From Flavihumibacter soli (GTDB lineage Bacteria > Bacteroidota > Bacteroidia > Sphingobacteriales > Sphingobacteriaceae), in NCBI RefSeq assembly GCF_010692725.1, contig NZ_JAAFZB010000096.1:62001-126000 (forward strand): a DNA stretch of 64,000 bases, in the 5' to 3' direction. Position numbers and translations under genes: made by a program. Under the pieces are notes generated by a model that did not search any database, had not been told where the DNA came from, and saw only the letters and a list, made by a program, of their open reading frames with translations. Position 1 is the first letter of the stretch; every line of letters begins with the position of its first letter. This document shows positions 1-64,000 of the stretch, one piece after another.

Positions 1-22
1 GTTTACATACTCTGAAAGGCGC

Positions 23-808
23 TTACTCACCCGATGTGGCGTGTAAAATAAGCCGGACAGTTTCTTGCGGAGAATCCCACTGCGGAAAATGCCCGCAGTC
101 TTTAAACCAATGAAGTTGCGCATCTCCGAATAGATCCATAGCCCGCTGGGCCTGACCTGGAAAGCATACATGATCACTCAATCCCCAGCCTATAACCAGT
201 GGTTTTAGGATTGTACCTTTCGGGCTACCCTGCTGTTCCTCACCATAAACTATTGCGTAAAGCAACTCGTCAAATGAAGGGGATACAGCACAACTGCGCA
301 TTTCATTAAGTGCTAAATCGGGAGATATTCTTTCCGGGTGTGCTGAAAGCTGTGCAAACAGTACCTGCCGGCCCAGTCTGCTGCGTGTTAGTTCCGCCAT
401 CCTATCCTGCAGTGCCCTGACAATGATTATTGAAATACTTAGCGAGCCGAATAATACGTGACGTTCCCAGCCCTCCCAGAAGCCACCGGGATCAAGCGAT
501 ACTACTGCACCAACGATACCCCCGCGGCGTGCTAGTTCAAGAACAAGCCTGCCTCCCATAGAACTACCCACTGCATCAATCCCCAGAAGATCCTGCTCTT
601 TAAGGAAGCTGGTTAAAGCGTCTGCCAGCGTTCCTATAGTCACGGGGCCTGCTAATGGAGGCGTATCACCAAAGCCAGGAAGATCCACTGCTATAACATC
701 ACGCTGCGACGCCAGGGCTGCCATCACCGGATCCCATGAACGCCAGCTGCCACCGAGTCCATGTATCAGGAGTAAGGGCTTTCCTTTGCCGGTTCGTTTA
801 TGATTCAT
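23..808 (-). CDS. alpha/beta hydrolase fold protein
   Basis: A 261-residue single-domain alpha/beta hydrolase, complete in the window. Seen in the sequence: an HGLGG oxyanion-type motif near residue 16, a nucleophile elbow GSSMG with Ser83, a late acidic residue in the segment GLSDHVCF, and the catalytic His in CGHFPQWD close to the C-terminus. Together these form a complete Ser-Asp-His triad. There is no signal peptide, so it is probably cytosolic. Members of this family include esterases, C-C hydrolases and haloperoxidases, and nothing here fixes the substrate. It is transcribed away from the divergent reductase gene that starts at 917, so the 108-bp gap probably holds both promoters. Confidence 0.85.
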   Translation of the reverse strand: MNHKRTGKGKPLLLIHGLGGSWRSWDPVMAALASQRDVIAVDLPGFGDTPPLAGPVTIGTLADALTSFLKEQDLLGIDAVGSSMGGRLVLELARRGGIVGAVVSLDPGGFWEGWERHVLFGSLSISIIIVRALQDRMAELTRSRLGRQVLFAQLSAHPERISPDLALNEMRSCAVSPSFDELLYAIVYGEEQQGSPKGTILKPLVIGWGLSDHVCFPGQAQRAMDLFGDAQLHWFKDCGHFPQWDSPQETVRLILHATSGE

Positions 809-916
809 TCGTTTAACATATTATTTAAGGGACAAGCAAAGGGTTTATTTGTTTCCTAAACAAAAGGAACCGGCATTTCTGCTGTACATTTACCTTATAT
901 CTAATTGAAACCAGGT

Positions 917-1957
917 ATGGACGAAAACCTCCTTACTTTCCGGATTATTGCCATTAAGCAGGAAACCCAGATAGCAAAAAGCTACTTCCTGGAAGAGGTT
1001 TCCGGAAAATCAGTAAAGTTCATCCCGGGACAGTTCCTGACATTTATTATAAAGCTTCAGAATCAGGAGGTTCGGCGATCGTATTCTATAACCAGCTTGC
1101 CGGAAGAGCCATTGATAGTTACGGTTCAGAAAGTAGACAACGGCCTGATCTCACGGCATATCCTGAATTCCTGGAAAACCGGTGATACGCTGCTTTCACT
1201 GCCTCCTATGGGACGTTTTACCCTGCCAGCGCAGCATGAAGTGCCAAGAGATATATTTTGTTTTGCTGCGGGAAGCGGCATTGTCCCGGTTCTGCCCCAG
1301 GTGCGAAGACTGCTGATGGAAGAACCTCAAAGCATTATCCACCTGGTATATAGTAATACAAACGAAAAAAGGACATTATTCTTAAATGAAATTGAATCTC
1401 TTTCTAAAGAATTCCCGCAAATGCGTGTTACTTTTCTGTTTTCCAATCCAGACTTCAGGCTGCAGGAACGCGGCCGTTTAAGCAATCTTTACACACAGGA
1501 TCTGGTAAAGCTATACCTGCGATACGAAAAAGAGCATGCGGTTTTTTTAATCTGCGGTCCATTTACCTATATGCGAATGCTTGGAATAACACTCGTTTCT
1601 ATGCACTTCCCGAAAGAAAACATTCGCCGGGAAAATTTCCTGCCGGAGATCATGCGGTCCGGCTATGTTAGTCAGCCTGAATTTCCGCACAGAGATGTTG
1701 TTATCCAGATTCAGGGCCAAAGGCATTTGCTTTCGGTCAAAAGCGGACAGGATATATTAACCGCAGCGCTGGAAAAGGGAATAACTCTTCCGTACAGCTG
1801 CAGAGGCGGAGTTTGCGGTACGTGCGCAGCTATCTGTAAGCAGGGAAAGGTTTACATGAGCATAAATGAGGTGCTGACAGACGAGGATCTTTCTAAAGGC
1901 TGGGTCCTCACCTGCACCGGATTCCCGGCGCAAGATGAAACTATCATATCATTTTAA
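917..1957 (+). CDS. FAD/NAD(P)-dependent oxidoreductase with C-terminal 2Fe-2S ferredoxin domain
   Basis: A modular electron-transfer reductase of the PaaE/class IA type. The order is an FAD-binding beta-barrel (about residues 5-100, with the flavin motif RRSYSITS), a NAD(P)-binding domain (about 105-225, with FAAGSGIVPVLP and CGPFTYM), then a plant-type 2Fe-2S domain. Its cluster ligands are Cys295, Cys300, Cys303 and Cys333 in the pattern C-x4-C-x2-C-x29-C. Such proteins pass electrons from NAD(P)H to an oxygenase or another acceptor. No oxygenase lies beside it, so the partner is unknown. I chose ATG 917; a TTG at 905 extends the frame by four residues. A phenylacetyl-CoA epoxidase role is possible but unsupported here because no other paa genes are present. 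Confidence 0.85.
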   Translation: MDENLLTFRIIAIKQETQIAKSYFLEEVSGKSVKFIPGQFLTFIIKLQNQEVRRSYSITSLPEEPLIVTVQKVDNGLISRHILNSWKTGDTLLSLPPMGRFTLPAQHEVPRDIFCFAAGSGIVPVLPQVRRLLMEEPQSIIHLVYSNTNEKRTLFLNEIESLSKEFPQMRVTFLFSNPDFRLQERGRLSNLYTQDLVKLYLRYEKEHAVFLICGPFTYMRMLGITLVSMHFPKENIRRENFLPEIMRSGYVSQPEFPHRDVVIQIQGQRHLLSVKSGQDILTAALEKGITLPYSCRGGVCGTCAAICKQGKVYMSINEVLTDEDLSKGWVLTCTGFPAQDETIISF

Positions 1958-2056
1958 AGCCAGGACACAATTATTATAGCAAGGAGAAGACCGGAATGGA
2001 ATCATTTATGCATCCATCCGATTCTTTCCCTCGAATTGCTACTTGCTGCAAATTCC

Positions 2057-2425
2057 TTAAGACTCCGGTTCCTCCGGCTCTTCACTTTCAAGATTAAAAC
2101 CACCCGGATCGCGCACCTTCTTCAACTGGTCAAGAGTCAGGTTGGTGGTCCCGCTTAGATTCTCTTCAATCTCCTCTTCGCTGCCCTGAGTAGTCGGCGG
2201 TTGGGGATTAGTGTCAGCTTCATTCTCCCTGTCTATGCTTTGTTCATCCCTTTGATAAGACGGCACAGCGACTCGGGAAGCTTCTGCGGTCCGCTCATTT
2301 TCGCGGGCATTATCGGCTGCTGCGTCGCTGCTTGATGCGTCCCGCAGGCGATCGTCGTTACCACCATCTCCGGGCCTCAGCGGCTGGTCATCTCCGTTAA
2401 ATCTATTGCTGTTTTCTGGCATCAT
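2057..2425 (-). CDS. hypothetical acidic, disordered protein
   Basis: A 122-residue protein rich in Asp, Glu, Asn, Ser and Pro, with no recognisable domain, signal peptide or membrane segment. The composition predicts an intrinsically disordered chain. The C-terminal part (about residues 85-115) is the only stretch with helical character (NLTLDQLKKVRDPGGF). Two Met codons lie at the start (2425 and 2422) and either may be used. It stands alone between a plus-strand reductase and a plus-strand AsmA-like gene. I do not recognise a function. Similar short acidic proteins occur in Sphingobacteria, but that is recollection and not something the sequence shows. Confidence 0.55.
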   Translation of the reverse strand: MMPENSNRFNGDDQPLRPGDGGNDDRLRDASSSDAAADNARENERTAEASRVAVPSYQRDEQSIDRENEADTNPQPPTTQGSEEEIEENLSGTTNLTLDQLKKVRDPGGFNLESEEPEEPES

Positions 2426-2570
2426 AAGTGTTTATATTTAGTGGTGAGATTTTGAACTTAACATTTACCCGCTCTAGCTTGACATATTTTAAACCGATTT
2501 CAGCCAGCGATGTTTTACATGATCAACAATCAAATCTTTCCCTGCCGTACCGTACTTTATTAACCTCCAT

Positions 2571-4973
2571 ATGCCTCGCTGGATCAAAATCATTTTAAAG
2601 ATTGCCGGAATATTCCTTGTTGTGGTATTTCTGGGATGGATGGCCCTCGCCGCTTATGTACATACCCATAAAAAGCAACTTCTGGACGCCATCACGGCAC
2701 AACTTAATGAGAATCTTAGCGGGACCTTAACAATCGAGAAAATGGAGCCGGCGTTGATCCGCGGCTTTCCAGGTATATCGGTAACCCTAACGAACATCCT
2801 ACTCCGGGACAGTCTATGGCAGAGCCACCGGCATGATGTACTAAAAGCGAAGGACGCCTACGTCTCCGTTGATGCGTTTTCGATCTTAAGTGGCAACCCG
2901 ACCATTAAGAATATCACCATAAGCAAGGGAAATCTTTATTTCTTTACAGACAGCTCCGGTTATTCAAACACAGATATCTTCAGAAATAGATCAGGCAATA
3001 AACAGGATAAGGACAGTCAGAGGAAAAAAATAAATCGCATAGATCTAAGGGAAGTCAACCTTGTGCTTGAGAATCACCTGAGAGCCAAATACTTTGATTT
3101 CAACATCTCAAGCTTTAGCGGTAAAATTAAATACAATAGTAAAGGCTGGAAGGCTACTGCCAACCTGAACACAATGGTTAAAAGCCTCGCCTTCAACACA
3201 CGCCGGGGAAGCTTTCTAAAGAACAAAAACTTAAGCACTGATCTGCAGCTGATCTTCGACGACAAATCGCAACTTCTGACCATTCCGATGCAGGACATAA
3301 AAATCGGGGGAAATGATTTTGAAGTTGGGGGTAAGTTCAGCCTGTCCGAAAAATCACGCGACTTTGCGCTGGACATAAAAACATCCAGAATCACACTTCG
3401 CGAAACCGCATCCTTATTATCCCCTAATATTCAATCAAGGCTTAAGTATTACCAACTGGAGAAACCCCTTTCCGCTGGCGCCACAATTAGAGGTCAACTT
3501 AAAAGGGGAGCCGACCCGCGAATCATCGCTAACTGGGAAACCAAAAACAATAAGCTTGTAGTTAACGGTGAGACTATTACTAACGTTGATGTTAAAGGTA
3601 CTTACACCAATGAAGTAGTAGATAATAGCGGAACAACGGATAAGAATTCATCCATCAGTTTGTATGGAATGACAGGCAGGTGGCATGATATACCATTTAA
3701 AGCTGATTCAATTATTATTACTGATATGAAAAAGCCTGTAATAGCAGGCAAGTTTACAGCCGATTTCCCATTAAGAAAACTAAATCCGGTGTTCGGTAAT
3801 GAAACCTTCGTTTTTAGCAGCGGCACTGCGCATCTTGATCTTTTATACAAAGCACCCTATTTCAGTACGGATGAAAGCCAGCGATTTATCAATGGTGATG
3901 TCGTGATCAAAAACGCTTCTATTAATTACCTCCCAAGGAATCTTCCGTTTAAGAATGTACAGGCGCGCTTAAATTTCCGGGGGCAGGATCTTTACCTTAA
4001 AAACATAAACCTTCAAAGCGGTGGAAGTTCGCTTCAAATGGATGGATCCATAGCAAAATTCCTGAACCTTTTCTATACCGATCCGGCGAAAATACTGCTG
4101 GACTGGAATATAGCAAGTCCTCAAGTCAATTTAAGTCAGTTTCTTTCCTTTCTTGGCCGTCGGAAATCCAGCGCATCATCCGGTAGTATGAACCTGTTCT
4201 CAAAACGCCTTGACAGGATGCTGAATGAAGCCAGTGTACAGATGCAGATGAAGCTCGATAAAGTGATTTATAAAAAATTTATAGCCCGGAATGTCAGGTC
4301 TAACCTGACCCTGAATCAAAAGGGAATCAGCATGAATAATGTCAGCTTGAACCATGCAGGTGGAAGCCTGCAGATGAATGGAAACATGGATCAAACCGGA
4401 TCTGTAAATAAGATCCTACTGAACACGAGCATCCGAAAAGCGAACATCCAGGAGTTGTTCTTCGCATTCAATAACTTTGGCCAGACCGGTATTACCGACC
4501 AAAACTTGCGTGGCACATTTAATGCCGACTGTAACGTATCAGGCACTCTGCGTGATAATGGAGAGATGGTTCCATTGAGTATGCGCGGAACAATAGATTT
4601 CACCTTGAGAAATGGTGGATTAGTGAACTTCGAGCCGATGGAAAAGATCGGAAATTTTGCATTCAAAAACCGCGATTTTTCAAATATTACACTAAAGAGC
4701 CTTTCAAACCGATTTACCCTGCTGGGCGATCGGGTAGTTATACCGCCGATGCAGATCCAGTCAAGCGTTCTCAATATATTTTTAGAAGGAGTTTATGGCT
4801 TCTCCACCGGCACCAATATCATCATGCAGGTGCCGCTGCGAAACCCTAAGAAAGATGAATTCATTTATGACGAAGCGGAAAGGCAGCAGCGCGCAAAAAA
4901 AGGTATTGTGCTAAACCTGCATGCTACAGACGGCGATGATGGGAAGGTTAAGATCAAGCTCGGTAAAGATTAG
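2571..4973 (+). CDS. AsmA family protein
   Basis: An 800-residue protein with one N-terminal membrane anchor (about residues 5-28, IILKIAGIFLVVVFLGWMAL) followed by a long beta-rich periplasmic region. The segment after the anchor (helix, then LNENLSGTLTIEKMEPALIRGFPGISVTLTN, split here only by description) is the usual AsmA N-terminal layout. The C-terminal 250 residues look like the AsmA_2 repeat (DRVVIPPMQIQSS, GVYGFSTGTNI, PLRNPKKDEF). Related AsmA/TamB/YhdP proteins are thought to bridge the periplasm and move phospholipids to the outer membrane. That role is known for the family, not shown here. It is monocistronic in appearance, flanked downstream by a heptamer repeat array. Confidence 0.85.
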   Translation: MPRWIKIILKIAGIFLVVVFLGWMALAAYVHTHKKQLLDAITAQLNENLSGTLTIEKMEPALIRGFPGISVTLTNILLRDSLWQSHRHDVLKAKDAYVSVDAFSILSGNPTIKNITISKGNLYFFTDSSGYSNTDIFRNRSGNKQDKDSQRKKINRIDLREVNLVLENHLRAKYFDFNISSFSGKIKYNSKGWKATANLNTMVKSLAFNTRRGSFLKNKNLSTDLQLIFDDKSQLLTIPMQDIKIGGNDFEVGGKFSLSEKSRDFALDIKTSRITLRETASLLSPNIQSRLKYYQLEKPLSAGATIRGQLKRGADPRIIANWETKNNKLVVNGETITNVDVKGTYTNEVVDNSGTTDKNSSISLYGMTGRWHDIPFKADSIIITDMKKPVIAGKFTADFPLRKLNPVFGNETFVFSSGTAHLDLLYKAPYFSTDESQRFINGDVVIKNASINYLPRNLPFKNVQARLNFRGQDLYLKNINLQSGGSSLQMDGSIAKFLNLFYTDPAKILLDWNIASPQVNLSQFLSFLGRRKSSASSGSMNLFSKRLDRMLNEASVQMQMKLDKVIYKKFIARNVRSNLTLNQKGISMNNVSLNHAGGSLQMNGNMDQTGSVNKILLNTSIRKANIQELFFAFNNFGQTGITDQNLRGTFNADCNVSGTLRDNGEMVPLSMRGTIDFTLRNGGLVNFEPMEKIGNFAFKNRDFSNITLKSLSNRFTLLGDRVVIPPMQIQSSVLNIFLEGVYGFSTGTNIIMQVPLRNPKKDEFIYDEAERQQRAKKGIVLNLHATDGDDGKVKIKLGKD

Positions 4974-4993
4974 CATTCAAATTACCCAATTCT

Positions 4994-5028
4994 AATATCT
5001 AAAATCTAATATCTAATATCTAATATAT
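4994..5028. repeat. tandem heptamer array (AATATCT x5)
   Basis: Five consecutive 7-bp units, three exactly AATATCT and two with one or two changes (AAAATCT, AATATAT). The array starts 20 bp after the AsmA stop codon and runs into the last codons and stop of the minus-strand VOC gene. It is one of several low-complexity word arrays at gene junctions in this window. Confidence 0.85.
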
Positions 5029-5502
5029 TTCAAGCAGGGCATCAAGGTCCAGGTGTTCGGTAACCATCAGCAGGTTCCCGTTATTATCAAGCGGCCAGAG
5101 TTCCCTTGGCCTGTCCCAGTAAAGTTCAACACCGTTATTATCCGGGTCATTCAGATATAAAGCCTCAGAAACACCGTGATCTGCGGCACCCGTAAGTGGA
5201 TAACCGGCATCATTCAATCGCCGTAACGCGGCAGCGAGATCCTTCCTTTCCGGATATACGATAGCGGTATGAAATAATCCTGCAGATCGCAACGGTGCAG
5301 GCGGCGCATCTTTTGAATACCAGGTATTTAATCCGATATGATGATGATAGCCCCCGGCTGAAATAAATACCGCCTGGTCACCATAGCGTTGGGTGATCTC
5401 AAAGCCAAGCAGTTCATGATAAAATGCCAATGCGCGTTCCAGGTCAGCTACCTTTAAATGAACATGCCCGATGCGCGTGCCTGGGGGAAGTCGATATGTC
5501 AT
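5020..5502 (-). CDS. VOC family protein (glyoxalase / extradiol dioxygenase-like, CatE type)
   Basis: A 160-residue vicinal-oxygen-chelate protein. It opens with the characteristic IGHVHLKVADLERALAFY strand-helix, with a possible metal ligand at His15. It then has GGYHHHIGLNTW around residues 50-61, a second-half strand FHTAIVYP, and the terminal GVELYWDRP with ligand Glu126. The arrangement matches the small catechol-2,3-dioxygenase-like proteins (CatE/YwbC group), which bind a divalent metal. The actual substrate is not evident and neighbouring genes give no pathway. The stop codon lies inside the heptamer array. Confidence 0.85.
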   Translation of the reverse strand: MTYRLPPGTRIGHVHLKVADLERALAFYHELLGFEITQRYGDQAVFISAGGYHHHIGLNTWYSKDAPPAPLRSAGLFHTAIVYPERKDLAAALRRLNDAGYPLTGAADHGVSEALYLNDPDNNGVELYWDRPRELWPLDNNGNLLMVTEHLDLDALLEIY

Positions 5503-5599
5503 TAATAAAGCTACTAATTTGGCTTTTCAATCTAAAATATGTTTGACAGCAGTTCCTATTCCACTATAAAACGGTTATTTAGTACATTTACATGATGCC

Positions 5600-6406
5600 A
5601 TGTCCGTGCTGCAGCAAAGCGCTGGTCCATATGGTATAATTAGCTCCTGGAATTCTGGCAGAATGGATTATTTGGAAAAACTCATCGTAGATATCGAACT
5701 GCATTCAGTTGAAGGGATCAATGAGTGTTTCTCCAATGGCATAGATCCGAATCAATACTATAAGGGCAAACCGCTTATCTATGAACTCCTAAGTGAATAT
5801 ACCCGGTCTCCCCGATTTAAAGACTGCGTTTTATGCTTTATAAATCATGGACTGCGTTTCGAAGACAAAGTTCTCTTAGCCGTATTAACCGATGATGCTT
5901 CCGCACTTGAGCTTCAATTAAAAAAGGATGCCGCGGCTGTTAACAACAGATACTCTCTACGCTGTGCCTATACACCTCTTTTCGAAGTAACATTACTTCA
6001 TATTTGTGCGGAATTCAATCTCCCGGCGTGTGCCGAAGTATTATGTAAGTATGGTGCAGATATAAATGCCCGGGCCGGAAAAGATGAATACGGCTTTGGC
6101 GGACAAACGCCTGTCTTTCATACGGTAAATCAGAACTCGAATCAATCATATGATATGCTAAATTTCCTTCTTTCCAGGTCTGCCGATCTTAAATTGACAA
6201 TCGAAGGCATCATATGGGGAAAGGGTTATGAATGGGAAACTTTGATTCCGGCGGTTAATCCGATTAGCTATGCCATGCTGGGCCTCATTCCGCAGATGCA
6301 TCGAAACGAAATTAAGATTGCCGAAGTGGTATCTCTTTTGCTTAAGGCTGCTTACGGAATTAACTACACGCCAAAAAATGTTCCCTGCGCCTACCTGAAA
6401 AAATGA
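5600..6406 (+). CDS. ankyrin repeat protein
   Basis: A 268-residue protein with ankyrin-type helical repeats. The clearest is TLLHICAEFNLPACAEVLCKYGADINAR (described in two parts: TLLHICAEFN and VLCKYGADINAR), followed by a degenerate repeat TPVFHTVNQN...LNFLLSRSADL. The N-terminal part carries weaker repeats (GINECFSNGIDPNQYY). There is no signal peptide or transmembrane segment, so it is probably cytosolic. Ankyrin domains mediate protein-protein contacts and no catalytic motif is seen. An internal Met at 5663 (MDYLEKLIVD) is an alternative start that removes 21 poorly conserved-looking residues. It lies 53 bp upstream of the Sua5-like gene. Confidence 0.75.
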   Translation: MSVLQQSAGPYGIISSWNSGRMDYLEKLIVDIELHSVEGINECFSNGIDPNQYYKGKPLIYELLSEYTRSPRFKDCVLCFINHGLRFEDKVLLAVLTDDASALELQLKKDAAAVNNRYSLRCAYTPLFEVTLLHICAEFNLPACAEVLCKYGADINARAGKDEYGFGGQTPVFHTVNQNSNQSYDMLNFLLSRSADLKLTIEGIIWGKGYEWETLIPAVNPISYAMLGLIPQMHRNEIKIAEVVSLLLKAAYGINYTPKNVPCAYLKK

Positions 6407-6459
6407 GTAGCCGGATAATTAATCAATATATTATTAGTCAGAAACCTAATTTCGCTCTC

Positions 6460-7080
6460 ATGCTTGTTAAAATTTATCCGGAAAATCCAAATGAAAAGGC
6501 AATTCAGCTGGTGGTGGATGTATTGAAGAAAGGGGGACTGATCATATATCCTACCGACACAGTTTACGGCCTTGGTTGTGATATTACAAATCACAAAGCA
6601 ATAGAACGAATTGCAAGGATCCGTGGGATCAAGCCTGAAAAAGCCAACTTTTCGTTTATCTGCTACGACCTGAGCCATATCTCAGATTATATCAAGCCGA
6701 TTGACAATGAAACCTACCGTGTGATTAAGAAAGCACTCCCTGGCCCTTTTACTTTCATTTTCAATGCAAGCAAAAAGGTACCGAAAATGCTGAGTTCCAA
6801 TAAAAAGACCGTAGGTATCAGGGTGCCTGATAATAACATTGCAAGGGCTATAGTGAAGGAGCTGGGTAACCCGATAATTTCTACCTCCATTCGGGATGAG
6901 GATGATATCAAGGAATATTCAACAGATCCCGAACTGATATATGAAAAGTTTAAAGATCTGGTTGATCTCGTCATTGACGGGGGCTACGGTGACAATGAAG
7001 CATCTACAGTGGTCGATTGCACGATGGGCGAATTTGAAGTTATACGGGAAGGAAAGGGCGACCTGAACCTTGTTATCTGA
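6460..7080 (+). CDS. Sua5/YciO/YrdC family protein, L-threonylcarbamoyladenylate synthase-like
   Basis: A 206-residue YrdC-domain protein. The motif KKGGLIIYPTDTVYGLGCDI near the N-terminus is the family signature, followed by KPEKANFSFICYD, PGPFTFIFNAS, TVGIRVPDN and the closing STVVDCT. YrdC/TsaC enzymes make threonylcarbamoyl-AMP from Thr, bicarbonate and ATP for the tRNA t6A modification. The shorter YciO relatives are similar in sequence, and this one (FICYDLSHISDYI instead of the usual SLHIL-like segment) may belong to the YciO branch. I start at ATG 6460 because the MLVKIYPENPNEKAIQ beginning fits the family; the open frame reaches back to 6403 but that region overlaps the ankyrin gene. 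Confidence 0.85.
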   Translation: MLVKIYPENPNEKAIQLVVDVLKKGGLIIYPTDTVYGLGCDITNHKAIERIARIRGIKPEKANFSFICYDLSHISDYIKPIDNETYRVIKKALPGPFTFIFNASKKVPKMLSSNKKTVGIRVPDNNIARAIVKELGNPIISTSIRDEDDIKEYSTDPELIYEKFKDLVDLVIDGGYGDNEASTVVDCTMGEFEVIREGKGDLNLVI

Positions 7081-7213
7081 TTTTTCATGAAGGAGCTTAT
7101 CCTCTTTACACAGCCATCCCTGGGCAAAGCAAAAGAATGAGAGGCCTGTCTTCTTAACCAGCTTAAAGGCCATTTTAAACCGCTTTTTAATTTCTTAATT
7201 TCTAATTTAGCGT

Positions 7214-8425
7214 ATGGCAAAACTGATAACTCTGCGGCCGTTTAAGGAATTTATTCAATCAGAACAAGTTGGTGGGATACTTTTAATAATCTGTGTCGCC
7301 TTATCGTTGATAATTGCCAATACCGGTTGGAATGAGGGATTCAATGATATATTAAGTACAGAACTCGGCTACCGCTCAGCCGCGATCTCACTCAGGTATA
7401 GTACGGCCTTATGGATCAACGATGGACTTATGGCAATCTTTTTCCTTCTTGTCGGCCTGGAAATAAAACGTGAGATCATTGAAGGGGAACTCTCTTCTCC
7501 GAAGAAAGCGGCGATGCCGATCTTTGCTGCACTGGGCGGGATGCTGATGCCGGCAACGATATTTGCTTTGTTCAACACTTCTACTCCAACAAGTGCCGGC
7601 TGGGGAATACCAATGGCTACTGATATCGCTTTTGCGTTAGGTGTTATTTCCCTCCTGGGGAAACGTGTACCTGCTTCGTTGAAGATATTCCTGGCTGCTC
7701 TGGCCATTGCTGATGACCTGGGAGCTATTCTGGTTATTGCAATTTTTTATACCAACGAACTTCATTGGGATCAGTTGTTTTATTCCGCTGTTATTTTAGG
7801 CCTCCTGATTCTCCTGAACAGGTTAGGAGTTAAAAAACTCGTTTTCTATATGATACCGGGAATCTTTCTCTGGTATTTCATTCACCATTCCGGAATACAT
7901 GCCACCGTCGCCGGTGTCCTGCTTGCCCTGACCATTCCTACGAATCCGGTCAAAGAAACTTCTCCGCTCGAAGCATTAGAACACGCTATCGTCAGGCCGG
8001 TTAACTTTATTATCATGCCTATATTCGCGCTTGCGAATACCAGCATTCGGTTTGAACCTGCTATGCTGGAGGGTCTTTATAGTCCCCTGGGAATGGGAAT
8101 AATATTAGGCCTGGTAGTAGGTAAGCCGCTCGGTGTGACACTTTTCTCCTGGCTGTCTGTAAAAATGGGCCTCAGTTCACTCCCATCCAAGGCTGGCTGG
8201 AGGCACATTATCGGATTAGGCCTGCTTGCCGGAATTGGGTTTACAATGTCCATTTTTATCGCCATCCTATCGTTTTCTGATCCCTTATTCCAGGTTGAGG
8301 CTAAGTTTTCCATTCTTGTTGCCTCTCTGAGCGCAGGCGTCGTCGGGTATATTTTTCTAAGCCTGTTAAGCTCAAAACGGAAGAATCAGGAAGCCGCTAT
8401 TAACCCCCAGGCGATACTACGGTAG
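7214..8425 (+). CDS. nhaA: Na+/H+ antiporter NhaA
   Basis: A 403-residue inner-membrane protein with about 11-12 hydrophobic segments. Hallmarks are WINDGLMAIFFLLVGLEIKRE near residues 67-88, the first essential Asp in MATDIAFALG (Asp137), and the ion-binding pair AIADDLGAI (Asp167/Asp168). NhaA exchanges two protons for one sodium and serves pH and salt homeostasis. Length and motifs match the family. It runs convergently into trpA with only 2 bp between the stop codons, so the two transcripts probably overlap at their 3' ends. The 133-bp leader contains no convincing gene. Confidence 0.96.
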   Translation: MAKLITLRPFKEFIQSEQVGGILLIICVALSLIIANTGWNEGFNDILSTELGYRSAAISLRYSTALWINDGLMAIFFLLVGLEIKREIIEGELSSPKKAAMPIFAALGGMLMPATIFALFNTSTPTSAGWGIPMATDIAFALGVISLLGKRVPASLKIFLAALAIADDLGAILVIAIFYTNELHWDQLFYSAVILGLLILLNRLGVKKLVFYMIPGIFLWYFIHHSGIHATVAGVLLALTIPTNPVKETSPLEALEHAIVRPVNFIIMPIFALANTSIRFEPAMLEGLYSPLGMGIILGLVVGKPLGVTLFSWLSVKMGLSSLPSKAGWRHIIGLGLLAGIGFTMSIFIAILSFSDPLFQVEAKFSILVASLSAGVVGYIFLSLLSSKRKNQEAAINPQAILR

Positions 8426-8427
8426 GT

Positions 8428-9210
8428 TTAGTCGTTTGATTTCAAATTCCTGATAAAACCGTCGATCTTTTCCAGGTAATTATCCTCCCCTAAGATCCGG
8501 ACAAAAGCACTCCCTACGATAGCACCGCGGGTATATTCAGCAGCTTTGCGGAAACTTTCTCTATCAGAGATTCCAAATCCTATCATGGTAGGGTTATTAA
8601 GGTTCATCTCGCGGATCCGTGAAAAGTAGTGTTCCGCCTCATCATTTAAGGCAAGGTTCTTCCCGGTTGTGGAAGAGGAAGAAAGCAAGTAGATAAACCC
8701 CTTACTAAGCTGATCGATTTTGCGGATCCGCTCGTCAGATGTCTGCGGAGTGATGAGAAATATATTAGTTACGCCATTGTTGCTGAAACAATCCTTATAC
8801 ATTCCTTCATATTCATACATGGGAAGGTCGGGAACAATTACGCCCTCCACGCCTGCGTCGGCACAGCTTTTACAAAATTTTTCGACTCCATACTGCAGAA
8901 CGGGGTTAAAGTATCCCATTAAGAGCACAGGAATCGTAAGCCTTTTCCGAAGGTCTTTCAGCTGCTCGAACAGCAGTTCTACGGTCATCCCATTCTCGAG
9001 CGCCTTTTGCGAGCTCTGCTGTATAACAGGCCCGTCAGCTAAAGGGTCCGAATATGGAAAGCCTATCTCCAAAAAATCCGCACCCGCCTTTTCGAGGGCC
9101 TCAGCTATTTTAAGGGTACTATCTATTTCGGGATAACCGGCAGTGAAGTATATGGAGAGTAAGGGTCCGTTTTTACGGGCAAAAAGCTCGTTCAATCTGT
9201 TAACAGGCAT
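8428..9210 (-). CDS. trpA: tryptophan synthase alpha chain
   Basis: A 260-residue TIM barrel that cleaves indole-3-glycerol phosphate to indole and glyceraldehyde-3-phosphate. The catalytic acid-base pair is visible as Glu48 in ADFLEIGFPYSDPLADGP and Asp59 in the same segment. The phosphate-binding segments GFGISDRESF and GAIVGSAFV are also present. It is the last gene of the leftward trpD-F-B-A cluster and acts with TrpB as an alpha2-beta2 complex. A 64-bp spacer full of degenerate repeats separates it from trpB, which is unusual because the two genes are normally tightly coupled. Confidence 0.97.
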   Translation of the reverse strand: MPVNRLNELFARKNGPLLSIYFTAGYPEIDSTLKIAEALEKAGADFLEIGFPYSDPLADGPVIQQSSQKALENGMTVELLFEQLKDLRKRLTIPVLLMGYFNPVLQYGVEKFCKSCADAGVEGVIVPDLPMYEYEGMYKDCFSNNGVTNIFLITPQTSDERIRKIDQLSKGFIYLLSSSSTTGKNLALNDEAEHYFSRIREMNLNNPTMIGFGISDRESFRKAAEYTRGAIVGSAFVRILGEDNYLEKIDGFIRNLKSND

Positions 9211-9212
9211 GT

Positions 9213-9272
9213 ATTCTAAGTGATAAGTAGTAAGTGATAAGTTCCAAATTATTCAGGTACTAAGTACTAACA
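9213..9272. repeat. low-complexity word array in the trpB-trpA spacer
   Basis: The whole trpB-trpA spacer is built of repeats of AAGTGATAAGTAGT-like words and then TACTAAGTACTAA. On the plus strand AAGTGATAAG occurs twice, 14 bp apart. No start codon or promoter for trpA is evident within it. It resembles the other junction arrays of the window. Confidence 0.7.
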
Positions 9273-9274
9273 AG

Positions 9275-10459
9275 TTATAAATCAAAAAACTTCATATAAG
9301 TGGCCAGATCCTTATCGCCGCGTCCCGACAGACAAACGACTACAGTTTCCTTTCCGGTGAAATTCATTTTTTCTAAATAGGCAAGCGCATGAGCTGATTC
9401 AATTGCAGGGATAATTCCTTCGAGACGAGCACACAGTAAACCCGCCTGCATCGCCTCTTCATCTGTAATGCTGACATACTCCGCCCGCTTCACTTTAAAC
9501 AGGTGGGCATGCTGCGGGCCTATACCGGGATAATCTAAGCCTGCAGAGATAGAATAAGGTTCAACGACCTGACCGTCCGGGGTCTGCATCAGAATTGAGC
9601 GGCTTCCATGCAGTACACCTTCCTTACCAAGCAGGGTTGTCGCAGCTGACTCGCCACTGTCGACTCCCTTTCCGGCGGCTTCAATGGCTATCAGTTTCAC
9701 TTGCTCATCATCCAGGAAATGATAAAACATTCCCATCGCATTACTTCCGCCGCCTACACAGGCTAATACATAATCCGGCGTTTCGGAACCTGTTTTTTCC
9801 TGAAGCTGTTTCCTTGTTTCCTCGGAAATAACGGACTGGAAGCGTGCTACCATGTCAGGATAAGGATGCGGGCCAACGACTGAGCCGATGATATAGTGTG
9901 TATCCAGGGGATTGTTGATCCAATCACGCATAGCCTCGTTGGTAGCGTCCTTCAGCGTCTTACTTCCCGATGTGGCCGGAATAACTGTGGCTCCCATCAT
10001 TTTCATCCGGGCGACGTTAGGCGCCTGCCGTTCAATGTCGACTTCACCCATATACACGACACACTCAATGCCTTTTAAAGCGCATACTGTGGCCGTTGCT
10101 ACCCCATGCTGGCCGGCGCCGGTTTCAGCGATAATGCGCTTTTTACCCAGGCGTTCCGCCAAAAGGATCTGCCCCACTGTATTGTTTATCTTGTGAGCAC
10201 CGGTATGGTTCAGGTCTTCACGCTTCAGGTAGACCGTAGTACCGTATTTTTCAGAAAGCCGCTCAGCAAGAAATAAGGGCGATGGCCTTCCAACATAGTC
10301 TCTTAACAGCTGTTGAAACTCGGCCTGAAAGGCAGGTTCATGCATAATGTTCAGATAGTGCTGCCGCAAGTATTCGATATTCGGATAAAGCATTTCAGGA
10401 ATATAGGCGCCCCCAAAATCTCCGTAATATCCATTTTCATTTACCTGGTAGTTATTCAT
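9275..10459 (-). CDS. trpB: tryptophan synthase beta chain
   Basis: A 394-residue PLP enzyme that condenses indole with serine. The PLP-binding lysine is Lys90 in [16 protein letters not shown]. The glycine-rich phosphate cup is [12 protein letters not shown], and the C-terminal SGRGDKD segment is intact. Length and motifs match the TrpB1 type that pairs with TrpA. It follows trpF by 34 bp on the same strand. Confidence 0.97.
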
Positions 10460-10493
10460 ATTGATTTGTTTAGCATCCTCTCAACCATCGCAG

Positions 10494-11168
10494 TTAACAA
10501 GGATCACTGGTTTTATTGTTTTCTCTTAGAATTTGAATTGCCTGACTAAGCTGATTTATATCCTTAACAGCCGCGGCCGTCTCAAATTTACTGTTTAGGT
10601 CTACGGCATATAACCGTTCGTCATTCATCCGGTTCACCAGCTGAAGTTCATTTAAACCGATTCCGCCGCTCAGGAAATAAGGTTTTCTTAAGGTATACTT
10701 TTGAAGAACCTCCCAGTCGAACACTATACCGGAACCCCCATGACCCGAGGTTTTGGTATCGAAAAGAAAATAATCTACGGCGGCATCATACTTTTCGAGT
10801 ACCTCGAACTGAAAATCACTATCAATTCCGAAAGCCTTGATTAACTCTATATCGTACTGCTGTTCGTTCAGCATCCGGCGAAGGGAGTCACAATACTCAG
10901 GTGATTCCTTTCCATGTAGCTGAACGGCTTTTAAGGCATATCGCTCAACCTTTTCTAAAATGCCCACCTGACTCTCGTTTACAAATACACCTGTTATCAT
11001 AATGTCCGGTGGCAGCGTTCTCAGAAATACCGGGTCGATACGCTCCGCATATCTCGCAGAGGCGGGATAAAAGATCAGCCCCATATAATCTGGCTGCAAT
11101 GTAGCCAGGTTATGAATGTTCTGTTCTTCCCTCATGCCACATACCTTTATTTTCAACGCTCTTGTCAT
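10494..11168 (-). CDS. trpF: phosphoribosylanthranilate isomerase
   Basis: A 224-residue monofunctional TrpF barrel that isomerises N-(5-phosphoribosyl)anthranilate. The catalytic Cys is in KVCGMREEQN near the N-terminus. The catalytic Asp is in FLFDTKTSGHGGSG, which is followed by the phosphate-binding region FLSGGIGLNE and AVDLNSKFE. It is not fused to TrpC. It lies 21 bp downstream of trpD, exactly where trpC would sit in a canonical cluster. Confidence 0.95.
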   Translation of the reverse strand: MTRALKIKVCGMREEQNIHNLATLQPDYMGLIFYPASARYAERIDPVFLRTLPPDIMITGVFVNESQVGILEKVERYALKAVQLHGKESPEYCDSLRRMLNEQQYDIELIKAFGIDSDFQFEVLEKYDAAVDYFLFDTKTSGHGGSGIVFDWEVLQKYTLRKPYFLSGGIGLNELQLVNRMNDERLYAVDLNSKFETAAAVKDINQLSQAIQILRENNKTSDPC

Positions 11169-11189
11169 CAGATTTTTTCTTTGTGCCCG

Positions 11190-12182
11190 CTAAGCAGTCT
11201 GCAGCAGTTTATTAAAGCTATTCAGGGCACGCTTGCTCAGCAGGGACTCCTCCGCCTCGTAAAAGCAATCTGCAAAGCTACTGTCTGACTTAATTGTTCT
11301 AATGGCTATCGCTGCATTGCAAAGAACAACGTTATTCTGCTCCGTCGTACCTTCACCTTCCAAAACAGCTTTGAAAATAGCCGCCGATTCCGGGACTGTA
11401 CTGCCCCCCGATATTTTTGAAGGATCGATTCGTTCGAATCCCAGCGCTTCCAACGAATTAAGTTCTTCGCCCTGGTTAGTATAAGTTTTAAAGTCACATG
11501 TGAGGGATACTTCGTCATAACCCTCCAGGGCATGCAAAACGGTGTATCGTTTATGCTCCTTTTGATACAGGTAAGCAAATAAACGGGCGAGTTCCAGGCT
11601 ATAAACCCCTACCATTTGATATTTGGGCTTTGAAGGATTGACCATTGGACCCAGCATATTGAAAAACGTTTTAACTCCCAGCTCCTTTCTGATTGGTGCA
11701 ACAGTCTTCATGGCCGGGTGAAATATCGGGGCATGAAGAAAGCAGATGCCGGCATCCTCCACACTTCGGCGCAATACATCCGCATCCCCTGTGAACTTAT
11801 AACCCATGTATTCCATTACATTGGATGACCCGCAGCCAGAGGATACACCATAGTTTCCGTGCTTGGCTACCTTGTAACCTGCACCGGCTACCACAAAGGA
11901 CGCAAGTGTCGAGATGTTGAAGGTATCTTTTCCATCTCCGCCCGTGCCGCAAAGATCGATCAGCTCAAAATCATCGAGCATGGTAGGTTTGCAAAGTTCC
12001 AGCATGGCATCCCGGAACCCTTCAAGTTCTTCAACGGTCACATTACGCATACAATATACTGCCATGAAAGCAGCCATTTGCGAGGCATTGAATCTCCCTC
12101 TTGTCATGTCAGTAAGGATCTCCTTAGCCTCATCCTTGCTGAAGGTCTTCTGTTCAAATAAGTGATTTAGTATTTTTTTCAT
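11190..12182 (-). CDS. trpD: anthranilate phosphoribosyltransferase
   Basis: A 330-residue enzyme that transfers phosphoribosyl from PRPP to anthranilate. The PRPP-binding CGTGGDGKDTFNIST motif, the KHGNYGVSSGCGSSNVMEYMG segment (in two parts) and FFNMLGPMVNP are all present. I start at ATG 12182 (MKKILNHLFEQ); the frame extends seven codons further without family similarity. It is the first structural gene of the leftward operon and is preceded by the leader-peptide attenuator, so the start sits 48 bp downstream of the terminator U-run. Confidence 0.95.
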   Translation of the reverse strand: MKKILNHLFEQKTFSKDEAKEILTDMTRGRFNASQMAAFMAVYCMRNVTVEELEGFRDAMLELCKPTMLDDFELIDLCGTGGDGKDTFNISTLASFVVAGAGYKVAKHGNYGVSSGCGSSNVMEYMGYKFTGDADVLRRSVEDAGICFLHAPIFHPAMKTVAPIRKELGVKTFFNMLGPMVNPSKPKYQMVGVYSLELARLFAYLYQKEHKRYTVLHALEGYDEVSLTCDFKTYTNQGEELNSLEALGFERIDPSKISGGSTVPESAAIFKAVLEGEGTTEQNNVVLCNAAIAIRTIKSDSSFADCFYEAEESLLSKRALNSFNKLLQTA

Positions 12183-12229
12183 CTGCAAACTTCTGATCAG
12201 CAATTCAACCTTAAAATATTTTAGGACAT

Positions 12230-12256
12230 AAAAAAAGGGTTACCAAACGGCAACCC
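12230..12256 (-). terminator. trp attenuator terminator
   Basis: On the minus strand the RNA forms a stem with arms GGGUUGCC and GGUAACCC (one internal mismatch) around a GUUU loop, followed directly by seven U residues. It lies between the leader peptide stop (12292) and the trpD start (12182) with no structural gene upstream on that strand, so its role is most likely premature termination of the trp leader transcript. The 5' arm can instead pair with GGCAAUC at 12298-12304 inside the leader peptide gene. Confidence 0.85.
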
Positions 12257-12291
12257 TAAAAGTCTATTATATTTTTTAAAACATACACACT

Positions 12292-12357
12292 TTACCTGAT
12301 TGCCAAACGATCGATCGTATGCCACCAGTAACCTGCAAGTATGTTATTTATCTTCAT
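12292..12357 (-). CDS. trpL: trp operon leader peptide with tandem Trp codons
   Basis: A 21-codon reading frame, too short for usual gene finding. It begins MKINNILAGYWWHT and ends with TAA. Residues 11 and 12 are consecutive tryptophans (TGG TGG, plus-strand CCACCA at 12322-12327). It lies directly before an intrinsic terminator and trpD. In classical attenuation a ribosome stalls at Trp codons when charged tRNA-Trp is scarce. Here a stall would leave the downstream segment GGCAAUC (codons 18-20) free to pair with GGUUGCC in the terminator's 5' arm (seven pairs, one G-U), which would block termination. The peptide itself need have no function. The codon content and position are direct observations; the mechanism is inferred. 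Confidence 0.82.
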   Translation of the reverse strand: MKINNILAGYWWHTIDRLAIR

Positions 12358-12363
12358 GCATGG

Positions 12364-12395
12364 CAAATATGCCGAATCTTTTTCTGTGCTCCAAA
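12364..12395 (-). promoter_or_regulatory. candidate promoter of the trp leader transcript
   Basis: On the minus strand TTTG (12395-12392) is followed after 20 nt by CATATTTG (12371-12364), one mismatch from the Bacteroidetes -7 consensus TAnnTTTG. Transcription would begin at about 12359, only a few bases before the leader peptide ATG at 12357. No experimental data are available. Confidence 0.45.
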
Positions 12396-12417
12396 CGATT
12401 TTTAACTATTTTTAGAC

Positions 12418-13302
12418 ATGAAGCCTACCCGTAGATCACGCCACCTTCTTTATTTACGTGTCAGATTGGGGCGCGCTGTATTAATTGCGCTTGGGGTTCT
12501 GCTTGCGGCCTTCGGACTTAAAGGTTTCCTCGTTCCCAATCATTTCATTGACGGAGGTATTACAGGCATATCGCTTCTGACAGCCCAGCTGACCGGCGTG
12601 CCGGTTTCCTTATGGCTTATACTGTTCAACAGTCCCTTTATCTATCTCGGAATGAAGCAAATCAGTTACGGATTTGCCTTCAAGACCGCCTTAGCGATAA
12701 TTTCCCTGGCACTGGTCATCTATTTCATTGATTTCCCCGTGATCACAAACGACAAATTACTCATTTCCATATTTGGTGGTTTTTTCCTTGGCTCAGGTAT
12801 CGGGCTTGCTATCAGGGGTGGCGCAGTGATCGATGGAACAGAGATCCTTGCCGTTTACATAAACCGTAAAAGCGTTTTGTCAATGGGCGATATTATCCTG
12901 CTGATCAATGTGTTCATTTTTATCTTCGCAGCCTTTATTCTCGGTATCGAAACTGCTTTGTATTCTATCCTAACTTATCTTTCAGCCTCAAAAACCGTTG
13001 ATTTCATCATCCAGGGAATCGAAGAGTATACAGGTGTTACGATCATTTCGAATAAAAGCGTTGCAGTTAAGGAAATGATCACCGAGCAACTTGGCCGGGG
13101 TGTGACGATCTATAAAGGTGAAAAAGGGTTGGGCGACCAGTTTAAAAGCAAGGACATTGATATCATATTCACAGTTGTCACCCGGCTTGAACTTTCAAAA
13201 CTTAAAAATGAAGTGGAGCGGATTGATCACAAAGCCTTTATGGTCATGAACCCAATTAATGATACCAAGGGGGGATTGATTAAAAAAAGGCCTCTTCACT
13301 AA
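12418..13302 (+). CDS. YitT family membrane protein
   Basis: A 294-residue protein with about five hydrophobic segments in the first 190 residues, followed by a cytosolic DUF2179 domain (about 205-285, VTIYKGEKGLG and FTVVTRLELSKLKNEVE). The segment FLVPNHFIDGGITGISLL is a YitT signature. The transport or regulatory role of these proteins is not established. The ATG is 3 bp after a -7-like box TATTTTTA (12407-12414), so the mRNA may be leaderless. It diverges from the trp leader and its 3' end overlaps the next minus-strand gene by 4 bp. Confidence 0.88.
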   Translation: MKPTRRSRHLLYLRVRLGRAVLIALGVLLAAFGLKGFLVPNHFIDGGITGISLLTAQLTGVPVSLWLILFNSPFIYLGMKQISYGFAFKTALAIISLALVIYFIDFPVITNDKLLISIFGGFFLGSGIGLAIRGGAVIDGTEILAVYINRKSVLSMGDIILLINVFIFIFAAFILGIETALYSILTYLSASKTVDFIIQGIEEYTGVTIISNKSVAVKEMITEQLGRGVTIYKGEKGLGDQFKSKDIDIIFTVVTRLELSKLKNEVERIDHKAFMVMNPINDTKGGLIKKRPLH

Positions 13303-13694
13303 AGAACATTACTGGTTTCCTTTCCGGGATGTGTGAATAAAACATAGCCGAATAGAGCGGCCAGTATCGCATATACCAGTCCCGCGACCCAAAGAAACGG
13401 TATATTATTTTGGCTGGCAGATTTAAGCAGGGCCATACCTCCGATAAAGAAATGCGCGGAATTCCCAATGGCAATTGGCCTGCTGTATATCCCGCCTATG
13501 ATATTTGCCTTGGCCATCCAATTTAATACACCAAAAGAAAAGTATAGAGCACCTAAAACCTGAAGTATTAATGAAAGATTGCCGGGATTCCCGATGGCCG
13601 CCATTGTCATGATTTCCTCAGGTAGGAAAGTTAAAAGTAAACCGGCTACGATCATTAAAAGCGCACTGCCTGTCATCAAAATTCGGGTATTCAT
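13299..13694 (-). CDS. small four-helix integral membrane protein
   Basis: A 131-residue protein with four clear hydrophobic segments (about residues 5-25, 40-60, 75-92 and 100-122) and little soluble sequence. No catalytic motif is seen and I do not recognise a named family, although similar four-helix proteins of unknown function are frequent in Bacteroidota. It overlaps the end of the convergent YitT-family gene by 4 bp. Confidence 0.7.
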   Translation of the reverse strand: MNTRILMTGSALLMIVAGLLLTFLPEEIMTMAAIGNPGNLSLILQVLGALYFSFGVLNWMAKANIIGGIYSRPIAIGNSAHFFIGGMALLKSASQNNIPFLWVAGLVYAILAALFGYVLFTHPGKETSNVL

Positions 13695-13770
13695 ATCTGA
13701 AAGATGAAGTATAGTCTGGGAACAATCATTAGATGACCACAGCGACTTAATATTACATTATTACATATAA

Positions 13771-14211
13771 TTATAAATCGAGACTGAAGATCTTCTGATC
13801 TTTCAGCTCATTGAACCCAATGTGCCTGTAAAATTCGTGCGCTGCATGCCGCTTAATATTGGATCGAACCCTTATGCATCGTACAGATCTCTTCCTCGCC
13901 CAGTTAATCACGGCAGAAACAAGCTCTTTTCCGGCATGCTTACCCCTGGCGCCCTCGTCGACAACCAATCCCGCGATCTCAGCAAATTCCGCAGACTCTA
14001 CCCTGATGGTTAGAAAACAATGTATCCAGCCGATCACCTGCATATCATTTACGGCTACGAAAACACAGCTTTCCGGATGATCAATTACGCGCGCCAGGCG
14101 TTCACGAGCCTCCTGTATAGTCGAAGGATAACCAAGCTGACCTGAAAGACTGGCAATCGCCTCACTGTCATCCGTAACAGCCTCTCGGATAACGATACCT
14201 GTTTCTATCAT
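13771..14211 (-). CDS. GNAT family N-acetyltransferase
   Basis: A 146-residue protein with the GNAT fold. The N-terminal IREAVTDDSEAIASLSGQLGYP is followed by FVAVNDMQVIGWIHCF, the central strand EIAGLVVDEGARGKHAGKEL, which includes the acetyl-CoA pyrophosphate loop RGKHAG, and the C-terminal RHAAHEFYRHIGF. It transfers acetyl from acetyl-CoA to an amine. The substrate is unknown. It appears to be a single-gene unit. Confidence 0.88.
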   Translation of the reverse strand: MIETGIVIREAVTDDSEAIASLSGQLGYPSTIQEARERLARVIDHPESCVFVAVNDMQVIGWIHCFLTIRVESAEFAEIAGLVVDEGARGKHAGKELVSAVINWARKRSVRCIRVRSNIKRHAAHEFYRHIGFNELKDQKIFSLDL

Positions 14212-14316
14212 GAGCTACTGTAATTTTACTCTAAAATAATATTACGGCGACCAAAAAGAAATAGGCCAAACAATAAAAAAACGATGCTGTTTTTCATTCA
14301 CCATTTACCAGAAATC

Positions 14317-15177
14317 ATGAAAGAAAAACCAAGCAGCTTCCCGCCGCAGGAACAGCAGCATCAGCCCGGCAAGGAACACCAAATGACACCTCAACCCGAG
14401 TATATTAATAAGAATTATAAAGCGGGGGGAAAGTTACAGGGAAAAATCGCACTCATCACCGGAGGTGATAGCGGTATAGGCCGCGCTGTGTCCGTACATT
14501 TTGCCCGCGAAGGCGCAGATGTGGCAATCATATACCTGGACGAACAAACGGATGCCGAGGACACCAGGCAGCTTGTGGAAAACGAAAGCCGGCGATGCCT
14601 GCTACTGAAGGGTGATGTCACTGATCCCGGTTTTTGCCGGCAAGCTGTTGAACAAACCACAAAAGAACTCGGCGGCCTGAATATCCTCGTTAATAATGCT
14701 GCTCAACAATACCCAAAAGAAGACCTCAGAGAGATCGACCCTGCGCAGCTGGATAAAACCTTCAAGACAAATATCTATGCTTATTTCTATCTCACCCAGG
14801 AAGCGTTGAAACATCTGGAAGAGGGCGATTCGATCATCAACACCACTTCGGTGACGGCCTACCGGGGCAGCGAACATCTGCTTGACTATTCCTCAACTAA
14901 AGGTGCCATCGTCAGCTTCACAAGATCGCTTGGTAAAAACCTCGCGCCTAAAAAGATCCGCGTTAACGGCGTAGCTCCCGGACCTGTCTGGACGCCCCTC
15001 ATCGTGTCCAGTTTTGATGATGAACATATAAAGAAATTTGGCTCAGACACTCCTATGGGCCGCGCCGGACAACCCTCGGAGATAGCGCCGGCATATGTGT
15101 ATCTGGCCTGCAATGACTCTTCATATGTGACCGGGCAGATAATCCACATCAACGGTGGCGAGGTTGTGGGAGGCTGA
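14317..15177 (+). CDS. SDR family oxidoreductase (YdaD/YhdF-like, general-stress type)
   Basis: A 286-residue short-chain dehydrogenase with the long polar N-terminal leader (KPSSFPPQEQQHQPGKEHQM, about 40 residues) typical of the Bacillus GS39/YhdF/YdaD group. Motifs are the cofactor loop TGGDSGIGRA, NNAAQQ, catalytic Ser in INTTSVTAYRG and the YSSTK active site, plus NGVAPGPVWTPL. I start at ATG 14317 (MKEKPSSF); the upstream Met at 14284 adds an unlikely 11 residues. The following four-helix DUF2383 protein fits a stress-response neighbourhood, but this is inference. Confidence 0.9.
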   Translation: MKEKPSSFPPQEQQHQPGKEHQMTPQPEYINKNYKAGGKLQGKIALITGGDSGIGRAVSVHFAREGADVAIIYLDEQTDAEDTRQLVENESRRCLLLKGDVTDPGFCRQAVEQTTKELGGLNILVNNAAQQYPKEDLREIDPAQLDKTFKTNIYAYFYLTQEALKHLEEGDSIINTTSVTAYRGSEHLLDYSSTKGAIVSFTRSLGKNLAPKKIRVNGVAPGPVWTPLIVSSFDDEHIKKFGSDTPMGRAGQPSEIAPAYVYLACNDSSYVTGQIIHINGGEVVGG

Positions 15178-15252
15178 GGATCAGTTCTTTACACATTATC
15201 TAAAACTAAGTAGATAAAAAGGAGTTAGTTATCTGTACCAACACAAAAAACT

Positions 15253-15705
15253 ATGGAAAGCATTGAAAATTCAGTTGAAATCCTAAATGACTTAGTGGAA
15301 ATAAATAATGATCGTATTGTAGGCTATGAACGTGCGATTGAAGAAACAGAGACCGAAGATGCCGATCTCAAAAGTATATTTACTCAGATGGCATCAGAAA
15401 GCCGCCAGTATAAACAGGAGCTGACAGAAGTGATCGCTGGCCTTGGCGGTGAGATCGAAACAGGCACAACCGCAAGTGGCAAGATCTATCGTGCCTGGAT
15501 GGATGTTAAAGCAACGTTTTCAGGCAATAGCAGGAAATCAGTACTAGAGAACTGTGAGTTTGGTGAAGATGCTGCACAAAAGGCTTATCGTATGGCCCTG
15601 GCAGATGAAGACCTTTCTTCAACTTACCGGGAACTTGTTATGCGACAGCAGCAAGCCCTTAAACTATCCCACGACAAAATTAAGCTGTTACGGGATCAAC
15701 AATAA
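15253..15705 (+). CDS. PA2169/DUF2383 four-helix-bundle protein
   Basis: A 150-residue protein of ferritin-like helical character without obvious iron ligands. Seen: long amphipathic helices, with conserved features SVEILNDLVEINNDRIVGYERA, GEIETGTTASGKIYRAWMDVKA (in parts) and EFGEDAAQKAYRMAL. This matches the PA2169 family (DUF2383), whose role is unknown but often linked to stress. It ends just before a bidirectional terminator. Confidence 0.88.
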   Translation: MESIENSVEILNDLVEINNDRIVGYERAIEETETEDADLKSIFTQMASESRQYKQELTEVIAGLGGEIETGTTASGKIYRAWMDVKATFSGNSRKSVLENCEFGEDAAQKAYRMALADEDLSSTYRELVMRQQQALKLSHDKIKLLRDQQ

Positions 15706-15716
15706 AGGTAATATAC

Positions 15717-15748
15717 AACGCCGGTCTGAAACTTTTCAGGCCGGCGTT
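15717..15748. terminator. bidirectional intrinsic terminator
   Basis: Arms AACGCCGGTCTGAA and TTCAGGCCGGCGTT (one G-T pair) around a 4-nt loop give a 14-bp stem between the convergent DUF2383 gene and the minus-strand esterase. The T-rich tail on the plus strand is moderate. Confidence 0.8.
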
Positions 15749-15752
15749 ATTA

Positions 15753-16598
15753 TTAGTTGGCTGCCATGAAATCCAGAATAAACCCGTAAACCTCGTTCCT
15801 TCTGAAGAACATCTGGCTGATCATCCCTACATGTTTCTTTTTGGGTATCTGTTTAAAAGAAGCTGTATTACCCTTCGCCACAAGCATTTCATACAGCCTT
15901 TTTGATTGAAGTTGTATCGCAGGATAAGTACGGCCCCCTACCAGGATCAGATAGGGATTCTTAACATTGTCGATATAGGTCAGCGGGGACCCTTTCTTCC
16001 AGTTCTCCTGGTCATCACTGAAAGTTTTAATGAAACTGGCGGTTTGTTGATTCCTTACAGCCTGCAGGAGGTACTCATGCATATCCAGACCAAATCCATC
16101 ATTTAATATGACTCCTCTGATCGGGTTATCTATCTCCTGGTTTCTAAAGAATTGCGAATCTGAGTTAATAAGGGCGGCAAGATGCCCGCCTGCAGAATGT
16201 CCCATCACGAAGATGCGTTTCGGATCACCACCATACCTGCTAATGTTTTGTTTTACCCATTTAATGGCAGCAGCTGCGTCGTTAGCCATTTGATGATATT
16301 GGTAATCGGGCGTCAGACTATAGTTTATGTTTACTTCAACCACCCCCTTATCTGCAAAATTACGCCCCAGCCACCAATAGGTTTCCTTCTTCCCGCTATT
16401 CCAGGAACCACCGTGAATAAAAACCAGGACGTCTTTTGGTCTGCCTTCAACCTCAGGGTGGTAAATATCTAAACGGTTGCGGGAGTCATTGATCTTGCTA
16501 TTGTATACAACATCCTTTTCACGTATGACCTTAGCTGATAAAGAGGCAGCGAAGGAATTGAAGAATAGAAACATGAAAAAGAAAAGTTTTAGTTTCAT
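15753..16598 (-). CDS. exported alpha/beta hydrolase (carboxylesterase/lipase, BD-FAE-like)
   Basis: A 281-residue secreted esterase-like protein. It begins with a signal peptide (KLKLFFFMFLFFNSFAASLS), then has the oxyanion-hole motif HGGSW (His62-Trp66) and the nucleophile elbow GHSAGG with Ser135. A late Asp lies in the VGGRTYPAIQ region, and the catalytic His is in KKKHVGMISQMF. The HGG plus GxSAGG pattern is typical of the carboxylesterase/arylformamidase-like group. I start at ATG 16598 so that the signal peptide is N-terminal; the open frame runs 15 codons further. The substrate is unknown. Confidence 0.88.
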   Translation of the reverse strand: MKLKLFFFMFLFFNSFAASLSAKVIREKDVVYNSKINDSRNRLDIYHPEVEGRPKDVLVFIHGGSWNSGKKETYWWLGRNFADKGVVEVNINYSLTPDYQYHQMANDAAAAIKWVKQNISRYGGDPKRIFVMGHSAGGHLAALINSDSQFFRNQEIDNPIRGVILNDGFGLDMHEYLLQAVRNQQTASFIKTFSDDQENWKKGSPLTYIDNVKNPYLILVGGRTYPAIQLQSKRLYEMLVAKGNTASFKQIPKKKHVGMISQMFFRRNEVYGFILDFMAAN

Positions 16599-16670
16599 AG
16601 AAAATCGATTGACATAAAATGGGAGGCAGGGAATATAATCCAACCCTTCTTCCTTTGCGACTCGTCCTGT

Positions 16671-17486
16671 TTAACGGATCAGCGGGTCTTTCTCTTTTGT
16701 GAAATGATTGTACACCAGGCCATCCAGCCATGCCGGCAGCACTTTGTTTAAAAATACAGTCAGCTTTCCCTGGCTGGTCATGATCAACGTGCGTTTGCGG
16801 TTAATGATCCCGTCAGCGATTATTTCAGCGACTTTCTCAGGCGGCATCATTTTCCCTTCATCCATACTGCTTTCTCCCTGAACCGTGCCGTCCTTCACTA
16901 AGGCCGAATTCCGAATGTTCGATGACGTAAATCCCGGCGAAGCGATCATCACATGCAGCCCTGTTTTCAGGTTCTCCACCCTTAGTGCCTCAAGAAAGCC
17001 GTTTAATGCAAATTTTGAGGCTGAATAGCCCGTCCGCCCGGGTAAACCCCGGTAACCGGCAATAGACGATACACCAACAACGGAGCCCCTGTTTTTCAAC
17101 AGCTCCGGCAGCGCATATTTTGTACAGTACACCGAACCCCAGAAATTAACGTCCATTAAATTACGTAAAACAACCAGGTCCAGATCTTTAAATAAAGCCC
17201 GCATGGAAATCCCCGCATTATTGATCAGAACATCAATCCGGTTGAACGTAAGCATACCCTGTTTAATTAGGTGCTCACAATCGGTTTCCTTTGAAACATC
17301 ACATTGCACGGCAACAGCTTTAATTCCGTACCGTTTCTCCAGGTCCTGCGTTATTTCGCAAAGCGTTACATATTGACGCGCGCCCAATACAAGATTGGCA
17401 CCCTGTCTGGCAAATTCCTCAGCACAGGCTTTTCCAATTCCCGAAGAAGCACCGGTGATAATAATGGTTTTATTTTTTAAAGACAT
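16671..17486 (-). CDS. SDR family oxidoreductase (classical short-chain dehydrogenase)
   Basis: A 271-residue NAD(P)-dependent dehydrogenase. Motifs: TGASSGIGKA at the N-terminus, DVSKETD, NNAGIS, catalytic Ser in VGVSSIAGYRG, and the YSASK active site, followed by ASPGFTSSNIR. The C-terminus (LPAWLDGLVYNHFTKEKDPL) is hydrophobic and resembles the membrane-associated DHRS7-like group. The substrate is unknown. It is read in the same direction as the esterase 72 bp downstream. Confidence 0.9.
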   Translation of the reverse strand: MSLKNKTIIITGASSGIGKACAEEFARQGANLVLGARQYVTLCEITQDLEKRYGIKAVAVQCDVSKETDCEHLIKQGMLTFNRIDVLINNAGISMRALFKDLDLVVLRNLMDVNFWGSVYCTKYALPELLKNRGSVVGVSSIAGYRGLPGRTGYSASKFALNGFLEALRVENLKTGLHVMIASPGFTSSNIRNSALVKDGTVQGESSMDEGKMMPPEKVAEIIADGIINRKRTLIMTSQGKLTVFLNKVLPAWLDGLVYNHFTKEKDPLIR

Positions 17487-17582
17487 GAAAGGATTAAGAA
17501 GGATAAAGGTTAAAGGTAAAAGGATAAAGGATAAAGGATAAGGATAAGGGTTAAAGGGTGAAGGTTAAGGTTAAGGTTAAGG
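17487..17582. repeat. AAGGATAA / AAGGTTAA word array
   Basis: About 95 bp of purine-rich degenerate tandem words on the plus strand, mostly GGATAAA in the first part and GGTTAA in the second, filling the spacer between recR and the SDR gene. There is no coding potential and no inverted symmetry. Confidence 0.85.
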
Positions 17583-17601
17583 ACAAGTGGAATTATCCAA
17601 G

Positions 17602-18219
17602 TTACTTCATCAGTGAATTTTCATAAGGGACGCGGGTTGCAATCGATCTGCCTAAGGTTATCTCATCTACATATTCTAGTTCGCCGCCGAAAGCAATGCC
17701 GCGGGCAATTGCGCTGATCTTCAGATTCCGGTCCTTTAGTTTTTTATACAGATAGAAAATGGTTGTATCCCCTTCCATGGTAGCACTTAGCGCAAGGATA
17801 ACTTCCAAAACTTCTCCCGATGCCGTCCGGTCAACCAGGCTTTCAATATTCAGGTCAGACGCACCAACACCATCCATGGGAGATATCAATCCGCCTAAAA
17901 CATGATAAACACCATTATACTGACCCGTATTTTCAATCGCCATAACATCCCGGGTATCTTCAACAACACAAATAATTGACCTATCTCTCTTTACAGAGGA
18001 ACAGATCCCGCATACCGGCAGATCAGATATATTCCGGCAGACCTGGCAAAACCTGATCTCATTTTTCAGACGGGATACCGCCCCGGTAAAATCCGCGACC
18101 CCTGAGGCAGGCTGATTTAACAGGTGAAGAACCAGTCGGAGAGCGGTTTTTTGCCCGACACCAGGCAATTTGGAAAATTCATTCACCGCATTCTCCAGCA
18201 GTTTAGAAGAAAAGTTCAT
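17602..18219 (-). CDS. recR: recombination mediator protein RecR
   Basis: A 205-residue protein with a helix-hairpin-helix near the N-terminus ([13 protein letters not shown]), a four-Cys zinc finger (Cys58, Cys61, Cys70, Cys73), a Toprim domain ([14 protein letters not shown] onward), and the C-terminal Walker-like region [14 protein letters not shown]. RecR works with RecO and RecF to load RecA at gaps. It is complete. A -7 box lies 4 bp before its ATG. Confidence 0.97.
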
Positions 18220-18223
18220 TCTG

Positions 18224-18231
18224 CAAATTTA
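18224..18231 (-). promoter_or_regulatory. -7 box for recR, probable leaderless start
   Basis: The minus strand reads TAAATTTG, a perfect match to TAnnTTTG, four bases before the recR ATG at 18219. A Bacteroidetes promoter here would start transcription at or next to the start codon. The -33 element is not obvious. Confidence 0.45.
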
Positions 18232-18283
18232 TATTAAAAACCCAATCTAATTGCTACTTTTAGCCCCCAACCAATATATCGAT

Positions 18284-19789
18284 ATGTCGCCAATAGTATT
18301 ACTGTGCTTCCTTTTCGGCTATTTTGCCATGCTTATAGCCATCTCTTACTTCACTTCCAGAAAATCAACTGACAACTCAACCTTCTTTACCGCTAACAGA
18401 AATTCCAAGTGGTATCTCGTTGCCTTCGGTATGATAGGCACCGCCTTATCAGGTGTTACCTTTATCTCCGTTCCCGGGGAAGTTGGTTCGCCTGCAGGAA
18501 ATGAGTTCAAGTATTTCCAGTTCGTCCTGGGGAATGCTATCGGCTTTATACTTGTAGCCACCGTTCTGCTCCCTTTATATTACCGGATGCGCTTAACCTC
18601 AATCTATACGTATATTGAGCAGCGCCTGGGTACGTGGAGCTACAAGACTGCTGCGAGTATCTTCCTGCTGAGCCGTACTATCGGATCGTCCTTCAGGTTA
18701 TACCTGGTGGTTATCGTGTTACAACGTTTCATTTTCGATGCATACGGCATTCCCTTCTGGGCCACGGTACTAATCTCCTTAGGCCTCATTTGGTCATATA
18801 CTTTTAAAGGAGGTTTAAAAACCATTATCATTACCGATACGCTACAAACCGTTTTTCTTGTTTCTTCTGTTTTTCTGACCATATATTTCATCTGCGACAG
18901 CCTTGACTTAAGCATCCCGGCAGCCTTCGAGACGATCAAGAACAGCGGTTATTCGAAAATATTCTTTTATGAAGATTTTGTAACCAGCAAATTCCATGTC
19001 AGCAAACAGTTGCTGGGAGGGATCTTTGTTACCCTGGCGATGACTGGTCTTGATCAGGATCTGATGCAGAAAAACCTTAGCTGCAAAAACATTGGGGAGG
19101 CACAAAAAAACATGTTCACATTCACGGCGGTGTTTGTCATCATTAATCTATTTTTCCTAAGTGTTGGTGCCTTATTATACGTTTATGCTTCCAAAAATGG
19201 AATTGCACTACCTACCGATGCTGCGGGAAATGTTCGTACCGACTTCTTATTTCCTGAAATTGCCTTAAATCATCTGACTCTAATTCCAGGAATTGTATTT
19301 ATGCTTGGATTAACAGCCGCAACTTTTGCTACCACCGATTCGGCACTAACGGCTCTTACTACGTCATTTTGTGTAGACTTTTTAAACTTTGACAAGAAAG
19401 AGAATATGAATGACCCGGCTATCGTCAGAAGTCGCCATATTGTTCATGTGGGCTTCTCTATCCTGATGTTCCTCGTGGTCATTCTATTCAATGCAGTGAA
19501 TAATGCGAGTGTAGTGAGTGCGATTTTCACCGTTGCGTCCTACACCTATGGACCATTACTGGGACTTTACGGTTTCGGACTGTTCGTTAAAAACCGGGGG
19601 GTTCGCGATAAATTGGTCCCTATAATCTGTGTCATTTCACCTGCAGTATGCCTGTTTCTGAATGCAAACTCGAAAACCTTAATGGGTGGCTATGTTTTTG
19701 ATAATGAACTGATCGTAGTAAACGGGCTGATAACTTTCCTCGGCTTACTATTGATCAGCAAGCCAACAACGGCGCGCACTCAATTCTAA
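18284..19789 (+). CDS. sodium:solute symporter family protein
   Basis: A protein of about 501 residues with roughly 13 hydrophobic segments, of the SSS (LeuT-fold) family. Recognisable segments are STFFTANRNSKWYLVAFGMIG at the N-terminus, GTALSGVTFISVPG, the core helices around FTFKGGLKTIIITDTLQT-like YTFKGGLKTIIITD, TGLDQDLMQKNLSCK, and ATFATTDSALTALTTSF, which carries the Ser/Thr typical of the Na2 site. The substrate is not predictable. I start at ATG 18284; TTG 18251 would add 11 residues. The LOG-family gene follows 19 bp downstream in the same direction. Confidence 0.9.
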   Translation: MSPIVLLCFLFGYFAMLIAISYFTSRKSTDNSTFFTANRNSKWYLVAFGMIGTALSGVTFISVPGEVGSPAGNEFKYFQFVLGNAIGFILVATVLLPLYYRMRLTSIYTYIEQRLGTWSYKTAASIFLLSRTIGSSFRLYLVVIVLQRFIFDAYGIPFWATVLISLGLIWSYTFKGGLKTIIITDTLQTVFLVSSVFLTIYFICDSLDLSIPAAFETIKNSGYSKIFFYEDFVTSKFHVSKQLLGGIFVTLAMTGLDQDLMQKNLSCKNIGEAQKNMFTFTAVFVIINLFFLSVGALLYVYASKNGIALPTDAAGNVRTDFLFPEIALNHLTLIPGIVFMLGLTAATFATTDSALTALTTSFCVDFLNFDKKENMNDPAIVRSRHIVHVGFSILMFLVVILFNAVNNASVVSAIFTVASYTYGPLLGLYGFGLFVKNRGVRDKLVPIICVISPAVCLFLNANSKTLMGGYVFDNELIVVNGLITFLGLLLISKPTTARTQF

Positions 19790-19808
19790 TATAACCTTCA
19801 AGTGATCT

Positions 19809-20516
19809 ATGACTAGTGACGAAAAAATAAGAAGTGCCTTTGAGAATAAGAACTGGCAGGAAATAAAGGTTACCGATTCCTGGCAGATATTTAAAATAAT
19901 GGCCGAGTTTGTAGACGGATTTGAGAAACTGGCGCGTATTGGCCCCTGTGTATCTATCTTCGGCTCGGCCCGTACGCATAACGAGAATAAATATTACAAA
20001 CTGGCCGAAGAGTGCGCGAGATTACTGACCGAGCGGGGTTACGGCGTTATCTCCGGCGGCGGGCCGGGAATTATGGAGGCTGCGAATAAGGGCGCCTACG
20101 AAGCAGGCGGAAAGTCAGTGGGCCTGAATATTGAATTGCCTTTCGAGCAGTTTCACAACAAGTATATCGACCGCGATAAGATCCTCGAATTCGATTATTT
20201 CTTCATCCGGAAAGTAATGTTCATGAAGTACTCACAGGGCTTTATCGTATTACCCGGCGGCTTCGGAACAATGGACGAAATGTTTGAAGCTCTTACACTC
20301 ATTCAAACCGGTAAGGTTGCCCGCTTCCCTATCGTATTAGTCGGAACGGAATATTGGGGTGGTTTAATGGAATGGGTTAAAGGCACCATGCTGGCCACAG
20401 AAAAGAATATTAACGAAGAGGATCTGAATCTTTACCGCCTGGTAGATACGGCTGAGGAAGCCGCTGAACATATTTTTAGGTTCTACGAGAAATATGTATT
20501 GAAACCGAATTTTTAA
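19809..20516 (+). CDS. LOG family protein (TIGR00730, Rossmann fold)
   Basis: A 235-residue lysine-decarboxylase-like/LOG protein. The signature motifs SIFGSART, GGGPGIMEAANKGAYEAGG and LPGGFGTMDEMFE (PGGxGTxxE) are all present. Characterised relatives hydrolyse nucleoside 5'-monophosphates to the base and ribose phosphate. The N-terminal 35 residues are an extension seen in the longer LOG subtype. It sits 19 bp after the symporter gene and may be co-transcribed. A second, shorter LOG gene lies at 25601. Confidence 0.92.
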   Translation: MTSDEKIRSAFENKNWQEIKVTDSWQIFKIMAEFVDGFEKLARIGPCVSIFGSARTHNENKYYKLAEECARLLTERGYGVISGGGPGIMEAANKGAYEAGGKSVGLNIELPFEQFHNKYIDRDKILEFDYFFIRKVMFMKYSQGFIVLPGGFGTMDEMFEALTLIQTGKVARFPIVLVGTEYWGGLMEWVKGTMLATEKNINEEDLNLYRLVDTAEEAAEHIFRFYEKYVLKPNF

Positions 20517-20519
20517 CAG

Positions 20520-20588
20520 GATAAAGGAACAAGGATCAAAGAATAAAGAGGTTAAAACATGCCTATCCTTGTTCCTTGTTCCTTTATC
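20520..20588. repeat. 15-bp perfect inverted repeat at convergent gene ends
   Basis: GATAAAGGAACAAGG at 20520-20534 is exactly complementary to CCTTGTTCCTTTATC at 20574-20588, with a 39-bp loop that contains more of the same words. It bridges the ends of the LOG gene and the minus-strand PhzF-like gene and overlaps the latter's stop codon. It lacks a U-run, so termination is uncertain. Confidence 0.75.
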
Positions 20589-21375
20589 AAATATAAATCT
20601 CCCCTTTCAAATACGTCACTCCCTTCCCAGACATTAACACCCTGTCGCCTCTAAGCTCGCACCACAGTTCACCCAGACGGGCTGATACCTGGAATGCATA
20701 CAACTCATTTTTTCCGAGCCTGGCAGCCCAGTATGGAATCAGGTTGCAATGAGCAGACCCGGTTACCGGATCTTCATTTATGCCGGCTGTGGGTGCGAAA
20801 AAGCGTGAAACGAAATCACTGTTCTCTCCCGGCGCAGTAACGATAATCCCTAAAGCCTCTATTTTACTTAAAGCGTTAAAATCAGGGTTTAAAGCTCGTA
20901 TTTGGTTTTCCGTTTCATAAACCAGCATATAATCCCGTGAGCGCAGAGCTTCAACAGGTTGAGGGCCGCCCAGCGCTGCAAGTAAGCCGGCTGGAATTTC
21001 ACAGGGTTCCGGTACCCTTGAAGGGAAGTCTAAGGTGTACAGCTCCCCGGTCCGTGTCACGGTTAACGTACCTGCTTTGAGAGTGTTGAAACGAATTACG
21101 TCTTCCTGGTACCCTAACTGCGTAAAGATGATATGTGCCGATGCCAGGGTGGCATGGCCGCAAAGATCAATCTCGAGTTCCGGGGTGAACCAGCGAAGCT
21201 CAAAGTCCCTCCCCTGCGGAATAAAGAAAGCTGTTTCTGCAAGATTGTTCTCCGCCGCTATTTTTTGCATTTCAGGAGCAGTTAGCCATTCATTTAAGGG
21301 GCAAACAGCTGCAGGGTTACCACCGAATAATCTGTCAGTGAAGGCATCTGCCTGGTAAATAGGAATTATTTTCAT
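20587..21375 (-). CDS. PhzF family isomerase-like protein
   Basis: A 262-residue PhzF-fold protein. Motifs are QADAFTDRLFGGNPAAVCPL at the N-terminus, the catalytic-position Glu47 in NNLAETAFF, DLCGHATLASAHI, and the second-domain DPVTGSAHCNLIPYWA. PhzF itself isomerises a phenazine precursor, but most homologues outside phenazine clusters have unknown substrates, and no phenazine genes are present. It appears monocistronic, between two repeat arrays. Confidence 0.9.
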   Translation of the reverse strand: MKIIPIYQADAFTDRLFGGNPAAVCPLNEWLTAPEMQKIAAENNLAETAFFIPQGRDFELRWFTPELEIDLCGHATLASAHIIFTQLGYQEDVIRFNTLKAGTLTVTRTGELYTLDFPSRVPEPCEIPAGLLAALGGPQPVEALRSRDYMLVYETENQIRALNPDFNALSKIEALGIIVTAPGENSDFVSRFFAPTAGINEDPVTGSAHCNLIPYWAARLGKNELYAFQVSARLGELWCELRGDRVLMSGKGVTYLKGEIYI

Positions 21376-21432
21376 GAGATGTTAGATATGAGACGTTAGA
21401 CACTAGATGTTAGATATTAAATTTTAGACTAG
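21376..21432. repeat. GATGTTAGATAT word array
   Basis: The spacer between the PhzF-like gene and the ABC ATPase gene consists of degenerate 12-14-bp words (GATGTTAGATAT twice, with GACGTTAGACAC between them, then AAATTTTAGACTAG). It belongs to the same style of junction array as elsewhere in the window. Confidence 0.75.
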
Positions 21433-21434
21433 AA

Positions 21435-22085
21435 TTAAGCTACATCAGGTATATAATTATATATGACCAGATCATCGGCGCTCTTAATATTATAAACAGC
21501 GTTGTTATGCAATAACACAACCCGACTGCTTACGGCTAATAAAGGCCTGTAAATATGATCTGTAAGTATCACCGCCTTATCACGCCCGGTCTCAACAATC
21601 ATCTTCTGAAGAAACTCAATCTGAATGGGCGCTATTGCTGAAAAAGGTTCATCAAGGAGGATATATTTGGCATCCCGGCTAAGTATCCACAGGCATTCCA
21701 GGAAACGCTGCTGACCATTAGATAAATCATTTAAGCGGCTTTCCATACTAATAGTTAAAATCTCTTCTGCCAGTAAATGTTCTTTGATGAATGGAGAAAA
21801 CGTTTCAATTATTTCTGATACCTTAAGAAACGGCAGCATAAAATGTTGCTGCGGCAAATAAGCGATCTGACCAGTTAAATAGCCCGTCGGAATGATTCGG
21901 CCACCGATGCGCAGATGCTTAAAGTCAGCTTTAAGTGAGCCGAAAATAATCTTCAAAAGGCTGGATTTACCGGACCCGTTTCTTCCGAGCAGACCTACAA
22001 TCTCACCTTTAGCACAATTCAGATAACACCCTGATAACACCGAATGTCCCCAAAAAATTAATGAAACACTGTCGATCTCCAGCAT
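21435..22085 (-). CDS. ABC transporter ATP-binding protein
   Basis: A 216-residue ATPase subunit. Walker A is GRNGSGKSS (Gly34-Ser42), the Q-loop is YLPQQHFMLP, the signature is the slightly divergent LSNGQQR, Walker B is KYILLDEP, and the switch His is in LTDHIYRP. It couples ATP hydrolysis to transport or another conformational job. No canonical permease is nearby; the only partner is the small membrane protein whose stop codon overlaps this gene's start (TGATG), implying translational coupling. The substrate is unknown. Confidence 0.88.
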   Translation of the reverse strand: MLEIDSVSLIFWGHSVLSGCYLNCAKGEIVGLLGRNGSGKSSLLKIIFGSLKADFKHLRIGGRIIPTGYLTGQIAYLPQQHFMLPFLKVSEIIETFSPFIKEHLLAEEILTISMESRLNDLSNGQQRFLECLWILSRDAKYILLDEPFSAIAPIQIEFLQKMIVETGRDKAVILTDHIYRPLLAVSSRVVLLHNNAVYNIKSADDLVIYNYIPDVA

Positions 22086-22369
22086 CAGAATATTAGCCTA
22101 AGTGGAATGAACAAAATTATAAATGCCAGGAAATCTGTTAACGCGATCCCTAAAAACAATCCCGCGATGCTGTAACCCAGATTTTTGAAATAGTAATCAT
22201 ATCGGCTGTTCAGTGGACGGGTGACCAGGTAAATACTGATGTAGCCAACGATCTTACAGAATAAAACCAATAAAATATACGGGCTCATCCACAAGAACGG
22301 GATACACACCATATTACAGGTGATAAATGCTTTAAGATGCAAACGCAGGAATCTCCAATGAACACCCAT
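22085..22369 (-). CDS. small integral membrane protein coupled to ABC ATPase
   Basis: A 94-residue protein with about three hydrophobic segments (residues 15-35, 30-48 and 65-92), rich in Phe, Leu and Ile. It is too small for a standard ABC permease and I do not recognise the family. The stop overlaps the start of the ATPase gene, which suggests that the two work together. Its ATG lies only 6 bp after the stop codon of the serine-hydrolase remnant, so the deletion that produced that remnant may have ended here and could have altered this gene's 5' end. Confidence 0.6.
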   Translation of the reverse strand: MGVHWRFLRLHLKAFITCNMVCIPFLWMSPYILLVLFCKIVGYISIYLVTRPLNSRYDYYFKNLGYSIAGLFLGIALTDFLAFIILFIPLRLIF

Positions 22370-22375
22370 CGCGTA

Positions 22376-22549
22376 TTACTGCTGCTTTACAAAAACATAT
22401 GTGTCATATTCAAGGCCCGGAATTTCCCAGTCTTTAATGCCAGTCTGAATGTAATTATTGAGGCTGTCGGTAATGAAAGTCGGCGTTTGAGCGTGGACGG
22501 CAGGGAAACAAAACAGTAAAAATGCGACTATTAGAGAGCTTCTTTTCAT
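22376..22549 (-). pseudogene. truncated serine hydrolase (class C beta-lactamase-like), N-terminal remnant
   Basis: A 57-codon frame that starts with a clear signal peptide (MKRSSLIVAFLLFCF...VHAQ) and continues TFITDSLNNYIQTGIKDWEIPGL. That is the usual beginning of exported class C beta-lactamase-like serine hydrolases, where it would continue AVAVVKDGK and later reach the SxxK nucleophile. Here the sequence departs after PGL and stops after YVFVKQQ, so no catalytic residues remain. I read it as the 5' stump of a deleted gene. A genuine short exported peptide is a less likely alternative. Confidence 0.65.
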
Positions 22550-22723
22550 CGATCCTATTGAAATAAATATTGGATTGAAAAATACTAAAATCCTTTCAAC
22601 CCAAGCTGCATTTGGCTGAAAGAATTCCAGGTATGCAACGTTTCGGATTATGTCAACCGTTACGGCCGATCATGTTCAAAGTTCGGAGTAAAATCCTGGT
22701 GTCTTATTAGGAGGATCCTAGTA

Positions 22724-22778
22724 TCAAACTACTCTTAAACTACTAGAATGTTACTAGAAAACTACTAGGAAGTTACAA
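22724..22778. repeat. five 11-bp helically phased direct repeats in a 400-bp gene-free gap
   Basis: Five consecutive 11-bp units: TCAAACTACTC, TTAAACTACTA, GAATGTTACTA, GAAAACTACTA, GGAAGTTACAA. The period equals about one helical turn, so the repeated core falls on one DNA face. Units 3 and 5 share GTTAC and are 22 bp apart. The surrounding gap (22550-22951) holds no gene that I can support. Besides this array it contains a hairpin at 22593-22622 (arms CTTTCA/TGAAAG, inner CCAA/TTGG) and the gapA terminator. Confidence 0.75.
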
Positions 22779-22896
22779 GAAAACCCCGGAAAGAATAAGA
22801 CCCTAACTTTTCGCTTGACACAGTTTATTTTACAGACCCAACGTGGCCTCGTTCAGCGGAACTGTTCAACGGAACAAAGTACCTCCTCAAAATAAA

Positions 22897-22924
22897 AAAG
22901 GCTGCCTCCCGGGAGACAACCTTT
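22897..22924 (-). terminator. GAPDH gene terminator
   Basis: On the minus strand the arms AAAGGTTGTCTCC and GGAGGCAGCCTTT (with two G-U pairs) form a 13-bp stem followed by U residues, 28 bp after the stop codon of the GAPDH gene. Confidence 0.85.
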
Positions 22925-22951
22925 CGAATGAAAGATTAATGAATATGATGC

Positions 22952-24397
22952 TTAATAATAGGTTAAGCGGATGACACCAGCCAATGATTTCGCCAGTCTG
23001 ACAACCTGCCGCGTATAGCCGTATTCGTTATCATACCAGATATACAGAACAGCAGATTTCCCGTCTTTAGATAAGATAGTAGCCGGGCCATCGATAATAC
23101 AGGCATGTGTGTTACCTATAAGGTCACTGGAAACGAGTTCATTTGAAATGGAATACTCGATCTGCTCTACCAAACCGCCGAACAAGGATGCGCTTTTCAA
23201 AACTTCCTCAAGCTCTTTCTTGGTTGTTTCGCGGCTTAGAGTAAGATTCAGTATCGCAAGGGATACGTTGGGGGTTGGGACACGTACTGCATTCCCTGTT
23301 AATTTACCCTCCAGGGCAGGAAGAACTTTTGAAACGGCTTTATCGGCACCCGTTTCTGTGATCACCATATTCAAAGCGGCGGAGCGGCCCCGGCGATACT
23401 TTTTATGGTAGTTATCCAGGAGATTTTGATCGTTGGTATAGGAATGAACGGTCTCTATATGCCCCTTCTCTATACCAAATGTTTCCTCAACAATTTTCAG
23501 TGCCGGTACAATTGCATTGGTTGTACAGCTTGCAGCTGAAAAGAGCGTTTCACTACTGGAAAGATCGCATTGGTTGATCCCGAAAACAATGTTGGGAATA
23601 TCGCCTTTGCCCGGAGCGGTTAGCAGAACTTTTTCAGCTCCTTTTGCCTGAAGATGTTTAGCTAATCCTTCCCTGTCGCGGAAAACGCCGGTATTGTCAA
23701 TTACAAGCGCGTGCTGAATTCCGAATTCCGTATAGTCTACCTCTTCGGGGTTCTTCGCTGCTATCATATAGATAACCTGGCCATTGATTACTAGAGCTTT
23801 ATGCTCGAAGTCTTCCACAATAGTTCCTGCAAACGGACCATGCACAGAATCGTTTCTTAAAAGGTCGGCTCTCTTAGTCAGATCTTCATCGCTGTAGCTT
23901 CGGGTGACGATGGCGCGTAGACGTAATTGCTCACCCTTACCCGCCTGGGTAATTAATTCCCTGGCTGCGATACGGCCAATACGACCAAAGCCATACAGAA
24001 CCACATCCTTTGGCTGCATGGTGATCTTGTCTTTACCGATATGGTTCCCTAATTTCTTGATTACGAAATCGCTTGCGGAACCCGCGTGGTTATTCTCATC
24101 AATCCATTCTGATGCCAGGCGACCAATATCAATACGGGAAGGGGCAAGATTAGATTGAGCAATGGCCCGGGCCAATGCAAGGGTCTCATAAATGGAGATC
24201 TCTTTGTTAATAATCTGACGGGCATACTGATGATGCGCCAATATCTCACTGCTGCCTACATCAAACAAAGGCTTGCGGAATAAAACGAGCTCTATAGACC
24301 GGTCGAACCATAAGGTCCCCACAATATTACTCAGTTCAATAGCCTTTTTTTCTTTCTCAATCCAGCTACTGAATTCGGTTTCATATTTATTTAACAT
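22952..24397 (-). CDS. glyceraldehyde-3-phosphate dehydrogenase, long type
   Basis: A 481-residue GAPDH, about 140 residues longer than the glycolytic form. The extra sequence is an N-terminal helical extension (residues 1-125). The catalytic core follows: the NAD-binding VVLYGFGRIGRIAARE at about 132-147, NTGVFRDREG, the active-site SAASCTTNAIVP with Cys291, RRGRSAALNMVITETGADKA (in parts), and WYDNEYGYTRQ at the C-terminus. It interconverts glyceraldehyde-3-phosphate and 1,3-bisphosphoglycerate. The long form is widespread in some Gammaproteobacteria and Bacteroidota; whether it runs glycolysis or gluconeogenesis here cannot be told. It has its own terminator, and the rpoD terminator lies upstream. 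Confidence 0.93.
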   Translation of the reverse strand: MLNKYETEFSSWIEKEKKAIELSNIVGTLWFDRSIELVLFRKPLFDVGSSEILAHHQYARQIINKEISIYETLALARAIAQSNLAPSRIDIGRLASEWIDENNHAGSASDFVIKKLGNHIGKDKITMQPKDVVLYGFGRIGRIAARELITQAGKGEQLRLRAIVTRSYSDEDLTKRADLLRNDSVHGPFAGTIVEDFEHKALVINGQVIYMIAAKNPEEVDYTEFGIQHALVIDNTGVFRDREGLAKHLQAKGAEKVLLTAPGKGDIPNIVFGINQCDLSSSETLFSAASCTTNAIVPALKIVEETFGIEKGHIETVHSYTNDQNLLDNYHKKYRRGRSAALNMVITETGADKAVSKVLPALEGKLTGNAVRVPTPNVSLAILNLTLSRETTKKELEEVLKSASLFGGLVEQIEYSISNELVSSDLIGNTHACIIDGPATILSKDGKSAVLYIWYDNEYGYTRQVVRLAKSLAGVIRLTYY

Positions 24398-24440
24398 TCT
24401 CTGGAAATTGGTTGGTTAGTTGGTTAGGCCCAAAAATAAA

Positions 24441-24467
24441 AAAGATCGGGCGGTAGGCCCAATCTTT
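24441..24467 (-). terminator. rpoD terminator
   Basis: On the minus strand AAAGATTGGGC pairs with GCCCGATCTTT around a CTACC loop (11 bp, one G-U) and is followed by U residues. It lies 24 bp past the rpoD stop and separates rpoD from the GAPDH gene. Confidence 0.85.
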
Positions 24468-24490
24468 TCTAATATTTTGTTTGGATATTG

Positions 24491-25351
24491 TTATCCCAAA
24501 TAAGATTTCAGGATTTTACTTCTTGAAGTATGACGAAGACGCTGCAACGCTTTGTCTTTAATCTGTCTCACACGTTCACGCGTAAGGTTAAATTTTTCAC
24601 CGATCTCTTCAAGAGAAAGGGGATGATTCGTACTTAATCCGAAGAACAATACGATAATTTCACGCTCGCGCTCGGTTAATGTAGCTAATGACCGTCTGAT
24701 CTCTTCTGACAATGACTCGTCGATCAGATTGCTATCTGTATTCGGGTCATCATTTTCAAGCACATCCAGTAAAGTATTCTCCTCACCCTGAACGAAAGGA
24801 GCATCCATAGAAACATGGCGGCCAGAGTTACTTAAGGTATCTGTGATCTTATCTACCGTAGTCTCCAAAGTATCAGCAAGTTCTTCGGGAGATGGCTCGC
24901 GCTCATACTCCTGCTCAAGCCTTGAAAATGCCTTACTTATTTTACTAAGTGATCCTACCTGGTTTAAAGGCAAACGTACAATACGGGATTGCTCCGCAAT
25001 AGCCTGAAGGATTGACTGACGAATCCACCAAACCGCATAAGAAATAAATTTAAAGCCCTTAGTCTCATCAAAACGCTTTGCAGCTTTGATTAATCCTAAA
25101 TTTCCTTCATTTATTAAGTCGCCAAGAGTTAAACCCTGGTTCTGGTACTGTTTTGCCACAGAAACAACGAAACGTAAGTTGGTTTTTGTAAGTCTTTCTA
25201 AGGCCGCCTGATCGCCTTCGCGGATTTTTTGGGCAAGAATTACTTCTTCTTCGGCTGTAATTAAATCGACCTTACCAATCTCGTGTAAATACTTATCTAA
25301 TGATTGCGATTCACGATTGGTAATCGATTGTGTGATTTTGAGTTGTCTCAT
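24491..25351 (-). CDS. rpoD: RNA polymerase primary sigma factor RpoD
   Basis: A 286-residue sigma-70 lacking region 1.1, the short primary sigma typical of Bacteroidota. Region 1.2 begins [20 protein letters not shown]. Region 2 includes [33 protein letters not shown] (in parts) with the -10-recognition segment [14 protein letters not shown]. Region 3 is [15 protein letters not shown]. Region 4 has the -35-recognition helix-turn-helix [24 protein letters not shown]. It directs transcription from TAnnTTTG promoters. The gene is monocistronic, with its own promoter and terminator. Confidence 0.95.
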
Positions 25352-25381
25352 TTATAAATTAATACCCCTTCTAAAAGTGTG

Positions 25382-25389
25382 CAAAGTTA
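25382..25389 (-). promoter_or_regulatory. -7 box upstream of rpoD
   Basis: The minus strand reads TAACTTTG, a perfect TAnnTTTG match, 30 bp before the rpoD ATG. No clear -33 element is visible. The rest of the 249-bp gap up to 25600 is AT-rich, with nothing else that I can support. Confidence 0.4.
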
Positions 25390-25600
25390 AGATTATAATA
25401 ATTCTTAACGATTATAAAGGAAAAAAGTTAGCTGATTTTACAAACAGGATTCTTTTTATTTGCTTTAATTATTATAGCAAAAATAGTGCCTAAACCACTC
25501 GCAGACTGTGTTTTTAATGAACGTAGGCTCTTATAATAAGCTATTTAGCTACTACGTTAGAATTGCCTGACAAATGCACAGCATATGGCACAAAGGTCTG

Positions 25601-26185
25601 TCAGGTTAGGTTTCTGTCTTTGAACCACACATCATCCGGTTTGGCAGAAAAAGATGACATTAATTCAATTAATTGTTCAGGATCTGAATGAGACAAAACA
25701 AGCTGGCGGTTCACAGGTTTTAAAAAACGATGTTCCACCATCACATCCATCTGCTGAAGTAGCGGATCATAAAAACCGCCGGCATTCAGCAATCCTATCG
25801 GATTATTATGGAGACCAAGCTGCAACCAGGTGAGTACTTCAAAAAACTCTTCCAGGGTTCCAAAGCCTCCCGGAAGTGTTATAACCCCATCTGATAAGTC
25901 AGCCATTTTTTGTTTGCGTTGATGCATATTCTCGGTGATGATCAGTTCGGTAAGACCTGTATGACCAACTTCCTTATCCATCAGGAATTGCGGAATGACA
26001 CCGATTGCTTTACCTCCACCGCTCAGAACTGCATCAGCAATTAAGCCCATGACCCCAACTCTGCCTCCTCCGAACACCAGGGTAATATCCTTCGCAACCA
26101 GCACTTCCGCCAATTTATTTACTGTTTGTAAAAGCGCAGGATCTCCGTTAAAGTTAGCCCCGCAGAATACACATACTGATTTCAT
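25601..26185 (-). CDS. LOG family protein (TIGR00730), short type
   Basis: A 194-residue LOG protein with the complete signature: VFCGAN at the N-terminus, FGGGRVGVMGLIADAVLSGGG, the MHQRKQKMADLSDG segment and LPGGFGTLEEFFEVLTW. Enzymes of this short class release adenine-type bases from nucleoside monophosphates (cytokinin-activating in plants); their bacterial role is unclear. It is the second LOG paralogue in the window, shorter and more typical than the one at 19809. It lies 69 bp downstream of guaB on the same strand and may be co-transcribed. Confidence 0.92.
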   Translation of the reverse strand: MKSVCVFCGANFNGDPALLQTVNKLAEVLVAKDITLVFGGGRVGVMGLIADAVLSGGGKAIGVIPQFLMDKEVGHTGLTELIITENMHQRKQKMADLSDGVITLPGGFGTLEEFFEVLTWLQLGLHNNPIGLLNAGGFYDPLLQQMDVMVEHRFLKPVNRQLVLSHSDPEQLIELMSSFSAKPDDVWFKDRNLT

Positions 26186-26254
26186 AAAAGATTTAAGGGA
26201 AAAGATTTGGCATCGTCACAAACAAACAACCACAACCACTATAATACTGCTCAA

Positions 26255-27793
<1,539 letters not shown>

Positions 27794-27943
27794 TCAATAA
27801 TATAAACAATAAACGACGCTCAGAGATGTAAACCGAAAGAAAATAAAATTATGTATTTAACTGAAAATTAAATTGGAAAGCAAACTTTTAATATATATTA
27901 GTTTCAACATTTTGAATTAATTAAAAAATCAATCAATTAACCT

Positions 27944-29980
27944 ATGTTTAAACATCTACTTTTTTTTCTTTTAATCTCAGCGTCTACCCTAACCCTGAGA
28001 GCGCAGGTAGCCGAGAAAGCTCCTGCCGATCCGAACATTAAATACGGAAAGATCGAGTTATCCGAATTCCAGATCAAACCGCAGGGGAAAGATTCGGCCG
28101 CGTCTGCTATTAAGATCTTCGATAAAGGCGATCTGAAATTTGAAATTAACAACAAGACGAGTGACTTTCGGTATGTTTTCACCAGACATACCAGGATACT
28201 TATCCTGAAAAAAGACGCCTATGACCTGGCCGACATTGAGATTGGGCTTTATAAGCGCGATACAGAAAACGAGGAGATACTTTCTGGCTTTTCTGCAGCC
28301 ACCTATAATCTCGACAAGGGCGCCATATCGTCTGCAAAACTTACGAAAGAGGCTAAGTTCTTAGACAAGTTTGACAAAAATATCACTATCAAAAAGTTCA
28401 CTTTATCAAATATTCAGGAAGGTTCTATAATTGAATACAAGTACGAGATCCGTTCAGATTTCTTGTTTACTCTTCGTGACTGGGCTTTCCAGGGCTCAAT
28501 CCCGACGATGTATTCTGACTTTACGATCACGATCCCGGAGTATTTTAATTACAAAAAGAATATACACGGATATGTCCCGGTTTCCGTCGCAGCGAGCAAG
28601 ACGATCAGCCAAAATTTCACTGGTAACTTAACAGGGGAAGCGTATAGTAGTGACAGAAGTACGATAACTTGCCAGTCGACCGTTCAACGTTACACTGCCA
28701 GGGATGTACCTGCTTTAAAAGATGAAGCATTCATCACAACACTGGATGATTACAGATCTAAACTAGAGCTTGAAATACATTCCACTAAATTCCCAAATAG
28801 TCCTTATAGATCATATACCGATACCTGGGAGAAAATAGTCAGCGAACTTGATAATGATCAGAACTTCGGAAGCTTATTGAGAAGCAATTACGGAAAAACC
28901 CTGGCTTCTGACATCGTTGGAACCGAAACTGATCCATTAAAAAAGCTAAACAAAATCTTCACTTTTGTGAAGCAAAATATGAAGCATAATGGAGAGGATA
29001 ATAAATATTCGCAGCAGACCTCCCTTAGGCAAATTATCGATAAAAAGACCGGAAACGTAGCTGATATCAACCTTCTCCTCATCAATTTGCTTGATCATGC
29101 CGGATTAAATTCCTCACCCATACTTTTGAGTACCCGCTCGAATGGTGCCCATCCCGGCAATCCTCTGATCAGCAAGTTTAATTACGTGATTGCAGGGGTT
29201 ACAATTGATTCTAACAAATACTTCCTTGATGCTACCAATCCGATTAACGGGTTAAACATGCTCGAATTCGATTGCCTGAACCATAAGGGCCTGGCATTGG
29301 ACATGAAATTAAAAACCGCAGAATGGATACCGCTTGAGTTGAAAAATATTTCCCAAAATGCTTTAACCTATCGTCTTAAACTTTCGCCCGAAAATGTCTT
29401 TAAGGGGATGGTTTATGAGAGAAAGACGGAATTCAACGGATTATCTACCCGTCAGAAATACAAAGAGTCAGCCAATGAAGAGGAGTATTTAAAATCTTAC
29501 AAGGAGGATCGCAACGGCCTGAAGATCGAAAACTTTAAGATCAGTAACATTGACAGTTTATCGTCCCCGATTACTATGGAGTATACCGCGACCGTGGAGG
29601 ATATGGTTGAAGAGGCCGGCAACCTCGTTTATTTCACTCCCCTATTATATGAAAGAACAAAAGAAAATCCCTTTAAACTTGAAGAGCGGAATTTCCCTGT
29701 TGATTTTGGATTTGCTAACGAAGAAACTTACAGGATCATCATTGAACTCCCGGAATCAATGACAGTCGACAAGCTTCCGAAAAGCGAAATGATCAGGTTA
29801 GAAGATAACAGTGCTTTTTTTAGTTATGTAAGTGCAAGCGACGGAAAAAGTATCAGTATCGTAAGCAAGATCAACATTGGAAAATCCTATTACGATCCTG
29901 AGTCCTATTTCGAACTGAAAGAATTATTTAAGAAAATAGTTAGCAAACAGGCGGAACAAATAGTATTAAAAAAGATATAG
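27944..29980 (+). CDS. DUF3857 protein with degenerate transglutaminase-like domain
   Basis: A 678-residue exported protein. A signal peptide (FKHLLFFLLISASTLTLRAQ) is followed by a DUF3857 region (about residues 40-280, with EGSIIEYKYEIRS and FTLRDWAFQGSIPTMYSDF). A transglutaminase-like core spans about 290-460, and a C-terminal beta-rich DUF2569/DUF3858-like part follows. In active members the core holds GDCKD with the catalytic Cys. Here the matching stretch is GNVADINLLLINLL (residues 370 onward), and the His position reads KFNYVIAG, so both Cys and His seem to be lost while the Asp strand YFLDATNP remains. It is probably a non-catalytic member. The paralogue that follows 7 bp downstream keeps Cys and His. 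Confidence 0.85.
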   Translation: MFKHLLFFLLISASTLTLRAQVAEKAPADPNIKYGKIELSEFQIKPQGKDSAASAIKIFDKGDLKFEINNKTSDFRYVFTRHTRILILKKDAYDLADIEIGLYKRDTENEEILSGFSAATYNLDKGAISSAKLTKEAKFLDKFDKNITIKKFTLSNIQEGSIIEYKYEIRSDFLFTLRDWAFQGSIPTMYSDFTITIPEYFNYKKNIHGYVPVSVAASKTISQNFTGNLTGEAYSSDRSTITCQSTVQRYTARDVPALKDEAFITTLDDYRSKLELEIHSTKFPNSPYRSYTDTWEKIVSELDNDQNFGSLLRSNYGKTLASDIVGTETDPLKKLNKIFTFVKQNMKHNGEDNKYSQQTSLRQIIDKKTGNVADINLLLINLLDHAGLNSSPILLSTRSNGAHPGNPLISKFNYVIAGVTIDSNKYFLDATNPINGLNMLEFDCLNHKGLALDMKLKTAEWIPLELKNISQNALTYRLKLSPENVFKGMVYERKTEFNGLSTRQKYKESANEEEYLKSYKEDRNGLKIENFKISNIDSLSSPITMEYTATVEDMVEEAGNLVYFTPLLYERTKENPFKLEERNFPVDFGFANEETYRIIIELPESMTVDKLPKSEMIRLEDNSAFFSYVSASDGKSISIVSKINIGKSYYDPESYFELKELFKKIVSKQAEQIVLKKI

Positions 29981-29987
29981 GCTTCCT

Positions 29988-31889
29988 GTGAAAAAAATTA
30001 TAATAATATGCCTCGCCTTAGGGTTTGCCTTAAGCGCGGCCGCGCAAACCAATTATGACGTCAGCCGGATCAGTCCGGAACTGTTAAAGAATGCGAACGC
30101 AGTCATCCGGACAGACAACACTTACTTTGAAGTAAAGTCAGCCGGAAAAGCCGAATTAAGAACCCTGTATGCCGTTACGATTCTCAATAACAAGGCTGAT
30201 GAATTTGCCAGTTTTTATTCTACTTATGACAAGCTGGTTTCCATCTCTCAATTAAAAGTGACCGTTTACAATAGCAAAGGAGAAAAAGTAAAGAGTTTCA
30301 ACAAAGCGGATTTTAAAGACCGTAGTCTTATCTCGGATTACACGATCTATCAGGACGACCGAGTGAAAACACTGACGGTCTACGAGACTTCCTATCCTTA
30401 TACAGTTGAATATTCAGAAGTGAAAGATTACAACGGAATATTAACTTATCCTAGATGGTATACCTTGTCGTCGTTCAATGTTTCCCTGGAGAGCTCTAAA
30501 TACAGCATCTCGATTCCGGAAACATTATCATTGCGATATAAAGAAAGTCCCTTAACCAAAGTATCGGAAGAAAAGACTGACGGTAAGAAAACTTATAGCT
30601 GGCATGCGGAAAATATCAGCGCGTTTAAAACCGAACCAATGTCCACAGGCCTTAGAGAATTAGTTCCATGGGCGGTATTGTCTCCTAACGAATTTGAATA
30701 TGATAATTTCACAGGAAACTTGGGCACCTGGACTTCTCTGGGCGATTGGCTTAACCAGTTAAATAAGGACGGGGACATTTTAAATGAAGCGACTGCACAA
30801 AAGGTTAAATCCCTGACCCAGGGAGTTTCAGACCGGAAGAAAAAGATCGAGATTCTCTACAACTACCTACAGAATAGTACCCGGTATGTAAGCGTTCAGC
30901 TAGGGATCGGCGGCTTTAAGCCTATAGCGGCGGATAAGGTTGCTCAGATGAGTTATGGTGACTGTAAAGCGCTTTCCAATTACATGAAGGCCCTTCTGAA
31001 ACAGGTTGATATTCACTCCGAACTGGTAGTTCTAAAGAGCGAAGAAAGCGTTGATGGATCTCTTTATACGGACTTCTCCAGCATAGGGCAGGCAAATCAT
31101 ATGATCTTATGCGTACCGGCAGCTAAAGACACTGTATGGCTGGAATGCACCAGTCAAAGGATGCCGTTCGGCTATCTGGGGAGTTCAAACAGTAACCGGA
31201 CCGTATTACTGGTCACGAAAGACGGCGGAAAGTTAGTCCGAACCCCTTTTTACCCTGCAAGTGCCAATAAGCAGACCCGGGTAGGTAATGTAACGATCAA
31301 TGCATCAGGAGCCTCCACTGCTAATATTACTACCGAATATGAAAACGAACAGTTCGACGATATCTTCGGTCAGTTATTCCGGGAGCCTGTTGATCAGAAG
31401 AAATTTCTTTACGAATCCCTGAGTATTGCGAATCCTGAGATCCTCAGTTATGCTTACGAGCAACCAGATAAACAGAAACCAAAACTTGTTGAGCATGTCA
31501 GTTTAAAGGTAAATGATCTGACAGCAACCGGCGGTGATAAGTTATTCCTGACGCTCAACCTGATGAACACGCGAAGTTACGTTCCGGAGTTAAGTGAAAC
31601 CCGTTTAACAAACTTTGCCTTGCAGATGAGTTATTCTGATACCGACAGGATCAATTATGAACTGCCAAAAGACTATAAAGTTGAATTTTTACCTAAAGAC
31701 GTACAAATTAGCTCTGACTTTGGAGAGTTCAGTGTAAAAACAACCGTTGAAGGAAACAAGATCACGTATATCCGTACACAGAAAATGTACAGTAAGCGGT
31801 ATCCGCCTTCAAGATTCAAAGATCTTGTAGAATTTTACAAGAGTATTTACAAGGCAGATAAACAGAAGGCTGTCTTAAGTAAAATCTAA
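29988..31889 (+). CDS. DUF3857 protein with transglutaminase-like domain
   Basis: A 633-residue exported protein that begins with a signal peptide (KKIIIICLALGFALSAAAQ). A DUF3857 domain (about residues 45-235) is followed by a transglutaminase core. YGDCKALSNYMKALL carries Cys326 and QANHMILCVP carries His371. The third position reads VWLECTSQ, with Glu386 where Asp is usual. A C-terminal beta domain follows. Such proteins are probably periplasmic; their substrate is unknown. The start is 7 bp after the preceding paralogue's stop, so the two are one operon, and they share the terminator at 31892. Confidence 0.88.
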   Translation: MKKIIIICLALGFALSAAAQTNYDVSRISPELLKNANAVIRTDNTYFEVKSAGKAELRTLYAVTILNNKADEFASFYSTYDKLVSISQLKVTVYNSKGEKVKSFNKADFKDRSLISDYTIYQDDRVKTLTVYETSYPYTVEYSEVKDYNGILTYPRWYTLSSFNVSLESSKYSISIPETLSLRYKESPLTKVSEEKTDGKKTYSWHAENISAFKTEPMSTGLRELVPWAVLSPNEFEYDNFTGNLGTWTSLGDWLNQLNKDGDILNEATAQKVKSLTQGVSDRKKKIEILYNYLQNSTRYVSVQLGIGGFKPIAADKVAQMSYGDCKALSNYMKALLKQVDIHSELVVLKSEESVDGSLYTDFSSIGQANHMILCVPAAKDTVWLECTSQRMPFGYLGSSNSNRTVLLVTKDGGKLVRTPFYPASANKQTRVGNVTINASGASTANITTEYENEQFDDIFGQLFREPVDQKKFLYESLSIANPEILSYAYEQPDKQKPKLVEHVSLKVNDLTATGGDKLFLTLNLMNTRSYVPELSETRLTNFALQMSYSDTDRINYELPKDYKVEFLPKDVQISSDFGEFSVKTTVEGNKITYIRTQKMYSKRYPPSRFKDLVEFYKSIYKADKQKAVLSKI

Positions 31890-31891
31890 AT

Positions 31892-31923
31892 AAAAGGCTG
31901 GTATCCGGGGATACCAGCCTTTT
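31892..31923. terminator. bidirectional intrinsic terminator
   Basis: A perfect 15-bp stem, AAAAGGCTGGTATCC with GGATACCAGCCTTTT, and a 2-nt loop, with T runs on both sides. It ends the DUF3857 operon on the plus strand and the M16 peptidase operon on the minus strand; the latter's stop codon (31922-31924) overlaps the hairpin. Confidence 0.93.
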
Positions 31924-33196
31924 ATTTTTTGCCAATGATGACTTTTTGGAAATTCTCGAAATTTAGATATTTGTTCGCCAGGCCGATGATGTCATCGGGG
32001 GTTATATTTCTGACAACGCGAATATAAGTATCGTAATAATCGTAATCCAAGCCTGAGAAATAGATATTCTTGAATTTATCAGCATGCGACAGCGCATTTT
32101 CCAGGCTGCCGAGCATGGAGCCGAGCATGTAGTTTCTTACGAGGTCTAATTCGCCATCAGAAACTTTCTGATCTTTTAAGAGATTAACTTCTTTTTCAAT
32201 TTCTGACATCGCCTGGCTGCAGACATCAGCCCCGACCTCGGAGGCGATGAAAAAATATCCCGTATTCTTTAAGGACACCAATGCTGATCCTATCCCGTAG
32301 GTAAATCCCTTATCCTCCCGAATGTTTGCCATCAGGCGCGAACCAAAGTAGCCTCCTAAAATTGTGTTTAGTACCTGGAAGCCAGGGAAGTCGGTGTGGC
32401 CGCGATTTATTGCGATCTGCCCGATTCTTATTGCCGACTGAAGTGCATCTTTCTTCTCAACATAATGTTCGGCACCTTCTGCTTTTCCGAAAGTAAAAGA
32501 GTTAGGAGTTGCCACTCCTGCATTGTTCCAATCGATTCCAAAAATATTGTTTAGTTCCTGCAGAGTCTCATTCTTAACTTTTCCCGCGATAATCAGTGTG
32601 CAGTTTTGAGGCTGGTAGGCTTTTCTGAAGTATTCTGCTACCTGGCTGCGATTAAGGTGATCGTAAGCAGCGGCGTCTATATCGTAGCCGTACAACGTAT
32701 TCCCGAACAATGCTTCGTTAAATACCTTACGACCCACAAAGTCGTTCTTTTCCATGTTCACACTCAGCTTCTGCTTTTGGTTAAGGATAAATGTCTCTAT
32801 TTCACGCTGGGGAAAAATAGAGTCTGTAAGAATCGCTTTAACAATCGGCAGGGTGCTTTTAAGGTGCTTATTCAGCGTATACAGGGTTACTGTAACCTGA
32901 TCGAAGTTGTATTCCGTCTGCAAAAACGCACCATAGTAATCAACCTTATCTGCAATTTGAGCGGCAGAATACTGGCTCGTTCCGTCATTAAGCAAAGTGT
33001 TTGTAGCAAAAGCCTGAAGCGGCTTCGTCATATCCCACTCCACATTTGAAAATATGAACTCTATTCTCACAAGATCCTGGTCACCTCCGTCAATTACAAA
33101 ACATTGCAAGCCATTATCGAGCTTGTAAGGCATTGCATGCAGAAGGTCAATATTTTCGACCTGTCCGAAAGCCGGGGCTAAAGTTCTGTCAATCAT
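31922..33196 (-). CDS. M16 family peptidase homologue lacking the zinc motif
   Basis: A 424-residue member of the insulinase/pitrilysin family. The beginning (PYKLDNGLQCFVIDGGDQDLVRIEFIF) aligns with the M16 start, but where active members have HxxEH this one reads AFATNTLLNDGTSQY, so the zinc ligands are missing. The C-terminal half keeps GYFGSRLMANIREDKGFTYGI, the substrate-binding signature of the non-catalytic partner. It is expected to form a heterodimer with the catalytic subunit encoded immediately upstream (2-bp gap), as in mitochondrial-processing-peptidase-like pairs. No signal peptide is seen. Confidence 0.9.
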   Translation of the reverse strand: MIDRTLAPAFGQVENIDLLHAMPYKLDNGLQCFVIDGGDQDLVRIEFIFSNVEWDMTKPLQAFATNTLLNDGTSQYSAAQIADKVDYYGAFLQTEYNFDQVTVTLYTLNKHLKSTLPIVKAILTDSIFPQREIETFILNQKQKLSVNMEKNDFVGRKVFNEALFGNTLYGYDIDAAAYDHLNRSQVAEYFRKAYQPQNCTLIIAGKVKNETLQELNNIFGIDWNNAGVATPNSFTFGKAEGAEHYVEKKDALQSAIRIGQIAINRGHTDFPGFQVLNTILGGYFGSRLMANIREDKGFTYGIGSALVSLKNTGYFFIASEVGADVCSQAMSEIEKEVNLLKDQKVSDGELDLVRNYMLGSMLGSLENALSHADKFKNIYFSGLDYDYYDTYIRVVRNITPDDIIGLANKYLNFENFQKVIIGKK

Positions 33197-33198
33197 AC

Positions 33199-34434
33199 TT
33201 AATTAGCTAAATAATATAGGGTCGATGAATTTTCCGGCCGGAATATTTGCTGCGCTTGTTGCCGGATCTGTTCAGCGGTAACATTCAAATACTTCTGTGT
33301 TTCTGAGTTAAGGCGATCTGCGTCGCCCAGCAATTCAAAAAAGGCGAGGTTCATTGCCTTATCCAGTAAACTCATTTCGGAGAACACCATGGTAGATTCA
33401 ATTTTATTCTTAACCTTGGTCAGCTCATCAGGAGTAACTTGCTCTAGTTTTAGCTGTTCCAGTTCATGCCAGATAGCTTCCTCTGCAATTTGCATGGAAA
33501 TTCCCGGCAGCGGCTTCCCTTCGACTACAAAGAGACCTGCATCCAAACTGCCCGTCAGATACGCATTAATCTCGCTGAATAATTTTTGTTCCTTAAGAAG
33601 CTTTCGGAACAGCCTTGAGGAATTACCCCTGGAAAGGATATCCGATATGAGGTCAACGGTGAAATAATTCTCATCATTCCTTGATGGCATATGAAAAACC
33701 TTATATATAGCATTCAGAGGGACATCTGCCTGTACAGTAAGAGTCCGTTCTTCCGTCTGCGCGGGTTCCTCTTCCAGGTTTCTTACAGGTTTCTCAAGAC
33801 CGGGAATATCCCCGAACCACTTTTCCGCTAACAACTTAACCTGCTCCGTCTTAACAGAACCTCCTACAACGAGTATAGCATTTGAGGGATTATAGTGCTT
33901 TTTGAAGAAATCCCTAACGTCGTTAATAGTGGCATTTTCAATATGTTCTAAAACCTTTCCGATAGTGGCCCATTGATAGGGGTGCTTTTTATAAGCCATA
34001 GGCCTAAGCTTTAGCCAAACATCACCATAGGGCTGATTAAGGTAGCGCTGTTTAAATTCTTCGCACACCACGTTACGTTGTACCTCAAGGCTCTTTTCGG
34101 AAAATGCGAGGCTCAGCATTCGATCACTTTCCAGCCAAAATGCTGTTTCCAGATTCACAGCAGGCAAAGTGATGTAATAGTTCGTAATGTCATTGCTGGT
34201 AAAAGCGTTATTTTCGCCTCCCACCCTTTGCAAGGGCTCATCATATGTAGGAATATTCACTGAGCCTCCAAACATGAGATGCTCAAACAAATGTGCGAAG
34301 CCTGTTTTTTCGGGATCCTCATCCCGGGCACCCACATCGTAAAGAATATTTACAACGGCCATTGGAGTTGTAGGGTCTTCGTGGACCAATACCTTCAGGC
34401 CGTTATCGAGTGTAAAACGATCAAATAAAACCAT
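33199..34434 (-). CDS. M16 family zinc metallopeptidase, catalytic subunit
   Basis: A 411-residue insulinase-type peptidase. The inverted zinc motif HLFEH is at His48-His52 (FAHLFEHLMFGGS), and the distal ligand Glu lies in the VVCEEFKQRY segment. It also has GGENNAFTSNDITNYY after the motif. The C-terminal half retains GNSSRLFRKLLKEQKLFSEI. It hydrolyses peptides in the cytosol or envelope; the specificity is unknown. It is followed after 2 bp by the non-catalytic homologue, so the two are co-translated. Confidence 0.92.
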   Translation of the reverse strand: MVLFDRFTLDNGLKVLVHEDPTTPMAVVNILYDVGARDEDPEKTGFAHLFEHLMFGGSVNIPTYDEPLQRVGGENNAFTSNDITNYYITLPAVNLETAFWLESDRMLSLAFSEKSLEVQRNVVCEEFKQRYLNQPYGDVWLKLRPMAYKKHPYQWATIGKVLEHIENATINDVRDFFKKHYNPSNAILVVGGSVKTEQVKLLAEKWFGDIPGLEKPVRNLEEEPAQTEERTLTVQADVPLNAIYKVFHMPSRNDENYFTVDLISDILSRGNSSRLFRKLLKEQKLFSEINAYLTGSLDAGLFVVEGKPLPGISMQIAEEAIWHELEQLKLEQVTPDELTKVKNKIESTMVFSEMSLLDKAMNLAFFELLGDADRLNSETQKYLNVTAEQIRQQAQQIFRPENSSTLYYLAN

Positions 34435-34559
34435 AGAGTAATTTATCGCTTAGTTTACAAAACGTCGAATTTATAAAAATTAAGCGGTTAAGAGGAGTAA
34501 AATCCATTATCATTTCCTTGTAACAACAATCCTGACCGTATTATCTTCAGGCAAGTCAC

Positions 34560-34567
34560 TATCTTTG
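34560..34567 (+). promoter_or_regulatory. -7 box for mqnC, probable leaderless start
   Basis: TATCTTTG, a perfect TAnnTTTG match, ends five bases before the mqnC ATG at 34573, so transcription would begin at or next to the start codon. A -33 element is not clear. Confidence 0.45.
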
Positions 34568-34572
34568 CGCTG

Positions 34573-35697
34573 ATGATTACTTCAGATCTACTTCAACGGG
34601 CCCTGAACTTTGAGTTTCTTACTCAGGATGAAGGATTACATTTATATAAGACCGCCAGCACTGCCGAATTAATGTATGTTGGCAATGAACTTCGAAAAAA
34701 ACAGGTCCCCCATGGTAAAGTTACCTGGATTATTGATCGCAATGTCAATACAACCAATGTATGCATTGCAAACTGTAAGTTTTGTAATTTCTTTCGCCGA
34801 CCGGGCCATGCAGAAAGCTATATAACTGATATTGAAACATATAAACAGAAGATCGAAGAGACCTTCCGTTATGGTGGTGACCAGCTTTTATTACAAGGTG
34901 GACATCATCCCGAGCTTGGTTTACAGTTTTATGTCGACCTGTTTAAACAATTGAAAGAACTTTATCCCACTTTAAAACTGCACTCTTTGGGCCCGCCGGA
35001 AATCGCGCACATTGCGAAACTCGAAGGACTGAGTCACACAGAAGTTTTAATAGCCCTGATTGAAGCTGGCCTGGATTCACTACCAGGCGCGGGCGCGGAG
35101 ATTCTGAATGACCGTGTACGTCGCCTCATTTCAAAAGGTAAATGTGGCGGACAGGAATGGTTGGATGTTATGAGGGCTGCTCATCAGCTTAACCTGACCA
35201 CCTCGGCTACCATGATGTTTGGGCATGTAGAAACTCTTGAAGAACGCTTTGAACACCTGGTCCGGTTAAGAGAAGTGCAATCGGAAAAACCGGAACACGC
35301 TAAAGGGTTTTTAGCTTTTATACCATGGCCTTTTCAGGATGACGGAACCTTATTGAAAAAAGTAAGGGGTATTACAAACCAGGTAACCGGCGACGAGTAT
35401 ATTCGCATGATCGCCCTAAGCCGTATCATGCTGCCAAATGTAAAAAATATCCAGGCTTCCTGGCTGACTGTCGGAAAGCATGTAGCTCAAATCTGTTTGC
35501 AGGCCGGAGCCAATGATTTTGGATCAATAATGATAGAGGAGAACGTGGTATCGGCCGCAGGGGCGCCTCACCGGTTCACTTCCCGGGGCATTCAGGATGC
35601 TATCAGGGAGGCAGGATTCGAACCTCAATTGCGGACACAGCAATATGAATTCAGAGATCTACCGCAACACATAGAAGAGCAGGTGATTGCTTATTAA
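34573..35697 (+). CDS. mqnC: cyclic dehypoxanthinylfutalosine synthase
   Basis: A 374-residue radical SAM enzyme of the futalosine route to menaquinone. It cyclises dehypoxanthine futalosine. The 4Fe-4S ligands are Cys64, Cys68 and Cys71 in NVCIANCKFCNF. Other matching segments are LLQGGHHPELGLQFY, LHSLGPPEIAHIA, LPGAGAEILNDRVR and FGHVETLEERFEHL, and the C-terminus holds GANDFGSIMIEENVVSAAG. No other mqn genes are in the window, so the pathway must be scattered. Confidence 0.95.
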   Translation: MITSDLLQRALNFEFLTQDEGLHLYKTASTAELMYVGNELRKKQVPHGKVTWIIDRNVNTTNVCIANCKFCNFFRRPGHAESYITDIETYKQKIEETFRYGGDQLLLQGGHHPELGLQFYVDLFKQLKELYPTLKLHSLGPPEIAHIAKLEGLSHTEVLIALIEAGLDSLPGAGAEILNDRVRRLISKGKCGGQEWLDVMRAAHQLNLTTSATMMFGHVETLEERFEHLVRLREVQSEKPEHAKGFLAFIPWPFQDDGTLLKKVRGITNQVTGDEYIRMIALSRIMLPNVKNIQASWLTVGKHVAQICLQAGANDFGSIMIEENVVSAAGAPHRFTSRGIQDAIREAGFEPQLRTQQYEFRDLPQHIEEQVIAY

Positions 35698-35765
35698 ATT
35701 ATTAAACCAGATTCGATAGAATTTTATTTTAATCGTCAACAATTGTTACTTTTAGTACAAATTAT

Positions 35766-36548
35766 ATGATACTAAACGCAATAATTGTTGACGATGAAGA
35801 ATATAGCCGCAAGTCGTTATACTATCTGGTAGAGGCCAACTGCCCTAAAATTCGGATTACAGGTATGGCAGAATCGGTTGCGGGCGCCCGGGAACTGCTT
35901 AAGAATCACTACGTTGATATTGTTTTTTTAGACATAGCAATGCCTAAAGAAAACGGTTTCGAGCTGCTGCCTGACCTGGAAAAAAATGAGACTTCAGTTA
36001 TTTTTACCACTGCTTTTGACCAGTATGCATTAAAGGCTATTAAAGCAAGCGCTATAGATTACCTGCTAAAACCGGTTAATATAGATGAGTTACAGGAATC
36101 AATCTGCAAAGTTTTCGAATGGAAGACTTTAAAACGAAATCAAAATATTGATAATCGCACTTATACAGCTTCTCTCAAGGGATTATCAGAAAACATAAAC
36201 AGTAAAGAGAACATCCGTAAAATATCGTTGCCGGATGCTCAGGGATTCAAGGTTAAAGATATAACCGACATCGTTTATATTGAAGCAGATAATAATTATA
36301 CCCGGTTTTATTTCAAAGACTCTGAAAAAATGATGGTTGCAAAGGCTATGAAAGATTATGAAGATGTCTTAAATCCCGAGCATTTTGTTCGTATTCACAA
36401 ATCCACAATCATCAACCTTCGGTATCTTAAAGACTATTCAAATAAAAGCGGATCAATAGTCACTATGCATGATCAGACTGAACTTACCATCTCCAGGCGG
36501 CGGTCTGCTGAATTTCTGGAACGCGTAAAAGCATATTTGCATAAATAA
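35766..36548 (+). CDS. LytTR-type response regulator
   Basis: A 260-residue regulator with a receiver domain (residues 3-120, acidic pair Asp9/Asp10, phospho-acceptor Asp56 in VFLDIAMP, conserved Lys in LLKPVN) and a C-terminal LytTR DNA-binding domain (about 160-258, DIVYIEADNNYTRFYF and FVRIHKSTIINLRYL). It is the partner of the sensor kinase that follows 10 bp downstream. LytTR proteins bind paired 9-bp direct repeats about 21-22 bp apart. A -7-like box TACTTTTA sits at 35747-35754. Confidence 0.93.
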   Translation: MILNAIIVDDEEYSRKSLYYLVEANCPKIRITGMAESVAGARELLKNHYVDIVFLDIAMPKENGFELLPDLEKNETSVIFTTAFDQYALKAIKASAIDYLLKPVNIDELQESICKVFEWKTLKRNQNIDNRTYTASLKGLSENINSKENIRKISLPDAQGFKVKDITDIVYIEADNNYTRFYFKDSEKMMVAKAMKDYEDVLNPEHFVRIHKSTIINLRYLKDYSNKSGSIVTMHDQTELTISRRRSAEFLERVKAYLHK

Positions 36549-36558
36549 TATCCGGTAC

Positions 36559-39513
36559 GTGATCAATCTTACAACTCAGGGGACAAGCCTCAAAAGGCTG
36601 ATAATTATCCTATTCATTTTTGCATCCTCAATCTCACAGGTACTTTCACAAACGATAAATTTTCGTACCTATAAAGTAACAGACGGTCTAGCAAATTCTA
36701 ATGTTTATTATAGTCTCCAAGACTCCAGGGGATTCTTATGGGTTGCCACTTCCAGTGGAGTAAACCGATTTGACGGAAAGAAATTTGAATTATTCACAAC
36801 TGATAACGGCCTTGCGGATAATGAGGTCTTAATGATCTATGAAGATTCTAAAGGCCGTATCTGGTTTTTAAACTTTAACGGACGGCTCGGCTACTATTTC
36901 GACGGCAAGTTCTACAATCCGGACAACAATAAAATCCTTAAAAACGCCATAACGAAAGGCAGTTTTATTTCATGCTTTGAAGACTCTAATAACAGGCTCT
37001 GGTTTGCCACTAACCAGCAGCAGATAATCGAAATTAACCACGACAAGGTTATTGTTCATGAGAAACCGAATAATCATCCGGATACTGATATTTCAAACAC
37101 GTTTATTTTTGAAGATGAGCGGAAACGTATTATAGCGGTTAACAGCAAGGGGTTTTATTATATCCGGAAAGAAACGTTGGAAAACGCACCCTCACAATAC
37201 TTACCCATTTCCTTTAAGTCCTTTCATTACGATAATCGAACAAAGAAACTCCTGTTTATTTCCAAAAGCGGGTTGATTGAATTATCGAAGGGACAATTTA
37301 AGGTGCGGCGTCGGATACCGGAGGAGATCGCAAATCAGGAGATGGCGAGCTTCCTGATCAGTAAAAACAAATTATGGATATCCTCAGTCAATAATGGGAT
37401 CTATATTGTTGAGCCGGACGGTAAAACGATATCTCATCACCTTGCTAAAAAGGTCATCTCACAAATAATGGAAGATCGGGATGGAAACATATGGGTGACC
37501 ACCCTTGGCTCAGGGCTTATTATATTGCCTGCGAATACAGAGAACGTATTGCAGTATACAACAGGAGCTGGACTGTTTGAAAATACGGTTTACAGTGTTG
37601 TTAAGGATGGATCTGGCCAACTCTGGCTTGGCATGAAATCAGGAAACATTAACTTAATAGATAGAAATAGAATATCCAAATTCAACCCGCTTACTACCAA
37701 TACAGCGTACAACCCAATTAAAAAGCTCGAGTATGATAAGGAAAGGAAAAGTATCTGGTTTGCTTCCAATAATACCCTGGGCGAAATAAGTCTGGACAAA
37801 CCTCGAAAAACAAGGTATCTTCAGGAAAAGAACAATCTCACCTTCGGCGTTAAATCATTCAGCCTGAGCAGGAAAGGAAAATTCGCCTTTTCGCTTGCTT
37901 CAGGAGTTTATATCCTCGAAAATAAAGATAAGCCTCTTATTTTCCAGACTCAGAAAAACCTGCCCGACCAACATTTTTTTCCCGATCGCTCATTTAAGGT
38001 CTTTTATGACTCACATGAAAGGTTATGGTTTTCTAATGTAAATGGCCTGTTCAGATATGAGAATAACAAGGTTGATACACTTTCAAAAAAATCGGACTTG
38101 TTTTCTAAAAGGGTTACTGATATAATCGAATTGCCTGATGGAAATATGGTAATAGGAACTTATGGCTACGGGCTTCTCATAACAGATGGGAAGGATCGCA
38201 TCACGCGAATGGGTGTGAAGGAAGGCCTTTCCAGCAATATTTGCCGCAGACTGGGGTTCGACGGGAAGAATATTTGGCTTACTACCTTCAGCGGAGTTGA
38301 CAAATTTGAGTATAAGGCCGCCAGACGAAAGATCACCACTTATAAAATTAAGAATGGCCTTACCTCTGATGAGGTATTGGATATTTTCATAGATGATAAA
38401 AAAATATACCTTGGAACACTGGACGGCCTGACACTTTTACCCCGAAACGAGCCACCGCCTAAAACCAGTTCGCCCTTGTTTTATATCACCAATTTCACAG
38501 TAAATGGTAAGCAGTATAAAGTAAGGGAAATCCCGGAGTTTCAGTTCAATCAAAACACCGTATCAGTGCAATACACTGCAATTAACTTTAGCCAGGCAAA
38601 AGAGTTATATCAATACAGATTGAAAGAAGACTGGCCATGGATTGAAACACCTAATAACACGATAGAATTTGGATCACTTGAACCCGGCCAATATGAACTT
38701 GCCATTCGGGCGAAAGTTCTTGACAGCCAGTGGAGCACTCCTGCCACGGTTCCCTTCATCATAAGGCCTGCTTTCTGGCAGAGATGGTGGTTTTTAGCCT
38801 CTATGTATTTTTTAGTTTCCATATTGGTGATCGGCCTGATTTTCCAGTATTTTAAAAAGCAGCGCAAGAAAGAACACGACGAACTTTCTATGCAGTCAAA
38901 GATCATACTATTAGAACAAAGAGCTCTGCAGGCAATGATGAACCCTCATTTTGTTTTCAACATTATGAACTCTATCCAGTATTTCATCAATACACAGGAT
39001 TCACAGGCTGCCAATCAGGTCTTAACGGGATTTGCCAGACTTATCAGGAAGAATCTGGAAATATGCACGAAGAGCTATATCACCCTGGATGAGGAAATGG
39101 TTTACCTTAAACTCTACCTTTCCCTTGAAAAACTTCGCTTTGGAGAAAAAATGACTTACGAAATTACGATTGACGAAGATCTTGATACGGAAGAAACCAT
39201 GATCCCTTCAATGTTGTTACAACCTTTTGTGGAAAACGCCATATGGCATGGGATAATGCCGCAGGAAGAAGGGGGAAACATCCACATCAACGTTACCCAG
39301 CATAAAAATGAAATTGTAGTGAATATCATCGATAACGGGACAGGTATTGAAAACTCCATGAAGAATAAAATTTCATCACATGTTAGTCGGGGAATGCAAA
39401 TCACACAGGAACGGGTCAGCTTACTAAACAAAAATAAAAAAGGAACTATTTCCATCCATTCAAGGCAAACAGGAGAATCCGGAACGAAAGTCACCGTAAA
39501 AATACCTGTATAA
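36559..39513 (+). CDS. two-component sensor histidine kinase with regulator propeller domain
   Basis: A 984-residue sensor. A signal-anchor (about residues 11-30) precedes repeated two-component-regulator-propeller blades with motifs such as SRGFLWVATSSGVNRFDG, DGNIWVTTLGSGL and DGKNIWLTTFSGVDKF. A Y_Y_Y domain (about 650-735) follows, then one transmembrane segment (about 742-763), and a LytS-type kinase. Its phospho-acceptor is His797 in NPHFVFNIMNSIQYF and its ATP-binding region has FVENAIWHGI and DNGTGI. The start is GTG at 36559, 10 bp after the response regulator. The sensed ligand is unknown; propeller sensors often detect carbohydrates, but no sugar-use genes are adjacent. Confidence 0.9.
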   Translation: MINLTTQGTSLKRLIIILFIFASSISQVLSQTINFRTYKVTDGLANSNVYYSLQDSRGFLWVATSSGVNRFDGKKFELFTTDNGLADNEVLMIYEDSKGRIWFLNFNGRLGYYFDGKFYNPDNNKILKNAITKGSFISCFEDSNNRLWFATNQQQIIEINHDKVIVHEKPNNHPDTDISNTFIFEDERKRIIAVNSKGFYYIRKETLENAPSQYLPISFKSFHYDNRTKKLLFISKSGLIELSKGQFKVRRRIPEEIANQEMASFLISKNKLWISSVNNGIYIVEPDGKTISHHLAKKVISQIMEDRDGNIWVTTLGSGLIILPANTENVLQYTTGAGLFENTVYSVVKDGSGQLWLGMKSGNINLIDRNRISKFNPLTTNTAYNPIKKLEYDKERKSIWFASNNTLGEISLDKPRKTRYLQEKNNLTFGVKSFSLSRKGKFAFSLASGVYILENKDKPLIFQTQKNLPDQHFFPDRSFKVFYDSHERLWFSNVNGLFRYENNKVDTLSKKSDLFSKRVTDIIELPDGNMVIGTYGYGLLITDGKDRITRMGVKEGLSSNICRRLGFDGKNIWLTTFSGVDKFEYKAARRKITTYKIKNGLTSDEVLDIFIDDKKIYLGTLDGLTLLPRNEPPPKTSSPLFYITNFTVNGKQYKVREIPEFQFNQNTVSVQYTAINFSQAKELYQYRLKEDWPWIETPNNTIEFGSLEPGQYELAIRAKVLDSQWSTPATVPFIIRPAFWQRWWFLASMYFLVSILVIGLIFQYFKKQRKKEHDELSMQSKIILLEQRALQAMMNPHFVFNIMNSIQYFINTQDSQAANQVLTGFARLIRKNLEICTKSYITLDEEMVYLKLYLSLEKLRFGEKMTYEITIDEDLDTEETMIPSMLLQPFVENAIWHGIMPQEEGGNIHINVTQHKNEIVVNIIDNGTGIENSMKNKISSHVSRGMQITQERVSLLNKNKKGTISIHSRQTGESGTKVTVKIPV

Positions 39514-39607
39514 TTACCGTTCCCTCAAAAATATCTACCGTTCACCCTTTTTTCTATTTCGTTAAAAAAAAAACTGCTAGAATTGTTTCATACAAAGCGA
39601 GCAGGTG

Positions 39608-39685
39608 ATGAGTATAATGATAAATTACATAAAATTAGCAGGAGGCTTCGTAGCTTTTTTATACACTAAATGCATAAAAATATAG
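39608..39685 (+). CDS. candidate 25-residue hydrophobic small protein
   Basis: A short frame MSIMINYIKLAGGFVAFLYT... of 25 codons ending in TAG, with one hydrophobic stretch that could span a membrane. It lies alone in the 271-bp gap between the sensor kinase and the ferritin-like operon, and a strong terminator follows 38 bp later. There is no clear Shine-Dalgarno, as is normal here, and the -7 candidate upstream (TAGAATTG) is imperfect. It may be chance; the isolated terminator is the main reason to list it. Confidence 0.2.
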   Translation: MSIMINYIKLAGGFVAFLYTKCIKI

Positions 39686-39722
39686 GATCTACCTAAGATT
39701 AACGTTTTGATTATGTGTGTGT

Positions 39723-39767
39723 AAAAGCGGTTGAAACTTCCCCCAAAGTTTCACCGCTTTTTTTTTT
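39723..39767. terminator. strong intrinsic terminator
   Basis: Arms AAAAGCGGTTGAAACTT and AAGTTTCACCGCTTTT (one bulged T) around a C-rich loop, followed by a run of T to 39767 on the plus strand. It lies 210 bp past the kinase stop and 18 bp before the end of the minus-strand ferritin-like gene, so it may serve both directions. Confidence 0.9.
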
Positions 39768-39784
39768 ACTCCCTAAAATTGCGT

Positions 39785-40624
39785 CTACGACACAATAAAA
39801 GGGTCTATTATTGCCAGCACCCTTTCCCTGCTCAGAGGCTCATCAAAAGATTCAGTTGCCGCCGCGGTAGTAATAGGAAAGCCATTGATTGCACTAATTG
39901 AGATCCCGCCCTGGGTATCTGCTTCTTCTCCATCGTATGATGACTGAACAGCTGCCCCGATGTCGTTTTCTTTCCCGGTGATCCATGGTTTGACATTTGC
40001 TCCACCTGCATGACGCATCTGGCGTATATGTGATGCATGACGTGCTTCCACCGAGTGAATCTTTAAGATACTGGTTAATACCTCCCCGGCTCCCAGGAGT
40101 TCCGCAGCCTGGCCCTTATAAGCTCTTACACCGGTATCCTCAAAGGTCTGCGCTAAAGACAGGAAAGTATCATAGTTAGTAAACACCGATGGGAAGGCGC
40201 CCTGTCCGGTGCCCTTTCCTCCTGAAAAGTCAAATTCAGGCTTGCTAACAGGGGTTTTTCCTAAACCCTCCAGAGTTGTCTTCAAAAAAGACACATGCTT
40301 ATCCTCTTGATCACGGATGGTCGTAATCGCATTTAAAGCTGCTCCCTGTGGTATCAATGCCGGTGATCCTAAGGCAAGCGTATAAAATTCGGCTTCTAAA
40401 TATTCCAGTGTCAAGGCGAACTGCAGCACGGCCTCTACTTCCGGGTTCGTAGATTGAGCGTAAGCCTTTTTAAACAGGGATCCCAGTGCAAATGGTAGTG
40501 CAGTTAGTGCTGTCCTTTTACTGAAAGATGAAAAGTGCCGTACAGCCCCCCGGCGTGAATTCAGGCGATCGAAGACTTCCGGATCCACTTTTTCAATCAT
40601 TGCTAATAAATTTCGTACGGTCAT
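39785..40624 (-). CDS. exported ferritin-like domain protein (PF13668)
   Basis: A 279-residue helical-bundle protein. The N-terminal 58 residues carry a late signal (SKRTALTALPFALGSLFKKAYAQ, described as a KR plus hydrophobic core ending AYA-Q). The bundle then has paired Glu/His motifs: LTLEYLEAEFYTLAL, IRDQEDKHVSFLKTTL, FEDTGVRAYKGQA and HSVEARHASHIRQMR. These are the positions used for a di-metal site in ferritin-like proteins. The family includes desiccation-related proteins; iron handling or oxidative protection is plausible but unproven. It lies 11 bp downstream of its paralogue. Confidence 0.85.
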   Translation of the reverse strand: MTVRNLLAMIEKVDPEVFDRLNSRRGAVRHFSSFSKRTALTALPFALGSLFKKAYAQSTNPEVEAVLQFALTLEYLEAEFYTLALGSPALIPQGAALNAITTIRDQEDKHVSFLKTTLEGLGKTPVSKPEFDFSGGKGTGQGAFPSVFTNYDTFLSLAQTFEDTGVRAYKGQAAELLGAGEVLTSILKIHSVEARHASHIRQMRHAGGANVKPWITGKENDIGAAVQSSYDGEEADTQGGISISAINGFPITTAAATESFDEPLSRERVLAIIDPFIVS

Positions 40625-40635
40625 GGCTCGCGGGA

Positions 40636-41349
40636 TTAAACTGTCGGAAGATCTTCAGAATTTATAATTGTCGTGATATAAGCGCTGGTCACGACCAGAA
40701 CTTCGTCGGGCGAAAGTGCTTTATCAAGGCCATTTTCGTCTACTACTTCGCTGCCCGCAAATGAACCATCGCTGATCAGGTCCCGGATCAACGCTGCATG
40801 TCGAGCTTCAACCGAAACTATTTTACCGGCAAAGACGAGGTACGCTTCACCCTTAATTAATGCGCCGACACCGTTATATGCTGATACTCCAAGATCTTCA
40901 AAGACCCTGGCTGTTTCCAGCACACTGGTCCTGCTGGTGAAATCGATCGCCGAAAGATTAATATCAAGAGAGGGTATAGCTACCTGACCCAGAGCATTTT
41001 TAAAGAATTCACGATGGGCAATCTCGTGATCTCTTATGTCATTCAGAAGTGCCGTTTCGGTTGTTGTAGCTCCTGTATAAAAAGCCTGGGTGACCTGAGT
41101 ATAAAAAGCTGCTTCCAGCTGTTCCAGCATGTAGAGATAATTCAGGATTCCAATATCTCCCGCCCCCAGATAAACACCTTCCTGCAGCGGCTCCTTTTTA
41201 CATCCTGAGGCTATCCATGCAAGTCCAGCGCCACCGAGTGCCGCATATTGAAGAAATGTACGACGCGGCACTTTTGAAGAAACAGGCTCGCCATTCCTGG
41301 TAAGTACTTTCAATTCCTTTCCCTTATTCAATCCTCTCATTGGTAACAT
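40636..41349 (-). CDS. ferritin-like domain lipoprotein (PF13668), Tat-type signal
   Basis: A 237-residue paralogue of the next gene. The leader holds a twin-arginine motif (PRRTFLQYAALGG) and then a lipobox-like IASGCKKE with the Cys as the expected lipidation site. The bundle has MLEQLEAAFYTQ, DIRDHEIAHREFFKNAL, FEDLGVSAYNG and VSVEARHAALIRDL, keeping the Glu and His metal positions. A Tat signal would mean export after folding, possibly with metal bound. Alternative start at 41340 (MRGLNKG). First gene of a two-gene operon. Confidence 0.85.
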   Translation of the reverse strand: MLPMRGLNKGKELKVLTRNGEPVSSKVPRRTFLQYAALGGAGLAWIASGCKKEPLQEGVYLGAGDIGILNYLYMLEQLEAAFYTQVTQAFYTGATTTETALLNDIRDHEIAHREFFKNALGQVAIPSLDINLSAIDFTSRTSVLETARVFEDLGVSAYNGVGALIKGEAYLVFAGKIVSVEARHAALIRDLISDGSFAGSEVVDENGLDKALSPDEVLVVTSAYITTIINSEDLPTV

Positions 41350-41499
41350 TCTTTAATTTTGAGGTTTAATATTAAATATTCCTAATATTGCCAAGTTGAT
41401 ACAGGATGCAGCCCTGCTTATAAAATGCTAAGTATTGCTGCATCCTGCAAAATATTATTTTAATTGCATTATATTTCCTGAATCAGCCAATATTATACC

Positions 41500-42066
41500 A
41501 TGGAGCCACATCAGCTGGAAAATAACATAGAAGCTTTGATCTATGCATCTGATAAAGCCATCGGTGCCGAAGAGATCATAGTGGTATTATCTGAATTAAC
41601 AGATGCCCTGCTGACGATAGATGAAATCGACGAAGCAATCCGGAATATCCAACTAAAATACCAGGATAGTAAATTGAGTATAGAGCTTGTCCGGTTAAAC
41701 GGTGGTTATCAATTTCTAACAAAAAAACAATACTATCCTGTTATTAAGCAGCTGCACATCCAGCGGGCAAAAAAGGCTCTTAGTCAGGCGGCATTAGAAA
41801 CCCTCGCAATTATTGCCTATAAACAGCCTGTAACGAAATTAGAGGTTGAACAAATAAGAGGGGTTAATTGTGATTATTCAGTTCAAAAATTACTTGACAA
41901 GGAATTGATTGTTATCTCCGGCCGTTCCTCAGCAGTTGGAAAACCAATCCTCTATGCAGTAAGTAGCATGTTCATGGATTATTTCGGAATAAACTCTCCG
42001 GCTGACCTGCCGAAACTGAAGGAACTGATCCCTGAAAACAACGATATTGGACAAAGTCCCCAATAG
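41500..42066 (+). CDS. scpB: SMC-Scp complex subunit ScpB
   Basis: A 188-residue winged-helix protein. It starts LENNIEALIYASDKAIGAEEI, has the central QAALETLAIIAYKQPVTKLEVEQIRGV signature (in parts), and ends with the second winged helix (LLDKELIVISGRSSAVGKPILYAVS). ScpB dimerises and bridges ScpA to SMC in chromosome condensation. scpA is not in the window. Confidence 0.95.
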   Translation: MEPHQLENNIEALIYASDKAIGAEEIIVVLSELTDALLTIDEIDEAIRNIQLKYQDSKLSIELVRLNGGYQFLTKKQYYPVIKQLHIQRAKKALSQAALETLAIIAYKQPVTKLEVEQIRGVNCDYSVQKLLDKELIVISGRSSAVGKPILYAVSSMFMDYFGINSPADLPKLKELIPENNDIGQSPQ

Positions 42067-42095
42067 CTCAACTGCGGAGTTTGATCACAAAATAA

Positions 42096-42127
42096 TTGTT
42101 ATGATTTTTAAAATCTTTTTACTTTTG
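42096..42127 (+). promoter_or_regulatory. candidate promoter of the acidic 64-residue protein
   Basis: TTG at 42096-42098, a 21-nt spacer and a perfect -7 box TACTTTTG at 42120-42127. Transcription would begin about 25 nt before the ATG at 42159. With the terminator at 42378 this makes a self-contained single-gene unit. Confidence 0.5.
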
Positions 42128-42158
42128 AAAACGAAACCAAAAGCGTTAATTTAATACA

Positions 42159-42353
42159 ATGAAAACTTCAAAAATATCAGCCAGCAGAACTGAAGTAAAA
42201 GAAATGGCATTCTCTGGCAAAACACCTCCCAGGAAAAGAAACGAAATCGAAGAGCCAGGGGATTTTAATGACGACGATGACGATTTTGACTTACCTCTTG
42301 ATACCGAATTGGATCTGGATGACGACCTGGATCTGGATGACGACGAATATTAA
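42159..42353 (+). CDS. small protein with polyacidic C-terminus
   Basis: A 64-residue protein: a basic first half (KTSKISASRTEVKEMAFSGK) and a second half made almost wholly of Asp, Glu and Leu, with DDLDLDDD repeats. It is probably disordered. It has its own promoter and terminator, which argues for a real, possibly abundant product. Function unknown; polyacidic tails often contact basic nucleic-acid-binding proteins or metal ions, but nothing here proves that. Confidence 0.6.
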   Translation: MKTSKISASRTEVKEMAFSGKTPPRKRNEIEEPGDFNDDDDDFDLPLDTELDLDDDLDLDDDEY

Positions 42354-42377
42354 TCAATTATAATATCTGAAAAAATG

Positions 42378-42406
42378 AAGCATTCAGTTTACTGAATGCT
42401 TTTTTT
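42378..42406 (+). terminator. intrinsic terminator
   Basis: A perfect stem AAGCATTCAG / CTGAATGCTT with a TTTA loop followed by seven T, 25 bp after the stop codon of the polyacidic small protein. Confidence 0.92.
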
Positions 42407-42440
42407 ATATTCAGCCCCGGCTAATGCGCTATAATAACAT

Positions 42441-43559
42441 ATGATACTAACCGAAGTAAAAGATTCACAGAGTAAACAGGAGTTTCTCGATGTAGCCAGG
42501 AAGATCTATAAGAATGATACTAACTGGGTATGTCCTCTGGATATTGATATAGAAGCAGTATTTGATCCCTCAAAAAACAACTTCCATAACCATGGTCAAT
42601 GTGCAAGATGGGTATTGAAGTCGGAATCCGGAGAACTTATTGGCCGTATTGCAGCATTTATAAACGAAAAAAAGGCCTATCAGGTAGAACAACCCACAGG
42701 CGGTATTGGCTTCTTTGAGTGTATAAATAATTCGGAAGCTTCGTCGATATTGTTCGACACAGCCAGGATCTGGTTAACAGAGCGTGGAATGAAAGCAATG
42801 GACGGTCCGATTAACTTTGGAGAGAATGACAGCTTCTGGGGACTTTTAGTCGAAGGTTTTACCCCGCCGTCTTTTGGAATGAACTATCACCTGCCTTATT
42901 ATCGGAATCTATTTGAAAGCTATGGCTTTACTACCTTGTATCAGCAGATCACCAACCACCTCCAGGTGACGAAGCCCTTTCCTGAAAGATTTACCAAAAT
43001 CGCTCAATGGGTAGCAAACAAACCGGGTTATTCCTTCAAACATCTTGACTCAGCGAAACTGGACAAGTTTGCGAATGATTTTATAGAAATATATAATGAT
43101 GCCTGGAGGGACTTCGAAAACTTTGTTCCAATTACCTTGCAGACGGCACTTCAAAGTTTCGAAAAGATGAAGGCAATTATGGATGAAAAGCTGATCTGGT
43201 TTGCCTACGTTGATGATGAACCTGCTTCTTTTGTCGTCATATTGCCTGATGCCAATCAGCTTATTAAAAATCTAAACGGCAAACTGGGGCTTATAGAAAA
43301 ACTGAAGTTTGCTTACTACCGCTGGAAAGGGGTCAATCGTATGCGGGCTGTAGTAATGGGCACCAAACAAGCTTTCCAAAAGCATGGACTCGAGTCTGCG
43401 TTGTTCATAAAGCTTAAGGAATATGTTTTACCCTTAAATCAGTACACGGAACTTGAGCTCTCCTGGGTCGGTGATTTCAATGACAAGATGCTTTCCCTTC
43501 ACGAAGCGACCGGTGCAACATTCGGGAAAAAGCATCTTACGATGCGGAAAATATTCTGA
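42441..43559 (+). CDS. GNAT-fold conserved protein (YghO-like)
   Basis: A 372-residue protein whose C-terminal half has an acyltransferase-like arrangement (LIWFAYVDDEPASFVVILPD, then VVMGTKQAFQKHGLESALFIKL and LELSWVGDFNDKMLSLHEATGA, in parts). The N-terminal half starts EVKDSQSKQEFLDVARKIYKND and contains GRIAAFINEKKAY and GPINFGENDSFWGLL. It resembles the large uncharacterised GNAT-related proteins annotated YghO-like. No substrate is known and the neighbours do not help. Confidence 0.7.
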   Translation: MILTEVKDSQSKQEFLDVARKIYKNDTNWVCPLDIDIEAVFDPSKNNFHNHGQCARWVLKSESGELIGRIAAFINEKKAYQVEQPTGGIGFFECINNSEASSILFDTARIWLTERGMKAMDGPINFGENDSFWGLLVEGFTPPSFGMNYHLPYYRNLFESYGFTTLYQQITNHLQVTKPFPERFTKIAQWVANKPGYSFKHLDSAKLDKFANDFIEIYNDAWRDFENFVPITLQTALQSFEKMKAIMDEKLIWFAYVDDEPASFVVILPDANQLIKNLNGKLGLIEKLKFAYYRWKGVNRMRAVVMGTKQAFQKHGLESALFIKLKEYVLPLNQYTELELSWVGDFNDKMLSLHEATGATFGKKHLTMRKIF

Positions 43560-43581
43560 GGCCTTCCGGGGAAGACCCTAA

Positions 43582-43917
43582 TCAATTCTTTGAGCGTCTA
43601 AGTTCCTCATACAATTCGATTACCTTTTTCTGTAGTTCAATTACTTCTGTCTCTCGATCCTGTACTTTCTTCGTCAGCACTTCGAGATCTGAATTGTACT
43701 TCTCCTGTTGTTCGGTATCATTGAAAGTTAGTAACTGAACTACACTCATCTCAAATAAGGTAGAAATCTGTTCCAAACGTGACAAGTTGACATCAGTAAT
43801 GCCGGTTTCTATTTTTGAGAAAGCCGGAATAGAAATATCCAATCGCTTTGCTACATCTTCCTGGCTCCACCCTTTCTGATGTCTCAAAAGCCTTATTTTT
43901 TTTCCTAAAGTTTTCAT
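43582..43917 (-). CDS. XRE-family helix-turn-helix protein with C-terminal coiled coil
   Basis: A 111-residue protein. Residues 5-62 form a Cro/CI-type helix-turn-helix (KIRLLRHQKGWSQEDVAKRL, then SIPAFSKIETG). Residues 70-110 are a strongly heptad-patterned coiled coil (EVLTKKVQDRETEVIELQKK...). It is probably a dimeric DNA-binding regulator. It lies 30 bp downstream of the Mur-ligase gene in the same direction, so it may be the last gene of that run. Its targets are unknown. Confidence 0.85.
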   Translation of the reverse strand: MKTLGKKIRLLRHQKGWSQEDVAKRLDISIPAFSKIETGITDVNLSRLEQISTLFEMSVVQLLTFNDTEQQEKYNSDLEVLTKKVQDRETEVIELQKKVIELYEELRRSKN

Positions 43918-43947
43918 GTGTGCTAATTTTATGGTTTAACAGGGCTT

Positions 43948-45318
43948 TTATTCCGGGCTACTAGACAATATTTTACCGGTCAGCGCATCTAAATCCATTC
44001 CTCCAAAGTTTCCTGAACTCATCAATAGCAAGTTTTTACCCTTATAATTAATACCGCTCAAAAATCTCTCCAATATTTCGACATTGTTGAAAAAATTTAC
44101 TCTGGTGTTATCAAACGATTTTTTAACAATGAATTCGTCATATGGTTCTAACTGTTTTTGTAAAAAAATTGTGTCATCTATAAAAACTATTGCTTCATCA
44201 GCGGCATCCATTGTACCGGCGTATTGATTTAAGAAGTCCTTATTCAAGGAACTAAAAGTATGAAGCTCGATTAATGCGATTAATTTTCGGTCAGGGAACT
44301 GTTTTTTAACCGCATCGATTGTAGCAACAAGCTTTGAAGGAGAATGGGCAAAATCCTTAAAAACAGCTGTATTCGCATTTTTACCAAGCGATTCCAGCCT
44401 GCGGGCCGCACCGTTAAAGGTTTTTATAGCTTCAAAGAACGCATCCTCTTTAACATCCAGCTCTAAACATACCAGTCTGGCGGCGTTTAGATTTAGAATG
44501 TTATGATTGCCGAAAATATTTAAAGGTATTTCTCCGTAATCAGTTACGATCCGTGTTATCCCGTTTTCAACTTTGTTAGACAGGGAGCCGTATGGAATTT
44601 TTGTAATTTCTTTGCTGGAATCATTCATTAACCTCGCAAGATCAGTATCTCCGGCATAGTAAATCACTTTACCATTGTCTTCAATAGTGTCCAGAAATTT
44701 GACAAATTGATCATAATACTCTTCATAGGTGGGAAAAACATTAATATGATCCCATGCAATGCCACTTATAACTGCAACGTTGGCATGATAGAGATGAAAT
44801 TTTGGCCTCCGGTCAATAGGTGAGGACAGATATTCATCACCCTCTAAAATGATCACGGGTGCTTCATCTGTCAACTTAACCATTGTCTCAAATCCGGCTA
44901 ACTGTGCCCCAACCAGATAGTCAAAATTGTAGTTGTAGTAATTCAGAACATGCAGGATCATGGAAGTTATAGTGGTCTTGCCATGACTGCCGCCAATCAC
45001 CACCCTTTTCTTCTGCCTGGATTGCTCGTAAATATATTCCGGATAGGAATAAACTTTCAGTCCCAGTTCCATTGCCTTCTTAAGTTCCGGATTATCGGGC
45101 CGTGCATGCATTCCCAGGATTACGGCATCCAGATCGGACGTTATATTGTCTGTATTCCATCCCTCAGAGGCAGGGAGCAAGCCATATTTGTTCAGGCGAG
45201 ATTTTGATGGCTCAAAAACCACATCGTCCGACCCTGTTACATGAAACCCCTTTTTTGATAAAGCAATTGCCAGATTGTGCATGGCGCTGCCGCCGATTGC
45301 TATAAAATGTACGCGCAT
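43948..45318 (-). CDS. Mur ligase family protein, Mpl-like
   Basis: A 456-residue Mur ligase. The N-terminal Rossmann part is MRVHFIAIGGSAMHNLAIAL, the P-loop is GGSHGKTT (residues 109-116), and the central segment has ILEGDEYLSSPIDRRPKF, WDHINVFPTYEEY and GNHNILNLNAARL. The C-terminal domain starts FKDFAHSPSKL. This pattern fits Mpl (UDP-N-acetylmuramate:L-alanyl-gamma-D-glutamyl-meso-diaminopimelate ligase), which recycles murein tripeptide, more than MurC. It is cytosolic. The peptide specificity is inferred from the family. Confidence 0.85.
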   Translation of the reverse strand: MRVHFIAIGGSAMHNLAIALSKKGFHVTGSDDVVFEPSKSRLNKYGLLPASEGWNTDNITSDLDAVILGMHARPDNPELKKAMELGLKVYSYPEYIYEQSRQKKRVVIGGSHGKTTITSMILHVLNYYNYNFDYLVGAQLAGFETMVKLTDEAPVIILEGDEYLSSPIDRRPKFHLYHANVAVISGIAWDHINVFPTYEEYYDQFVKFLDTIEDNGKVIYYAGDTDLARLMNDSSKEITKIPYGSLSNKVENGITRIVTDYGEIPLNIFGNHNILNLNAARLVCLELDVKEDAFFEAIKTFNGAARRLESLGKNANTAVFKDFAHSPSKLVATIDAVKKQFPDRKLIALIELHTFSSLNKDFLNQYAGTMDAADEAIVFIDDTIFLQKQLEPYDEFIVKKSFDNTRVNFFNNVEILERFLSGINYKGKNLLLMSSGNFGGMDLDALTGKILSSSPE

Positions 45319-45368
45319 ATATTTGGAAATAGAAAAGCTACCCCAGGGTGGCTTATTATCGAATTTGA

Positions 45369-46211
45369 TTATTTGTTGTGAGAGAATTTAGCCGCGACCC
45401 AATTCTTATCAGTTTTATGCCCCTGATAAGTCAGACTTAGCTGACCGGCCCTTTCCGTGATCATATCCAGATCCGCGCCTTCGTAAAAGCCGCTAAAAAA
45501 TATATCACCACCTTCCTTTAGAACTTCGGCGTATTTATCCATTTGATCCAGAAGAATATTGCGATTGATGTTTGCAAGAATGACATCAAACTCCAGGTTT
45601 GGAATTACCTCTTTAGATCCGCAGATAGCCTGTATATTACCGGCATGGTTAAGCCCTGAATTCTCAAGTGTACTTTCATAACATAGCGGATCATAGTCAA
45701 TTGCAACTACTTCGGTTGCACCTAATTTTGAGGCAAGTATTGCCAGTATGCCCGTGCCGCAGCCCATATCCAATACGACTTTGCCATTAAAATCCTCCCC
45801 CAGCATCCATTGCATCATCATCGAGGTTGTCTGATGATGCCCCGTGCCAAAAGCCATTTTCGGATCAATAACTATTTCATACTTAAACTCTGGCCGGGCC
45901 TGATGGAAGGTAGCCCTCACATAACACTGATCACTGATCTCCAGCGGTTCGAAATTACTCTCCCACTCCTCATTCCAGTTCTTATAGGGAATATCGTTCT
46001 CTTCGAAAGAGAAGGAAATGGTCTCCCGATATTCCTCTAGTGCCTGCTCCAGCCTTGGCCGACTGAAATCTGAATCAGGAATATAAGCTTTAAAACCTGA
46101 ATCAGTTTCCTCAAAAGTATCAAAGCCGATCTCTGAGAGAGCATTAACTAAAAGATCGCGAGCATAATCTTCTGAGGAAGAAATAGTAAAGACCAGTTCT
46201 TTGTAATTCAT
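45369..46211 (-). CDS. prmA: ribosomal protein L11 methyltransferase
   Basis: A 280-residue SAM-dependent methyltransferase. The N-terminal substrate-recognition domain (YKELVFTISSSEDYARDLL) is followed by the IDPKMAFGTGHHQTTSMMMQ loop, the SAM motif VLDMGCGTGILAILASKLGA, VAIDYDPLCYES and the catalytic-region VILANINRNILL. PrmA methylates several amino groups of ribosomal protein L11. Its ATG overlaps the tpiA stop codon (TAATG), so the two are translationally coupled. Confidence 0.95.
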   Translation of the reverse strand: MNYKELVFTISSSEDYARDLLVNALSEIGFDTFEETDSGFKAYIPDSDFSRPRLEQALEEYRETISFSFEENDIPYKNWNEEWESNFEPLEISDQCYVRATFHQARPEFKYEIVIDPKMAFGTGHHQTTSMMMQWMLGEDFNGKVVLDMGCGTGILAILASKLGATEVVAIDYDPLCYESTLENSGLNHAGNIQAICGSKEVIPNLEFDVILANINRNILLDQMDKYAEVLKEGGDIFFSGFYEGADLDMITERAGQLSLTYQGHKTDKNWVAAKFSHNK

Positions 46212-46978
46212 TACAGGCTGAAGGATTTAATAATATCCACAAAATCGCGTGATTTTAATGATGCGCCGCCAATAAGACCACCGTCGATATCAGGTTTAGC
46301 AAACAGTTCTGCCGCATTCTTTGGATTGCAGCTTCCTCCGTATAATATACTGAGGTCGCTGGCTGTGCCCTCACCATACTTACTCCGGACCTCATTACGA
46401 ATGAATTCATGAATCTCCTGAGCCTGTTCCGGAGTCGCTGTAAGACCGGTACCAATTGCCCAAACCGGTTCGTATGCAAGTACCACATTCGCAAACTGAC
46501 TTTCAGTAAGATGAAATAATCCTTCGGCAAGCTGCCTCTTAATAACATCAAAATATGAATTATCGTTTCGCTGATCCAGTGTTTCGCCAATGCAAAAAAT
46601 AGGACTGAGCTGGTGTTGTAATGCGGAATTAACTTTTTCAGCCAGAAGAGCATTGTTTTCAGCAAAATACTGCCGCCGTTCTGAATGGCCGAGGATCACA
46701 TAGTTCACACCCACAGATTGAAGCATCGGAGCAGACACTTCGCCGGTATAGGCACCACTTTGCGCCTGATGGCAATTTTGCGCGCCTACAGAGACCTTGT
46801 TATGAGTTTTTGCCAGCTGGCATATTGCTCCAAGATGTACATAGGGAGGACAAACGATAACATGCTGCTCACCCATCACTTCATCATTAACCATGTTAAC
46901 TATTTCTGAAAACAAACCGATACCCGAAGTATAATCGAGGTTCATTTTCCAATTTCCTGCAACAATTTTTTTTCTCAT
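46211..46978 (-). CDS. tpiA: triosephosphate isomerase
   Basis: A 255-residue TIM barrel that interconverts dihydroxyacetone phosphate and glyceraldehyde-3-phosphate. The catalytic residues are visible: Lys11 in AGNWKMN, His98 in ILGHSERR and Glu170 in AYEPVWAIGTG. The phosphate-binding C-terminal GGSCNPKNAAEL and GLIGGASL are also present. It is in the leftward run GlmU-like gene - tpiA - prmA. Confidence 0.97.
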   Translation of the reverse strand: MRKKIVAGNWKMNLDYTSGIGLFSEIVNMVNDEVMGEQHVIVCPPYVHLGAICQLAKTHNKVSVGAQNCHQAQSGAYTGEVSAPMLQSVGVNYVILGHSERRQYFAENNALLAEKVNSALQHQLSPIFCIGETLDQRNDNSYFDVIKRQLAEGLFHLTESQFANVVLAYEPVWAIGTGLTATPEQAQEIHEFIRNEVRSKYGEGTASDLSILYGGSCNPKNAAELFAKPDIDGGLIGGASLKSRDFVDIIKSFSL

Positions 46979-46988
46979 AATAGCTCTT

Positions 46989-48173
46989 TTAAAATTTCCT
47001 GTGTTTCGATGTAAGGTCGAATACAGCTGATAACAACCGTTTTTCTACATCATTGAAGTGTTGGTTCCGGCGTTCGTAAACCTTTTCCGCGGTTTCGAAC
47101 ATCTTGCTTAAAGCATAGACCGCCAGGCCCTGCGGTCCGCCCCAGGCGAAGTCGGGAATAAAGTTGCGGGGAAACCCGGATCCAAAAATATTGGCACTTA
47201 CGCCGATCACAGTTCCGGTATTAAACATCGTATTAATGGCACACTTGGCATGATCGGCCATAATGAGCCCGCAAAACTGTAGCCCTGTTCTTCGGAAATT
47301 TTCCTTTTCGTAATCCCAGAGCCGAACCTCGGCATAATTATTTTTTAGATTTGAATTATTACTGTCGGCACCTATGTTACACCATTCCCCTAACACGGCG
47401 TTACCCAGGTAGCCTTCATGACCTTTTGAAGAATATCCCAGTAGTACGGAATTGTTAATTTCACCACCCACCCGGCTAAAAGGCCCGATAGTGGTCATCC
47501 CATATATCTTAGCTCCCATCTTGATCTGAGAATCATTACAAAGCGCAAAGGAACCCCGGATATGGCATCCTTCCCACACCTGCGAATTTTTCCCGAGGTA
47601 GATCGGACCAGATTTTGTGTTGAAAGTAGAACAATCTGCCTCCACGCCCTCTTCGATAAAAATATCTTCGCCTAAAAGGATATTCGTATTGCTTAATGGA
47701 GCAGAAACACGTCCGGCTGTAATCAGATCAAAATCCTTACGCAACTCGGCATCATTCAGGCTGAAAATATTCTCCGGGAAATTGATCCTGGTGACTTCAC
47801 GGCTGTACTCAATGGCTTTATAATGATCGGTCCGCTGATAATCGAAGCTGCCCGCATCGGAACCCTTTAGCTTCACCGCCAGTAAGGTCCCCTGGTTTAC
47901 CAGAGCCTCACCTTCCGAAAGCTTATCGATCGCCTCTATAAGACCATCGTCAGGGCAAACGGATCCGTTAATAAATAAATTAGAATCAGAGATTTTCGGC
48001 GGGAATTTCTCTTTCAGATAATCTTCTGTTAGAAAGGAATAATCGGACTTTAGCCGCCGTTGCCATTTTTCAGCAATTGTTAAGATACCGATTCGCAATG
48101 CGGCTACCGGCCTGGTAAATGTCAATGGCAGTAATCCATTTCGGGATGAATCATCAAATAAGATTATCGTCAT
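46989..48173 (-). CDS. GlmU-like putative sugar nucleotidyltransferase with left-handed beta-helix
   Basis: A 394-residue protein. The N-terminal part begins IILFDDSSRNGLLPLTFTRPVAALRIG, which resembles a divergent nucleotidyltransferase start (no GxGTR-like loop). The C-terminal half shows hexapeptide repeats of a left-handed beta-helix (LGKNSQVWEGCHIRGSFALC, IYGMTTIGPFSRVGGEI, in parts). This is the architecture of the Bacteroidota GlmU-family proteins of unknown substrate. It lies 10 bp upstream of tpiA on the same strand. Confidence 0.82.
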   Translation of the reverse strand: MTIILFDDSSRNGLLPLTFTRPVAALRIGILTIAEKWQRRLKSDYSFLTEDYLKEKFPPKISDSNLFINGSVCPDDGLIEAIDKLSEGEALVNQGTLLAVKLKGSDAGSFDYQRTDHYKAIEYSREVTRINFPENIFSLNDAELRKDFDLITAGRVSAPLSNTNILLGEDIFIEEGVEADCSTFNTKSGPIYLGKNSQVWEGCHIRGSFALCNDSQIKMGAKIYGMTTIGPFSRVGGEINNSVLLGYSSKGHEGYLGNAVLGEWCNIGADSNNSNLKNNYAEVRLWDYEKENFRRTGLQFCGLIMADHAKCAINTMFNTGTVIGVSANIFGSGFPRNFIPDFAWGGPQGLAVYALSKMFETAEKVYERRNQHFNDVEKRLLSAVFDLTSKHRKF

Positions 48174-48188
48174 TGAACAAAAATAAAA

Positions 48189-48217
48189 AAAGTCCCGACT
48201 GTTGAAGACGAGACTTT
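48189..48217 (-). terminator. rpmE2 terminator
   Basis: On the minus strand AAAGTCTCG pairs with CGGGACTTT (one G-U) around an 11-nt loop and is followed by U residues. It lies 32 bp beyond the rpmE2 stop and separates it from the GlmU-like gene. Confidence 0.85.
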
Positions 48218-48248
48218 TTATTAATATTATATTGAATTCTGTATCAGA

Positions 48249-48497
48249 TTACTTTTTTTCGTAACGGCTACGGAATTTATCAATACGACCGGCGGTATCC
48301 ACTAACTTCATCTTACCTGTGTAGAACGGGTGTGATGTATGCGAGATCTCTAATTTAACCAAAGGATACTCATTACCATCCTCCCATTTAACAGACTCTT
48401 TTGTTTCTATGCAAGATTTTGTTAAAAAAGCATATTCGTTGGACATGTCTTTAAAAACAACTAATCTATAATTTTTTGGATGCAATTCAGCTTTCAT
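48249..48497 (-). CDS. rpmE2: 50S ribosomal protein L31, type B
   Basis: An 82-residue protein beginning [20 protein letters not shown]. It contains the L31 signature [26 protein letters not shown] (in parts) and lacks the CxxC zinc ligands of type A, so it is the zinc-independent form. The frame is open much further upstream, but the family starts at this Met, and a consensus -7 box lies 24 bp before it. Confidence 0.95.
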
Positions 48498-48520
48498 CTT
48501 ATCAATACTTTTAAGAGGTG

Positions 48521-48548
48521 CAAATATAGAATAAAAATCAGGTTCAAA
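48521..48548 (-). promoter_or_regulatory. candidate promoter of rpmE2
   Basis: The minus strand has TTTG at 48548-48545, a 16-nt spacer, and a perfect -7 box TATATTTG at 48528-48521. The predicted start is about 18 nt before the ATG. The spacer is a little short compared with the usual 19-20. Confidence 0.45.
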
Positions 48549-48590
48549 AAAGTAAAATTTAAAATTTTCAAAAATGCCCTGAATTGAAAA

Positions 48591-48709
48591 CCTCAATTGA
48601 GGAACCCATGTGGGACTTGTCAGGGTATGGTTAAGGTCAAGTCCATGAATTAATGGACTTAACCCTAGGCTGAGTGCGACCTGCCCCCTGCATGGCAACA
48701 AGGATACCC
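48591..48709. other. intergenic region with nested inverted repeats, possible structured RNA
   Basis: Within the 308-bp gap between rpmE2 and mce there are several complementary segments: CCTCAATTGAGG (48591-48602), CCCATGTGGG (48605-48614), an outer pair GGGTAT (48623-48628) with ATACCC (48704-48709), and inside it a strong stem-loop at 48629-48664 with arms GGTTAAG-gtc-AAGTCCAT and ATGGACTTAACC. I find no coding frame or known riboswitch core. The rpmE2 promoter lies downstream, so this is outside the rpmE2 leader. It could be a small RNA or a palindromic repeat. Confidence 0.4.
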
Positions 48710-48805
48710 ATGATCGCTTTTCAGATCGACCTGTTATTATACACGTAATACTTATCTGATTACAGCTCCAATTGTCACATTTGCCAGAAAGCGAAAACAA
48801 GTATT

Positions 48806-49207
48806 TTATGATATTTGCTGGCAAAGTTCAATTAAAACGCCATGCGAACTTTTTGGATGAACGAAGCAAACCAGTTTGTTGTCTGCGCCGAGTTTGGGTG
48901 TTTCGTTAAGCAGAATAAAGCCTTCTTCTTTCAGGCGCTCCATCTCAAGGACAATGTCATCAACATCAAACGCAATGTGATGAATTCCTTCACCCTTCTT
49001 CTCGATAAATTTGAATATCGCACTATCCTCGGATGTTGCTTCCAGTAATTCAACCTTGTTTTCCCCGGTTTTAAAGAAGGCTGTCAGTACGTTTTCGCTT
49101 TCCACGGACTCTGTTTTATAACTGCCGACACCAAGGAGTTTTTCATAAACTTCACTTGCAGAGGCGAGGCTTTTAACTGCAATACCAATATGTTCGATTC
49201 TGTTCAT
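48806..49207 (-). CDS. mce: methylmalonyl-CoA epimerase
   Basis: A 133-residue VOC-fold enzyme. It starts [25 protein letters not shown], with the first metal His, then has [17 protein letters not shown], the [14 protein letters not shown] segment with the second His and the family's HHIAF motif, and ends [11 protein letters not shown] with the Glu ligand. It interconverts (2S)- and (2R)-methylmalonyl-CoA in propionate or succinate metabolism. The mutase genes are not in the window. Confidence 0.93.
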
Positions 49208-49287
49208 AGGCTTATTTGTGGCATAAAAATGACCAAGGTAACCTTATATGCCCTTTTGTCCGGGGTTCATTCTGCAAATTTTGTTCG

Positions 49288-49295
49288 TATATTTG
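49288..49295 (+). promoter_or_regulatory. -7 box upstream of iscS
   Basis: A perfect TATATTTG 28 bp before the iscS ATG at 49324. No convincing -33 element is seen at the expected distance. Confidence 0.4.
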
Positions 49296-49323
49296 TACTC
49301 GATTTACAATAAACCAAATATAA

Positions 49324-50535
49324 ATGAATCTTCCAATTTACTTAGATAACAACGCAACCACCCCTCTTGATCCGAGGGTTCTGGAGGCGATGCTACCATA
49401 CTTTAACTCAAAATTCGGTAATGCGGCCAGCCGCAATCACGCATTTGGATGGGCTGCTGAAGAGGGTGTTGACTATGCACGTGAACAGGTTGCCCAACTG
49501 ATCGGAGCTACTGAGAAAGAAATTATTTTCACCTCTGGAGCGACTGAATCAGACAACCTTGCTATCAAGGGCGTGTTTGAGATGTATAAGGAAAAAGGAA
49601 ATCACATCATTACCTGCGTGACTGAACATAAGGCCGTTCTTGATGCCTGCAAGCATTTAGAGAAGCTTGGAGCGCAGGTCACCTACCTTCCGGTTAAAGA
49701 GGATGGCCTGATTGATCTTGGGCAATTGGAAGCCGCTATGACTGAGAAAACCATCCTGGTATCCATCATGTATGGAAACAATGAAATTGGAGTTATACAG
49801 CCGGTAAAAGAGATTGCGGCAATAGCTCACAAATTTGGTGCTTTGTTCATGACCGATGCTACCCAGGCAGTAGGAAAAATCCCTGTAAACGTGATCGTGG
49901 ATGGTATTGACCTGATGGCTTTCACTGGTCATAAAATGTACGGACCGAAGGGTGTTGGAGCTCTGTATGTTCGCAGAAAAAATCCAAGAGTAAAAGTTAC
50001 AGCTCAGATGGATGGCGGTGGCCATGAGCGTGGTATGCGTTCAGGAACCTTAAATGTTCCCGGTATCGTTGGATTAGGTAAAGCAGCTGAATTATGCCGT
50101 TTGGAAATGGAAGAAGAATCTAAACGCCTTTCTGCGCTGCGTGATAAATTACAGTCGTCATTGCTGGAGATGGAAGAAAGTTATCTGAATGGTAATAAAG
50201 AAAACCGCTTACCGCATGTTACCAATATCTCTTTCAAATATGTAGAAGGAGAAGGATTGATGATGGCAATGAAAGATCTTGCTGTTTCTTCAGGATCAGC
50301 GTGTACTTCGGCATCTCTTGAGCCGTCGTATGTTTTGAAAAGTTTAGGCTTATCAGATGACCTGGCACATTCATCCATTCGTTTTGGATTAGGCAGGTTT
50401 ACTACCGAAGAAGAAGTTGATTTTGCGATTGAGCAAACAAAGAAAGCAGTGAATCACCTCCGTGAACTTTCCCCGCTTTGGGAGATGTTTAAAGAAGGTG
50501 TAGATCTGGATTCTGTTGAATGGGCAGAGCACTAA
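49324..50535 (+). CDS. iscS: cysteine desulfurase IscS
   Basis: A 403-residue PLP enzyme that takes sulfur from cysteine for iron-sulfur cluster assembly. It begins [19 protein letters not shown]. The PLP lysine is Lys204 in [11 protein letters not shown], and the active-site Cys327 is in [16 protein letters not shown], a long IscS-type loop. It is followed by iscU (85-bp gap) and an IscA-type gene. hscA, hscB, fdx and iscR are not adjacent, so this is a minimal set. Confidence 0.96.
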
Positions 50536-50620
50536 GAACAGGTCTAACCTGTTTGCAGTATTAAAGAGACAATATTATTAAATTACTAATACATAAATCG
50601 GATAACCGAAAAAGGAAATT

Positions 50621-51034
50621 ATGGCTTACTCAGAAAAAGTAATTGATCATTATACCAACCCGCGCAACGTTGGTACACTTGACAAAAGCAACAACAGCGT
50701 TGGTACCGGCTTAGTTGGTGCGCCCGAGTGTGGTGACGTTATGCGTTTACAGATCCAGGTTGACGAAAATCATGTGATCACTGATGCTAAATTCAAAACT
50801 TTTGGTTGTGGCTCTGCTATCGCTTCATCATCCCTTGCAACCGAGTGGCTGAAAGGTAAATCAATTGATGACGCAATGAAAATTGACAACATGGACATCG
50901 TGGAAGAACTTGCGTTACCGCCGGTAAAGATCCATTGTTCTGTGTTAGCAGAAGACGCAATCAAAGCTGCTATCAATGACTATCGTGTGAAGAATGGTCT
51001 TGAAGCTTTGGTTAGTGAAAAGTCACATCATTAA
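50621..51034 (+). CDS. iscU: iron-sulfur cluster scaffold IscU
   Basis: A 137-residue scaffold on which IscS-derived sulfur and iron form a 2Fe-2S cluster. The ligands are in canonical positions: Cys37 and Asp39 in GAPECGDVM, Cys63 in FGCGSAIASSS, and Cys106 in LPPVKIHCSVLAEDA, which is the LPPVK motif recognised by the HscA chaperone. That suggests an HscA exists elsewhere in the genome. Confidence 0.96.
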   Translation: MAYSEKVIDHYTNPRNVGTLDKSNNSVGTGLVGAPECGDVMRLQIQVDENHVITDAKFKTFGCGSAIASSSLATEWLKGKSIDDAMKIDNMDIVEELALPPVKIHCSVLAEDAIKAAINDYRVKNGLEALVSEKSHH

Positions 51035-51035
51035 T

Positions 51036-51165
51036 AGTATATAGTAGGTAGTATTTAGTACTTAGTACTAAGAAAAAGTTCAAATACTATCTGCTGTTAA
51101 ATACCTACTGTTAATTGTAATTAATATTGGTGAAGCAGATGAATGTCTACCTACTAAATACTAGT
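51036..51165. repeat. TAGTA-word array with 12-bp inverted repeat between iscU and iscA
   Basis: The 147-bp iscU-iscA spacer is mostly built of TAGTATTTAGTA- and TACTAAATACTA-like words. A perfect 12-bp inverted pair occurs at 51049-51060 and 51152-51163, and GTAGGTA (51044-51050) is also complementary to a TACCTAC-like segment near 51112. There is no gene in it. Such a large structured spacer within an isc set is unusual. Confidence 0.7.
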
Positions 51166-51181
51166 TACTAAAACTAATAAA

Positions 51182-51508
51182 ATGGTTACGGTCACAGAAA
51201 AAGCTAAGGAAAAAGTAATTGAGCTCATGCAGGAAAACGGGCTGGATAACACCCATTTCTTACGTGTATCAGTTCAGGGAGGCGGATGTTCCGGATTATC
51301 CTATAAAATGGATTTCGATAATGAAGAAAAACCGGGAGACCAGTTTTTTGAAGATAAGGGCATCCGTATAACACTTGATATGAAATCATTCCTGTACCTG
51401 GCAGGTACGGAACTTGACTTTTCCGACGGGCTGAATGGCAAAGGATTTAATTTCCATAATCCTAATGCTACCCGTACCTGCGGTTGCGGCGAAAGTTTTT
51501 CAGTTTAA
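51182..51508 (+). CDS. HesB/IscA family iron-sulfur assembly protein
   Basis: A 108-residue A-type carrier. The three cluster ligands are Cys36 in GGGCSGLSYKM and Cys100/Cys102 in the terminal TCGCGESF. It carries nascent clusters to apo-proteins. Sequence alone does not separate IscA from ErpA; I favour an IscA-type role because of the iscS-iscU neighbours. A terminator follows. Confidence 0.93.
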   Translation: MVTVTEKAKEKVIELMQENGLDNTHFLRVSVQGGGCSGLSYKMDFDNEEKPGDQFFEDKGIRITLDMKSFLYLAGTELDFSDGLNGKGFNFHNPNATRTCGCGESFSV

Positions 51509-51536
51509 GATAACCCGGCGTTGGCCGGTTTGATAA

Positions 51537-51561
51537 AAAGGGGCTCATATAGAGCCCTTTT
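51537..51561 (+). terminator. intrinsic terminator after the isc genes
   Basis: Stem GGGCTC / GAGCCC extended by flanking A-T pairs, followed by TTTTG. A second small hairpin (AACCCGG / CCGGTT) precedes it. It lies 28 bp after the IscA-type gene. Confidence 0.8.
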
Positions 51562-51605
51562 GTATTCTACAGCGATTCTGTATTATTGTCAAAAAAACCA
51601 CCGAA

Positions 51606-53519
51606 ATGAATTTAAATAGCGGTCTCACTACTGTTCCTTCGTTACTTCGTCATGTCGTAAGCAATGTCCACCAGGGAACAGATACCTTTCTACTTCAAAA
51701 AGTGAAGGATAAGTGGGAAGAAATCAGCTATCAGCAGGTCTTACATAAGGCTGATGCTATTTCGAGTTATTTTCTCGAACTGGGAATAAATAAAGGCGAT
51801 CGCCTCGGCCTGATAATCGAGAACTCACCCGAGTACGTTTACTATGATCAGGGATTACAACAGATAGGCGCTGTCAATGTATCTATCTATCCTACCCTTT
51901 CGGAAAGCGAGATCGAATATATCTTAAAGGATTCGGGCGTTCGCAGCATCCTCGTTGGAAACCCTTTTCTCTTTCGCAAGATCATCAAGGTTGCCAATAA
52001 CTGCGTTGACCTTTTACGAATTATCCCGGTATTTAATGAATACGAAAAGTTCCTTGAAAATATTAACCTTAACGCCGGGGTGATTCATCTGAACGCATTG
52101 ATCGCTGAAGGGGAATCCCAGATATCTCAATATCAACAGGAAATCAATCATAAAAGAACTTCTATACAGCCTTCAGACCTGTCGTCACTTATTTACACGT
52201 CAGGCACCACGGGAATTCCCAAGGGAGTGATGCTTACTCATTCCAATTTTGTGGAGAATGTAAGGGTTTGTTTACAGCAAATCCCCGTAATCGACGAGCA
52301 TGAAACCTTCTTATCATTTCTTCCGCTCTCCCATGTGTTCGAACGAACAGCAACCTACCACGTTTGCTGCGCCCGCGGTTGTAAGATCGCTTTCGCACAA
52401 AGTCTTGAATTACTCGCGAAGAACATGGCTGAAGTTAAGCCCACCGTGATGAGTTGTGTACCTCGATTACTGGAACGGATCCACGATAAGGCCATGAAGA
52501 GCGGAACTGCGGATGGTGGGGTGAAAGCTAAATTATTCTTATGGGCAATTGAGACCGGGAAAAAACACCGTGAAATAAAGGAAGCTGGTAAAACTCCCGG
52601 AGCCTTTCTCAGCCTTCAGCATAAGCTGGCTGATAAACTGGTGTTCAGTAAAATTAAGGAGAAGACTGGCGGGCGTCTGAAATTCATGCTCTCAGGAGGT
52701 GCGGCGCTTCCTAAGAATGTCGGTGAATTTTTCGGTAACCTGGGTATTAAGATACTGGAAGGGTTCGGACTTACAGAAACATCACCTGTTATGTCGGTTA
52801 CTGAATATCACCGGCAGGTCTACGGAACAGTTGGACGTATAATTCCTGGAATTGAAGTAGGAATTCAGGATGTTGAAACCAAGGAATTTATTACTAAACA
52901 AACGCATAATACATTCAACGAAGACTTTGAATGCGAAGAAGGTGAGGTGGTTGTTCGCGGTCACTGTGTGATGAAAGGTTACTGGAATAAGCCTGAAGAG
53001 ACTGCGCAGGTTATTGATCCGGCGGGCTGGTTTCATACAGGTGATGTGGGACGTTTTTATAAGGGAAACCTGAAAATTACGGACAGGATCAAGAATATGC
53101 TGGTGAATGCTTACGGTAAAAATATTTACCCAACTCCTGTAGAAAACACCTATCTGAAAAGTCCAAAGATTGAACAGATATTTCTGTTAGGCGATAAAAG
53201 AGAATATGTTACAGCCATTATTATTCCTTCCAAAGAGTCGATGCAGGAAACCTTCGACTTAAAGGAAGAATTTTTCAGGCTGCCAGAGCCTTTCGTAGCT
53301 GAAAAGAATATCATCGATTGGATCGGCCAGGATATTAAACGCTTGTCAACAGAGCTTGCTAAATTTGAGCGAATCAAATCGTTTATCGTAAAAAGAACTC
53401 CTTTTACTATAGAAGAAGGCGAGTTAACTCCTTCAATGAAAGCTAAGAGAAAGGTTATCGAACAAAAATTTGCCAGAGCAATTGATGATATGTATTTGCA
53501 GGAGGTCGAAACCGAGTAA
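51606..53519 (+). CDS. long-chain acyl-CoA synthetase (AMP-dependent ligase)
   Basis: A 637-residue adenylate-forming enzyme that activates fatty acids with ATP and CoA. Motifs: the P-loop IYTSGTTGIPKGVML, SFLPLSHVFERT, LKFMLSGGAALPKNV, EGFGLTETSPVMSV, the A8/A10 regions WFHTGDVGRF, DRIKNMLVNAYGKNIYPTPVE and a late Lys in the C-terminal domain (TPSMKAKRKV). The length and the AAALPK/GLTET features match the ACSL/FadD15 subgroup. Its own operon; start ATG 51606. Confidence 0.92.
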   Translation: MNLNSGLTTVPSLLRHVVSNVHQGTDTFLLQKVKDKWEEISYQQVLHKADAISSYFLELGINKGDRLGLIIENSPEYVYYDQGLQQIGAVNVSIYPTLSESEIEYILKDSGVRSILVGNPFLFRKIIKVANNCVDLLRIIPVFNEYEKFLENINLNAGVIHLNALIAEGESQISQYQQEINHKRTSIQPSDLSSLIYTSGTTGIPKGVMLTHSNFVENVRVCLQQIPVIDEHETFLSFLPLSHVFERTATYHVCCARGCKIAFAQSLELLAKNMAEVKPTVMSCVPRLLERIHDKAMKSGTADGGVKAKLFLWAIETGKKHREIKEAGKTPGAFLSLQHKLADKLVFSKIKEKTGGRLKFMLSGGAALPKNVGEFFGNLGIKILEGFGLTETSPVMSVTEYHRQVYGTVGRIIPGIEVGIQDVETKEFITKQTHNTFNEDFECEEGEVVVRGHCVMKGYWNKPEETAQVIDPAGWFHTGDVGRFYKGNLKITDRIKNMLVNAYGKNIYPTPVENTYLKSPKIEQIFLLGDKREYVTAIIIPSKESMQETFDLKEEFFRLPEPFVAEKNIIDWIGQDIKRLSTELAKFERIKSFIVKRTPFTIEEGELTPSMKAKRKVIEQKFARAIDDMYLQEVETE

Positions 53520-53676
53520 TTGTGAACCAGTATCTTATTCTGCAATAACCGGTATTAAGCCTTTCCGGGGTATTCTTCATTATTTAGATTCTACTCCCCT
53601 TCTTCACACTTGCTTTTAGAAAACAGAGGAGTTTAGAATTCCTGCTGTCGCACTTCTAACCCATGGTCGAAAAACG

Positions 53677-53684
53677 TATTTTTG
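53677..53684 (+). promoter_or_regulatory. -7 box upstream of lysS
   Basis: A perfect TATTTTTG 21 bp before the lysS ATG at 53706, which also argues against the longer TTG-initiated frame that would start inside the box. Confidence 0.4.
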
Positions 53685-53705
53685 CAACAAATTTTATTTT
53701 TAACA

Positions 53706-55427
53706 ATGAGTATAGGATTATCTGAACAGGAAATTTTACGTCGTGAGGCCATGGCCGAGCTCCGCAAGCTAGGTATTAACCCCTACCCTGCTGAAGCATT
53801 TGAAATAAATGTAAACGCCCGGGATATTAAGGAAAACTACGAACGCGATAAAACTTCCTACAAAAATATAAGCTTTGCCGGAAGAATAATGAGTCGCCGG
53901 ATAATGGGAAGTGCATCCTTTGTGGAACTACAGGATTCAACCGGACGAATACAAGCTTATATAAACCGTGATGAGATATGTCCCGGTGAGGATAAGACGC
54001 TATATAACACGGTTTTCAAAAAACTAATGGATATTGGTGATTTTATCGGGATTACAGGTTATGTTTTCACTACCAAGACCGGTGAGATCTCAATCCATGT
54101 AAGCGAGATGAAAATCCTTTCCAAGTCGTTGAAACCTCTTCCAATAGTAAAACGCGATGAAGACGGACAGATCCACGACGGGTTTACAGATCCCGAGCTG
54201 CGTTATCGCCAGAGATATGTGGACCTGACCGTGAATCCTGAATTTAAACAGATTTTCATGAACCGCTCGAAAGTGATCAGCACGATGCGGAATTACTTTG
54301 ACGACCAGGGATGGATGGAAGTTGAAACCCCAATTCTTCAACCGATACACGGAGGAGCTGCTGCCAGGCCTTTCAAAACGCATCATAATACTTTGGACAT
54401 GGGCTTGTTCCTGCGGATAGCCAATGAACTTTATTTGAAGCGTCTGATCGTAGCCGGTTTTGACGGGGTTTATGAGTTTGGCAAGATGTTTCGGAATGAG
54501 GGTATGGACCGCACCCATAACCCGGAATTTACTTCTATGGAGATCTACGTGGCATACAAAGACTATATCTGGATGATGGGTATGGTTGAAGAATGTCTTG
54601 AGAAAATAGCTGTGGCTATTCATGGAAATTCAAAGGTTCGGGTGGGAAGCCATGAAGTTGAGTTCGCAGGCCCTTATGAAAAGTTGACGATGTATGAATC
54701 CATTCAGAAACATACGGGTATCGACGTGTCGTCAATGGATGAAATTTCTTTAAGACAAGTTTGTAAAGATCTTCAGATTGAAATAGACGATTCAATGGGT
54801 CGCGGAAAATTAATAGACGAGATTTTCAGTGAAAAAGTGGAAGAGCATTTAATTCAACCAACATATATAACCGATTACCCTATTGAGATGACTCCTCTTG
54901 CAAAGAAACATCGCAGCAAGGATGGCCTGGTAGAGCGCTTTGAATTGTTTGTGATGGGTAAGGAAATCGCCAATGCGTATACCGAATTGAACGATCCTAT
55001 CGATCAGCGCGAACGGTTTGAAGATCAGCTGTTACTAGCCGGCCGCGGTGACGAAGAGGCAATGGTAATGGATGATGATTTCCTGAGAGCATTGGAATAC
55101 GGTATGCCGCCAACTTCAGGGTTAGGAATTGGTATCGACCGGTTGGTCATGTTGATGACCAACCAGAGCACCATCCAGGAAGTCTTATTTTTCCCGCAGA
55201 TGAGGCCTGAGAAGAAAGCTAAAATATCAACCACCGAAGATTTTGTTGCGATCGGCGTTCCTGCCGAGTGGGTACCGGTTATTCAGAAAATGGGCTTTAA
55301 TACCGTTCAGGAACTAAAAGCCGGGAATCCAAACAAAATCTTTAATGATCTGGGAGGTATGCGTAAAAAAATGAAACTCGATATCACCATGCCAATGAAA
55401 GACAGCATTATGGCCTGGTTTAACTAA
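53706..55427 (+). CDS. lysS: lysyl-tRNA synthetase, class II
   Basis: A 573-residue enzyme that charges tRNA-Lys. The N-terminal OB-fold anticodon domain (ISFAGRIMSRRIMGSASFVELQD, in parts) is followed by class II motif 1, motif 2 (FRNEGMDRTHNPEFTSMEIYVA, in parts) and motif 3 (GLGIGIDRLVML). After the usual end there is a C-terminal extension of about 65 residues (from KISTTEDFVAIGVP) containing a helix-hairpin-like VIQKMGFNTVQELKAGNP, a feature I associate with Bacteroidota LysRS. I start at ATG 53706. Confidence 0.96.
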   Translation: MSIGLSEQEILRREAMAELRKLGINPYPAEAFEINVNARDIKENYERDKTSYKNISFAGRIMSRRIMGSASFVELQDSTGRIQAYINRDEICPGEDKTLYNTVFKKLMDIGDFIGITGYVFTTKTGEISIHVSEMKILSKSLKPLPIVKRDEDGQIHDGFTDPELRYRQRYVDLTVNPEFKQIFMNRSKVISTMRNYFDDQGWMEVETPILQPIHGGAAARPFKTHHNTLDMGLFLRIANELYLKRLIVAGFDGVYEFGKMFRNEGMDRTHNPEFTSMEIYVAYKDYIWMMGMVEECLEKIAVAIHGNSKVRVGSHEVEFAGPYEKLTMYESIQKHTGIDVSSMDEISLRQVCKDLQIEIDDSMGRGKLIDEIFSEKVEEHLIQPTYITDYPIEMTPLAKKHRSKDGLVERFELFVMGKEIANAYTELNDPIDQRERFEDQLLLAGRGDEEAMVMDDDFLRALEYGMPPTSGLGIGIDRLVMLMTNQSTIQEVLFFPQMRPEKKAKISTTEDFVAIGVPAEWVPVIQKMGFNTVQELKAGNPNKIFNDLGGMRKKMKLDITMPMKDSIMAWFN

Positions 55428-55446
55428 TCAGCATACATATTTTTAG

Positions 55447-55476
55447 AAGCCGTCCTGAAATTATTCGGGACGGCTT
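55447..55476 (+). terminator. lysS terminator
   Basis: Arms AAGCCGTCCTGAA and TTCGGGACGGCTT (one G-U) form a long stem followed by TACTATTT, 19 bp after the lysS stop. The T tail is weak but the stem is strong. Confidence 0.85.
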
Positions 55477-55565
55477 TACTATTTGCGCTTAATTCTTGTA
55501 CCTCCATAGAGAGAAATAACTCGCAACGGCTCCCCTTTAAATTAACATAACCTTCACAAAAGCTT

Positions 55566-55598
55566 AAAGGCCGGAAAACATTCGTTTAACCGGCCTTT
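55566..55598 (+). terminator. second hairpin terminator between lysS and a small gene
   Basis: A perfect 9-bp stem AAAGGCCGG / CCGGCCTTT with a 15-nt loop, followed by GTTATTTT. It lies 90 bp beyond the lysS terminator with no gene between, and 29 bp before the small gene at 55627. It may be a back-up terminator or part of that gene's leader. Confidence 0.65.
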
Positions 55599-55626
55599 GT
55601 TATTTTAGATAAATAATCTATCTGTT

Positions 55627-55842
55627 ATGACTCATTCAAGCTTAGAAATTACCGAACAAGAATATTTAATTAAGTTGCCCAGGGACCATTTTGATCTGGG
55701 GTTTATTTACCAGCTTATCAAAAGGATCCAAACGGAGCAATTGTTCCTCCATAAAACCGATCATGAATCCGAAGATGATATCCTAAGTCGTAATTCATTC
55801 GGGGATCAGGATAGCCGGTTTGACAACCTGTCGGACAAATAA
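55627..55842 (+). CDS. small hypothetical protein
   Basis: A 71-residue protein. The first half (EQEYLIKLPRDHFDLGFIYQLIKRIQTEQ, in parts) suggests a strand followed by a helix, like the small antitoxin-like proteins of Bacteroidota; the second half (ESEDDILSRNSFGDQDSRFDNLSDK, in parts) is acidic and probably disordered. There is no toxin-sized gene directly beside it on the same strand, so I do not call it an antitoxin. Function unknown. Confidence 0.6.
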   Translation: MTHSSLEITEQEYLIKLPRDHFDLGFIYQLIKRIQTEQLFLHKTDHESEDDILSRNSFGDQDSRFDNLSDK

Positions 55843-55850
55843 ATGTATGA

Positions 55851-56399
55851 TTACCGGCGGTAACTGCGGGTTTGCTGTACTGTCCGGTCCATTTGACCCA
55901 TCTGGTCTTTCATCATTTTGATCTGGTCGGCAAGGAGTTTATTTTTATCAGCTTTTTTGGCTTCCTGCAGGTACACGGTAGCTTCGCGCTTATTTCTCTT
56001 TGCCATCGCTATACCGGCCAAACTTAATTTAGCCAGAGCCACATTATGATCCATTGTCATACCGAGTGAAAGAGCGCGTTTGAAATACTTCTCAGACTGC
56101 ATAGGCGCTTTGCGGGATTCGATCAACCCCAAAAGCAAATGATAGTAGCCATGCTGAGCACTCACAAGCTCACGCTCGTAATTGGTTATCCTTTCCAGCC
56201 AGTACTTGGCTTTGTCCATATTTTCTTTACGGAGATAGTATTGGGCCAGGAGCATTTTCTCGTTGAAGAAGAATGTTAAAGCAACCAGAATGGCAACTAA
56301 AACAAGTGGAATTCCCCACCCCCAGTAGCCAAAAACCATTAATGTTATTGCTGCACCCAGTATCGCGAAAGCGATGATCAATCTTATAAAATTAGGCAT
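55851..56399 (-). CDS. membrane-anchored tetratricopeptide-like protein
   Basis: A 182-residue protein with two adjacent N-terminal hydrophobic segments (about residues 5-23 and 26-46) followed by a soluble helical region. The helices show TPR-like spacing (MLLAQYYLRKENMDKAKYWLERI; YYHLLLGLIESRKAPMQSEKYFKRAL; AKLSLAGIAMAKRNKREATVYLQEA, each described in part). TPR domains hold protein complexes together; the partner is unknown. Confidence 0.7.
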   Translation of the reverse strand: MPNFIRLIIAFAILGAAITLMVFGYWGWGIPLVLVAILVALTFFFNEKMLLAQYYLRKENMDKAKYWLERITNYERELVSAQHGYYHLLLGLIESRKAPMQSEKYFKRALSLGMTMDHNVALAKLSLAGIAMAKRNKREATVYLQEAKKADKNKLLADQIKMMKDQMGQMDRTVQQTRSYRR

Positions 56400-56481
56400 T
56401 GTCTTATTCTTAATCTGTTTAGATTTGTGGATGCAAATATCCGTTTATTTGCCCGTTTAAGCAATATATAAGGAAAGAATT

Positions 56482-57156
56482 ATGCCCGGAGAACTTGAGC
56501 CAAGCTGGAAAGAAATTTTGATTAACGAATTGCAGGATGATTACATGCTTGAGCTGCGCGAATTCCTTAAAAACGAGCAAAAAAACGGCCATATTATATA
56601 CCCACCGAACAGGCTTATTTTTAACGCTTTTAATCATACTCCTTTTGATGAGGTTAAGATCGTCATCCTGGGGCAAGATCCTTACCATGGCCAGCAGCAG
56701 GCACATGGCCTGTCATTTTCAGTTCAAAATGGAGTTCCGGTCCCTCCTTCCCTGCAGAATATCTTTAAGGAACTGAAACGAGACATTCCGGGGTTCCATA
56801 TGCCGGCGCATGGTGACCTGACCGCCTGGGCTGATCAGGGTGTATTGCTTTTGAATGCCACACTCACCGTTGAATCGTCAAAACCGGGCTCTCATCAAAA
56901 ACGAGGGTGGGAAAAGTTTACCGACAAAGTTATTGCTGAGCTTTCAAGGCGAAGGTCCGGCATTGTATTCATGCTATGGGGGAAATATGCCCAAAGCAAA
57001 GCAGGCCTGATTGATTCCAGTAAGCATTACATTCTGACTGCAGCTCATCCCTCACCACTTTCAGCGCATAACGGATTTGTCGGGTGCCGGCATTTTTCAA
57101 AAGCGAATGAATATTTGAAAAACAGGGGACTGACAGAAATTAACTGGCAGCTATAA
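56482..57156 (+). CDS. ung: uracil-DNA glycosylase
   Basis: A 224-residue family 1 UDG that removes uracil from DNA. The water-activating motif GQDPYHG contains Asp66, the intercalation loop is HPSPLSAHNGFVG with the catalytic His, and VLLLNATLTVE and GIVFMLWGKYAQSK are typical. A perfect -7 box TAGATTTG lies at 56420-56427, within the divergent promoter region shared with the TPR-like gene. Confidence 0.96.
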   Translation: MPGELEPSWKEILINELQDDYMLELREFLKNEQKNGHIIYPPNRLIFNAFNHTPFDEVKIVILGQDPYHGQQQAHGLSFSVQNGVPVPPSLQNIFKELKRDIPGFHMPAHGDLTAWADQGVLLLNATLTVESSKPGSHQKRGWEKFTDKVIAELSRRRSGIVFMLWGKYAQSKAGLIDSSKHYILTAAHPSPLSAHNGFVGCRHFSKANEYLKNRGLTEINWQL

Positions 57157-57177
57157 TCACAAGGGTTAATTCTCTTG

Positions 57178-57648
57178 TCAATATTCCAGTGGAACTGCCG
57201 GCTCCTTTTTATTGGTCGACATGATCATCATCGTCTGAAAGGTTTTAACCACCGTGATCTTGCTGATCTTATCCATAATGAGCCGCTCATAAGATTTTAT
57301 GTCTTTAACATAAACCTTCAGTAAGAAATCACACTGACCGGTTACATGGTGACATTCGGTAACCTCTTTAATAGCCTTTATCTCTTCAAGGAACACCTGG
57401 ATAGTATTGTTCTTATGAAAGTCCAATTGCACCTGGATAAAAGTCTTAATTCCAAGTCCCAGCAGCTCTTCATCTACAAGAGCGTGATAACTTTTAATGT
57501 AGCCTGCGTTCTCCAGTTTTCGAACGCGCTCCAGTGTAGGGGCGGGAGAAAGTCCTACTTCAGTTGATAATTGCAGGTTGGTTATACGCCCGTTTTCTTG
57601 AAGTATCTTAAGAATCTTTAAATCAATTTTATCTATTTCTGTTGCCAT
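57178..57648 (-). CDS. Lrp/AsnC family transcriptional regulator
   Basis: A 156-residue regulator with an N-terminal helix-turn-helix (KIDLKILKILQENGRITNLQLSTEVGLSPAPTLERVRKLE, in parts) and a C-terminal RAM domain (about 65-150, FIQVQLDFHKNN and VTECHHVTGQCDFLLKVYV). These proteins form octamers that sense amino acids. The start at ATG 57648 fits the family and is preceded by a complete promoter whose -7 box ends 4 bp before it. Confidence 0.93.
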   Translation of the reverse strand: MATEIDKIDLKILKILQENGRITNLQLSTEVGLSPAPTLERVRKLENAGYIKSYHALVDEELLGLGIKTFIQVQLDFHKNNTIQVFLEEIKAIKEVTECHHVTGQCDFLLKVYVKDIKSYERLIMDKISKITVVKTFQTMMIMSTNKKEPAVPLEY

Positions 57649-57652
57649 GCAA

Positions 57653-57682
57653 CAAAAATATGTTTTTACACCTAAAGCCAAA
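57653..57682 (-). promoter_or_regulatory. promoter of the Lrp-family gene, probable leaderless start
   Basis: On the minus strand TTTG (57682-57679), an 18-nt spacer and a perfect -7 box TATTTTTG (57660-57653). The start codon at 57648 follows four bases later, so the transcript should start at or next to the ATG. Confidence 0.55.
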
Positions 57683-57732
57683 TATTATATTTCAAAAAGG
57701 CGAAAAAAATTATAAAAATTCTTTTCTATATT

Positions 57733-57748
57733 TTTAGACTAATCTAAA
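57733..57748. promoter_or_regulatory. probable metal-regulator operator in front of the DtxR-type gene
   Basis: TTTAGACTAATCTAAA, a 16-bp imperfect palindrome (14 of 16 symmetric). Its exact reverse complement occurs at 63144-63159 before the TonB receptor. It lies just upstream of the -7 box TAGATTTG, where bound repressor would block RNA polymerase. A further half site TTAGATTT overlaps the -7 box. Autoregulation by the DtxR-type protein is inferred. Confidence 0.7.
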
Positions 57749-57756
57749 TTTTATAT

Positions 57757-57764
57757 TAGATTTG
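57757..57764 (+). promoter_or_regulatory. -7 box of the DtxR-type regulator operon
   Basis: A perfect TAGATTTG 16 bp before the ATG at 57781. The operator palindrome ends eight bases upstream and would occupy the region between the -33 and -7 elements. Confidence 0.5.
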
Positions 57765-57780
57765 CTTTAACCTATTATAT

Positions 57781-58437
57781 ATGAACTCCTTTACTGAAGA
57801 AAATTATTTAAAAGCGATCTATCACCTCAGTAAAGATGATGGCTCTGTCGTTACAACCAATAGCATCTCGGAAGCCATTAATACCACTGCTGCCTCGGTC
57901 ACCGATATGCTGAAGAAGCTGGCGGAAAAAAAATTGATCAGCTATGTTAAGTATCAGGGTTCCACTTTAACAGAAAGCGGCCGAATGGCCGCAGCGAATA
58001 TTATACGTAAGCATCGCTTGTGGGAAGTTTTCCTGGTTGAGAAACTGGGTTTCAAATGGGATGAGGTTCATGATATAGCAGAGGAACTGGAACATATCAA
58101 TTCTTCGGAACTCATTGCCCGCCTGGACCAATATCTCGGCTTCCCAAAAACAGATCCTCATGGCGACCCTATACCCGACAGTGAGGGAAACTTTAATCAT
58201 AAACAATTAACCAAAGTTTCGAAGTTAAGTCCGGGTCAGCAGGGCAGTATTTCCGGAGTTAGCGAACACTCGGCGATATTTCTTCAGTTTCTCGAGAAAA
58301 CGGGCCTAACTCTTGGCGCGGTACTGAAGATCAAAGAAGTTTTGGAATTCGACGGCTCTGTAACATTAATAATCGATCACGTTAAAGAAATAACTATCAG
58401 CCGCGAAGTGGCTAAAAACATCCTGGTTGTCATATGA
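57781..58437 (+). CDS. DtxR/MntR family metal-dependent transcriptional regulator
   Basis: A 218-residue regulator. The N-terminal winged helix (SFTEENYLKAIYHLSKD; VVTTNSISEAINTTAASVTDMLKKLAEK, in parts) is followed by the metal-binding dimerisation domain (MAAANIIRKHRLWEVFLVEKLGF, HDIAEELEHINSSELIARLD, DPHGDPIP, in parts), which carries the usual Glu, His and Cys/Met positions. A C-terminal FeoA/SH3-like domain completes it. Its 3' end overlaps the Nramp gene by 4 bp (ATGA), so it controls and is co-translated with that transporter. Manganese or iron is the expected corepressor; the sequence does not decide between them. Confidence 0.9.
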   Translation: MNSFTEENYLKAIYHLSKDDGSVVTTNSISEAINTTAASVTDMLKKLAEKKLISYVKYQGSTLTESGRMAAANIIRKHRLWEVFLVEKLGFKWDEVHDIAEELEHINSSELIARLDQYLGFPKTDPHGDPIPDSEGNFNHKQLTKVSKLSPGQQGSISGVSEHSAIFLQFLEKTGLTLGAVLKIKEVLEFDGSVTLIIDHVKEITISREVAKNILVVI

Positions 58438-60317
58438 TGAATGAAAAAGTAATACAAGGAAGTGAATCACTAAGTGAAGTACATCATTCGGTAGTTACCT
58501 CCGGAAAAACCGGATGGCGAAAGCTTTTCGCCTTTATAGGACCGGCTTACCTTGTCAGTGTCGGGTATATGGATCCGGGAAACTGGGCAACCGATATTGC
58601 AGGCGGAAGTCAATTTGGCTACTCTCTCATTTGGGTTTTATTAATGTCCAACCTGATAGCCCTGCTTCTTCAATCGCTGAGCGCCCGGCTAGGGGTGGTC
58701 CAGGGCATGGACCTCGCTCAGGCATCGAGGAAAGCTTATCCCCGTTTGATCAACTATCCGCTCTATGTACTTGCACAGATAGCAATCGTTGCCTGCGACC
58801 TGGCAGAGATCATCGGAATGGCTATAGGACTAAACCTTCTATTTGGCCTCCCACTAATCTGGGGCGTTTCAATCACTATTCTCGACACTTTCCTGCTGCT
58901 CTTCCTAATGAACAAAGGAATGCGCATGATGGAAGTGTTTATCGTTTCAATGGTCTTTATCGTCGGGATTTCTTTTCTGACAGAAATGTTTATTGTAGAA
59001 CCTGCCGTAGGCGAGGTATTATCGGGATTTAAACCCTCTATTTTATCCGGAAATGCTCTTTATATAGCCATTGGTATTATTGGTGCGACGGTAATGCCGC
59101 ACAATCTTTACCTGCATTCATCGCTTGTTCAGACCAGGAAAATAGACCGCACTTCAAAAGGAATTAAGGATGCCTTAAAGTATAATTTCATCGATACAGC
59201 GGTAGCTTTAAACCTTGCTTTTTTTGTCAATGCCGCTATACTCATCCTGGCCGCTACCGCTTTTTTTAAGAACGGCTTATTCGAGGTAGCCGAGATTCAG
59301 GATGCCTATAAGTTGCTTGATGACATTTTCGGCTCCATGGCTCCCACCCTGTTTGCAATCGCGTTAATCGCCTCGGGCCAAAGTTCCACCATCACAGGAA
59401 CCCTTGCGGGACAGATAGTAATGGAAGGACATCTTAACTTAAGGATACAGCCCTGGATAAGAAGGCTGCTAACACGCTTACTGGCTATCATACCTGCGTT
59501 TTTTACGATACTTTACTTCGGTGAAGGCGCCCTCGGTGAACTGCTGGTTCTCAGCCAGGTGGTCCTCAGTCTGCAATTAGGCTTTGCCATTATCCCTCTT
59601 ATCCACTTCAATTCCGATAAGCTGCGAATGAAAGAATATGCGATCAAAAATTGGGTTAAAATACTCGCATGGCTAAGTGCTTTGATCATAGTTGGTCTTA
59701 ATGTAAAGCTTGTTATCCAGGAAATCACCTCGTGGATGCAGAGTTCGGCGAGTACATGGTGGATATATGTATTTGTACTTCCTCTGGTCGTGGTTGTCAT
59801 CGCTCTTCTGATCTACGTCACCATTTCGCCACTCTTTAAGAAACCTGAGCGAAGCATATCAATCATTCCTCATGGTGAAGCTGTAGAGATTGGTGAGATC
59901 GGAACACTGGAGTATCATTCTATCGGGATCACAGTAGATTTCTCAGCTAAAGACCGAAACACGATCAGGCACGCCTTAATGCAGGGTGGTAAAGGTGCAA
60001 AATATCTGCTCATACACGTGGTGGAAACCGCTGCCGCCCGCTTCCATGGCGATAAGGCAATGGACCTCGAAACGCAGATCGATACGGACAACCTGATCAA
60101 ATATCAGCAGAATCTGCATGCCTTAGGCTATCAAAGTGATATCGCTGTCGGATATGGAACCGCTTCCCAGGCGATCGCCGATATAGTCCGGCAAAACAAC
60201 CTGGAACTTCTTGTTATGGGCGCCCATGGTCATAAGGGAATCAGTGACCTGATATTCGGAACCACACTTGAAACGGTAAGACATAAGGTTAATGTCCCAA
60301 TATTGATCATCAAATAA
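58434..60317 (+). CDS. Nramp family divalent metal transporter fused to a universal stress protein domain
   Basis: A 627-residue inner-membrane protein. Residues 1-470 form an Nramp/MntH transporter with about 11 membrane segments, including the metal-site motif DPGNWATD (Asp47, Asn50) and the second site MPHNLYLHSSLVQTR. Residues from about 493 to the end are a UspA domain (SIGITVDFSAKDRNTIRHAL) ending with the ATP-binding signature GAHGHKGISDLIFGTTLETV. Nramp proteins import Mn2+ or Fe2+ with protons. The cytosolic Usp domain may act as a nucleotide sensor; that is inference. It is co-translated with the preceding regulator. Confidence 0.92.
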   Translation: MMNEKVIQGSESLSEVHHSVVTSGKTGWRKLFAFIGPAYLVSVGYMDPGNWATDIAGGSQFGYSLIWVLLMSNLIALLLQSLSARLGVVQGMDLAQASRKAYPRLINYPLYVLAQIAIVACDLAEIIGMAIGLNLLFGLPLIWGVSITILDTFLLLFLMNKGMRMMEVFIVSMVFIVGISFLTEMFIVEPAVGEVLSGFKPSILSGNALYIAIGIIGATVMPHNLYLHSSLVQTRKIDRTSKGIKDALKYNFIDTAVALNLAFFVNAAILILAATAFFKNGLFEVAEIQDAYKLLDDIFGSMAPTLFAIALIASGQSSTITGTLAGQIVMEGHLNLRIQPWIRRLLTRLLAIIPAFFTILYFGEGALGELLVLSQVVLSLQLGFAIIPLIHFNSDKLRMKEYAIKNWVKILAWLSALIIVGLNVKLVIQEITSWMQSSASTWWIYVFVLPLVVVVIALLIYVTISPLFKKPERSISIIPHGEAVEIGEIGTLEYHSIGITVDFSAKDRNTIRHALMQGGKGAKYLLIHVVETAAARFHGDKAMDLETQIDTDNLIKYQQNLHALGYQSDIAVGYGTASQAIADIVRQNNLELLVMGAHGHKGISDLIFGTTLETVRHKVNVPILIIK

Positions 60318-60333
60318 CTGAGTAATTAATCGC

Positions 60334-60807
60334 TTACTTATCTGAGACAGCTTTCAGCATAGCTAAAAGCGATGGCGGATCTAAGAAACCGGCATGCTGA
60401 TAGACTATTTCATTCCGCACATTAAGGAAGCAAATGGAAGGATAAGATATCTGCCCGTTCAGTGTGCCCAGGGCGGCAGCAAGTTCGTGCGTGCCGGTAT
60501 TTGCACCCGTTGGTTTAAACCTGAAATCGCGGCCTGCAAACCTGATATTATTCTTTTCTTCGCCATCTAATAGCACCACGTAAAATTCACGGCTGATCAG
60601 ATCGTTGATCTGCCTGTTCCGCTGAAGACTATTGCTCATCGAACCGCAGTACCTGCACCAGCTGGTATGAATAAAAACCAGGACGGGCCTTTGCTCCTTA
60701 TTCTGCAGTCTGGCCAAATCATTGAAGGCTACTATCTGACTGCGAGCCTCAGAACTCAACAGAAGACCCAGGCACAAGCCTATCATATATTTACTGAATG
60801 TCTTCAT
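60334..60807 (-). CDS. exported thioredoxin-fold protein
   Basis: A 157-residue protein. A signal peptide (residues 1-23, FSKYMIGLCLGLLLSSEARS) precedes a thioredoxin domain with the active-site motif WCRYC (Cys51 and Cys54) in VLVFIHTSWCRYCGSM and a late cis-Pro region NGQISYPSICFL. It resembles the DsbE/DUF255-like periplasmic thiol proteins. The start at ATG 60807 is 7 bp after the TonB receptor stop, so the two genes form an operon. It may reduce the Cys-rich plug of that receptor or handle a thiol-bound metal; this is inference. Confidence 0.85.
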   Translation of the reverse strand: MKTFSKYMIGLCLGLLLSSEARSQIVAFNDLARLQNKEQRPVLVFIHTSWCRYCGSMSNSLQRNRQINDLISREFYVVLLDGEEKNNIRFAGRDFRFKPTGANTGTHELAAALGTLNGQISYPSICFLNVRNEIVYQHAGFLDPPSLLAMLKAVSDK

Positions 60808-60814
60808 CACAGCA

Positions 60815-63112
60815 CTATCTGAAATTAACACGGACTCCTAAAAAGCCTCTCATTCCCTGGTTAGGTGCATAAACAAAAGCCGGATCGAACTTTAACGCAT
60901 AAGGATTTTGAGCCGTAGCTAAGACCTTTCCGTTTGCATCATATTCCACATTTTTATCGAAGGGATCCCTGCTCCTGGAGATCAGGAAAGGCTCATTTTT
61001 ACCCGGCGTCCAGTTCAGCAGGTTCTTAATCCCACCATAGATCTCATACTTTTTATTCCCTGTATATGTCAATTGAATGTTCTGCAAACTCCAGATGGGT
61101 GATAAGGCGCTGCGAGGATCACTGTCGCCCAGGCGGGGTAACTGCATGGGACCATAAATATTCCCGGTATAATCAATCGCGAGGTCAATTTTTTTAACCG
61201 GGTAGGATACAGACCAGGTGCCGGTCCATTTCTCTGTGAGCAAGGGCCGGACTTTATTGCCTACATTTCCACCCGCGTTATTACGTGAAAACACATCCAG
61301 CAATGAGCCCCCCGCTATTACTTTAAGTCCGTTCGGGAACACCATATCTAAATTGGCACTAAGGCCCCGCGAAACAGCATAACCCTGAAGGTTACTATAA
61401 ATAATTTTTGACGGGTCAGTAAGATAATCCGGAAGGATCTGATTGTTAAAGTGTGTATACCATGCTGAGGCATCTACGTTGATCAGGCCTCCGTTTTCAA
61501 AATGTATTTTCTTTGTGTAATTCAGGTTAGCGTTGTAACTCTTCTCAGGCTGCAGCTTCTCAGTAACAACTACTTCCCTAGCACCGGTGAGGGCGGCATG
61601 TTCCTCAGTAAACAGGCTCACGACCCGAAATCCAGTACCGGCATTCAGCCGAAGAATATTATTTGCATTAATCGCCCATTTGTAGGCGAAGCGGGGAGTG
61701 AAGATATCGCCGTGAATTGAATTATAATCATACCTCAAACCGAGAAGAACCTTATGTTTTTTAGCCAATGCAATTTCATCCTGGATAAAAACGCCGGGCA
61801 ATGCTACCTTGTCGGGTGCGTTGATTGAACCATTAAAGGAGGCTGTTGCCGGGGTATTATCGTCATAGTATGTATACCGCAATGCGGCACCGGCCAGCAG
61901 GTCATGGCGATGCAGCTTTTTATCCCAGGTTAACTGGGAAAATCCTATTTTCTGTTTAGCCAGGTAAGGTGTCTTCCCATAGACCGAGTTCTGATCATGG
62001 TCATTGTAAGAAAATGATAACAAAAGCTTTTCCCTGAACGGCAGCTGATAATTTCCTATCAGCTCCCAGCGCTTAGTATATATGCTTTCGGCATAACGCT
62101 GATCACCACCCCGAAAAGATTTGTCCCATGTTACATCACCGCCCCAACGGTCTTCATAATTATAGCGGGCGGCTATGCTCAGCAGACGATTATCCTTCCT
62201 GTTGAAATTCCATTTCTGAAAAACGGAGATCCGGTCCTGCTGTGTCACATCAGTAAAGTTGTCGTCGTTATTGTCTATGCGGTTTCCGTATTTAAAGTAG
62301 TTGACACCGGTCAGCACGCTGGCTTTATTGCCTGCATTAAACTTAAATCCCACATCAGTATTGATCTCCCGCCAGGACGTTGCGAATACATCTCCGGAAA
62401 AAACAGGAGCGTTCTGAGGCTTCTTAGTAATAATATTGATCAGCCCCCCGACGGCTTCCGAACCATAAAGTGAAGATGCCGGCCCTTTCACTATCTCTAC
62501 CCTCTCGATCAGTGCATTAGGTATTCCCGAAAGACCGTAGACAGAGGATAGGCCGCTCACGATGGGCATACCATCAATCAGGATCATCGTGTAAGGACCT
62601 TCCAGACCATTAATATGTATATCTCCCGTGTTGCAAACGTTGCAATTCAGCTGAGGCCTGACCCCGTTAACATTCTGCAGGGCATCAAAAACAGAAGGCG
62701 TTGGATTCTTCCTGAAAAATGCGGGACTATAAACTTCCACAGGTACCGGGCTTTCAAGCCGGCTCACTTCTTTCAGGGTGCCAGTAATTACTACTTCATT
62801 GAGCGAACTCTTATCAGCGGCCAAAGCGAAATTCACTTCAACCTCCGCACTGTCTGCAAGGACAACTTTTTTTGTGAGCGGCAAAAATCCTACCGCTGAT
62901 GCTTTTATAAAATATCCGCCGGGCGCCAAGCTCTTAATGGTGAAAACGCCTGAACTATCTGTCATAGCACCCGAAGATGTACCAACTACCTGAATACTAG
63001 CAAAGGGAATCGGTTTCTCGGCAGCGCTTGCCTTACCCCTTACTGAACCGGTTTGAGTGAAAGCATTATGACATACTAATAAGGAAGTTATAAGTGTAAG
63101 AATGCTTTTCAT
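60815..63112 (-). CDS. TonB-dependent outer-membrane receptor, probable metal uptake
   Basis: A 765-residue receptor. After a signal peptide (KSILTLITSLLVCHNAFTQ) come a CarboxypepD_reg-like beta-sandwich (about residues 22-105), a plug domain (about 110-235, EVVITGTLKEVSRLESPVPVEVYS in parts), and a 22-strand-type barrel that ends in Phe-Arg. The plug holds a CNVCNTGDIHINGLEG stretch with Cys157 and Cys160, an unusual CxxC in an exported protein. The Mn/Fe regulator operator lies in its promoter, and the thioredoxin-like gene follows. It probably imports a metal or a metal chelate; the ligand is not proven. Confidence 0.9.
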   Translation of the reverse strand: MKSILTLITSLLVCHNAFTQTGSVRGKASAAEKPIPFASIQVVGTSSGAMTDSSGVFTIKSLAPGGYFIKASAVGFLPLTKKVVLADSAEVEVNFALAADKSSLNEVVITGTLKEVSRLESPVPVEVYSPAFFRKNPTPSVFDALQNVNGVRPQLNCNVCNTGDIHINGLEGPYTMILIDGMPIVSGLSSVYGLSGIPNALIERVEIVKGPASSLYGSEAVGGLINIITKKPQNAPVFSGDVFATSWREINTDVGFKFNAGNKASVLTGVNYFKYGNRIDNNDDNFTDVTQQDRISVFQKWNFNRKDNRLLSIAARYNYEDRWGGDVTWDKSFRGGDQRYAESIYTKRWELIGNYQLPFREKLLLSFSYNDHDQNSVYGKTPYLAKQKIGFSQLTWDKKLHRHDLLAGAALRYTYYDDNTPATASFNGSINAPDKVALPGVFIQDEIALAKKHKVLLGLRYDYNSIHGDIFTPRFAYKWAINANNILRLNAGTGFRVVSLFTEEHAALTGAREVVVTEKLQPEKSYNANLNYTKKIHFENGGLINVDASAWYTHFNNQILPDYLTDPSKIIYSNLQGYAVSRGLSANLDMVFPNGLKVIAGGSLLDVFSRNNAGGNVGNKVRPLLTEKWTGTWSVSYPVKKIDLAIDYTGNIYGPMQLPRLGDSDPRSALSPIWSLQNIQLTYTGNKKYEIYGGIKNLLNWTPGKNEPFLISRSRDPFDKNVEYDANGKVLATAQNPYALKFDPAFVYAPNQGMRGFLGVRVNFR

Positions 63113-63133
63113 AAATTCAGATTTAGAATTGTA

Positions 63134-63163
63134 AAAATATAAATTTAGATTAGTCTAAACAAA
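63134..63163 (-). promoter_or_regulatory. promoter with embedded metal-regulator operator before the TonB receptor
   Basis: On the minus strand TTTG (63163-63160), then the 16-bp element TTTAGACTAATCTAAA at 63159-63144, then TATATTTT at 63141-63134, one base from the TAnnTTTG consensus. The operator fills the -33/-7 spacer, a classical repression position. The same 16 bp occurs at 57733-57748 in front of the DtxR-type gene. Confidence 0.7.
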
Positions 63164-63261
63164 TATTTAAGACACTCATCTCAAAGATCCTCAAGTGTTT
63201 TGATTGATATTGTCGGCTTCGCGAATTATTTAAGGGAAAACCTGCAGGCACACCAACGCAT

Positions 63262-63377
63262 TCAGGTCGTCTAAGCTATTCACAACTTGACGATTTGATC
63301 AGGTCATCTAGTGGTTATTCCGCTAAATTGGTGGAATGACCACTACCTGAGTGCAAGGTGAGTACCATGATTGGTAC
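63262..63377. repeat. direct repeats and stem-loops upstream of smpB
   Basis: The 391-bp gap between the TonB receptor and smpB has no gene that I can support. It contains a near-identical 12-bp direct repeat TCAGGTC(G/A)TCTA at 63262 and 63299. A long stem-loop spans 63300-63349 (CAGGT, bulge, AGTGGTTATTCC paired with GGAATGACCACT and ACCTG). A second perfect hairpin GTACCA/TGGTAC is at 63362-63377. No T run follows either hairpin, so they are not obvious terminators. Confidence 0.6.
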
Positions 63378-63503
63378 ATCAGTGTTCTCTTTCGCAATCC
63401 TACAATCCCGAGTAGTACAGCAGCACCCAAAAAAATTGTATTCAGATCAAAAAACCGGATTCCCGAAAATTTCTTTAGATATTAGCATTTTTAGGGACGT
63501 ACT

Positions 63504-63953
63504 ATGAGCAGCGGAATCAACATCAAGAATAAGAGAGCTTACTTTGAATACCATATACACGAAAAATTCACAGCAGGGATACAACTGCTGGGAACTGAAA
63601 TAAAGTCGATCAGGGAAGGTAAAGCTGATATCAATGATGCCTTTTGCGCTTTTTTAGGCAGTAACCTGTATGTGCGTAATATGCAGATCGCGGAATATTC
63701 GCATGGTTCATTTTATAACCACGAAGCTAAACGCGACAGGGCCCTATTACTCAACAAAAAGGAACTGGCGAAACTAAAGACAAAAATTGAGGAGAAGGGA
63801 TTCACCATTATACCTTTACAGATCTTTACAAGTGAAAGAGGGTTTGCCAAGCTTGAGATTGGCCTGGCGCAGGGTAAAAAGCTGTATGATAAAAGAGAAA
63901 CATTAAAAGACCGGGATGCGAAAATTGAAATGGACCGGGCTTTAAAAAGATAA
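63504..63953 (+). CDS. smpB: SsrA-binding protein SmpB
   Basis: A 149-residue OB-fold protein that binds tmRNA and delivers it to stalled ribosomes. It has the family features NKRAYFEYHIHEKFTAGIQLLGTEIKSIREGKADI (in parts), NLYVRNMQIAEYSHGS and the basic C-terminal tail KKLYDKRETLKDRDAKIEMDRALKR (in parts), which folds in the decoding centre. The start at ATG 63504 is family-typical. The ssrA gene itself is not in the window. Confidence 0.97.
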   Translation: MSSGINIKNKRAYFEYHIHEKFTAGIQLLGTEIKSIREGKADINDAFCAFLGSNLYVRNMQIAEYSHGSFYNHEAKRDRALLLNKKELAKLKTKIEEKGFTIIPLQIFTSERGFAKLEIGLAQGKKLYDKRETLKDRDAKIEMDRALKR

Positions 63954-64000
63954 ACCCGTTTTATTTACCATGCCTGATCACCCACGAGGGGCACGAAGCG

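Follow-up and report, generated by a model that had tools for sequence, protein, structure and literature searches.

The window, by which we mean the whole 64,000-nt stretch of DNA analysed here, carries a trp leader that is very probably a ribosome-mediated attenuator sensing charged tRNA-Trp and controlling trpDFBA, as judged from the sequence and its relatives. Ribosome-mediated amino-acid attenuators combine cognate codons in a leader frame with mutually exclusive antiterminator and terminator helices, and both were found. The sequence-only reading of this DNA had proposed that ribosome stalling at Trp codons acts here, and the comparison with relatives backs that proposal. The genome containing the window groups with the Sphingobacteriaceae. 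That such a switch exists is not what makes the leader interesting; the interest lies in an annotation gap, a probably near-leaderless start and a series of decaying leaders.

Anatomy of the leader

As read from the sequence, the window's minus strand carries the attenuator with all its parts. Folding of the plus strand of this region was uninformative, since the element belongs to the minus strand. The features are as follows (window coordinates).

12364..12395, minus: predicted Bacteroidota sigma-A promoter (sequence; box counts in relatives; box position in F. psychrophilum)
12359, minus: putative transcription start with a 2-nt 5'UTR (from the position of the -7 box)
12292..12357, minus: leader peptide ORF, MKINNILAGYWWHTIDRLAIR plus stop codon (sequence; corresponding leaders in relatives)
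12322..12327, minus: Trp codons 11 and 12 (sequence; comparison with relatives)
12296..12328, minus: helix 1:2, the protector hairpin (folds; the corresponding family helix covaries)
12298..12304, minus: strand 2 (antiterminator), GGCAAUC (pairing and folding tests)
12249..12255, minus: strand 3, GGUUGCC, used both in the antiterminator and in the terminator, as its 5' arm (pairing tests)
12229..12257, minus: intrinsic terminator, helix 3:4 (12257-12236) plus T tract (12235-12229) (sequence; covariation in relatives)
11190..12182, minus: trpD, anthranilate phosphoribosyltransferase (TIGR01245, 298.5 bits, cut-off 199)
10494..11168, minus: trpF, phosphoribosylanthranilate isomerase (best of the NCBIfam isomerase models at 144.6 bits, below its cut-off of 215)
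9275..10459, minus: trpB, tryptophan synthase beta (TIGR00263, 589.7 bits, cut-off 392)
8428..9210, minus: trpA, tryptophan synthase alpha (TIGR00262, 244.8 bits, cut-off 102)

The leader ORF comprises 21 codons, from the ATG at 12357-12355 to the TAA stop codon at 12294-12292. This frame and its adjacent Trp codons 11 and 12 had been recognized before, with the strand left unstated, and were confirmed in the sequence. Codon 10 is TAC, and at the same place most relatives have a third TGG. One arm of helix 1:2 (12328-12315) spans the Trp codons and the other (12310-12296) spans strand 2, which starts 17 nt past the last Trp codon. The terminator hairpin has 9 pairs and a loop of 4 nt and is followed by seven T; it had been placed at 12230-12256, and its presence stands with the limits listed above. 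Helix 2:3, the duplex of GGCAAUC with GGUUGCC in the terminator's 5' arm, had also been predicted previously and was confirmed at -11.4 kcal/mol (p = 0.04, 100 shuffles). The earlier description of a compact antiterminator had overlooked the helix over the Trp codons. The presence of helix 1:2 and its covariation in relatives indicate the full four-strand logic.

When the whole leader of the window was folded, a z score of -1.71 was obtained, with 12 of 200 shuffles as stable, and in the stalled-ribosome fold 32 of 500 shuffles paired equally well. From the window alone, the exclusion of chance is suggestive to moderate; conservation decides.

The gene order after the terminator is trpD-trpF-trpB-trpA, with TrpD, TrpB and TrpA passing the curated NCBIfam cut-offs and TrpF scoring below. 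The earlier placement of trpD downstream of the terminator was borne out by TIGR01245. The start codon of trpD is most likely the ATG at 12182 (MKKILNHL) rather than the TTG at 12203, to judge from most of the relatives read, which share the former.

Conservation of the leader at trpD loci

For comparison, 110 trpD loci were used: the best 80 of a larger scan, and 30 from the window's own genome and the genomes of relatives (in this second set, trpD was matched in 45 of 60 genomes and 30 loci were taken). Among these 110 are the window's own locus (L083) and, in at least two cases (L006/L099 and L028/L106), two loci from one contig. A Trp leader was present at 106 of them, window included. WWW occurs in 95 leaders, a run of two Trp in 6 and single Trp codons only in 5; these counts are not blind to Trp codons, since leaders were recognized by Trp-codon patterns (for the 11 that lack WWW, the patterns or whole peptides were compiled once the loci had been read). 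Four trpD loci were without a leader. L060 and L110 gave none, L036 begins inside the leader, and at L108 the contig ends 183 nt upstream.

The leader is located directly before trpD at the Sphingobacteriaceae loci. At the 19 Cytophagales/Flavobacteriia loci, with the gene order trpE-G-D-C, it precedes trpE and is found about 2.1-2.8 kb upstream of trpD. A terminator was scored by script in 104 of the 106 leaders; in L040 and L072 the script overlooked it, but it is present by eye. The spacing is also kept. Counted from the last Trp codon, the first paired base of strand 2 is at +13 to +20 nt in 62 of the 66 Sphingobacteriaceae leaders scored from other genera, and at +14 to +19 nt in 19/19 leaders of the window's genus. 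The test of the 2:3 duplex gave p ≤ 0.05 at 50 of 104 loci. Some other clades have other, still complementary letters in strands 2 and 3, as exemplified by GAACAGCG with CGCUGUUC in L067 and L074. Outside the Trp motif the leader peptides diverge widely. The WW motif stressed in the sequence-only reading varies, WWW being the form in 95 of the 106 leaders and one lone Trp codon that of L084.

Covariation and a covariance model

Two alignments were made, A1 with 45 of 66 family leaders (similarity-thinned, Sphingobacteriaceae outside the window's genus) and A2 with 14 of 19 genus leaders. In A1, helices 1:2 and 3:4 covary, as none of 500 shuffles reached any of five measures, and 89.6% of their cells are paired, versus 24.8-50.3% for slid versions. 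For helix 2:3, 83.4% of the cells are paired, versus 21.2-48.9% when slid. Covariation of helix 2:3 was also sought in the family and no excess was found, its score being reached in 272/500 shuffles; the paired cells amount to 82.3% in shuffled alignments (19/500 shuffles). The lack of 2:3 covariation within the family is explained by strand 3, which hardly varies there. Helix 2:3 is conserved, without covariation within the family. The alignment within Sphingobacteriaceae that had been suggested as a check, with conserved Trp codons and covarying stems as the expected outcome, was favourable for the Trp codons and for helices 1:2 and 3:4, but not for covariation of helix 2:3.

A covariance model, R1, was built from A1, with the window's genus left out. 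Having been trained on leaders picked by their Trp codons, R1 is not blind to these codons, and its E-values are rough (short calibration). The window received 65.1 bits and, with E = 1.5e-8, was the sole significant match in its own genome. The next-best match in this genome (E = 0.04) was a mere terminator-like hairpin with the letters GTTGCC and was discarded. R1 found all 18 other genus leaders searched and all 19 Cytophagales/Flavobacteriia trpE leaders searched (E ≤ 0.02), among them L070. In L036, the match to R1 begins at the second base of the locus. At E ≤ 0.001, 181 of the 201 genomes of the family gave a match, the window's own among them. The 20 genomes without a match at this threshold include all three of genus g3 (L110/G021, G068 and G084). 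In L110, trpD is present and the 450 nt upstream contain no ATG-started Trp frame; the leader before trpE in the same genome (L143) contains only one Trp.

Tandem Trp leaders before trpE, both matching R1, were seen in two Cytophagales, a Flammeovirgaceae MAG (L072, 2569-2688 and 2791-2907) and Fulvivirga marina (L078, 2647-2776 and 2798-2915). In Pedobacter alluvionis, a match to Flavo-1 RNA (RF01705) is located upstream of the trp leader region (L019, 3456-3612).

A predicted promoter box close to the leader start codon

The predicted promoter consists of TTTG at 12395-12392, a spacer of 20 nt and CATATTTG at 12371-12364, followed by six bases and the ATG at 12357; compared to the consensus TAnnTTTG, CATATTTG has a mismatch at the first base. 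The motif was spotted first and then counted against shuffles and against trpD starts as a control. Of 106 leaders, 101 had the box [N]AnnTTTG 5-18 nt upstream of their ATG, versus 5.8 in shuffles and 0/91 in the trpD-start control. In F. psychrophilum, the -7 box corresponds to positions -12 to -5 (PMC9723704). With this position, the predicted 5'UTRs of the Trp leaders are 1-14 nt long (median 6), and that of the window has 2 nt. Because the box is so close to the leader ATG in 101/106 leaders, the leader transcript of the window is probably nearly leaderless, in line with the earlier suggestion that it may begin only a few bases before the leader ATG. In F. psychrophilum, 5.5% of the mRNAs are leaderless and the median 5'UTR is 24 nt (PMC9723704), and about 3.7% of the 5'UTRs of B. 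thetaiotaomicron are shorter than 10 nt (PMC7366714).

Ribosome-footprint folding and a proposed mechanism

Leaders were folded with a ribosome footprint, assumed to extend from the first base of the P-site codon over 12 nt on the upstream and 15 nt on the downstream side. In this model, with strand 4 not yet made, the 2:3 pairing of strand 3 in the window was 0.78 with a stalled ribosome and 0.01 with a ribosome at the stop codon, the low value being partly due to masking of strand 2. The stalled state exceeded the stop state by more than 0.3 at 100 of 104 modelled loci. Mean stalled 2:3 pairing was 0.76 for real and 0.39 for shuffled leaders, with p ≤ 0.05 at 39 of 104 loci (40 shuffles each). 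In the modelled complete transcript, 3:4 wins even with a stalled ribosome (0.79 in the window), which means that antitermination must depend on timing. Without a ribosome, modelled 2:3 pairing was 0.74 in the window, versus a mean of 0.17 over 104 loci. According to this model, helix 1:2 may be a weak guard in the window, and because 2:3 persists without a ribosome, termination without translation may be weaker here.

We infer the start site, stalling, termination and Trp response as follows. RNA polymerase would begin just a few bases ahead of the leader ATG, and loading of a ribosome would take place near the 5' end. When Trp-tRNA is scarce, the ribosome would stall at codons 11-12 and open helix 1:2; the freed strand 2 (GGCAAUC) could then pair with strand 3 (GGUUGCC), the terminator would be delayed and trpDFBA would be read. 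When Trp is plentiful, the ribosome would reach the stop codon just past strand 2 and cover strand 2, so that helix 3:4 would terminate transcription.

A second leader before trpEGC and traits of the genus

The contig also contains trpE-trpG-trpC, at a distance of about 1.1 Mb and behind their own Trp leader MMIVLNTCNWWSFFN and their own terminator.

About 1199890-1199937 of contig C96 (genome G000), outside the window: Trp leader of trpEGC, MMIVLNTCNWWSFFN (L121/L002), with the box TAAATTTG 6 nt before the ATG

Before trpE, a Trp-bearing leader frame was found at 20/20 genus loci, 19 of them with ATG; L134 has, by eye, a GTG start only. All 20 trpE loci have a terminator-like pattern, and in 19 of them the start codon of the trpE leader follows a -7 box at a distance of 3-7 nt. 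RNAalifold, applied to an alignment (A4) of 17 of 30 trpE loci (L122, L124 and L140-L150 left out), predicted a terminator as well as a stem around the Trp codons; covariation was seen in 2 of 19 pairs. As there is almost no covariation in A4, we make no strong claim on the structure of the trpE leader.

The trpD leaders of the genus differ from those of the family in the position of the stop codon. Relative to the last Trp codon, it is found at +27, +36 or +39 nt in 19/19 genus leaders, whereas 63 of 67 other Sphingobacteriaceae leaders have it at +6, +9 or +15 nt. Due to the late stop codon, the ORF of the genus leaders reads through strand 2. The geometry described earlier, shorter than in E. 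coli and with the stop just past the antiterminator, thus applies to the window, as a trait of the genus rather than as a general one. WWW is reduced in 7/19 genus leaders versus 3/86 others, the reduced triplets being YWW (window), LCW, WRW, WCW (twice), WWC and IWW. Only one Trp codon is present in L084, which among the genus relatives is closest to the window in TrpD. Judging by these sequences, the reduction of the triplet in the genus could reflect weakening control. WWW, WCW, WRW, YWW and LCW within one genus provide a natural series for relating the number of Trp codons to the response.

We see an even chance that the Trp attenuators of Bacteroidota represent a distinct near-leaderless design, with the first ribosome loading at or near the just-emerged 5' end in a phylum without Shine-Dalgarno control, and that the genus has doubled it into separate trpDFBA and trpEGC leaders, possibly tuned independently by the number of Trp codons. 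This raises the question of how ribosome loading can be sufficiently fast to control a terminator about 130 nt away, with no Shine-Dalgarno sequence and hardly any 5'UTR.

Alternative explanations

An ordinary constitutive terminator or transcript boundary, preceded by Trp codons by chance, would be compatible with the modest pairing statistics of the window itself. It is nonetheless very improbable, since the frame, the Trp codons, helix 1:2, strand 2 and the terminator are in register in relatives, with covariation. Moreover, the neighbour at 12418 is divergent, so that there is no minus-strand gene directly upstream that would need termination. TrpR- and TRAP-type proteins control trp operons in other phyla, and such a DNA- or RNA-binding protein might exert Trp control here, the leader ORF being a by-product. 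We regard this as scarcely credible: conservation is centred on the UGG codons and the complementary strands, and searches of the own genome with the TrpR family PF01371 (controls positive in E. coli and B. subtilis) and the TRAP family PF02081 (control positive in B. subtilis) gave no match.

The attenuator could also be real and decaying in the genus, with fewer Trp codons, a weaker helix 1:2 and a poor response, and with control exerted mainly by the trpEGC leader. The frequent loss of WWW in the genus (7/19 versus 3/86), the single Trp of L084, the modelled 2:3 pairing that is unsuppressed without a ribosome in the window (0.74 versus a mean of 0.17) and the second Trp leader all fit decay. 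Since strand 2, the terminator and the spacing are intact, and since two adjacent Trp codons are also the number used by E. coli trpL, we consider decay unlikely, while giving it some weight. An additional action of the leader peptide in trans has a precedent in the trp leader peptide peTrpL of Sinorhizobium (PMC7298713). For the window such a role seems highly unlikely, because the peptides vary widely outside the Trp motif and the leader codons overlap the RNA helices, which explain the conservation. The reading that we prefer remains an attenuator controlling trpDFBA by ribosome stalling.

Comparison with known systems

The leader resembles E. coli trpL (RF00513, Trp_leader) in its adjacent Trp codons, four alternating strands, intrinsic terminator and logic. 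It differs in that the stop codon follows strand 2, whereas in E. coli trpL it is located between strands 1 and 2, and in its probably near-leaderless start. RF00513 gave no match in the window region 11900-12700 at E ≤ 10, and reached 19.8 bits in the relative L005, versus a cut-off of 41. No T-box was among the seven Rfam matches obtained in the window region up to E = 10.

A comparative study by Vitreschak and others reportedly dates from 2004. The extension of the E. coli logic to Bacteroidota, which the sequence-only reading had offered as its own inference, holds as logic but not as a novelty, since Bacteroid-trp (RF01692) already covered such leaders in 2010; its table entry there is 'y' for RNA, 'y' for cis-regulatory and 'n' for switch (PMC2864571). 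The 2021 transcriptome of F. psychrophilum, a member of the same phylum, mentions 'strong clues' that leader peptides situated upstream attenuate amino-acid operons (PMC9723704); no trp leader is named in the passages concerned, and the word tryptophan is absent from the main text. A literature search over titles and abstract openings, mostly open-access, brought no experimental test of Bacteroidota trp attenuation to our notice.

RF01692 gave no match in the window at 11900-12700 (E ≤ 10) or in the own genome (E ≤ 1), and the leader falls short of its gathering score of 49 bits. In the family, RF01692 exceeded this cut-off in 9 of 201 genomes and reached E ≤ 0.001 in 28, versus 181 of 201 with R1; a broader model would annotate the leaders in this gap. 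The window leader shares with Bacteroid-trp the phylum, the operon class, a short ORF with consecutive Trp codons (two here) before trp genes and a hairpin 1:2 whose 5' arm holds the Trp codons, as seen in folds and by family covariation; the RF01692 model ends in the 5' arm of the terminator. The window differs by WW instead of WWW, by an ORF that continues through strand 2, by its position before trpD instead of trpE and by the terminator arm, which is GGGUUGCC versus GGCUUGUC in the RF01692 consensus. L070 is matched by RF01692 as well as by R1, and L005, above the RF01692 cut-off, is one of the 45 rows of R1. Common descent of the window leader with the RF01692 members has indirect support from the place of L005 in R1 and from the R1 matches to the left-out genus and to the Cytophagales/Flavobacteriia leaders, with convergence on Trp codons and a terminator as the alternative. 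Because the leader appears to work like Bacteroid-trp, and because one model joins both while the RF01692 score is not reached, we file it as a divergent form of this known switch.
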